Under the pieces are notes generated by a model. That model had not been told where the DNA came from. It was given only the letters and a program-made list of their open reading frames with translations, and made no database searches. Of a stretch of 64,000 nucleotides of DNA, positions 1-64,000 are shown one piece after another. The position numbers were made by a program, and so were the translations under genes. Source of the DNA: Oryzias latipes (taxonomy: Eukaryota > Chordata > Actinopteri > Beloniformes > Adrianichthyidae); the NCBI RefSeq assembly GCF_002234675.1, contig NC_019879.2:5275325-5339324 (forward strand), read 5' to 3'. Within the stretch, counting starts at the first letter, position 1; each line of letters opens with the position of its first letter.

Positions 1-2905
1 AGTAAAACCGCGCATCAAAACCCCAAATCTGCGAATCAAAATGCATAAATTGAGAACCAAAACCCACAATTTGCAACCAAAAGCCTTTCCCCAAAGCACA
101 ATCCTATTTCTCAGCTGCCGATTTGTTTTCTCGCCATTCTGAAATCCTGTTTTTGAGTTGCAGTTTTATTTTGAAACTGTCTTTTTGAGTTGCGCTTTTA
201 TTTTTTGAGTTGTGCTTTTATTTCTTGCGGTTTTGATTCTAAAACCTGTCGACACGTAAAAACAGCGACATGTCAGTCAAGGGGAGGGGAGGCGGGACAT
301 CCCTGATATCCAGAAGCTCATTGGCTACCGAATAAGACCGAGTCTTACGTCAACAGACCAGTTTAGAATGTGCCGGTAAGTTTCTCATGTTTTTCATATC
401 TTTTACTATATTAAAATATCAAAATTGTACTTTATTTAACCAGAGGACGCCAGCACATTCAGATGAGGAGCTCCACAAGTAGCTGCTAGTGAAAAAAGAT
501 GTTAGAAAGTTAGATGTTGCATGACAAACTATCAGCATTGTTCTCCTGTGTTAGCATGCTAGCTAGCTCAATGCTAGCGGGGTATCCAGCTCTTTTCATG
601 ACTTTTGTGGATTAAACAAAGTACATTTTTTACCACAGTGTCAGGATCAGTCATGTCAACCTGGGAATAATTGCCCGTGGATTGTCACTATGGTTAATCA
701 AATTGTTTTTTAAGAAGTACATTCATGTGTATATATAAGGTTTTTCAATATTTCCTTAGGGATTACACAGATGGATTGAACAACAAAGCAACATATTGCT
801 GCAAGAAAGTGACACCTTTCCTAGTTTGGGATCAAGTTAATCCCTATTTAAAATAAATACATAAAAGAAACACAATTTTTATTTGAAGTACCAGAGCAAA
901 TTTCCCACAGGTGGGATCAATAAAGTTTTTCTGATTCTGAACTGTATTCCAAAATAATTTTCTCAACCTTAAAGATTGCAGGTTAACACAGGAAGTTACC
1001 TTTCACAATATGCAGCTACTGAGTAGCAATTAAGGTGTGTGTGTGTGTATATATATATATAAATATATACACACACACACTCATTTTAACTGTCTTAAAT
1101 ACATTTTTCTTTGTGTGCAGGATGCTGTGGACATTGGACGACAGACTAACTTAAACCAGGCAGAGCAGGAAACTGTTGGAGTTGTTGTTCCCTCTGTGGC
1201 TTGTCCTCTCTCCTCTCAGACCTGTTCAACCCTCGTGGGACATCAGAAAACCATGGCCAAGACATTAACATTTATGTACTGATCTATGCATGTCATCACA
1301 GCAGGATGTAACAAAAACTAACAATGTGAACAGATCTCATCTGCCTTACAAAATACTGCCCCCCTTAAGAAAATAAATGGCTAATAATCACCACTGGTAT
1401 TTTGTAAAGCTTCATTTTTTAATGTTTGACCATTGAATGTGTTTTGTACAAAAGACTGATGGTTTTGCAAAGATCTTTGAAACACAGAGTCAAGTGCATT
1501 AGGTTCTGTGAAATTCTGAACCACAATTCAGAGAAATTAAAATAACTGTTTTTAAAACTCCTTAAAAGACTTGAGGTGGAAAAGTCACTGTTTTCGTACA
1601 GGCACTAAGAAATGGGAAGCAGACAGTGTGGTCGAAATGGACAACTATCTTAAAGGCTTCTCTTTCAGTTGACAGGAGATGTCTGTGAGCCTGCTGGACA
1701 GCCTTTGCATCACACTGGGACGTCTTTGGGGCCTGCATCTGGAAAGAAACAAAAACAGCAAAGTTAATTAACCAAAAAAAGAAGAGAAAAATTCAGATTA
1801 AATTTTTTTTCATTACCTTAAAGAAGATGTAGACATCCACGTCGTAGCTGCCTCAGTATTCCTGCCTTTTTTGTTATGGTATGCATAACAACGGCCCTTA
1901 TAGAAAACAACAGACATACAGCAATAGTCAATTTTAAAACCACCACCCAATTAAATATACTAATAATTCTATTGATGTCTAATACTGGAATAATTTTAAG
2001 TGGAATAAAACACGTTTTTGCTGGTCTGCTACAATTTACTCTGCTCTGGTTCACTCGAATACCGGACTTCTGCCAGTCTGCATAGTGCAGACGCATACAT
2101 TTTGAATAATATGGCACAGCAATATTGTTTCTCTGTTCAATAATTCCCTCTGTCTGTAAACCCTGAAAAATATTGAGAAACCTTATAGGTTATAACATAT
2201 TTGATTAACCCTAGTGACAATTCACGGACAATTATTCCCAGGTTTACATGACTGATCCTGACACTGTGGTAAAAAATGTACTTTGTTTAATCCACAAAAG
2301 TCATGAAAAGAGCTGGAAACCCCGCTAGCATTGAGCTAGCTAGCATGCTAACACAGGAGAACAATGCTGATAGTTTGTCATGCAACATCTAACTTTCTAA
2401 CATCTTTTTTCACTAGCAGCTACTGGGGGAGCTCCTCATCTGAATGTGCTGGCGTCCTCTGGTTAAATAAAGTACAATTTTGATATTTTAATATAGTAAA
2501 AGATATGAAAAACATGAGAAACTTACCGGCACATTCTAAACTGGTCTGTTGACGTAAGACTCGGTCTTATTCGGTAGCCAATGAGCTTCTGGATATCAGG
2601 GATGTCCCGCCTCCCCTCCCCTTGACTGACATGTCGCTGTTTTTACGTGTCGACAGGTTTTAGAATCAAAACCGCAAAAAATAAAAGCGCAACTCAAAAA
2701 ATAAAAGCGCAACTCAAAAAGACAGTTTCAAAATAAAACTGCAACTCAAAAACAGGATTTCAGAATGGCGAGAAAACAAATCGGCAGCTGAGAAATAGGA
2801 TTGTGCTTTGGGGAAAGGCTTTTGGTTGCAAATTGTGGGTTTTGGTTCTCAATTTATGCATTTTGATTCGCAGATTTGGGGTTTTGATGCGCGGTTTTAC
2901 TGTTT
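1..2905. mobile_element. Large foldback (long inverted repeat) element, left end cut by window
   Basis: Bases 1 to about 708 are repeated as the reverse complement at about 2,197-2,905, with only scattered mismatches (for example at 571 versus its partner near 2,320). The outer part of each arm is made of degenerate A-rich short repeats such as AATCAAAATGC and AAAATAAAAGCGCAACTC. The inner part of each arm carries a GC-rich stretch with GGGGAGGCGGGAC, an inverted CCAAT box (ATTGGCT) and TTACGTCA, then GTGCCGGTAAGT, which looks like a splice donor. The middle, about 709-2,196, is single copy and has no convincing coding sequence. It does contain a retroposon-like tail near 880-940 ending in TTCTGATTCTGA. 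The left boundary and any target duplication lie outside the window. Which transposon superfamily mobilised it is unknown. Confidence 0.8.
840..942 (+). repeat. LINE/SINE-like 3' tail inside the foldback centre
   Basis: The stretch ends in AATTTCCCACAGGTGGGAT then CAATAAAGTTTTTCTGATTC. This is the sort of tail common to fish non-LTR retroposons and their derived SINEs. It is a short relic without coding capacity, and its family is from recall only. Confidence 0.4.
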
Positions 2906-3194
2906 TGATGCGCAATACTTTAGGCTCTATTTTGACACCATACTCACTGTGTGCACTTAAACATCACAGACAGCTTCAGAAGAGGCTGCATCAGGCAGAG
3001 ATGAAAGTGGAGCAGCAGGCAGATGGTACCCACCTGGGATAATAGAACCAATGCACTTTCAGAGAGTTTTAAAAAACGGGAAGGGAAGAGTGGATCGTTT
3101 TCACAAGCATGACCTTTATCAAGTTTTTCGTTGAACTGCAGTGTACAGAAATCATCCTCATTTTACTTTTTGTTTAGATTTTAGTTTTTCTGCT

Positions 3195-3560
3195 GTTTTA
3201 CTTGGAATTTAACGATTTGTTTTACCGATTCAATTCATGTCATATTTTATGGTTGAAGATACCATTCATGGTCGACATCTTTAGCCAAAACTTCAACCAG
3301 TGTGACCCGGAAATAAATACCTGGGAACCAAACAATGCAGGGGAAGCTTTCCAGATTCCTTGTAACACAAAATTAAATGTGTCTACAAACAAACAAGTAT
3401 GAAAGTCAAATCCTTTCACATTTTAGTTTCCTAAAGTTCAGCCCACTGTTGTTTTTCCACATCAAAATAATCCAAAGGGAACATTATTAGAACATTCTAG
3501 CACACTGTATGGTCACACGTCTTTGATAAGTGTTTCCACACATTAAACTGGAATGATGGC
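3195..3560. repeat. Dispersed repeat, inverted partner of the copy at 49,200-49,760
   Basis: A block including CCAAAGGGAACATTATTAGA (about 3,474) recurs as the reverse complement near 49,450 (TCTAATAATGTTCCCTTAGG). Flanking similarity includes the GTTTGTTTGTAAACA/TGTCTACAAACAAACA segment and the CAGATTCCTTGTA/TACAAGGAATCTGG segment. There is no open frame of substance. The two copies are diverged, so this is an old non-autonomous family; I do not recognise its name. Confidence 0.55.
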
Positions 3561-5250
3561 TTGATTCGTTTTTGCTGCCATCACATGTGTGTTTTCCAAT
3601 GTGATTGGTACTTGGTGGTTTTTACGTTATAGTTAAATAAACCTACCATATGTCAGTCTAAATGGTATTTTCCAAGATCATGATAATCAATTTATTTCAT
3701 TTTGAAACCATTTTATAAACTTCATTGGGTGTTTGGTTGTAGAATCAAATGGATGACCTCCATCTATGAAGAAAAAGAATGTGACGATAATCAAAAAACA
3801 GTGCTCTGTTATCAATTTCTTAACATTTGACTCTGTGAGGCTGCAGCTGAGGGTGGGTCCATCTGCAAACTGCTCTGGAAAGTGTGTTTGCTCAGCATGT
3901 GAAGACAAACACCACGTGAGTGCAGGTTAACCGAGTTAACTCATGACAATGCAGATCGTTTGACGCGTGCACCGGTGTCATGGAGTTCATGCCAAACTAA
4001 ATCTGTCAGTCGGTGCTTTGATATATTTAAAGGAGAAACCCGTTGGGATTCTGCTCTTTCTTTGCCACTGTGACTAAATGAACTGAAATGTGCTGTGCTC
4101 CTTGAAAAATCAGGTCATTTTGTGTTGGTGTGATGTGTGTAGGAGCTGAGTCATCTCAGTGGTTCCTTCGGTGACCTAGTAAATATTCAAGGAGCTTCAT
4201 TAGCAGGACTGCAAGATATTTTCCATTTCTACAAGTAATAAAAGCTTTTTTTCAAGTTTGAGCTGTTTTGTTTCTGTTTTTTGACCAAATGAAATGCCAG
4301 CACTACAGCAGCTGCAGTGAGACTGTAACTGGAAACAACAAAGTAATTGACCACAGAAAAAAAGTGAGCTAAGAGAGGAGCAGGAAAGCTCAATGACAGG
4401 ATGAGCAAATGGCTTGGAATGACAGAGGCTGATGAGTGGAGAACAATAGTGGAGCATTGGTGAGGAAACAGTTGATGGGAAGCAGGTGGGGCTGAATGGG
4501 GGGGGGGGGGGGGGGGCAGGAAGACTCATTCTCCAGAGGAGAAGACGGAGCTCACAGAGAATGGGGAGGAAATCTTTGTAGAGCGGCAACCAAAGCTTCA
4601 CTCATGAGGCTTTAATTTACTAAACATGTCTCTTTAGTAACATCTAGTGGTGGTGGCATTAATAATAAAAATTTTAAAAGAAAAACTCTGTACGACACCC
4701 ACATAAATCTTGAACAAAAAAAGGAAAAAAAAATGTGCATTTTTGCCTTAAATGTATGGCAGAACTGCATTTCATCGTAGTGTGGAGTCCGATCAGACAC
4801 AGCTGACTTGTGCTTCTTGGTGTTAAGCCCCATTCATTTTCCATTTAAACAACACAAAGGCAGATTTTCAAATCCAAACTTACAATATCTGGATGTTCAC
4901 TGCAAAAAATGACTCTTAAGAAAGTAAAAAAAAAACCTGTGCTTCAATAAAAATTGTCATATTGTATGGCGAGAAAAATAATCTTATTAAAAAGACTTTT
5001 CAAGAAAAAAATAGTTCGGAGATCATTCACTGGAGGTAAAACGGGATTTTTTGTTGATCAGTCAAGGTTGACATCCTTCACATATTAACAATATGACCTT
5101 TTATGTGATTTTGGATGTTGTTGATGTGATCACACCAGTAAATCAACAACAGCAAGTCTTTTCATGCAACTGCATGCACTGAAATGAAGCAATGGTTTCC
5201 AAAATTACAATTTTTTTTAGGCTGTTCCTTAAAAGGTTATACTTCTGAAA
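3561..5250. other. Non-coding stretch downstream of gene 1
   Basis: Nothing here looks like a gene. A poly-G run of about 19 bases sits at 4,498-4,516 and interrupts a purine-rich tract. Short open frames in the stretch have low complexity and no recognisable domain. Confidence 0.5.
4498..4516 (+). repeat. Poly-G homopolymer
   Basis: An uninterrupted run of about 19 G. Its length should be treated as uncertain because homopolymers are error-prone in assemblies. Confidence 0.9.
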
Positions 5251-5254
5251 AATA

Positions 5255-7667
5255 CTGCATGTTTAATTCAAGGCTTTTATTGGTTTTAGAATAGAAATCA
5301 ACACATAATCAGAATAAATGATATCACATATACTGCACATCTTCATAACAACAGGAAATACTCATAAACACCGAACCAACAGACTAATATCTGTTTTAAC
5401 AGTTTCTTCAGTTTTTCTTCAGTTTTTGAGTGCAGTTTTCTTCCCTGAATGTCTTTTCAACAGATTTCAGAAACTAAACTAAAAACGTGATCTGAAAAAA
5501 CTTGAACAGAAAGCTTTAACACATTTTTGCATCTGTCCTTACTTACACAACCCTGAAGCAGACTCCATCTACTGTTATTTTTGCCTTAACCCTTGTGCTA
5601 TCCTAGGCACTTTAACATTGGGAGTGGGGTCATCTAGACCCACTAGACAGTGCGCTAAACCTTTTTTCTTCAATGATTTGTGATCTTCACTGGTGTCCAT
5701 GGATTACATGAAATCTTTCCACCTTTATCCACCTTTGTCATGGTAGGGAGAACACGTCAATGTAAGGGTGGGGTCATCTAAGATAGCACAAGGGTTAAAG
5801 AAACACAAGGCAAGAGGCCAAGTTCAATTTTTAAAAGGGGGAAACAGGTTATTGATAGATGAAACTTAAATAATTTCTGGCTATTAATATTCAGAAGTGT
5901 GTGCATAGATGGTTCTTAAAACTTGTTGAAAAAGTTACTTGTGTACAGAGAAACATCACAGCAATACATATACAGCATAGTTTCCTAATGGCAGACGCAA
6001 ATGATTGGAAAGAAATCAAAAAAACTCATATTTAGCCTATTTCTATATAGAATACTAGTTCAACCTATAGAAAAATGTGAATATAGAAAGAAATCCAAGA
6101 AAACAATCCTGAAGACTTTTTTTAGTAGTTTTCTCAAAACTACTAAGATAAGTAAGTCTTCAGAACAAAACTGCGAATTAATCTGAAGAAGTTTTAGGAG
6201 AACAGTGTGAAGAAGAGTCGGATGCCAACTAGATTAGTATAGGCCCGGAAATGTGACCAAATTTTACCAGTTCTCTGTGGCAAAGAATCATAATGCTATG
6301 TAGGCACCAAAAACTCTGGAAGAGACATCAATAAGATTAAAACACAAGTGCCAAATGTGTTTTAAAGCAACAACTGCACCTAGTAGTATAAATAGATTTG
6401 GAAAAACACGTTCAAACCAAAACAAAGAAAAAAAACAGCAGCAAAACCAAATATTGACACTCGCAGTTGCCCTATCTGGAGCAATGATATATCATTGACA
6501 GGCTACACAGACTAACACAACAGACACACAAATCTAGTTACTAAAGAAAGGGTAGAAGTTGCACAGATTAAGTGTGATTGACCTGAAAAGTTGATCATAT
6601 TTCTTTTGCGAATGGAAAACTATCCCAATTAACTACCAGTACCTGATGCTATGTAAATGCACATGCTTTATATTTTAGAAAAAAATCTATAATTTAAAAA
6701 AAAAGGGCTTTTGCGAATCAAAGTAGAGCGGTACTGTCAAAAGGTTCTCAAGCTGCAGGGATCCTAGAAGGCAGAGCTTCTCACTTTTCTGCATTTATTG
6801 ATCCACAAGCCAAGTGTTATGTAAATAAGACTGACATTTTAAGACATGGATCAGTGCTACAGGTGGAAATATTTTCAAAGGAAACAATCTAAATCTGGAT
6901 TTCTTCAAAATGTTTTTCTTTGTCAGAGTTTAAATGTCTTCCAATGAATGCAGAAACACTGTTACTGCATTTATTTGAGTAATGATGGTAATGATGTAAG
7001 GATGGCATCCTTTTTTTTACTTCACAGAAGTGCCAACCGCTTGAGAATTGATCATGGGGGAGAAACAATAATTTCAGTTTGCACCCGACCAGAATTCTAT
7101 GACACCAAGTCTTTTGTATATCCGAATAGAGGTGTGAAAGAAAAAGCCTGGAGAAAGATTCACGCGTTTGGCACTGCTTTGACATTTTGCATCAGGTACC
7201 AACAGTCCAGTGCGAACACCATATGCCAAAAGCATGTTCAAGAACTTGCCTTCAGACCGTTCTTGAATGCACGACATGTTCCCAATGTGAATGTAGCATT
7301 CAGAAAGTTTAAACTAGTATCCAGATTCCATGACAATAGAGGTTATAGATGTTTATTTTTCCTACAACAATTTCTTCAAATGTAATTGAACACAATTAAT
7401 TTTATGTTTGAAGTTGCCAGGTAACATTCGAGGTAATATTTCCAGTACTGAGCATGTATTTGGATGATTGTGGAGTGGAGTACAACAATGTAAATTAAAG
7501 AAAATAACTCTTAAAGAACCAAACTTGGTAGGACCGACCATCTACCATGACTAGTTTTGGTCAAAAATGACAAACAAAGACAAATGGAGAAACACTTCAA
7601 ACATGTCTCATAGGCCAAAGAGTATGTATATAACCCCAGACATTTACGAATGTATATACTTTACTAC
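5255..7667 (-). other. Probable 3' UTR of the NHL-repeat gene
   Basis: This is the stretch after the stop of the minus-strand NHL gene. It has no coding potential. Read on the minus strand it offers AATAAA signals near 7,352-7,357, 6,790 and 5,275-5,281; the last is followed by an A/T-rich end. Which site is used cannot be told from sequence. If the most distal one is used, the piggyBac-type MITE at 5,590-5,794 would lie in the UTR. Transcript ends would settle it. Confidence 0.3.
5590..5794. mobile_element. piggyBac-type MITE, copy 1 (205 bp)
   Basis: Terminal inverted repeats CCCTTGTGCTATC and GATAGCACAAGGG are flanked on both sides by TTAA (5,586-5,589 and 5,795-5,798). TTAA target duplication and CCC-starting ends are hallmarks of the piggyBac superfamily. 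A second copy, nearly identical inside, lies at 24,403-24,605. There is no coding capacity, so it would have been moved by a transposase supplied elsewhere. Confidence 0.8.
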
Positions 7668-8399
7668 TCATTTGTATTGGTAAATCTTAATGCAATGGTG
7701 CATACTGTCTGACACAGCAAGCTGACCCTCGGGTAACAAGGTCAGTCCACGTGGACTACTCAGTCCTTCGTTTACTATGGGCCAACCGAATCCTTGTTCC
7801 GGATATAACACAATTTTGTGTTGTTCCCCCCAGTCTGCGACCAGAACATTACCATCTGTATCTATACAGATTCCCCAGGGGCAGGCCAGGACAGGTCCCA
7901 TGCCTGCACACACACCTAGAACTCTTATGGTGTTCCAGCCTGGCTCCAGCACTTTTATACAAGGGACACGTCCAGTTTCATTGCCCCTTTCAGACACAGC
8001 TACTAAGCCTGTTGTCAAGCAAGTTGCCACTAAGTAGGGCCTGTGGAACCCGGTCACAACTGTGCGCTCAAGCCGAGAACCGGTCTTTGGTTCGAGCTTC
8101 AAGGAAATGAGTGTACCTTTTCTAATATCTGCAACCAGAAAGTCATCTAATCGGGTCGCAGTCACACCCCTTGGAGCCTCCAGTTCATCCTTTGCAGAAC
8201 CCAGGCCAGAGCCTCCAAAGGTCTGGAGTAGACGGCCATGGCGATTGAACACAAGCAGAGCCCTTTCTGCTGCACAGCTCAAAGCGATCAAGCCTTTTCC
8301 ATTGACAGCAATGTCAAAGTAATTCCTGCATCTTCTGGTTGAACCGTCAGAGCGTGCGGAGGTCAATTGCTGGAGGACATTTCCTCTAGGGTCAGTCAC
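7668..8399 (-). CDS. NHL gene, coding exon 2 (residues 640-882)
   Basis: The exon begins VTDPRGNVLQQL after the acceptor AACAG and encodes the remaining NHL blades. It ends in KIYQYK and a stop codon. Confidence 0.85.
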   Translation of the reverse strand: MTDPRGNVLQQLTSARSDGSTRRCRNYFDIAVNGKGLIALSCAAERALLVFNRHGRLLQTFGGSGLGSAKDELEAPRGVTATRLDDFLVADIRKGTLISLKLEPKTGSRLERTVVTGFHRPYLVATCLTTGLVAVSERGNETGRVPCIKVLEPGWNTIRVLGVCAGMGPVLACPWGICIDTDGNVLVADWGEQHKIVLYPEQGFGWPIVNEGLSSPRGLTLLPEGQLAVSDSMHHCIKIYQYK

Positions 8400-10405
8400 C
8401 TGTTTCAAAGTTTAATGTTAGCTTGAAATTGTACATTTGCTGCTACAAACATGCTATACTTTGAATGAACTTGAAAGGGGTGACATACCTGTACACGTGC
8501 ATTTCCACAATCCACTATAAAGAGGTGGCCCTGTGGTGTGGCATGGATCCCGCTTGGTAGAGTAAGGTCAGCCCGACCTGATCCCTGCTTGCCAAACTGC
8601 CCAATGAAATGGACACCACTGGGGTTGTATGCTTTGAAGGACAAATCCCCTTCTTCCTCTAACTCTGCCAGAGCCAGCTCCCTCCCTCCTCTGTCCCTCT
8701 TCAGCTCTTGAGAGGACACATCTATGGCTGACAGAGATAAAGACCTGGCCACAAGGGGTTGTTTTGCTTCACCCAGTATGCTTTCATTGTGTTGCTCCTT
8801 ATTATACCCTCCGTGAGCAGAGCATAAGATGTTCTGCCCCCTTTCATAGATCCGAGACCGTCGACTGAGTGTTGGTGAGGCCAAAGTTGAGTTACCATTC
8901 TTAACCTTCCACAGTCCTTGCTCATTTGTCCTGCCAGGGATTAGCGGATGTGTCCTCTGTGTCAAATCCAATGCAGACTTTGACAAGTAGCAACTGTAGT
9001 TTAGAGAGCTTCTTTTTAAACCGTAGTCATACGATGGGCCAATGATGAAGGTGTAGCTTGAATCGAGGCTGTCCGCTGGGGATGGAGCACGGCCCGAGTC
9101 ACCAAGTGTCCCAAGGGAGTGTTCATCCGAAGACTGGCTGATGCGGGAATGAAAGCGGCCTCTGCAGGTGAGTTCTAAGCAGCTTTGGCTGGTCAGGGTG
9201 TCTTTTGTATTTGTCCTGGGAGATTTTAAGGCACTGTTGGCAAAGCTATGAAGTCGACCATTGGAGCCCTGACTCCCTTTTCTTTTAGGTCTATCTTGGC
9301 TTTCCAAACTCAATGATTGGTTGAGCTTACCATGGTCCTTTCGTCTTTCTGGTGACGGGGACAGCTTTCTATTTGAAGCAACTGAAAGCAATTTCTTCTG
9401 ATTCCAGTGGGAAGGACTCTTTTTATCACAGTTAATCTTGTTTACCAGATCTTCATCGGCCGATGAAGTGACGATGTGTTTGTGTCCAACGGGAATGGCC
9501 AACGAAAGATTTTCTCCTTGTTGCTGGAAGTAACCCGAATCCATTTCAGTATGTTGGGGAGAAATCCTGTCAGATTGTTCGCATTTGGGAAGCCAGTGAA
9601 GGATCTTAGCAGAAGAAAGCTTCTGTTCATCCTCTGAATCCAGGTCACTTTGGTTTGAAAGGCTGATCTTTCGAACCACACGGGAAGTTGGTGAGGTCCA
9701 ACCCTGTCCTTGAGTGCTATTTTCTTTCTTAAAACTTTGATGGTTCATGTCTTCACACTTGATCTCCTGTGAGTGGAGAGCACATGGTTGTCCGTGCGGT
9801 CCACAGCTTCCAACATTCAGGCTTAGGTTTTGATCTTGTATGTGGATTTCTCCAAAGGTGACAGCATTAGTTTGGGAGCTTGGTTTGAAGTTCACTTTCT
9901 TAAGGGAAACAGTCATTTCCCAGGGCTGTAGGAACTCTGTTATCTCTTTAATAAGAAGGTTGTTGTTTTGCACGTTTTCATTTACAACTGATTGACCCAT
10001 TTCTTCAATTCTACATTGAAGCTCGGCTAGTTTGCGGAACCTTTGGTCCATCAGGTTTTGACTAACCCGCACTGCCGCCAGATTCTCCCTCTGAACTTGC
10101 TCCAGGTGCTGCTGAGTGTCCCGATGGTCTTGCTCCACCCTCTCGAGGAGACGCCTCTCCTCTCTGCGCACTCCTAGGACAGCTCGTTCAACACTCCGTT
10201 TTACTGCTTCAAATTCATTTTTTTGGTGCTCTTGGATTTGCTGCAGCTCAGCACAGACCTGTGCAAGATCACACTGAGCTTGTGTCACCCAGCATGATGA
10301 GAACTGAGGGGACAGGCTGGGGGTATAGCTGTCCAACTGACAATCCGGACTCTTGGCTGGTATGGAAATAGGAGAACTGCTTTGCCTAGGGCCCTCCCCA
10401 AACAT
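7668..10405 (-). CDS. RING-less TRIM32-like coiled-coil/NHL-repeat protein (gene 1)
   Basis: The spliced product is 882 residues from two coding exons, 10405-8489 and 8399-7668, joined across an 89-bp intron (donor CAG|GTATGT, acceptor AACAG|GTG, phase 0). Residues about 45-135 form a Gln/Glu/Arg-rich coiled coil. Residues about 140-575 are Ser-rich and look disordered. From about 585 to the end there is an NHL propeller, with repeat signatures such as GHLFIVDCGNARVQV, GNVLVADW and GQLAVSDSMHHCIKIY. The last 50 residues align by eye with the C terminus of TRIM32 (ending HCIKIYSY). No RING or B-box is present at the N terminus. The start is secure because an in-frame TGA lies about 25-30 bases upstream in the same exon. 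NHL propellers in TRIM proteins bind RNA or protein; without a RING, ligase activity is not expected. I do not recognise the exact orthologue. Confidence 0.85.
8489..10405 (-). CDS. NHL gene, coding exon 1 (residues 1-639)
   Basis: The initiator ATG is at 10,405-10,403. The exon carries the whole coiled coil and the Ser-rich linker, and it ends inside the first NHL repeat after GNARVQ. The donor on the minus strand is GTACAG|GTATGT. Confidence 0.85.
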
Positions 10406-10444
10406 TGTGAGGAAATTGGTCTTTTTGAAGAATCAGTCTGAGTT
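10406..10444 (-). other. 5' UTR part of the first coding exon of the NHL gene
   Basis: The minus strand has a good acceptor, GTTTTTCTGCAG|AAACTC, with the exon starting at 10,444. An in-frame TGA before the ATG shows that this part is untranslated. Confidence 0.55.
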
Positions 10445-12094
10445 TCTGCAGAAAAACAAAGAGGACACTTGCATTGAAAATCATTCAAATAAAGACATGA
10501 CAACTGCTTAAAGTCCCATCCTGATCATCTGTGGTGCTATTTTAAAAGCATCTTTTGATTGCAATTATGCCATTTAGCCAAAATTTAAAAAAAGCCTGTG
10601 TTGTTTTCTAGGACATAGTTTCTGCAGATCAGCAGGAGTTAAATAGAAATTTGACTCCTAGATGTGAGCGGTAGGTTTAGGCAGGGATTAAGCCTGCCCC
10701 CATTTCTCATCATCCTTCTGTTTACGTGGTCTCCCGCTAACTTACAGCCCCTCATACCCCCAACCTAACATTACCGGTGCAACAAAAATGACAAGCAATA
10801 TCGGAGCCATCGAGACAAACAGTTTTGAGCCAAATTCCAGCTCAGAAGAGGAAAATGAAGACGGACATGGATCTAGTAGTCGAGCTTGTGGATTGCTGTC
10901 GTACAGTAGGTTCTACAACACTGCTACAAGTTTTTTCCAACGTCATTATTTTTCATCTGCTTCTGATTCACAAAAATTTGAATTAAAAAAACTTAATTTT
11001 CTTTATATATGTCCTCCATCATCAGAAAACTTGCCACAAGACCATATTAAAAACACCATTTGAGTAGTTTTTGTTTTTTTTAAAGATTGTCACAATAAGG
11101 GAACGGAAACATCAGACAAAATAATTGTCCCTGGGTAGAAGTAAAGTGTTTAGCATATTCACATCACAATTAAGTAGTGACATTTGATGTAAACAGCCGC
11201 TTATGCAAACGTGTCAGATCTTCAAAGGGTTGTTTTTAAGATTCAAGAGGCTGTGGGAAGAAAGAGCAAACGCAGAGCAGGAAGAAAGTTTTTGAGTTCC
11301 GCTTCCAAGAGTTTCCTACAGTATTTCAAACGGTGACAGACAAGTAGAAGCACCCGCAGTGAGGCTGAGAGAGGGAGGTGCAGACTGAGTGTCAGCACAA
11401 CAATACTCCTCAGCTTCTCAATTGTGTGCGAAAAAGACGTCCCTTTGAGGTTTTATTCATGAGGACAACAATGTAATATCAGGAAGTAACAATGAAGACG
11501 TCTGTTCCTATCACTAATTTATACATAAAGCGGCTTTTCTAACAAGCAAACACGACTTGAGAGTTTCAAGAAGGGAACACGGCGAATGTTGACCTACATC
11601 CAAAGCTTCAGCAGGTACTCGGTTTCAGGAGCCAACCTGTAATTCTACACTCTACAGTAGAAGTTACCGACCGCATGAATAGTTTAACAGTTCAGGAAGA
11701 CCAAAATGCAAATGAGCTCGCACAACTTGGATGCAAGGTAACTTTCAAATTGGATAAAGCTTTATTTTTATGTCTGGTTTTATGTAAGAAAAGAAGTCAA
11801 GCAACAAGACTACCATAAGGTGGTCTGTTTGCAGAGGGACCAGTGGATCTGAGGCACTAGGTCGAAGCTTTGCCTCTTTGTTCCAGCTTTACTAAATTAC
11901 ATTGTAAATGAAGGCAGTCCAGATGCTCAGCCTCTGAGTCAATAAAAGAAAGGCAGAAAAAAACTAAGCTAATGCAACAATACATATTTTTGTGTGTAAT
12001 TTAATATAAAATAAACTCCCAAAATTCCATTTGTTTTCTAATAAACAAAGAGGACAGTGAAAGAAAAAAAAGAGGACACACCACTAAGTCTTAC
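10445..12094 (-). other. Probable 5' UTR intron of the NHL gene
   Basis: The interval runs from a predicted donor (ACACAG|GTAAGAC, minus strand, near 12,094) to the acceptor at about 10,445. It holds one copy of a dispersed repeat (10,640-11,070) and no other recognisable feature. Confidence 0.4.
10640..11070 (+). repeat. Dispersed repeat family R1, copy 1, with coding-like segment
   Basis: The block ACAGCCCCTCATACCCCCAA, then GGTGCAACAAAAATG and an acidic open frame (MTSNIGAIETNSFEPNSSSE, bases 10,788-11,063), ends with a segment like CTTGCCACAAGACCATATTA. The front half recurs near 34,400-34,470 and the end recurs near 24,845 and 34,940. The open frame is probably a fragment of a transposon protein rather than a host gene. 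I cannot name the family. Confidence 0.55.
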
Positions 12095-12245
12095 CTGTGT
12101 TCAGGTATTGGCGCCCTTTCAACACTACTCCTCTCCTCCTCTTCACTTTTACCAGCCGTCTTACTCTTATGCCCCTTTTCTCCTTGCTTGTTGCTAGGAA
12201 ACCACCACCACACTGACTCCGGTTTCCTCCGTTAGCTCTGGTTTA
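12095..12245 (-). promoter_or_regulatory. Putative first non-coding exon/promoter of the NHL gene
   Basis: On the minus strand this stretch precedes a consensus donor (ACACAG|GTAAGA) and is locally less AT-rich than its surroundings. There is no TATA box at a convincing distance. It is called from position and the donor only; cDNA ends are needed. Confidence 0.35.
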
Positions 12246-12372
12246 TGTCTGTTATGAAGCCAAGGAAGACATCCAGTGTCTCATTGAACCATAACTGATA
12301 CTAAACAAATATGGAGAAATGTCGTTTCCTGTAGGCCACAGATTTGTCCTTTTTGTACAATTAAAATTTAGA

Positions 12373-12398
12373 GGGGGGGGGGGGGGGGGGGGGGGGGG
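12373..12398 (+). repeat. Poly-G homopolymer
   Basis: About 26 consecutive G in an otherwise AT-rich stretch. The length is uncertain for the usual homopolymer reasons. Confidence 0.9.
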
Positions 12399-15005
12399 CA
12401 TTTTTTGAGTTTTGTTCCTCTGGAACTAAAATGTTCTGTGTCTATCTGCAGAGAAATTAGGGTTAATGACAATTTGCTCTGAAATTTTTCAAATTAGAAG
12501 CCATAAAAATATGTTTGTTATAAGTTGGTCATTATAGCTAAGCTGCAACCGGAACAGTTTCTTTTTTACCTTCCTCTCAAATACAAACATTTTTTTAAAG
12601 AAAATTAGAAATAAAAATGTACAGTGAAAGAAAAAGTGCCATTTTAATAAAAGCAGTAGAAGGGCAGTCTTTTTTTTTATATTAAAGATGCTGATTTTAT
12701 TGTTTCTTTGAATACCACCTAAATCCAACAAATGCGTTTGCTTTTTCTAACATAACTTGGAGAAATTGATGATTATTTTTTGCTTTGATCAAGCCAATCA
12801 ATTCTTGAAACTTTACTGTGAGGTTTAGTTGCTTTAATGTTTAAACATCCTAAAGATAGAAACACATGCAGCTAAATTTGGTTTAAGACATTTAAAGATC
12901 AAAATAAATAAAATAAACTAGTTGTAGAATGCTAGTATTTATTGTAATTATTTTGTCATTTGTGGATGGAAAGTTTGCTAAAGTTTATAAAGTCGTTACA
13001 ACCAAAACTCTGTTTAGTCCTTTAGATGCAACAGAAAACTTTAAAGAAGCTTAATGAACAGATTGGATTGTTGGGTCAGAGGGGAGGTGCGTCCTCCAAA
13101 GCTTTACAACAGAGACTGCACCCAAAGCAGAACTTTCCTCATTTTCTCTCAACTTAACACTTGCATCATAGTTTTGCATCAACTGTAAGACTGACAATAC
13201 TGAGGAAAAGTCCAAAGATAAGGGAAGTTGCTGAAATGGGAAGAGGAGTTTAAAGTGTAATTTTCCCTGCTTTCTGTCAAAGTTGGACCAAATGATGGCA
13301 TATTTACTTCGGGAAATTGTGCTGCCTGGGAAAGACAAATAATGACACAGGGACCAACATGATATTGCTTAACAAAGAGTTTATAAATTAATAGAAACAT
13401 TCCCTTTAGTAGTTCCATTCTAACAGTTTTCAAATTGTCTGTATTCTCTTTGTGTCTTTCAACGATTTTCAAATATAGAAAAATAATTCTGACAGCATTC
13501 ATCATTATGTTATTTGAACATGATTTCCATTTTTTTTCCTCTTTCTCCTGTGGGTTGTTTCAAACCCCCCTGGCCTGTTGATCTTTTAACCCCCCCCCCC
13601 TCGTTTTTTACAGTATTTACACAGTGAGTCAATCCACATCATCTTCCAGCTTCAAAGCAGTAACACCAGAGCAGGTTTTGCATAGATCACAGGCACAAAA
13701 TGTCAGGAGATGGAAGGTAGAAACAGCTGAAGACGGGAGAAAAAAAAAAAAAAAAAAAAAACGCATCCTGAGATGAGGATCACCAGTCGGCCTGTCAAGG
13801 ATGGCACAACATTCGTCAAAAAAAACCTCCTGTAGGAATCGACGCTTTAATCAGACGGTCATGACTGCTGTTTTTTTCCATAGAGGGAGGTCTGAACTCT
13901 GTTGCTGCTTAGTGACAATCTTCAAGGATGCTATAAAACATAGATATTGGCAGAAAAAACAAATAAAAAAACGCATCATTTTCATTGTTTTAATCAGCAT
14001 CTGATCATATGTAGTGTTTGAAATAAAATGAAAACAGAAAAATCTGCAACATCACACAGTCTCCTGAAGTGTAGCTTTGGGTTTCTCATGCTTTCCTCCG
14101 TTTATAGACAAAAATGTCAAATCTATTTGACACACAGAACAATTTAAAAATAAAAATGGACATTTTAAATGGGATTATTTATTAAAGCTGTTTTTTTTCC
14201 TGGTAAAATTTGTAAGACTAAATGGGTGTGCTGCACTTGTGAACGTTGAATCCCTTTTCTACAGCGGTGGTGAACATTTGAAGAGTTCTCAGAACTATGC
14301 CCAAAGATATTCAAATTAAAAAAACAATACACCACAAGAAGCTTAGATTAGATCTGATATTGAGTTCCTAAAAACTTGGAGAATAAGTTAAAAGCTGCAC
14401 TAAAATGAACCGCTTACAATCTAGGAAGTTGTTTTGTGAGCAAAAATCACCACGATTATTTAAATTTCTCCCAAACGTTGGTTTTGAAGTACTAATAAAA
14501 GACATTTTACACACAAAAATGTGAAAACTAATAGGAAAAGTGTGAAGGAGTACATCAGTAAAGTAAAAAAAATCAGAAAACACAGAATTTCTTATAGAGT
14601 GGCTCCCTTTTTAAACTCGTGGCTCTTTTTATTGACTGTGTTGCAGAGCTCGAGTTCTTCCAGTGTTCAGATTACTTCACATGCTCGTCTGGCATTCCTT
14701 AAAAGGAAACAGGAAGTTCAGACATCCAAGATGGCCTCTGGTGTCCATGAACCCATAGAGCAGTCACTGCTAAGCCCCCGATCCAAATGAGCCGCACTCA
14801 CAAAGACGAGCGTTTTGGCGTCGCGTCTACAATCAAAATTTCTCAGTAAAACAGGCGTGTATAAAATGTTTTTGTTTCAAAATAAAAGCACAATCTTTAA
14901 TGTCAAAGCACTGAGAGCCTTCTGGGATGCAGAGCGGACGGATGGCCACACAAGTGGATTTGTCGGCAGCTGTAAGCTGAGCGGAGCAAACATTCAGTGG
15001 GAAAC

Positions 15006-15028
15006 CTGCTGCTGCTGCTGCTGCTGCT
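15006..15028 (+). repeat. Short (CTG)n trinucleotide tract
   Basis: Seven to eight perfect CTG units. Because FHIP1B is transcribed on the minus strand, the tract would read as CAG in any extended 3' UTR. Confidence 0.85.
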
Positions 15029-15795
15029 CCCTCTAATCTGGAGGCGACAGGACGGCTCGCCTCCCTCTGCTGCGTGGCAGCTAAGTGAAACAAACCCAGC
15101 ACTAGTTAACAATTACTCTAAAACCTAGTGTCCACCGGCATGCAGACGCTTAACGATCCGTTCTTTGAAAAACATTTAGAAATATGTCTAGAAATCTTGT
15201 AGAAAATTGACTCGATGAAGTATCAGAAGCGATGGCTATGGCTTTGGGAGGCTGAACGGACTCAGACAGAAACTGTGGAAAAACAGAGACGAGTCTATTG
15301 CGTGTCAGGCAGTTTCTCAGCTACTCAGAGTTGAGACAAAATGGCTAGTATGTGCAAATAAGAAAACTAAGAAGATGCTGACAGGTGATTTTGCTTTAGA
15401 TTTGCTCTCGATAGGTCTGTGGAAAATACTTGCAAAAACAAACAAAAAATGTCACTTTGTGTTTTGTTTTTTGAAGTGACTCCAACAGATGGTAAAACGG
15501 CTTTTAACACTGAAACGCTGCAATTTCATAGAATCTCAGAGGAAACAAACAAAATCTATTAAACACTGAACAAAAATGGCACATTCTCACACACATTTAT
15601 ACTTGGTACCAAATTATGAAACGACAAAATATGACACTGAAAACAAAAAGTTTGTTAGTGTTCAGAAAATAGCAGCACATGATGCAATGCTCTTGCTCAT
15701 TTTGGCCAGTTTCGTGTTCAGTTTGATGGCTAAGTCTGAAAAAAAGCCTCATGAGATGCTTTTCCACCAAATTTAGAGCAGATGTACTAATAGCA

Positions 15796-16013
15796 GAGGT
15801 GCGCGGTGGTGTGGTGGTGAGCGCTGTAGCCTCAGAGGAGGTGTTGGTTTGAATTTCCTATGCGAGCCCTCCCTGCGCAGATATGGGTTTTCTCTGGCAA
15901 AAACCTGCTTCATAGGTGGTTTGGTGGCTGAAAGTAATTGGGATTGGCGCCGGCAACCTCTGTGACCCTGAACCAGACTTCGCAGGGATAGAAGATATTA
16001 GATGAGATGTCAG
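15796..16013 (+). repeat. Degraded copy of the common teleost SINE-like repeat (sense)
   Basis: The segment runs from GCGCGGTGGTGTGGTGGTGA through GCTGTAGCCTCAGAG and a B-box-like GGTTTGAATTTCC, to AACCTGCTTCATAGGTGG and ends GACCCTGAACCAGAC. This is the arrangement of the very widespread fish repeat with a tRNA-like head. A second copy in the opposite orientation lies at about 38,487-38,865. Family recognition is from memory. Confidence 0.6.
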
Positions 16014-16340
16014 CATTTCCAAAATTAGGAATGCTTTCACCGTTGTTGTGTTTGGAAGATGTAAAGCACATCAAAACTCAGCAAGAAACATTGGTCCCCA
16101 AGAAAATGAGGGCTTCTGTTTGCTTGCAAGTGAACTCTGGTACAGTTCACAACAATATGAACACAAATGGACTATCCCAAATAAATATGGGATAAAAAAC
16201 AAAAAAACAATTGCACAAAATCGAAAAAAGTGTGATTCATCAAAGGGTAAATGTGATGCGGAGGTGAAGAAGGTTATCAATACGACAGAGGAACAGCAAA
16301 GTTTTCCTCTTTATACTCTTCTTTTATTGTTTGTTTCAGA

Positions 16341-16998
16341 TACCGTATTTTTTGCAAGATAAGGCACAGTTAAAAGCCTAAAATGTTTTTCAAAGACGAC
16401 TGTGCGCCTTATAATCCAGTGCAGCTGGTTGTATTTACTGATGTGAACACTGTCAATATGCCAGTCTGTTTTTGTTCGAGTTGCAAACAAAGTTGGGCAT
16501 TTTGGAAATATGCTAACAAGATCGGGAGTTAGCATAGTCTCAGTTATGTTGGATTTAGTGGTATCAGTCTGTATTTGCGTGTTGCAGACAAAGTTGGCAG
16601 TTACAAGTATTGTGAATACGCTTATGTGGCTAATGTGTAGCTGTGTTGGACTGTTTTTTTTAAGCGTTCCTAACAAGATTGGAAGTTAGTGTGGGTTGTT
16701 TTAGCGGTATCAGTCTGTTTTCTTTTTTTTTTCTTACATGTTGCAAAAGTGAATACGCTGCACAGCTAACGCTTCTAACATGTAGCGTGTTACCAACAGA
16801 ATTACTGTGAATGCAGTTAATGAAGTCTAACTGACTGACGGACTTATCTTTGACTCCTTTGTCTCGTTTGATTAGTTCGGTGCACCTTATATCCAGTACA
16901 GACCAAAAGTGTGGACTTTTGGTCTGTACTGTATATGACATAAGTTTAGAAATAGACTCTTCATAGACGCTGTGCCCTATGGTACGGAAAATACGGTA
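16341..16998. mobile_element. pogo/Tigger-type non-autonomous element, copy A
   Basis: It begins TACCGTATTTT and ends AAAATACGGTA, giving inverted ends CCGTATTTT inside flanking TA dinucleotides, as expected for Tc1/mariner-pogo insertions. Near each end there is motif similarity to GCGCCTTATA, as in the related elements at 30,969 and 61,291. The inside holds degenerate direct repeats around GTATCAGTCTGT and no transposase. Confidence 0.65.
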
Positions 16999-16999
16999 T

Positions 17000-17880
17000 T
17001 AGCTTTTGTAACTGTTTGACTCTAGCAGACTTGGTCTACACTCATGAGTGCAATGTGAAAGCCACCACCAGCTTCTCTTTATGGCAACCAGGTATGAGCT
17101 TATTCATTTTCTCATCCATGAGCGTCACCCTTTAGGGGGGAAAAGAAAAAATAAAAGTCATTCAAACAAAAAATAAACTCACATACATAATAACATGCGT
17201 GCCTTTTCCCACGTGCAACTGATATGTCAATAAAATGGTGCAAATTCAAGAGACGAACATCAACAACAGAAAAAAATGGCATTAATCACACAGAGTTTTC
17301 CAGTACAGGTGTGGTTTGATTCACAGGACAGGAAGTGGCGCTCTCCCACTCCTCGGTTCTTCCTTTTTTTTTCCTCTTTCATCTTAGCAGTGCATTTTTT
17401 TTTTCCCAGAATAAAATGAGCATGGAGTTTTCCGAAGAGAGTTCGAGGTGTCCTGTGCGCTTTCTTCTCTTGTTGAGCAAAGTGCAGCTCTTTCACTTGA
17501 AATGTTTTTTTTTCACAAACACTAATTTTTGCTGAGAACACTTCCCGTCTGTGTCACAAAAAAATGTTCAAAAAATGGATTATCAACTAGCACCAATATA
17601 TGAACGTAATTTTTTTTAACTGCGCCTTTACATCCAAATGACATTATATACACACGCCCCCCAAAACTGTGTTTACTGAGATTTGTGTGTATAGAATGGA
17701 AATATATTACAAGATGTGCACAACTTCCTAACTTTACAGATGCCGGGGTTTTTTTCAGTCTTCTTCTTGGAATTTTGGTACAAAATCTTTTCCTGTTGTT
17801 TCTCCGGAAAGAAAAGGTTTTTATGCGGCCTTTTCCTTTCGAAATAAAGTGATGAAGCAGAAGGGGAGGAGCCTACCGAT
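17000..17880 (-). other. Probable proximal 3' UTR of FHIP1B
   Basis: This lies immediately downstream of the FHIP1B stop on the minus strand. It has no coding potential. The end of the transcript is not identified. Confidence 0.35.
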
Positions 17881-33766
<15,886 letters not shown>

Positions 33767-34239
33767 ACTGACCCCGGCGTGAGACTGGTAGAAGGTTTCA
33801 CCAACTCAAACTCCCAAATGACAGAGAAAGTCTGAGCAGGCAGACGAACAATAGAGAAAAATCAGAGAGGAAGGAGAGAAATGATAAGGAGCACGGGAGG
33901 AGATGAGGGAGAACAAGGTAAGAGAGAGGAGGAGGGGAAGAACCCGTTTGCAAACAGAGAGGAGAAGGAGAAGAAGAGGAAGATGTGATGAAGGAGCTGT
34001 CACTGTCGGTCTGAGCAGCTGGTTTACATGTCGCGCCGCCCTTTCCTCCCTGTGGACCCTGTCATCCAGTCTGAAGCCAACACCACTCCATAGTGGGCCA
34101 GGAGGGGGCGCTCTGCTCTGTCAAGGCAATTAACCAGAAAGAAACAAACATGAACAGTTTCTCCATTAGAAAAAAATAATAATCTTAATCTCATTTTGAA
34201 ACTGATCATGCAGAGAAATGAGGACTTTCAGAGGCCAAG

Positions 34240-34990
34240 ATCAAAAATCCTGCATTGCTTTCTAGGTCAGTTTCTGCAGGGCGGCAGTAGATCATCAGAA
34301 ATTCACCTCTTAGTCTTAGGCATGGTGCTGAGCAACCACGAAACCCTTCCCCTCCATGTTGTCGAGAGCTCTCTGTTTACACGCTCTACCACTAGCTTGC
34401 AGCCCCTCACATCCCTAACTTCACAACACTGGTGCAACAAAAATGGCGTGCAATATTGGAGCTATCCAGCCGTCTACAGAACAGACCTAAAGTTTGGACA
34501 CACCTTCTCATTCAAAGAGTTTTCTGTATTGTCATGACTATGAAAATTGTAGATTCTCACTGAAGTCATCAAAACGATGAATTCTTATCACATGTGGAAT
34601 TATATACATTAAAAAATGTGTCATATTGTAGGTTCTTCAAAGTCGCCACCTTTTGCTTTGATTACTGCTTTCCACACTCTTGGCGTTTTCTTGATTCTCT
34701 CTTCTGGTCTGTACTCTACATGCCAGCTCGGATGAGAAAAGCGCAGACGTCCATGGATCTAGTCGTATGACGCATCAGAATGAAGCAGAGCAGAGAGCTT
34801 GTGGTCCGCCCAGCAGGTTTTCTGTCACAGAACAGTTCTTTTTCAAACAGTTTTTTTTTGTCTGCTCTTGATTCACAACAATTGAAATAAAAGGTGATGT
34901 AGGGCAAATTTAAGCCCAAATGTTGCTATACATAATTGGGCTAATCAGAAAAATGCCACAAGAATACATTAAAAACACCAAAAAACACAA
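34240..34990 (+). repeat. Dispersed repeat family R1, copy 3 (composite)
   Basis: GCAGCCCCTCACATCCCTAA then GGTGCAACAAAAATGGCGTG matches the front of copy 1, and TCAGAAAAATGCCACAAGAA matches the end of copy 2. CATGGATCTAGTCGTATGAC near 34,750 parallels CATGGATCTAGTAGTCGAGC in copy 1. An unrelated block (about 34,480-34,730) appears inserted between the two halves. Confidence 0.5.
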
Positions 34991-35034
34991 CTGCCATCAG
35001 AGGGGGTTATTTAGGAACAAATGCCTGCCATTAC

Positions 35035-35035
35035 C

Positions 35036-35069
<34 letters not shown>
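35035..35069 (+). repeat. (TTAG)n tetranucleotide tract
   Basis: Eight to nine tandem GTTA units. Confidence 0.9.
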
Positions 35070-37079
35070 AAATAATGTGAGACTTTCCTTAATAAAATGA
35101 CTAATTTTTACATTAAACACTAAATGACATAACTTATTTTCTGAAAAGTAGTACAAGAAACTGGGTTTATGGATCTGATTTTTTAATATTGCATCATGTT
35201 GTAGCTAAAGATAAATTTATTATAACTGTATTAATCCATTTTTAAACCTAGTCCTATTTCTGATACACTTGCGTACAGACAAAACCCTCAAACTAACATC
35301 CGCCCCACCACTGCACCATGACCGACCCCATATAATGCAGAAATATAACTAAATCTACTTTGATATAGGGTTTTATGTCTACATTTAGTTAGATGTTTTA
35401 AAAAAAAATGTTTTGGGGAAAGCGTTTGGTAGGTAAAAGTGGAAAAATTCAAAAAATAAAACTTTGTCAAGTTGCAAAAAACAAAAAAGCACATTTGCAA
35501 AAAAATAAAAATACATTTTTAACTGAAGAAAATGTAGCTCCAAATCTTTAAGGAAAAGTTCATGAATTTGTCGTTTTGCGTTATTCCGCAGACTTCAGTG
35601 AGTTCAGTAACCTAATTTCTTCCTAGAGGAAGAAAACGTTTGAAGAAAATAACAAATGTGTTGTTATTTCTTTTGTTTTTTTACTAGTATAATTTACTAC
35701 ACAAAGAACTGTTAATATCTGGTCTACATGAAAATACTTTTAAAGTATTGTTATATGTCATTGTATAACAGCTTAATGAGTAGAAATATCAAAAAGTTCA
35801 CTTTGTGTGGGCTTTTTCAATTAATTCATCATCTCTTTGCTATTTATTCAAACTACATCAATAAATATACAGTTTACATAATATTAAGGATCCTTTATTA
35901 TGTTGAATACAGATTATCTAAACATAAAGTCAATTAACTCTCAACAAAAGCCCAGAAACTTAACAAGATTTGAATTTTCTGGCAAACACTCCCTAAGACA
36001 GAAGGGAAATACTCATAAAAGTGTTCAAAGTTCAGCTCTACACTCCAAAACAGGGAGGTGGCTTACAAAGACTTGAGACAACAACTGGCAACAGAGCGCT
36101 TGACTCAACTGTGACAAACCCAGATGACAAAGTCTAAGGTTTAGAGTCGAGACAGACTTGGAGCAGTAAATAGTTATGTTTCCAGTTTTGTGGGGATTTC
36201 CTGAAACAGGCAAAACCCACAAACTACTTTTATAACACAAGATCTTCAAAAAGCTCTCATCTTATTTTTAATTTCGGTCTGGTATTGACTCGCCGACTGG
36301 ACAGATTACATCATAGTGGAAGGTTAACAAAGGGAGAGATGTGAGTCAAAAAGGGAGTATATATTTGGATTCCCGTTCAACTGTGACAAAGAAAATCCTG
36401 AGGAAAAACAGGACATATGAAACAGTATGCCTGATATTTGTCTATTTAAATCTAATAGCTCAGATGCAGACATGCTTCTACACTATGACAGCTTCCTTAT
36501 CAAATTAACTTCAGATTGTTTCTACTAAACAAAAGGAAGACAGCTGGGGCTGTTCTGTGCAGAACAGCAAGAGATTCCATTTAAAACAGAAACTTCTACG
36601 CAATATTTCCAACACAGAACGTTTTTTTATATACTGCAGCTAACAAGTACTCATCTATCAGTAATTCACCGCCAACAATTATTTTAAAATCAAATTCAAC
36701 TGCATTTAAAATTGACACAAATAAAATAGACAATAATAATGAGAGTTAACAAAAACAGAACCAAGCAAGTGGTTATCAATTGACATCTGAGGTTAAAATG
36801 TTGAGTTTAATGAGTGACCTCCTTAGTATGACGGTAAATACAAACATAAATCATCAGTATTACTATTATTAGGAACACCCCCTTTATTACATGACTATGT
36901 TACGTGAAGCCTTTATTTTGAAAAGAATGTCGTTTCAGCCAATCAAAGTGGCTGGCAGCGCTGTAGGTGAAAACAAATCACTGCTTTCTGATAGTAAAAA
37001 CGATGTGGCAGCTAGGTACTCCTTACAAATAATAAGGTTTTTTTTTTTTTTAAACGACACATGTTAATAGACACTTTTT

Positions 37080-37450
37080 GCGCTAAAGAAGTGCGTTACT
37101 AATGCGGTCACGTACCTTAGATATCCACGGGAGTCTTAACGGTTTAAAAAAAAAAGGTGCGGGTTTCGTCGGGATAACTACCTGCTAGCTGGTTGCTAGC
37201 GAGTTAGCGACAGTCCGCGGCTAATGACTAGCTGCTGGTGAAGACCACAATGTCAGAGCAGGACTCGGGAGGCTGACGGGGGGAAAAAATGTAATCGCCA
37301 CTGCCGAGCTGACCCACATTGCTCCGAGGACCATAATAAATGAACCACTCCTTCGTTCTGACAGCTGAGCATCCTGTTAGCGTCAGATAAACATCCCATT
37401 CGATGGTTCCTCAAACACTCCTCTCCGTCCCGCAGCCATCTTGCTTTGAC
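37080..37450 (-). promoter_or_regulatory. Probable FHIP1B promoter and first non-coding exon
   Basis: The stretch is CpG-richer than its surroundings. It contains, on the minus strand, CAAGATGGCTGCGGG (37,429-37,443), the classic YY1 element that sits just inside the start of many TATA-less genes. A good donor on the same strand, ATCTAAG|GTACGTGA, lies at 37,116. Together these suggest a non-coding exon 1 of about 330 bp. Open frames across it lack any domain. Confidence 0.55.
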
Positions 37451-37914
37451 TCCTCCCACACAGCGGTGCAGCGGCTTAAAGAAGAAAAAAAAGACAGAAA
37501 GAAACGGCGAACGCCGTGACCCCATTCAGTGTACACTTTGTACCGGTGCGGACACAATGTCTAGTTTGCTTCAAACTGTGAAATGTATGTTGAGGATGTC
37601 CATTCGGTTTTGTTTTTGTTTGTTTTTTACTTTGAACAAAACACATTAAAAAAAGGGATAAAAGAGGAAAGCAAACAAAAACGGGCTTCTAACAGTGGTG
37701 TGTCCAGAACATTTTGACCGGGGTGGATAGAGGCACATAGCCAAATGAAACACAATCCCCCCCTTATCTTCACCAGTGTAAACCGTACAGTTAAACTTCA
37801 ATTACAACAGTATAATAGCTGCCATATAAATAAACAAATTTGCGAGAACAAAAAAAAGAAAATTATGAGAAAAAAGTGGTAATTTTACAAAAATTAACAA
37901 ATGATATGATATAA

Positions 37915-38466
37915 TTTATACCATGGTCCGGGTGAATACTCGATTCTGATTGTCTGCTGGGTGTGCATTAAAACCTAATAACCGCATGGTGAAAAAATAA
38001 CCTCACCTAGCTTAAATGTTTTGTGTCACTGTGCCGGCTTCTTTAAAACAACCTTTTGCTTCATCATTTGGACAAAAACAAGCGGTAAGAGGTGAACTTT
38101 CTCTCTGAACTGATGCTTTATTCAACCCATCGGAAAGATAAGCATATATATATATATCGCAGAATCTTGCCTGCAGCGATGGTGCGGCGTGACGCGGACT
38201 ATTCGTTCCGCATCACGTAACAAATAGTCCAGTTTTTGTGAGAAAAGCGATCCAAATCGGAAAAAACCCAAGAATTAAGGACTAAAAACTGGTTAATATG
38301 TATTGCTTTTGTAAGTGACCATGGTATAAGCGGGTTAATGGCCTTCGAAGTGTGCGTTATTACTTTTTACTTACTTTTTACTTTTTAACGCACGCCGTGG
38401 AAGCCTGAACTGTCCAACGCGAAGCAAAGAACGGTTGCTTCCGCGAAGTCGGCCAGTAACCCTTAC
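37915..38466. repeat. Dispersed repeat R2, copy 1
   Basis: GGTGAATACTCGATTCTGAT then GTCTGCTGGGTGTG, and later GGGTTAATGGCC with CGCCGTGGAAGCCTGAA, recur at 58,230-58,390 in the same order and orientation. Inside, TATACCATGGTC and GACCATGGTATA form an inverted pair about 400 bp apart. There is no coding sequence. Confidence 0.6.
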
Positions 38467-38486
38467 ATAATCCCTTTAACTGTTCA

Positions 38487-38865
38487 CGGGGCTGCCGGAG
38501 CTTGTAAACACCACACACCCATGCACACTCACATTCACACCTAGGGAGAATTTTCTAGGGAGAATTTAGAGTAACCAACGTAACCAACTAACCTATGAAG
38601 CAAGTTTTTGGATGGTGGAAGAAAGCCGGAATCCCCCGGAGCATACACAGTGAAAGGAAAAGTCAAAACACAAAGAAAAGCAGTTTCACTTAAATAATTC
38701 AATTTTAAATCCAAAAAAATAAGATCATGACAAAAGAATTAGACATTCACAAATCACATGCAAACTCCACACAGGAAGGTCCCCTTTTGATGTTGTTTCA
38801 AGCCTCCCAGCCGAGACTTGAACCAGGGGCCTTCTTGCTGTGAAGCATTTTCACAGGTCCTTATG
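38487..38865 (-). repeat. Common teleost SINE-like repeat, antisense copy
   Basis: The sequence runs CACACTCACATTCACACCTA, GGGAGAATTTAGAGTAACCA, CATGCAAACTCCACACAGGA, then GACTTGAACCAGGGGCCTTC, TTGCTGTGA. This is the reverse complement order of the repeat with a tRNA-like head, so it is inverted relative to 15,796-16,013. Confidence 0.65.
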
Positions 38866-41662
38866 AGTGATATAAAAGATCATATAATACTTTTTTCGTT
38901 GTATTTATTTGATTCCCTTGAAGACATTTTAATAAGAGTGACGGTGTAGGTACCAAAAGTGTTCGGCCTGCAGAAGGGGTTTGGGGGCCTGCGACTAATG
39001 ATGACTTTGCACTATTTGATTGGCTGTATGTTGGTCTGATGACATGTAAGATAATGATTGGTCTGAATAAATTACGGTACAGCAGTGGAAGAAGAAATTG
39101 CGAGTGGCATAGAGCAAGATGATCTTCTAAATGTGCTTTTATTGTTGTTCTGATTATTATTAAGCTTATAGTTTTATAAATCTGTGTGGCCATTGGTTTA
39201 ATATTGGCAGAACCGACGTGGAAGAAGGGTTGGGATTAGGCTAGTACGCGCGGACAAGATTTAGCTGTGGATGAACTTAAACTGGAAGAGCATCAGCCTT
39301 TATTTTGGACCCAACTGGTAACACAAATTTGCATGATTGTTTGCACGGTTTCTCAGGACTGTATACTAATACTCTGTCGTAAATAACTGAATTGTAACCA
39401 GGATAAAATCGAATGACATATCTCCATATGTGTTCCTCTTTTTCATATTGGCCACATATTCTTAGGCACTTGGACCACTGGACTCATATCCACAGCTGCA
39501 CCAAGATGGCAATCTCTTGGAGCCCTAGATTCTGCATGCAAAAATGAAAACTAAATTGCGTTGGGACACTAACCAGTACTTATTCCACCGCAACAATTTC
39601 GGAAAAAGGACTGATGGGCAGGGCACTGTAAATATCAAACTTGTGTAGATTTTAGTCATTGAATATATGAGAACTGGACCCTGTGATGTCACCTACAGAA
39701 AATGACTGACCATATTCTTCTGATATAGACACATCTTGGAACTAAAAATCGTCAGTAAGCAGTGATTGGTCCAAGTCTGTCTGGGTAAACATTTCTTTGG
39801 CACCAATCAGGAGGGATCTTGTCGGAAGGACACACTCGTACCATTTGAAAACAATCAAACATTTCAAATGTTGGATGGGGACCACATCATTTTATTGAGT
39901 CTTCTGGTCAGTTTATAACTTGAATAACTTGCAGTAAAGAAAAAAATCCTTAAAATAAAAATCATTAATCGTTAAAATCGTTAAACAAAATGAAGTAGCT
40001 GTTGCTGCCGGCAGTTTACTTTCTGTTCTGGACACTGTTTCAGTGAGACAGACATAAAACAACATATTAGACTGACACAATGTCAGCAGTAAGTATGTGC
40101 AGCCTTTCATATCTACTACTCCATGACAAAATTCATGAGTTAGATCAGCAATCCACTTTGTACAAGCAGCTCCAGGGCTTTCCATGTCGCCACAGAACAA
40201 AGCTGGGCTTGGACGCCAAGTCATTCTGCTTCGCTGAATCACTTGTTCTGTGGATACTGCCCCAACAGCCCAATAGATAACAGCACATAAAAGCTGAAAA
40301 AAAAAAAAAAAAACTTGGTTTTTAGAGTTAAACCCTGAAAGGGTGAAACTGCACTCCATGGTTACTTTGGTTTAGGAATCTCTCTTTACTTTCACGTAAA
40401 AATAGATACAGTAGTTTGTGAGATGAGTGGATTTTGAGGTTACAAAAATAAACTGAGAGAACAGTTTTTTTCACCAAGATCCACTCTGATGACAATTGTG
40501 TTTTTGGGCTTTTTTTTTAACATGATATTGTGGCATATGTCTGATGATGGTGGACATAAATAAAGTGCTCAGTGCATAAAGCAAACTTTATATACAAAGC
40601 TTGATTTGATTTAATAAATAAAGAAAATTAAGCTTAAATGTTCACGTCTTAGTATTTGTTCATGCAAATTGTTATGAATCAGTAGCAGACAATAAAAAGA
40701 TCGTAATTGTGATGTAGAAAATATTCTGGGTGGACCACAAGCTCCCTGCCTTGCTCCATTCAGATGCATCCACTCTTAGACGACTAGATTCATGTATGTC
40801 TTTGTTTAGTTTTGTTGACGTCTGGCTCAAAACTGTACGGTAGCCAAGTATCAACCAAGCATCTTTACAACTAAGGATTTGTATTTGTATTTATTTAATA
40901 AAGGGACAATGCATACACAAAACTTTGTGAAGCCCTCTTAAAAAGAGAAACACTGTAAATACGCAGGATCATAGCCTTGGCTAATTTTCATCCTCTGTCC
41001 CCTACTGACCATGGCCAGCCACCAAGAGACTTTAGATAAAATAAAGTAAAAGGCTCATTATTAAAATTAAATTACATAAAATAAAAAGACATGAAATTAA
41101 CACAACATAAATTCAGGTTTAAAAATACTAATTTCCCACGGTATACATTCTAAACATCGCCAAAATCAGAACTATACTATGACAACTGTGATCACTGACT
41201 ACTTTAGCCCAAAGCTCCAGGTTCCCTTTAGTAAATTTACTGAAAACGCAAGAAACAACATGAAGTAATAGACTTCAGACGCTAATCTGAACTGGCAATT
41301 GAAGAAAACTACTGTCAGACAAAAACAACCCAAATTTTATCCCATATTGACCATAGAATGGAAAATTCATTGATAAGTTATCTGTACTCTGTCCTTTTTC
41401 CACTTAGAGTTTGATGAGCCTCGCCATTGAGAAAGTCCTCTCAGGTTTTCCAGGGGAGGCAAGAATTCCCAGAGCACCCATGACATCTGTTGTCGCTTCC
41501 TTCCATAGAGACCAGCATCACTAGGCAGGTAAACTGAGCCTGTCATCAGACTGGCTGTACCTTAGCGTCCAAAGTAGATGCACACTTCAGAAGCTTAAAA
41601 AAGCCCTCTTGATCTTTTTCAAAGTCAATGCATTGTCAAAAAGGTTTAATAGACTTTGGAGA

Positions 41663-41799
41663 ATGGATAAAGGAGGCGATGATGGCGGTATCCAGCCCAA
41701 CCAGTGGCGCAGGCTGCTCCGGTGGCATTACAGTCAGAAACGACATGAGGTATCAGGAAATGGAGGAAAGAGTACAACCTTCTTGGGCTTGAGATTTAA
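41663..41799 (+). CDS. cnga4: CNGA4 coding exon 1 (residues 1-46)
   Basis: It begins MDKGGDDGG and ends FLGLRF plus two bases of an Asn codon at TTTAA|GTGAGT. It is the cytoplasmic N terminus. An in-frame ATG 54 bases upstream could extend it but has weaker context. Confidence 0.8.
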
Positions 41800-44700
41800 G
41801 TGAGTAATTCCAACATTGGACTTTCTGAAGCAAACTCTGCATTTTCTCTATTTGCACAGAGGTTTTCTAGCAGATATCTGATGGGAAAAAAACAAGTGCA
41901 AACATATTCTGATTTACAGATTCTTTATATCTAAATGTTTAAAACAATAGGTATCAAACTAGGTCAGGCAAACAATATATGACTTAAAGATAATCAATTG
42001 TATGTGGAAATGTCTTTTAAAATAAACAATATTCTTGAATTTCATTTTCTTTATCCAAGTTTGAACAAAAATGGTAAATTGATATGTTAGCATTGCAAAC
42101 TGGCTGTGAGAAAATGCTATGTGTAAATCTGACCAACGAGGATTGGTACATAATGATGAGGCATATTTCTTTATTCTCAAGGAAGTTAAAATAATCTGGA
42201 AATACTGTTTAATATCTCTATTTTAGTGAAACAGTAAAATTCATTGTGTGGTTCAGAAGGAAAATACTGTGTTATCTTAAAAAATCAGCACTTTGAATGT
42301 TACTTAAAAAGATCCTAAATAGAATAAGAAAGACCAAAGCAAATTTGGATCATTGTCAACATTTTTAAATAAATAAAAAACTGTCACACGTATTCAGTAC
42401 GGTAAGTACAGGTATGTGCCCTTTTCTTGTAATGCTTAGTCTTTCCCTTTATTCTTTTTCTCTTAGTTGGAAGGAATGGGTGATTGATCCAGCTGATCAT
42501 TCGTATTACATCTGGCTCCATGTGATGATAGTGCCCATTCTTTACAACTGGGTAATCATCATCTTGAGGTAAACAATTTTAACTTAGGTTATATAGTTGA
42601 GTGAAATTTCTTTTTAAATGTTTAACCTTTGTTCCATATGGACCATTGAAGTCAGTCTGGTTTCATTTTGCCAGGACATGTTTCAAAGCTATTGCTGTGA
42701 GCTACCTCCCTGTGTGGCTCACCCTGGACTATATGTCAGACCTTATGTATTATGCTGACACAATCCTCACTCTTCATACAGGTAACCCTTCTCATTTCGA
42801 CAACTGTACTTTTGATGCTGAATCAAAATATCAGACATATCCAAAGTGGAGTTCTTTCAAAATATTGGAGAAAAATGCACAAGTCATTGTATTCTCATTC
42901 TGCCAAATATGATCATAAATTTTTCTTTTCTTCTTTCCTTTGTTTTGTTGCTATTTTCAATTCAATTCAAATTTATTTATATAGCCCAATATTAAAACAA
43001 TAGCTTCATAATCGTATAATAAACATGAAATCAAAAAGAACATGAAGTCAGAGAATTCAATAGGTAATGGCTAAACTAAACCAAACAGACTAAACTAAAC
43101 TGGCATCCCTGCCCTTAGAGCCTCCTTCTCGGTAAGAAAAAACTCCTAAAAAACGTACTGCGGAAAAAAAAGAAGAAACCTCAGGAGTGTCCACATGCAG
43201 GGGGGATCCTCCCCCAGCACGGACAGCCGATGTACCAGGACTCTTATAGAAGAATTAGATAATCTAACCCTACAACTACATGTTTAAATAGTCCAGCAGA
43301 TGGGCTTCATCCAGATGAATTGGGGGGCAGCTGGGGGCAAGAGACAAGCCACAGGCAGGGTCCACAACCAAGTGAAGGAGCAGGAGCAGAGACGAGTCAA
43401 AGGCGAGGGAGAATAACCAATGTAGCAGAGCACAGATGAGCCAGTGGCAGGGTCCACAGCCAAGTGTACGAGCAGGAACGAGCCAACTGAAATCTGGAAC
43501 CACTCCCGCTCAACCGGAGATTGTGTGTTTAATCTGTACAGATTGTGTGTTTAATCTGTAATGTGCGTATAAAATGTATGCATAAATTACAGTGAGATTT
43601 GGGATGGGAATTAATACGATTTTTCTTCAACCTTCTCCTATTTCAAACCCTTTATCAATTTTCATTTATCATAGTTATTTAACTATTTTATTTAGAGAAA
43701 ATCAATCAGTCGAACAGTCAGAGTTGTATTTAACATAGTGAGGAAATGTTTGCTGATTTTCTTTTATTTCTGATTTAATGTTAAACTGTAAATATATATT
43801 TAATAAAATTATGAGTGTCAACAACACTAAAATATACCTATATAAAGCATATCATATAATTTTTTTAATTTAAAATATGAGAGTACTTTCACAGCAAAAA
43901 CAGCCCCCCTGTAAACATATCAGTCTACTGTGTAACATCCCTCAGCCCTTCAAGGTGTAAAGCCAAAACCATTGTTGGTGTTAAAAACAGAACTTGTGTT
44001 CATGTCACAAAAAATGGGGACACGGCTGGTTCCAGTTGCAGCAGGTTATATTAGTTTAAAAGTCCACAAAGCTAAACCAGGGTCAGGCAGGAAGGGGTCG
44101 ATATCAAGCATGAGAGCTTCAGAAGCTAGAGTAGTCAGGATCCAGGTGAGTTTCGGGGTGGGCAGCAGGCAAACGGAGTCAGAGACAAAACAGGATCAGG
44201 AAATCAAAAGATTAGATCCAGATATAACGTTCAGTGATGCAGGCAGAGACGCACAAACAATACTTCACACTGAGTGAGGCTCAGTGCAGTGCCTAAGTTT
44301 ACTGTGAGTGATTGCAAAAGAGAGTCAGGTGTGTGGCATCCAGAAACTGTGCGCTGCGGTTGCTGTGGATTCAGAACACTGGAGATGGTTCCCACTGGTG
44401 ACAGAGCTCTGACTTCTGACACTTTTGACCAAAATTTGGGTTCTTAGGCATTGTCTTGGGCAATGATTTCTAAATATATTTTTAGTCATCTTGAGACCTG
44501 TTCCAAGAAGTCTGTGTTTAATTTGTTTTCTCTTTTTATATACTTTAGGTTACTTAGACCAAGGCATCCTTATCAAGAACTTAACCCGTTTGAGGAAGCG
44601 CTACCTCACCTCCAAGCGCTTCCTGATCGACTTACTTTCCCTTCTTCCCACGGACTTTCTCTACTTTGTTTTTGGAATTGAAACTCCTATGGTGAGAGTC

Positions 44701-47700
44701 AACCGCCTACTCCGCATCCCGCGACTCAACGAGGCATTGGATCGCATGGAGACGAGAACTTCCTACCCCAACACTTTTCGTATCACCAAGCTCATGATGT
44801 ACATCTTTGTGCTGATCCACTGGAATGCCTGTCTCTACTTTTCGCTCTCTGATTACATTGGCTTTGGAATGGATCGTTGGGTCTATCCCAACATCTCCAA
44901 TCCAACTTTCGCCACTATGCAGCGGCAATACGTTTACTGCTTCTGGTTTTCTACAAATATCTTCACAACCATTGGAGACACACCACTTCCGGAAAGAGAA
45001 GAAGAGTTCTTATTTATGATTGCAGACCTGCTCATTGCTGTGTTGGTCTTTGCTTCAATTGTTGGTAATGTTGGCAGTGTCATAACAAGCCTGAGAGATC
45101 GTGATAACGTCTTCTTTCCGAATCATGAGCTGGTAAGTTTTAGGGTTGCTGAAAAATGTGAAGTAGTGTAGGCCCAAAGAGAAACATTTGAGTAAAGCCT
45201 TAGTCACAAGCACCCATATAGGGAGGTTGACTCGTACAGGTGATGAGGATTTTGACTTGTCTGGGCCCATGAAGGGTTGTGGACAGGAGTGTCTGCATTT
45301 TAAAGGGAGCACAGGTGTGTGTAGCAGTTCCCTTGAGGCTTGTACGGTCACTTCAGAGGAGGTCATGGAAATGGAATGTTCATTGTTAAGGTACCATTGT
45401 TTGGTCAAGTTTATCATGTAGGGATAATGTAAGTTGCACGCACATATGACGTACATGTGATACTGTCGTGCAATACCCTCATGTCAAACTCTAAATCTGC
45501 CTCCTTACTGATTGTGCGTGAATACTGCATACACATGGTGTGCAGGTGAACGTAAGTGCCCATAGGATGCCCACACAAACTACACTCTGATGGTCTAATT
45601 TCTCTAATTCTGACAGTCAGGCTTGCGTGCAAGTATTGCACAAGGAGACAATGCAAGAAGAGCGCCCCTGGAGAAGTGCGCAAGGTTTGGAGGGGGTTGA
45701 AAAAAATTCCTCTAACCTACTTCACCCTTACTTAACTTTAAGTGTTGTTTATGTGTTTGCTACGACCTGCCGCACGCAGCATGCCAGTAGAAAAAATGTC
45801 CATGAACATTTTTACTCTACAGATTCATTTAGCACTCTACAACCTTGACATTTCCTGCTGGCCACATGTGTGCCAGTACAAGTTGCCCATTGATCAGGAT
45901 CTACCTGTCAGGAAAGTTGTGACTAAGGCTTAAAAGATTTTGTGATGTCTGATATCCTGTAGATCACACTGTGTTTGATGGGGTATTACAGACTACATGA
46001 TTTGTCAAACCAGCTAAGGACAAGGGAACCTGTTTACAGTATCTTTACAGTTGGATCGATAACCAGTTCTCGTGTGTGATTATCCAAGAGCATGTTGCAT
46101 GTTTGAATGACTGCGAGTGAAGCTCAGGACACCAAACTGCAGTTAGCTAATTACATATGTCTTATCCCATTTGCTAGGAACCATTTTGGAATTGTTGGTC
46201 ACATCTTGTGTGTCCTCAGCCTAACTTTAAAATAACAAACATTTTTTGCAAGGTATCTTATTTTTCCAAAGTGATACAAAGTATGCAATTCTTCATCAAC
46301 AGGTGAAAGCATACCTGCGCAGCCACCATGTTAGCAAGGAGCTGCGACAGCGCATTGACAACTGGTACCAGCATCTCTACATAAACAAGAAGATGATGCG
46401 AGAGAACGAAATCCTGCTGCAGCTGCCTTTACACATGAGGACGGAGATTGGTGTCAGCGTTCACCTCCCCACACTCTCCAAAGTCACCATCTTCCAGAAC
46501 TGCGAGAAAAGCCTCCTGGAGGAGCTAGTCCTCAAGCTAACACCGCAGGTCAGGAGGGGAAAAGATGCAGTGCAACTAAAGGACTTATAGAAAGAATAAC
46601 TATACTGGTTTTACTTTGTTCTAAAGAAAAATCCTGTTTTTGGTGTTTTGTTTTTTTGAATTTGGCTTAAAATGACATAATCTTATTGAATGACCACTAA
46701 TAGTGCTTTCTTAAATTAGATCAAAAGATGATCAGGGTGGGACTTTGAAGACTTAAGCTTTTTTGAAACAATCTAAATGTATCAGGTTCAACATTCTGTA
46801 GCTTGCAGCAGTCGAGCATTTTCTTATAGTGCACGCTTGGATTACATTTAATGAGCTTTTGTGTTTTTATCTTTTAGGTGTTCAGTCCAGGAGAATATGT
46901 CTGCAGGAAGGGTGATGTGGGCCACGAAATGTATATCATCAAAGAGGGAAAACTTGCTGTTGTGGCAGATGACGGGGTCACAGAGTTTGCCGTGTTGAGT
47001 GCAGGGAATTTTTTTGGTGAAATTAGCATCCTCAATATTAGAGGTGAGTTGCATCTTTTGCACAAAACAAAGCTGCTACATATATGTTAGTTTTTTTTCT
47101 ATTGAAGAAATATTGTTGAGTGTTTAGATTTGTTAAAAACAAAAACAAAACTTTTTTTAAAATCAAAATGAATAAAGATATTATCTTTATTGTTGTTTTA
47201 CTCTTACTTTTAGCATTTTAAACTGTGCAATAAATGTTAATCTTATTTTTTCTTAAATCTTAAAAGTGAACCTTGTAACTGTAACTCCCCAGTGAATTTG
47301 CCAACCACATCATCGGTTTGATACTGACCCTCCATTAGCATAGTTTTCATCAAAATTGAATGTGAAGATTTCAAAAAGTTCTCAGCTTTGAAATTTCTGG
47401 TTTAAAACAAACAGGACAAGAGTCATGACAGATAATTGTTGAAATAAATAATCTTTTGGAATAAATCATTGGAACATTGTATACAGCTTTGCCTGGTCAT
47501 TTAGAGATTTTCCCCTTATAGTCTTGACCTTGTCTTTGCGTTGAAGTTTGGATTTCATACATTTTTATTTTGTCTCTTCCTGTTTGATCTTTTGTTGAAG
47601 CACAAACACTGTTTGATCTCTTTTTATTTTTATTTTGAAAAAATAAAATGACAATGTTAACCACTCAGAATTTAGTTTTTTTTAATAGTTTCAGGTTCAT

Positions 47701-48695
47701 TGTGGAAGTATTGTGTGATATAACAAAACATATTTGTATTAAAAAGATGCTAGCATTGTACCTAAAAGATAGGTATAATGGACTACATTTTAAAGTAGGA
47801 AAACAACCTGAAAAAAGGCCCCAGACTACTAAGGGTTAACAAAGTTTAATATAGCACCACTGTTCTTTATCATCTCAAATTTGTTAACCTTTTTACCAAA
47901 TGCCTCTGCTTATGTTCAGGCAACAAGTCTGGGAATCGTCGCACAGCCAACATCCGGAGCATCGGTTATTCTGACGTGTTTAGCTTGTCAAAGGAAGACC
48001 TGACAGACGTCCTCTCTCAGTTTCCAGCAGCCAAACGCCACCTGGAGGAGAAAGGCAGACAGATCCTTGTCAAGATGGGGATGCTGGACGAGAGTGCAGA
48101 AGAAGGAGATGGGGATGCAGATCAGATTGAAACCAAGTTAACGAAACTGGAGGACCACCTGGAGCTCATGCAAACAAAACTTGCTCGACTAATGGTGGAA
48201 TTAGAATCAAGCAACAGCAAAATGCAGGCCAGGGTGGAGCGACTCGAGTGGGAGCTTGCATCACAGGAAGCTGATATGTTGGTATATGGAGAGATAGAAG
48301 AGATGACAAAGAAAAGAGGAGAGGGTGTAGGAGAGGAAGTCAAGTGGGAGCGAGAAGAGGCAGAAGGAGAAGAGGGAGATTCATGTGAAAAGGCGAAAAT
48401 ACAGGATCAGGAAGAAGATGTTGAGGATGTGAGCAAAGAGGGAGACGGTGAGAGCACTAAAAGCACAAAGGAAGAAGTTGAAAGACCACCTGAGGGAGAC
48501 CAATCTGGTCTGAAGGCAACAGATTACTGGGAAGAGAAAAAAGAGGCAGAAAAAGCAGAGGATGGGCACGGGAAAGGCGACGGAGCTGAAGGAGAATGTG
48601 GAAGTAAAAAAGAGGAGAAAAGTATTGAGAGGGAATTTGAGGAGAAGACAGAATACAATGAGGAAGACCTGAAGGAAAAAGAGATGAAGAAGTGA
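41663..48695 (+). CDS. cnga4: CNGA4, cyclic-nucleotide-gated channel modulatory subunit
   Basis: Seven coding exons (41663-41799, 42467-42568, 42675-42781, 44549-45132, 46303-46548, 46878-47043, 47920-48695) join in frame to 705 residues. S1 is about 54-78, S2 about 85-110, and the S4-like [20 protein letters not shown] is 164-186. S5 is 196-216, the pore [10 protein letters not shown] is about 254-263, and S6 is 268-296. The C-linker follows, then the cyclic-nucleotide-binding domain from about 390 with [20 protein letters not shown], and a leucine-zipper-like coil at about 514-558. The pore has Asp in GDT, as in CNGA4, where principal CNGA subunits have Glu. CNGA4 joins CNGA2 and CNGB1b in olfactory cilia and speeds calcium-calmodulin feedback. 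The start has A at -3 and G at +4. The tail after 560 is a Glu/Lys-rich extension absent from the 575-residue human protein. Confidence 0.95.
42467..42568 (+). CDS. cnga4: CNGA4 coding exon 2 (S1)
   Basis: It starts after TCTCTTAG and encodes [20 protein letters not shown] and the rest of S1. It ends TTGAG|GTAAAC. Confidence 0.92.
42675..42781 (+). CDS. cnga4: CNGA4 coding exon 3 (S2)
   Basis: It starts after TTGCCAG and encodes [20 protein letters not shown] onward to TILTLHT. It ends ACAG|GTAACC. Confidence 0.92.
42782..44548 (+). other. CNGA4 intron 3
   Basis: It contains a teleost dispersed repeat (42,945-43,500). The rest, including 43,560-44,540, has no feature I recognise. Confidence 0.55.
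42945..43500 (+). repeat. Common teleost dispersed repeat in CNGA4 intron 3
   Basis: It opens TCAATTCAATTCAAATTTAT then TTATATAGCCCA and continues with GCATCCCTGCCCTTAGAGCC, GGTAAGAAAAAACTCC and CACATGCAGGGGGGATCC. I recall this block arrangement from many fish genomes. It is non-coding here. Confidence 0.6.
44549..45132 (+). CDS. cnga4: CNGA4 coding exon 4 (S3 to S6 and pore)
   Basis: It starts [11 protein letters not shown] after TACTTTAG. It encodes S3-S6 and the selectivity filter and ends FFPNHEL at CTG|GTAAGT. Confidence 0.95.
45133..46302 (+). other. CNGA4 intron 4
   Basis: No exon or recognisable repeat is seen. The first about 45 bases stay open after the donor but lack conservation. 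Confidence 0.5.
46303..46548 (+). CDS. cnga4: CNGA4 coding exon 5 (C-linker)
   Basis: It starts [14 protein letters not shown] after CAACAG and ends [11 protein letters not shown] at [23 protein letters not shown] is the typical C-linker signature. Confidence 0.95.
46878..47043 (+). CDS. cnga4: CNGA4 coding exon 6 (cyclic-nucleotide-binding domain, first half)
   Basis: It encodes [20 protein letters not shown] onward to [11 protein letters not shown]. The split Gly codon spans AGAG|GTGAGT. Confidence 0.95.
47044..47919 (+). other. CNGA4 intron 6
   Basis: AT-rich with nothing recognisable. Confidence 0.5.
47920..48695 (+). CDS. cnga4: CNGA4 coding exon 7 (end of binding domain, coil, acidic tail)
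   Basis: It starts [19 protein letters not shown] after TGTTCAG and ends EKEMKK and TGA. The last about 145 residues are Glu/Lys/Asp-rich and low complexity. Confidence 0.93.
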
Positions 48696-49020
48696 AATGA
48701 AAGAATACATTAAAATAACTTTAAAAAGATCTGCAACTGATAAAGCAAAGTTAAGAGAAAAATAGCTGCTTAAATATTAACGCTTTTGTGTGCAATACTG
48801 TGTGTGTCCTCTAACTGGCAGCATTGCACATTAATGTCAACTTTATGGGATACTTATTCATATGTGCTTTACCACACAGTTCAACTATTTGGTATATTAG
48901 GGAATACACATCATCTTTGGAGCTCTTTGTGGTCATCTAAAGTATTTGACTAATGCTATTAGTTAGCAGTTTAACTTTTGGTTTTACTATTAAAGAACTG
49001 TGCTTTTGCGAGCTGTCAAA

Positions 49021-49026
49021 AATAAA
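49021..49026 (+). terminator. CNGA4 polyadenylation signal (candidate)
   Basis: This AATAAA lies 326 bases after the CNGA4 stop, in AT-rich DNA. A second AATAAA is at 49,105-49,110. Confidence 0.5.
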
Positions 49027-49199
49027 CACAATAGAACATAAAGCAGAGGAAACTGTTTTTATTTAAGTGTGTTTAGAGCTATGTTTTCTGAACACTGTTA
49101 CAATAATAAAATACAAAGAATATTGATGTATATTTTTTAAAAAGTTTTTACATTACATACTTTTATTTTTGCCGGGGGTGAATACTGATTAGTAGAATG

Positions 49200-49760
49200 A
49201 TCAATGGATTGATTTTTATTCCTGAAGTCCAACCAGATATTTGCCTGCGGCAGAATTGATTTGAATCAACCCGTACAAAAAAAAAGTTTCAAAATGAGAT
49301 AAATCGACAACTGATATTGGAAAATATGAATTAAGGCACGGAAAGTTTATTTTACTATGATGTAAAATGACCAAATTCCATCACAGCGGACAACTCACAT
49401 GTGAGGGGTCAAGGAAATGATCAGGGCATCATTCCAGTCCAACGGAATGTTCTAATAATGTTCCCTTAGGACTGTTTGGATGTGGAAAAACAGTAGTGGG
49501 ATGAACTTTATGAAACTTGAATATGAATGGATTTGCCACTAATTGTTGTTTACTTGTTTGTTTGTAAACATATTTAATTTACACTTGCAAGAAATACAAG
49601 GAATCTGGAAAATGTCACCTGTATTTATTTCTGAGTCAGAATTTTTGGCTAAAGCTTTCCTTGACGGATTCAAATCAACCAATATCGACTTGAATTCTAT
49701 TTTCAGTCACAAATTATGATATGAATGGAATCATTGGTAAAATAAATTATTACACCCCTA
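49200..49760. repeat. Dispersed repeat, inverted partner of 3,195-3,560
   Basis: TCTAATAATGTTCCCTTAGG, GTTTGTTTGTAAACA and TACAAGGAATCTGG match the reverse complement of the left-hand copy in the same relative order. There is no coding sequence. Confidence 0.55.
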
Positions 49761-50112
49761 ATTTTTACGGTTCTTTAAAAAAAATCGTAAAACCATCTTT
49801 TTGTTTTCTTTTATTTTCTTTCCTAAGTTTCCCCCTTAAATCCTAAACACGAAAAATGTATAAATATGTTTTATTTTTTCTCTCTCTCAGGATTTCGTTG
49901 ATTGTTGCATTCCATTTGATTTTAGGTACTTTATTTATTTTTATTTTATCCCACAATGGGGAAATTCTATCTCTGCATTTATCTAAAACAATTTAAATTG
50001 AAGGTACAGTCAGTCAATGAAAAGTAGGGTTATTTTAAGTCAAACCCTTATAAATACAAATTTACTTGAATATAACAAAGAATTTATCTGGACAAAATAA
50101 CTAAAAAATATG

Positions 50113-50302
<190 letters not shown>

Positions 50303-50329
50303 CATCTCCCCGCTCACCCCATTACCCAC

Positions 50330-50475
50330 ATTTTTGGACCAGCCCTTTTTTTGACGCACGGCTTACGCACTTCCCGGAAGTGCAGCGGGGACACAGGCCG
50401 ACTCAACACAACTGCACACATAAGCACTTACTAATAATAAAGTCTCGTTTTCATGGAGCTCTACCGCTAACACAT
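50330..50475 (+). promoter_or_regulatory. TRAPPC10 promoter and 5' UTR
   Basis: This GC-richer island lies just before the TRAPPC10 ATG. It contains CTTCCCGGAAGTG (50,370-50,382), a palindromic ETS site of the kind found at TATA-less housekeeping starts. No TATA box is in the right place. The transcription start is probably about 50,380-50,450. Confidence 0.6.
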
Positions 50476-50536
50476 ATGGAGTGTCAAGAGGAAAGGCCAA
50501 TCATCTATACCATGGAAAACAAGCCGATTGTAACAT
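50476..50536 (+). CDS. trappc10: TRAPPC10 exon 1 (residues 1-21)
   Basis: It encodes [20 protein letters not shown] and the first base of a Cys codon, ending AACAT|GTGAGT. Confidence 0.92.
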
Positions 50537-53500
50537 GTGAGTTTTTGCCTAAAGGGGACGTTTAGCCTTGTTTCTTTCATCTTGACAGTTGAGTTAGCTT
50601 GTTGGCTACACTGACTCGTTTAGCTCTTATAACGAAACTAGCTGCCCTCTCTCATGAAGCCGCTTGACGTTCCTTTCACAAATGCCAATTATGTTTTTTA
50701 CTAAATCGTTTTTAAACTTACTTTTGTGTATGCTATTAGTCAGGATGATGAAAGCAGAATTATTATATCCCTCTAGCTTGTAGCTGAAATGATAACCAGG
50801 CCAAGCTAACGAGGTAACGTCACGGCTAGTTGTTCTTGTTGCTGCAGTTTTCGGGAGGATCATGTTATGATGTTCCTTGTTTTAGACTTGCTATTTTCAC
50901 TGTTTTCACTATAAAACCTTTAGGTTATGTTTGGGGGCTGGGTCAGGTTACCATTCACAATTCCCTTGGTGTCTTCATTCCACTTATGATGATGGTGGAG
51001 GGCTATTTGGGGGCCAGTGGCATTTTTTTTCTACAGACACTGCTCCGTTTTTAGCATCTTGAGATGACCCTGTGCACCAGTTCACAGAATATTACCTACC
51101 TGGAGGACAGGCTGAGAAAATGAGTGTTTAGAGTCACAGACAACAGATCCAGTGGATTAAGTTGTTTTTGGACTCTTTATTCTAAGAAACAGAAGAAGCA
51201 ATGTCATAGTAAATAACAAGTTTTAAGCAAGATAAAGCTATTTTGATTATAATTTTCCAGTAATATCCCCCGTTGTGTAAATAAGCATAATGATTAGCTT
51301 TACAAACAGCATATATTTATGTACCCATTGAATAACAAACAGCAGAAGCAAACAGATGCAAACTTAAACTTGAAGCTGCATGTAATTAATACCTTAAGCT
51401 GCTTCCGGTGTTTTCTTGTTTATCATCTATGGTTTTGTGTTTTTAATAAATGTGTACTGAGACTATCTTCAAAAAGAGTTACAAATGCATGAAACTTGAA
51501 GCATCCAGAACTCTTTCTCTGTCCTGTTAGAGCAGGACTGTGTTGTTGACTTACACGGATCACGCTGGTGTTTGCCTTGTGGGGCTGTAGTTGAGTATTG
51601 AAAGTTAAGTTTTGCTTAAACTAAAACTCCATCACTGCTGTTTACATTATTGCTTTAGAGTAAAGCACAAACATTTTTTCTTTTTAGATATTGTGTGTTG
51701 AGACGTTTAGTGGGTTGAGGGGTTTCAATTCCAGGCTAAACACTCCTTGTTTCTATGGGCAAAACTTTCGCCCTTTGACTACTTTGAATTGTACGATAGA
51801 ATTAAGTCAGCTGGTGTTAAAAAAACAGTGTTTGTTTTTCTGTATGAATTGCCTGACTTGTGCTGTTCCAAGTGTCGTCAGTGCTTTGCAGCACTTAAGT
51901 GTTCATGTTTCGTCATTGCTGCTGCGCCTCCTCATGTGGTGTTATGAGTGTGATGATTAGATGGACGTTTGTTAAAATGAAAGCTCTCACTGTCTGAAAA
52001 TGCAGAAATGTTTTTGTTTAGAAGACCAAAATAGTGGCTGTACTGCAACCATTTTTTTTGTTGGATAGTGTCGTGTCTGCACAGTTGACAATACATTAAA
52101 ACGCCTTAATACTATTTTTAACAATGGATCTTTGAATTATATACTCAAATAGTTGCACTGATTTTAAAAGGGCCTTATTTAAGTGGAACCTAGAATAATA
52201 AGTGCTTTGAAAGAACTGTGTTTTAAAAAACTGACTTTGTCATTTCAGCTTTATAGTCCCAGCATGAAACTCCAACAGCATTGCAGCTACAGACACAAAA
52301 TCTTCCACAATGATTTCATTTAAAAGCCATTTTTTCAATCATACAGTTAGTAATCTAGGCAGAAAAGACCAAGATATGAAATTTAATTTGATAGGTAAAA
52401 TTGTAATACGTTGAGATTTTACTTGAAACGTTTTAGTGATCCAGCTCTCGTTCTTTTATTTTAAAATTCACCCTGACCGTTATTTATTTCCTTCACCATT
52501 GACCATAAGTGAGAACTGGACTGAGTGACCCCTCCCTCCTCGCGTTGCAGGACGTACTCGTTGCCAAAATCCCATAGATTTCTATTGTGAAATAAACAGC
52601 TATTACTCAGATATGTTTGTCAGAACAACCGTTCTTTCCCTACTAGCTTTTTTAATGTATTTGCGAATCCTAATTTGTTTCATGGTATTTCTGTGGTGCA
52701 AGTTATTCATGTTATCAACTGACCAATCAGATGCCTCAATAAAAATATGTGGTTCCTACTGGCCCCAACGTTCAAAACGTTTGACAGTTTTTGTGTAGCC
52801 CGCCTTCAAGTGGTAGGCGTGCGGACTTCCATTGAGCTCACTCCTGATTGATGTGTGGTTGCCATAGAAACATTGAATCAGGCCGACTCGCACCAATCAC
52901 TGGTTACTCATCATTTCTGGCTCCAACCCGTCGACGCTCGTATCGCGACAAGATGGCAACTGAATTGACTTCATTTGGTTTGAACCAGAAGTAAACCATT
53001 TTCTATGGCATCACGCTCACTCGGTCCAGTTTTCATATACAGTCAATGGATGAAGTCTTTACTTTGTTTTGGAAGTGAGGTTTATTTTGAAGCACAAGTT
53101 TGTTAGAGTAAACTCAAAGGCGGTTTTTTTTTTTTTAGCAATGCTGGTTTTTGACCCAGTTCTTAATGTAACAACACGTCTTGCCTCCCTTTGTCTGATT
53201 GCAGGTGCAGGAGATCACAACTTGTTCACATCTCTTTATACATCATTGGCTCAACAACTTCCCAGGGAGCCAATGGAGTGGAGGAGGTGAGCTCTGCATT
53301 TTTCTTTCATGACAAAATAGCCGACAATGCGAGGACATTTTCATCAAGAACTGCTTCGATTTTTGAGTGATAAGAAAGACAGCCTTGCTACAGACTTAAG
53401 GGAGATAAATGTGGGTAAACGCAGCTTAAAGCAATGTATTTAAAAAAATAAAGAATGTTTGGGTTTCATAAATGATTACAGAAAGAGGAAGTGTTGGATC

Positions 53501-56500
53501 CATCTAGGAAGAGGCATTCTTTTTTGAGTTTGAAGCTTTGAGACTTTTAAATCTTCAGTTTTTTAGTTAGGCTTTTTTTTCCCTATGTTATTACTCTGAA
53601 ATCTCCCAGATCCACTATTTGCTAGAGACAGAAGCAGGACATGTAGAAATGGATTATGTTCGTGGCGCTTCAGCAGATTGTTACTGTTGAGAAAATATAC
53701 CTTCATTATAGAAACGCCCTGAGTGTCCTTGTAGCTTACAATGTCGTGTTCTTCAGATCGAGCCTGGCACACTGTGATCACATGATGCTCCAGTTATGCC
53801 TCATGTGCCAACTGTTCCTTTACTTTAAGATTATGGTTCATACAGATCACTAAAATCTTCGAACCTGTTACATTAGAGAGGAGATTTAGTGTCAGTGTCC
53901 TGTTATTAGGTTGTTAAATAAAAGTTCCATATTGAAGATTAGCATACTTAGGTTTACTATTGTTCTATAGTTTCTACAAACATAATAAATAAAATCTATT
54001 TAGTTATTTTATAGCAAACAAAGTGAGAATTTCAGTTAGAGCCAAAAGAATGAAAATACTCTCGACAGAAAAAGCTTTTGCAAAATGAATGTTGGCATGA
54101 AGAAATGAAGCTAAAATAAACAGCATGGCATAAATTATTTCATATTATTTAAAAGAAGTTTGTGAAAGCTCAAAATTTGCAATATTTCGTTACCAACAAA
54201 CAACAAATGTTCCTAAAAAAGCAAAAGAGCATCAGAATTTAAAAATGCCGGATGGCTTTTTAGCTTAAAAACACAAGTTGACTTATATGGAAGCGATTAT
54301 GTAGCATAAATAAAAAGCAAAGTCAAAACCAGAAATGCTTTTTCATTTTCAAAATGAAGCTGCATTTTTTGACTCAAAAATATAATGAAAAAGCAATCCA
54401 CCAAAATGCTTTTTCATTTCCTTCCTCAACACAGCTTATTCTGTCACTTAATTAAAATTAAAATGAAAATGGTATTTGACATTTCATTTTCAAGACGTTC
54501 CATGGTAAATGTGTAGCATAATTCATTTAGAAATGTCTAATTTGACCATCAAAATGGATTAATAGAAATGCTTTTTAATTTTCAAAATGAAGCTGCATTT
54601 TTTGACTCAAAATTAAAAAGAAAAAGCAATATTTCAAAATGCTTTTTCATTTCCTTCCTCAATACAGCTTATTCTGTCACTTAATTAAAATGATAAATAA
54701 AATGGTATTTGACATTTCATTTTCAAGACGTTCCATGGTAAATGTGTACCAAAATTCATTTAGAAATGTCTAATTTGACAATTAAAATGGATTAACAGAA
54801 ATGCTTTTTAATTTTCAAAATGTAGCTGCATTTTTTGACTCAAAATTAAAAAGAAAAAGCAATACTTCAAAATGCTTTTTCATTTTATACTTAAAACCGC
54901 TTATTCTGTGTCATAATTCAAACGAAAATGCAAAGAGGGGATTGCATTTGCATTTTAACATCCACCCCGCGCAAGTTGTCACAATATTCAATTCGAAAAA
55001 GCATTAGCAGAGGGGAGGCGGGGCGATGACGTCACTGCTTTCTCCGTGTGTCCGGCTGCTGACTGACGCACACACACGCACCAGGAGCAGACTGTGTTAG
55101 CGGCAGAGACGAGGGTTTTGTGATGGTTGTGAACTTCTGATGAGTTTCCACAGCTTCTCAGGACTAAGTAGCTGCATGTCCGCCTTCTGCGGTCCTCCTC
55201 CCGACGCACCGCGGACAAGCTTTGTTCTGCGGACCGCCAGCTGCCTTCGCACAGCGGAGCGCGAAGCTCCCGACGATCGCTGAAGGAGGAAATGCTGCTA
55301 CGATCTGAGAAACCATCATATGAATTTGTGTTTCCAGTGGTGTCCAGAACAAAATAAAGACTGATTCCCACATATTTACACCTTGATCTGCAGCTTCGCG
55401 GTGAATTTGCTGTTTGATTTATTAAGATCCAGGAATCCAGGTTTGAGCTGGCCAGGTCCAGCGGTTTTTGAACAGGACCCGCTTTTACGTAATCTTAATG
55501 TGAAAAATGCAGCAGAATGTTCCTTCAGCTCCCTCGCGAATCAGAAGCTGTGAATCGTAAGCCAACTTTAGCGTCGTCTGACCGCACAGATTTAAAAACA
55601 TATGATGGAGCAGAGCAGGCCGTAAAATATTAGCATAACTGTAATAAAAGCACATTATGAAGATAGTCTCCTGCAGCTTTGCGCTGAGTGAGTGTTTTTG
55701 GTCCAACCAGCAACGTTTAGCATCTAGAAATCTGCTGTCTGATGATGGAGCTCCAGCTGTCATCAAACAGTAAATTCACCGCGAAGCTGCAGATCAAGGT
55801 GTAAATATCTGTGAATTACATCAGTCTTTATTTTGTTCTGGACACCACTGGAAACACAAATTCATATGATGGTTTCTCAGATCGTAGCAGCATTTCCTCC
55901 TTCAGCGATCGTCGGGAGCTTCGCGCTCCGCTGTGCGAAGGCAGCTGGCGGTCCGCAGAACAAAGCTTGTCCGCGGTGCGTCGGGAGGAGGACCGCAGAA
56001 GGCGGACATGCAGCTACTTAGTCCTGAGAAGCTGTGGAAACTCATCAGAAGTTCACAACCATCACAAAACCCTCGTCTCTGCCGCTAACACAGTCTGCTC
56101 CTGGTGCGTGTGTGTGCGTCAGTCAGCAGCCGGACACACGGAGAAAGCAGTGACGTCATCGCCCCGCCTCCCCTCTGCTAATGCTTTTTCGAATTGAATA
56201 TTGTGACAACTTGCGCGGGGTGGATGTTAAAATGCAAATGCAATCCCCTCTTTGCATTTTCGTTTGAATTATGACACAGAATAAGCGGTTTTAAGTATAA
56301 AATGAAAAAGCATTTTGAAGTATTGCTTTTTCTTTTTAATTTTGAGTCAAAAAATGCAGCTACATTTTGAAAATTAAAAAGCATTTCTGTTAATCCATTT
56401 TAATTGTCAAATTAGACATTTCTAAATGAATTTTGGTACACATTTACCATGGAACGTCTTGAAAATGAAATGTCAAATACCATTTTATTTATCATTTTAA

Positions 56501-59500
56501 TTAAGTGACAGAATAAGCTGTATTGAGGAAGGAAATGAAAAAGCATTTTGAAATATTGCTTTTTCTTTTTAATTTTGAGTTAAAAAATGCAGCTTCATTT
56601 TGAAAATTAAAAAGCATTTCTATTAATCCATTTTGATGGTCAAATTAGACATTTCTAAATGAATTATGCTACACGTTTACCATGGAACGTCTTGAAAATG
56701 AAATGTCAAATACCATTTTCATTTTAATTTTAATTAAGTGACAGAATAAGCTGTGTTGAGGAAGGAAATGAAAAAGCATTTTGGTGGATTGCTTTTTCAT
56801 TATATTTTTGAGTCAAAAAATGCAGCTTCATTTTGAAAATGAAAAAGCATTTCTGGTTTTGACTTTGCTTTTTATTTATGCTACATAATCGCTTCCATAG
56901 ACTTATAGTGCATCTTTTATAATGTGTTTAAGACAGAAATAACCATTTTGTTTGTTTGAAAATGTTTTTAAGGTTGTTAAGTTGGCAGATTAAATTTTTT
57001 TTTTCTTATTGATGCTATAAAAAGTTAACAAAAATTACTGCTATCAAACTGACTGAGGGGAGTAAATGTTGTCAAAGGGAAGGTTTAGTATTTTCTAATG
57101 TTTTCAGAGAATCTTTACTGAGGAACAGTGTTGTTCAAAATCTACATAAAAAAACAAACCAAAATGTAGTCTTTTGAAGTTCTGGAGAGCCCTTATAACC
57201 CAGCTTTCTTGATGACGGGCCTCATTTGACACGAGTCCTAGTGAATACTGAAACTGCGGCTGTGAACTTGTCTTTGTGTGCAGGACTTACGGCCGTGCAC
57301 CAAAAATGATTCACCTCGAGGCTAATTTTGTCCAATTTAAAGAGGAGCTGCTCCCAAAGGATGGCAACAAGGCTCTTCTCACCTTTCCCTTTCTCCACAT
57401 CTACTGGACCGACTGCTGTGTGAGTAAAACACACACCAACACACACAGAGTTTACTCGCTGTCATTTTGGAAAATGTTTCAGATACTTTAGGAGGAATGC
57501 TAGAAGGCTAGTAAAGGTTTTATGATGAAAAGTTTGTACTTTTTGTGTTGGCTCAAACGGTTTGACATTGATGGCAGAAATGCATAGACCGCTCCTGATG
57601 CAGTTAATATTATATGTATTTATAAAATGTCCAAAAACGTTTTGTAAAATCAACAATTCAGAGGAATTATGTTTGAATGGTTGCTATTTAAACACCATCA
57701 TTTATACCTTTATTTTCCTATATTTACGTAACATTCTTAATTTCATATTCATTCCAGTTTTGTTATTCTAATTGTCTGCTCTATTTAAAAGAGAATTGTT
57801 TTTTCAGAACTTCAGAACTTTTTGCAATAAACTGAACTTCAGTCCGTTATTTTTTCATCTATAAAAAAACTTGATGCCTTTACTTTGAAAATGTGAACCT
57901 TCGTCGACACTTTGACAGTAATGGATGCTGGTTGTTTAGTTTATTTATACGCCTAAAATCCAAGTGTATATTTTTTTTGCAATGCAACTACATTTAGAAA
58001 TATCGCATCTGAACAAACTTGTACGTTACAAATATTTGTACTCGCTTTTTCATTTTGTGAATATCCGAGTATTCAGATACTCACTACGGCTCTAGTTTTT
58101 TAGAAGCGGAAACTGTATTCCATTATCAGGATTGTGTCAGCTCGTCTCCATTATCACTGGAAGGGAACTGGTTCACTCTGTGTTTTCCAAATGTCACAGA
58201 TCCAGACAGAAGTTTATAAGGATTTATTCAAGGGTTCGGGTGGATACTCTGTTCTGATTGGCTGCTGGGTGTGAATTGAGTAAGGGTTAATGGCCGCCGA
58301 CGTTATCAGAAATTAACGAACGCCGTGGAAGCCTGAATGCGGCGGACGGTTCACTTCGCGGAAGGCTTCTGTGGCCTGTGTCAATTTCTGAAAATGTACA
58401 CTTCATCCCTGACAGAGTGATGAAGACCTTCCAGCATTAATATAAAGGGTAAACAGGGCATTATTTTAGTGTCCACCATTCTGTGGACGTACTTCTCATG
58501 GGAATAACGGTGAAGAAAATCAGCGCAAAGCAGGAACTCACTGCTGCTGACTGTGCAGCAGGTCCGCTTGAGGAAGTTCTGTCATCAGCTCGGACTGCAT
58601 GAGAACTGCTGTGTTGCGGTAATGAACCTGTGCTGTTGTTGGCTTGGACCCTCCAGGACTTTTAGAGTAGCTCTTTGACTCTCTAAAAAAAAAAAAGTGT
58701 AAAATTCATCTCATTCCTGTTCTGATTTCTCATTGAAAGTCCAAGCAGCATTTAGGTTCTTGTCTGAGCGACTGCAGTGTCCTCAGTCACAGTTCAGTCA
58801 GGTGAGACTCGCCAGATTTGATCATTTAAACTAATTGCAAAAAGTGTTAGTTTAGGGCAAACATGCTTTTGGTCAAACGCAATTCTTTTAAAAAAACACA
58901 AAATGGCTACTAAACATTGAATATCCACCACAATTCACTACAATAAGGATGTTTGGCTCAAAGCTCAGAGTCCAGCTCCAAACCCTTTTCTTGTCCAGTT
59001 TTCTTACTCTCTTGAGTCTTATATAACAAGTGACTCATGCTGACGTCCACCTCTGCTTTTTCCAGCTAAATTAGAACAAATGCTCACAACAAGCATCAGT
59101 CAGTAACGCCAGTGACATCAGTATCTTATCGTAGAGCAGGTTTTCTTAATGGGGAAGTGTACAGTTGTTGGTGAGCTGTTGTTGTTTCCTTGTTCTTCAG
59201 CAATCCTGTGATTATCCACAACAGACGTGCCGCTTACAGGAAAAGCCATACACCTCAGTGGTTAACAGTTTCATGTCAGCTAGTTAATCCCATCTGGATC
59301 TGATGGGACTGCTTGTTGATGTCTGTGTCCACAGTTTAAGGTGTTTGTCAGCTATGCTAGTGTTTTGCAGTTGTTCTCTTCTTTGTGTGATCTCACATCA
59401 GCCCATAATGTTGAGATCAGGGCTCTAAAGAGGTCACACCATCTGTTGCCAGACTTTTTGCCCTTCTTATGGCTGAAAATAGCTCTGAAGTCTGGTCCCG

Positions 59501-62500
59501 TTTGGGGTCGCAGGTCAGCTCAGGTGCCTCCTTGGCCATATTGTGTAATGCAGCGTCAGGTTGTTTTTTTTTAATGCGTGGAAAATAAAGTTAATTTTAG
59601 AAGCAGAAAATGTGGCATTCTGCAGGACACAGAGGCCTATAAGAGCTCGGTAAAGGAGGACATGCTGCGCTGGCACAACAGCCTGAGGACCCACGGGTCA
59701 GCAGACTGGGTCATCATCGTCGTCGAGTCCAATGACACCAAGAAGAAGAACAAAACCAACATCCTTCCTCGGTCTTCCATTGTGGACAAGATCCGCAGTG
59801 ACTTCTGTAACAAGCAGAATGACAGGTCAGAAGACGGAGCTTTATGAACGTGATGCCTCTGGGTGAGACGGGGGCGGCTCCAGCAGTTATTTTAAACAAT
59901 GCAACGTTTCTGCCCTGTGATCCAGGTGTGTGGTGCTGTCTGACCCTCTGAAGGACTCTTCCCGGTCACAGGAATCCTGGAACTCTTTGCTGCTGAAATT
60001 GCGAACCCTCCTCCTCATGTCCTTCACGAAGAACTTGGGCCGCTTTGAAGACGACATGCGCACGCTCCGAGAGAAACGCACCCAGCCTGGCTGGAGCTTC
60101 TGCGAATACTTCATGGTCCAGGTAACAAGAAGAAATACAGACCACCTAAGGTTGAAGTAGGAATCACCACCTGTTTGGAAAAAATACACCTACTGTTAAA
60201 CCTACTGCATTTTTATGTAAGCACAAAAACGTGGTGTCATGTGACTCTTGGGTATTCTGTGTTGTCCCGCTCACACTCTTTTTGTGAATGATTGTGTAGG
60301 AGGAGCTGGCCTTTGTGTTTGAGATGCTGCAGCAGTTTGAGGACGCTTTGGTCCAGTACGATGAACTAGATGCTCTTTTTACTCAGTATGTTCTTAACTT
60401 TGGAGCAGGAGGTACGTCAACGCAACCTGATTGTTGATTTCATCATATTTCTACTTACATTACGATAAGGAAGCCTTCGAGTTCCTGCAATTTCTCCCAT
60501 GTCTTTGGTTTTGTTCATAGATACAGCCAACTGGCTCGGCTCATTCTGCGCTCCAGTCCGTAACTGGAGTGGTTTGCTTCTCCGTCGGCCCATCGACATG
60601 GAAAAGAGGGATAGTATTCAACATGAAGAAGCCAGCCTGTTAGATCTGAGAAGCTACCTGTTCTCCCGTCAGTGCACTTTACTCATCTTCCTCCAGAGAC
60701 CCTGGGAAGTCACACAGAGAGCCTTAGAGCTTCTCCACAACTGTGTGCAGGAGTTACGTCTGTTGGAGGTGGGCAGGGTCAAAGCACGTTTTATTTCTCG
60801 TGTTGTGTTGTGCCGTCCCGCTCCTCCTAAAGAGCTTTTGTTCCCGTCGGTCAGGTGTCCGTCGTGGATGGGGCTCTGGACTGCTGGGTGTTCCTCAGCT
60901 GTTTGGAGGTTCTCCACAGGATTGAGGGCTGCTGCGATCAGGCTCAGTTAGCTGCAAACTCCTCTCATACTGTCGGCCTTTGGGCCTACGCTACAGATAA
61001 GGTAAAAACACCCTATGACAAATCTGTCATAGGCAGAGATCCTGCAAGCCTCCAATCAATAAATAAAACATTCATAAATCATAAGTCGAACAAATGAGCT
61101 TCCAAACATTTGGAGCGTTATCAATAAACATTCAGCTAACCAGTTCAACTAACTTTTATCGCCCTTCACTTGTTGCACTTTATGCTCACTTTGACTTTAA
61201 TCTCTTAAATTTACGAGATTCTTTCTTTCTTTTTTTTCTTCTCGTAGATTTACGAGTTTAAACTCTGTCGTAGATTTGAAAATTGATTTTCCGTATTTTC
61301 CCGACCATAGGGTTATAGGGTGCAGTCTCAGTTATGGGGGATTTTTCAGTATTTGACATATACAATAGGGCGCGGGCGCGTTAACACATACCGGTAAAAC
61401 ACGCATGCTAGTGTTGTACCTTTCCTGCGATGACGACTGTGGTCGGAAGACACAGGGGACATCCTTTCCAGGGCCGAAGGCGGATCTTCCTTCAGGGTTC
61501 ACTTCCTCATTGGGACCCTCAGAGCCTCCAGAACAGGTTAATAAAAGAACCAGTCTCTGTTTTTTTGGAGGAAACCTATTTTTTTTATTCTTCGTAACTG
61601 AGTAACACAAATGGAATGCGCGCTCACACACTCGCGCTGAGCGCTTTGCCCCTCTCCCTCCGGCACACGCCGGATTCAGTACACACACACACATATTCTA
61701 CAACACTTGTGTGTTTAAAAAAGAGCGGGAGCAAAACTGAGTTGGTTGGGATTTATTTTTCATTTTTTCAGGGTTAATTTCTATCAAACACGGCAGTTCC
61801 CTTTCCTCATCGTCAGAATCCATCTTGTTGCCTCCTCATAAATGATAACGGCTTTTCTGCACTTCGAAAGCAGTGCAAGCAGACACGTTTGCCCAAGCTT
61901 CTACAATCCATTCACAAACTCACCCAGCGCTGCCTCCCACAACAATAAAAGACAACTTTTCCTGCCCCGTTGTGCGTATCCTACCGCACTGCTCCCGTTC
62001 TTCTCAACATTGTGACTCACCGGGATCTCAAAATTGAGCGGCACCCTCATCCATGTTAGTGATTTGACTGGTCTGGATGTGTTTGTCAGCGATCTTTTTA
62101 CTGCAGTATGAGTGGAACATGAACAGCTTTTCATTGTAATCCGCTGGAAGTCACTGCGGCACCGTAATCCTCGCCCAGATGGAAAAGTGATGGCGTTTCA
62201 AGCGAAAGTGAAAGCGTTATTGCCCTCAGTGGAATGGTGACTGCAGAGAAGCTTCTCCAAACTGATCTCTAATCATTAATCCATCACTCGAGTCATCTTT
62301 TTTCCGCAGAAACTCAGGGTCTTCTTGACCGTTGGAGTTCGTTTTCCAGCTTCCTCCACTTGCGAACTTTGGATTCATTCATCTTGAAATCCCTGCAGCT
62401 GCTCCCATGTTCCTCCGCGGAGCTGATAGCTTGCAGTTAAAATATGTCTCCTACGCCCTACAACAACATATTAGGCGCACCACCTCATGAAGCGCCCCCT

Positions 62501-63863
62501 ACTGTTTGGAGAAAATTTAAGACTTTTAAGTGCGCCTTATAGTCGTAAATATACGGTAATTTATTTATTTCAATCATTAATTGTAGTCAATATATTAAAA
62601 AAATATGTATCAAACTCATTACAGAAATGATGAAAAGCATAGATAAAAAACAAAAAAAACAAAGACTCACTTAAGTCACATTTGCTTAATTAAATACAGT
62701 GATCATTAACTAAAGTCAAGTAGATCTTGATTTATTGCATTTTAGGGTTTTACATAGTTTTTGTAATACCGTTCTTTTCAAGTAACAATCAAGAGCTTAT
62801 TAATGATTATCTTCAGAAAACATTCATTCATGATTTCAGTAAACAGTCATGTGAATCCCACACCATGTAACAGATGGGTAATACTAATGATTATATTCAG
62901 AATACTAGATAGCATTGCTACACATTGCAGATCAAGTAACAATTTGAGTGCTAATTAATTATCCTCAGAAAGAATTCTTACATTCTATAAAATGTGCAAG
63001 ATTTGTGTTTATTCTTTCTCTGTGACCTCTCATGTGCAGCTTAAGAGTCTGGGGGAACTCTGTGGTCTGGTATCAGAGAAGGGACCCACATCTGAGGACC
63101 TGAACAAGACTGTTGATCTGCTCGCAGGTTTAGGAGACGAGAGGCCTGAGACTGGTCAGTTATCAAACACTACCCAGTTTTAAGTCCCTTTGATTGACAC
63201 TTAAAAGTAGTTTTGGGGCTCTAATCCATAGAATAAAAAATCTCCTTCGAAAACTAACAGAAAAACTTTTTTATCCCTGTTTCTTTTTGCTACCTAGTTT
63301 TTGTGACACGTCTCGCATCAGCAGCTCTTTTCAGCTGATGTTGTCCTTTAGCAGTTCAGCTGATTCAGTACAGACCGTCTGCTGTTTTACCTTTTTGTTA
63401 TTTATCCACTTTGTTCAACCTTTTCATTCTTTCAAAACAGATCTCACATTTTAAAGTCGTAAAGTAGTACAGTTTTTTTCACAGCTGAAGATGAGCTGAA
63501 ATTGTCATAAAAAAATACAAAAAAAAGATCATTCTTTCTTTTTCCACTCCACAGTGAACAGCTTACAGAGCCCATACAAAAAGTTGAAGGAAGCTCTGTC
63601 GTCTGTGGAAGCTTTTGAAAGGCATTATCTTGTAAGTCTGTCAAACTCAAGCGACTCAGTATTACATTTCACTCCAACTGAGTAATTTCTGATGATATGT
63701 AAGGAGATTTTTTAAACACCTTTCTTCCTTAACCCCCCTCGTCCCTCATTGGCCCGCTTGTCTGCATCAGGAACTCTCTCATGCCGCGATGGAAATGTAT
63801 CGGGCCATTGGCCGCGTGAGGTCGGCCAGACTGGTGGGGAAAAGTTTGGCTGAGTTCCACATG
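50476..63863 (+). CDS. trappc10: TRAPPC10 (TMEM1), TRAPPII tethering complex subunit, 5' part
   Basis: Eleven exons were found: 50476-50536, 53205-53286, 57284-57419, 59626-59825, 59926-60121, 60300-60411, 60521-60768, 60855-61001, 63040-63154, 63555-63631 and 63771-63863. They cover about the first 489 of roughly 1,250 residues; the gene continues past the right edge. Clear anchors are [90 protein letters not shown] and [26 protein letters not shown]10 belongs to TRAPPII, which activates Rab GTPases (Rab1/Rab11 family) at the Golgi. Phase is consistent through exon 10. Exon 11 has one A too many in an A run (63,840-63,844), so as written the frame closes at a TGA near 63,850. Either the assembly or the allele is defective there. 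Confidence 0.95.
50537..53204 (+). other. TRAPPC10 intron 1
   Basis: No exon is seen. The right part (about 52,480-53,060) resembles a widespread fish repeat, with GTCCAGTTTTCATATACAGT then CAATGGA; the rest is unremarkable. Confidence 0.5.
52480..53060 (+). repeat. Dispersed teleost repeat (unnamed)
   Basis: CTCACTCGGTCCAGTTTTCA then TATACAGTCAATGGA and the preceding GTTGCCATAGAAAC are phrases I recall from many fish introns. Boundaries are approximate and I cannot name the family. Confidence 0.35.
53205..53286 (+). CDS. trappc10: TRAPPC10 exon 2
   Basis: It starts after GATTGCAG and encodes [20 protein letters not shown] then REPMEWRR, ending GGAG|GTGAGC. Confidence 0.93.
53287..54279 (+). 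other. TRAPPC10 intron 2, before the palindromic element
   Basis: AT-rich with no recognisable feature. Confidence 0.45.
55010..55040 (-). promoter_or_regulatory. GC box plus CRE in the left arm of the palindrome
   Basis: GAGGCGGGGCG is followed immediately by ATGACGTCAC, a perfect cAMP-response element (TGACGTCA at 55,027-55,034). It is promoter-like in composition; activity is unknown. Confidence 0.45.
56145..56175 (+). promoter_or_regulatory. CRE plus GC box in the right arm of the palindrome
   Basis: This is the mirror image of the left-arm module: TGACGTCA at 56,151-56,158, then CGCCCCGCCTCCCC. The two copies face each other across the unique centre. Confidence 0.45.
57284..57419 (+). 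CDS. trappc10: TRAPPC10 exon 3
   Basis: It starts after TGTGCAG and encodes [20 protein letters not shown] to IYWTDCC, ending TGCTGT|GTGAGT. Confidence 0.95.
57420..59625 (+). other. TRAPPC10 intron 3
   Basis: It contains a copy of repeat R2 (58,230-58,390). No other exon or RNA gene is recognised. Confidence 0.5.
58230..58390 (+). repeat. Dispersed repeat R2, copy 2
   Basis: GGTGGATACTCTGTTCTGAT, GGCTGCTGGGTGTG, GGGTTAATGGCC and CGCCGTGGAAGCCTGAA match 37,930-38,420 in order. The copy here lacks the long middle segment of copy 1. Confidence 0.6.
59626..59825 (+). CDS. trappc10: TRAPPC10 exon 4
   Basis: It starts [20 protein letters not shown] after TTCTGCAG and ends FCNKQND plus AG at GACAG|GTCAGA. 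Confidence 0.95.
59926..60121 (+). CDS. trappc10: TRAPPC10 exon 5
   Basis: It starts [20 protein letters not shown] after GATCCAG and ends [10 protein letters not shown] at CAG|GTAACA. Confidence 0.95.
60300..60411 (+). CDS. trappc10: TRAPPC10 exon 6
   Basis: It encodes [20 protein letters not shown] to YVLNFGAG, ending GGAG|GTACGT. Confidence 0.95.
60521..60768 (+). CDS. trappc10: TRAPPC10 exon 7
   Basis: It starts [20 protein letters not shown] after TTCATAG and ends [11 protein letters not shown] at GGAG|GTGGGC. Confidence 0.93.
60855..61001 (+). CDS. trappc10: TRAPPC10 exon 8
   Basis: It starts [20 protein letters not shown] after GGTCAG and ends [12 protein letters not shown] at AAG|GTAAAA. 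Confidence 0.93.
61291..62556 (-). mobile_element. Decayed pogo/Tigger-type transposon in TRAPPC10 intron 8
   Basis: The left end CCGTATTTTCCCGACCATAG and the right end GCGCCTTATAGTC to ATATACGG resemble the ends at 16,341 and 30,969. Inside, the minus strand retains pieces of a DDE transposase. At 1.27 kb it is shorter than an intact pogo-like element and carries frameshifts. Confidence 0.7.
61921..62145 (-). pseudogene. Pogo/CENP-B-type DDE transposase fragment, frameshifted
   Basis: Reading the minus strand in shifting frames gives [16 protein letters not shown], then a stretch ending TNMDE, then [20 protein letters not shown] and [15 protein letters not shown]. This is the order of the catalytic core of pogo-like transposases, with NMDE holding the first catalytic Asp. 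An extra G follows the NMDE codons and a further shift precedes RIRTTG, so the protein cannot be made. Confidence 0.7.
63040..63154 (+). CDS. trappc10: TRAPPC10 exon 9
   Basis: It starts [20 protein letters not shown] after TGTGCAG and ends LGDERPET plus one base at ACTG|GTCAGT. Confidence 0.93.
63555..63631 (+). CDS. trappc10: TRAPPC10 exon 10
   Basis: It starts [20 protein letters not shown] after TCCACAG and ends RHYL at CTT|GTAAGT. Confidence 0.92.
63771..63863 (+). CDS. trappc10: TRAPPC10 exon 11, with apparent 1-base insertion
   Basis: It starts [20 protein letters not shown] after TGCATCAG. After LVGK the frame shifts at an A5 run (63,840-63,844). The conserved continuation LAEFHM is present one base out of frame, right up to the donor CACAT|GTAAGG. 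Confidence 0.85.
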
Positions 63864-64000
63864 TAAGGATTATCAAGAACGGAGGATCAACAGCATTTAC
63901 AAATTCAATCTGGGACTTGTTTTAGGTTGCTAGCAGAAGGGTGTCCTAGAGTGTGGAAACATTTCATTATAGTTCCAATTCCTACGTTGGTGTTTGTTCC

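Follow-up and report, generated by a model that had tools for sequence, protein, structure and literature searches.

A palindromic insertion in a medaka TRAPPC10 intron as a probable member of a multicopy foldback-type DNA transposon family

Layout of the TRAPPC10 intron and its insertion

The window analysed here, a 64,000-nucleotide stretch of the genome of the medaka Oryzias latipes, contains two forward-strand matches to the TRAPPC10 N-terminal profile PF23036. The upstream exon lies in an open frame at 53054..53287 and covers profile positions 7-37 (20.1 bits, E 3.2e-4), and the following exon, likewise in an open frame, lies at 57252..57488 and covers positions 37-94 (45.7 bits, E 5.2e-12); the upstream match alone falls below the profile cut-off of 27 bits, yet it continues the profile. 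The element under study sits between these two matches and is thereby placed in a TRAPPC10 intron, as the original prediction had it. Its coordinates (54286..56899), its exact ends and the hexanucleotide GACTTA on both flanks (54280..54285 and 56900..56905, no strand assigned), all put forward in that prediction, were exact when read from the sequence.

An inverted-repeat search of the window, together with alignment of the arms, delimited two terminal inverted repeats (TIRs) of 1080 nt each with 454 nt between them. The left arm (54286..55365, + strand) starts with TATGGAAGCG and the right arm (55820..56899, − strand) mirrors it and ends with CGCTTCCATA. Base-by-base comparison of left with right found two mismatches in 1080 positions, at 54510 (T/C) and 54604 (G/A), in keeping with the claim that the arms differ at only a handful of positions. 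Using blastn, the arms were lengthened to 1133 and 1138 nt at 99.1% identity by weaker inner extensions detected in the inverted-repeat search (55364..55418, + strand, 95%; 55762..55816, − strand), leaving a true spacer of about 343 nt (55419..55761, no strand assigned). Because this non-palindromic spacer separates the arms, the description of the locus as a near-perfect 2.6-kb palindrome holds for the near-identical arms and overstates the whole.

The picture of simple mirrored arms also required correction, since each arm is a tandem array in its outer portion. Tandem-repeat and motif analysis of the AT-rich outer left arm (54330..54934, + strand) identified a 233-bp unit present in 2.6 copies. 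Each outer arm carries six copies of the 16-bp motif AAATGCTTTTTNATTT at spacings of 71 and 162 bp; all 12 matches in the window fall inside the element, where 100 shuffles gave an expectation of 0, and these motifs are candidate transposase-binding sites. The terminal 20-mer of the element (≤3 mismatches) occurred twice in the window, again with 0 expected from 100 shuffles. The inner left arm (54980..55310, + strand) is CpG-rich, with a GC content of 0.57 and an observed/expected CpG ratio of 0.97, and contains a GC box at 55017 and a CRE, TGACGTCA, at 55027; the corresponding sites of the right arm lie at 56161 and 56151. This block appears promoter-like.

Thirty-one stop-to-stop frames of at least 40 aa overlap the element, and in the seven element frames tested no Pfam family scored over its cut-off; the element is therefore presumably moved in trans. 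A comparison of positions 53500-57500 with Rfam returned 0 matches up to E 1, the terminal 20-mer had 0 occurrences in viral contigs, and the left arm had no match in phages, as expected for a fish element.

Genome-wide copies, target duplications and an empty site

Throughout the 734 Mb genome, the terminal 20-mer (≤2 mismatches) was found 659 times in forward and 665 times in reverse orientation, compared with 0 and 0 for a reversed control; because units of tandem arrays are included, these figures count ends and not elements. One such array was observed on contig C1 near 17.59 Mb, where four compared units of 2264-2268 bp are pairwise 99.4-99.96% identical and each contains about 273 bp from the left terminus of the element. 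With a 601-bp stretch of the left arm as query, at least 43 matches were obtained (the best 40 of 2108 candidates were scored), and the 454-nt stretch surrounding the spacer is likewise repeated genome-wide, the 40 full-length matches scored, out of 823 candidates, being 94-100% identical.

From the best arm matches and the spacer matches we assembled 46 further loci, a sample that leans to young, spacer-bearing copies. Both ends (≤3 substitutions each) were present in 41 of the 47 loci, the window copy included; L021, L028, L034, L048, L049 and L052 had no such pair and were left out. Among these 41 copies, 40 start with TATGG and 39 end with CCATA, a uniformity that comes partly from choosing loci by similarity to the window copy and its ends. 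Copies of the first set are 1671-2849 bp long, with 1-4 repeat-unit anchors per arm, and dozens of copies have a common architecture, differing flanks and clean target-site duplications (TSDs).

The claim that the element had been inserted with a 6-bp target duplication was borne out by these loci. An exact 6-bp TSD of varied sequence flanks 38 of the 41 two-ended copies and two more have one mismatch; L017 gave no 6-bp match and instead an exact 7-bp match within a CA-rich stretch. A second set of 12 loci from the list of ends yielded eight exact TSDs, two with one mismatch and two with two mismatches; these 12 were counted from 15 regions, after two tandem arrays (L067, L068) and L069, a repeat of L054, had been set aside. 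The insertion sites also have a base preference, examined at 18 offsets in 40 of the 41 copies (L017 left out): G or C occupies the third base outside the TSD at 68 of the 80 half-sites (p 3.5e-17) and the outer base of the TSD itself at 54 of the 80 (p 4.0e-7). Such a symmetrical preference would be the expected trace of a symmetrical integrase-type complex. In addition, one copy (L066) is nested inside another copy, and its flanks plus a single GCTGAC align to an uninterrupted arm with 175 of 195 positions identical, the sole gap being 1 nt at 12 bp from the junction. L066 thus shows a paralogous empty site in which the 6 bp are present once.

The common ends, the varied 6-bp TSDs and the nested empty site together identify the element as a DNA transposon that is non-autonomous and has foldback arms. 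We therefore consider it quite probable that the palindrome in the window belongs to a multicopy family of non-autonomous DNA transposons with long TIRs ('foldback' type), for which IS3EU is the likeliest superfamily. The suggestion that the survival of a long palindrome in an intron is notable was not upheld, because the element belongs to a family of hundreds and has a spacer between its arms.

Matching of the two arms

Near-identical arms had been taken to indicate either a recent insertion or continuing arm-to-arm conversion. Arm statistics were calculated for the 14 of 41 copies with a length of 2595-2630 bp, the remaining copies being of other lengths. In the comparison of these 14 copies, the window copy has 16 non-consensus sites in both arms (4 private); an 11-copy comparison, drawn from the first 24 loci, gave 17 sites common to both arms (7 private). 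Against these stand 2 or 4 sites in one arm, the extra two being at the edge of the alignment, where the exact arm has already ended. Any change starts in one arm, and these variants are now in both; therefore the arms were homogenised in the lineage of the window copy, and the homogenisation is real.

Where and when this happened could be explained in more than one way. The same transposon family would be involved if the arms were kept identical where the copy now lies, through ongoing gene conversion or hairpin-templated repair, in which case the copy may be old. The excess of two-arm over one-arm sites is as this explanation predicts, and so is the tree, in which the two arms of the window copy group as sisters (support 0.993) and the branch they share is long. 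Mean divergence between arms is also lower within a copy (1.40%) than between copies (2.86%); of 20000 permutations, 0 gave a value as low. However, the two arms pair as sisters in no more than 5 of the 14 full-length copies, and the nearest arm is the copy's own partner for 16 of 28. Conversion in place should moreover keep all copies matched, yet the arms of L022, L038 and L039 have diverged by 2.2-3.9%, and 10 of the 14 copies fall at 1.0-3.9%. On this evidence we consider steady conversion at the present locus unlikely. What stands of the earlier proposal is that the window copy is recent, has homogenised arms, or both; continuing conversion as a general process does not.

Because sister arms occur in only 5 of the 14 full-length copies, the likelier history of the window copy is that it was inserted recently from a source whose arms already matched. 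Homogenisation would then belong to the source or to the act of transposition, after which the arms would drift independently, and would not reflect steady conversion at each locus. A more speculative extension, to which we give little weight, is that transposition itself re-matches the arms, an integrase-type element copying one onto the other, for example through hairpin-templated or template-switched replication of an intermediate, such that fresh insertions start identical and then drift. If this were true, its signature would be the combination of two-arm private variants with few one-arm changes in the window copy, as against diverged arms elsewhere.

Superfamily, proposed mechanism and related elements

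The ends of the window copy, TATGG..CCATA, fit those given for a set of fungal IS3EU families in the portion of PMC12730594 that deals with them (TAYGG..CCRTA, TIR >30 bp). In the relevant part of PMC10045372, IS3EU families are given TA..TA termini and usually a 6-bp TSD, and GingerRoot elements the same TSD length and mostly TA ends. Both the termini and the 6-bp TSD of the medaka element thus agree with IS3EU, as does a TIR longer than 30 bp; the window copy differs in having no recognised transposase and in its arms of about 1.1 kb, internal tandem repeats and CpG-rich block. Because no autonomous copy was found, the filing under IS3EU is provisional and rests on the ends and TSD length, which are largely common to GingerRoot.

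No autonomous copy with these ends was present among the end-to-end copies and integrase matches examined. In IS3EU, the autonomous partner would encode a DDE transposase of integrase type. The genome has at least 152 matches to the rva_4 integrase profile (PF24764), which we take to mark IS3EU. Of the 150 matches listed, 116 share a contig with a listed end, and 0 come closer than 10 kb to an exact end on the list; the nearest is 33 kb away, the listed ends being a lower bound. The longest end-to-end copies seen, L055 (6.55 kb) and L056 (4.9 kb), were rejected as autonomous partners since their inserts carry reverse transcriptase (RVT_1). Matches to rve_3 number at least 150 in the genome, many of them in frames of more than 1000 aa that presumably belong to LTR elements. 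Two loci from this search were also set aside: L073 has an H2C2 integrase and appears Gypsy-like by eye, and the 388-aa frame of L080 consists of H2C2 plus rve. Within the 3.7-3.9 kb examined of each, L080 and L081 had no TAYGG..CCRTA pair with a TSD and no matching ends.

According to the proposed mechanism, an integrase-type (DDE) transposase from elsewhere in the genome would bind the terminal TATGGAAGCG, and perhaps also the 16-bp motifs spaced regularly along the 233-bp repeats. It would join the element's ends to the target at points staggered by 6 bp, and gap repair would then give rise to the 6-bp duplication. The long arms probably go back to a larger element, one end of which, comprising end repeats and promoter, was duplicated in inverted orientation. 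In the window copy, the arms would have been homogenised either ahead of a recent insertion or at about the time of it, and two changes would have followed.

Polinton/Maverick elements have a 6-bp TSD, TIRs of about 1 kb, ends of the form AG..CT and a virus-like gene set. A non-autonomous element of this type, mobilised by an integrase, would account for the TSD and for the arms of about 1 kb, and part of PMC10045372 handles Polinton integrases jointly with those of IS3EU and GingerRoot. The ends of the medaka element are nevertheless TATGG..CCATA and not AG..CT, the published IS3EU ends fit in the portion of PMC12730594 concerned, and the seven frames of the window copy gave no Pfam match over cut-off; we regard a Polinton origin as very improbable. 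An assembly artefact, with arms collapsed or mirrored, can be dismissed almost entirely, for although a near-identical inverted repeat is hard to assemble, the same architecture recurs in dozens of copies with different flanks and clean TSDs, and the arms are not quite identical, with differences at two sites. Other superfamilies are recognised by their duplications: hAT, P and MULE elements leave TSDs of 7-10 bp and piggyBac/Teratorn elements TTAA, and all were ruled out by the varied 6-bp TSDs.

As a foldback-type element, the medaka transposon has a middle domain flanked by long TIRs that contain tandem repeats. Tetris of Drosophila virilis, as described in part of PMC4079207, is a non-autonomous foldback element with tandem repeats of about 220 bp in its TIRs that fed satellite arrays. 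It resembles the medaka element in its foldback design, in its TIR repeats (233 bp in medaka) and in the link to satellite arrays (in medaka, the 2.27-kb array on C1 with 273 bp of the end); it differs in its TSD of 8-10 bp, its assignment to Mutator and its host. Galileo, a Drosophila element of the P superfamily, similarly has long, internally repetitive TIRs, with 98-100% identity between the TIRs of one copy, and many structural variants; unlike the medaka element it has 7-bp flanking duplications and a P-type transposase (part of PMC3573991). Dada transposons of fish have a 6-7-bp TSD and are found in medaka, but the superfamily inserts in small-RNA genes, and Dada-U6 and Dada-U1 are without TIRs (part of PMC3706591); Dada was rejected in view of the 1.08-kb TIRs, the varied target sequences and the position of the window copy in a TRAPPC10 intron.

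Among the results listed by literature searches there was no publication on this element; the terminal 10-mer occurs in 39 papers, of which the 10 listed seem by title to concern other subjects. The family may already have a name. In Table 2 of a 2016 teleost survey, the IS3EU row has one entry, placed where zebrafish stands, and nothing for medaka; since the row has no medaka value, the family may be uncatalogued as IS3EU in that survey, as far as this table goes (PMC4746887). The analysis recasts a seemingly odd palindrome as a tractable transposon family with hundreds of ends, 6-bp duplications and a measurable target preference, and the copies of this family lend themselves naturally to testing how long the match between inverted arms lasts.

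Neighbouring gene and further inverted repeats

Upstream of TRAPPC10 and on the same strand, an ion-channel gene spans about 44.4–48.7 kb of the window, with an exon at 44467–45168 that matches Ion_trans (PF00520); judged by eye, it is apparently a cyclic-nucleotide-gated channel. The window also holds a second long inverted repeat, the arms of which (1–707 and 2194–2901; ~708 bp, 98.6% identity) are separated by ~1.5 kb. Its left arm begins at window base 1 and is perhaps cut, and the repeat is possibly another element with long terminal inverted repeats. A short stretch of ~80 bp at 32838–32919 is able to form a hairpin (87% self-complementarity) and is perhaps a small MITE.

rva_4 integrases in the genome

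Matches to the integrase family rva_4 (PF24764), considered in seeking the autonomous partner of the element, numbered at least 152 in the O. latipes genome and fell into several size classes; among the matches listed, 49 lay in 76-aa frames with nearly equal scores. These matches probably represent several integrase-type gene families in this fish.

Element ends in a tandem array and a nested copy

Two loci matching the ends of the element (L067 and L068) belong to a tandem array on contig C1 at ~17.55–17.60 Mb, composed of units of 2264–2268 bp with >99% identity, each of which contains ~273 bp of the left end of the element. The array is a satellite that has captured the end of this transposon. 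At a third locus (L066), one copy of the element sits within an arm of another copy, with the target-site duplication GCTGAC, and this nesting offers a natural empty-site test for insertion of the element.
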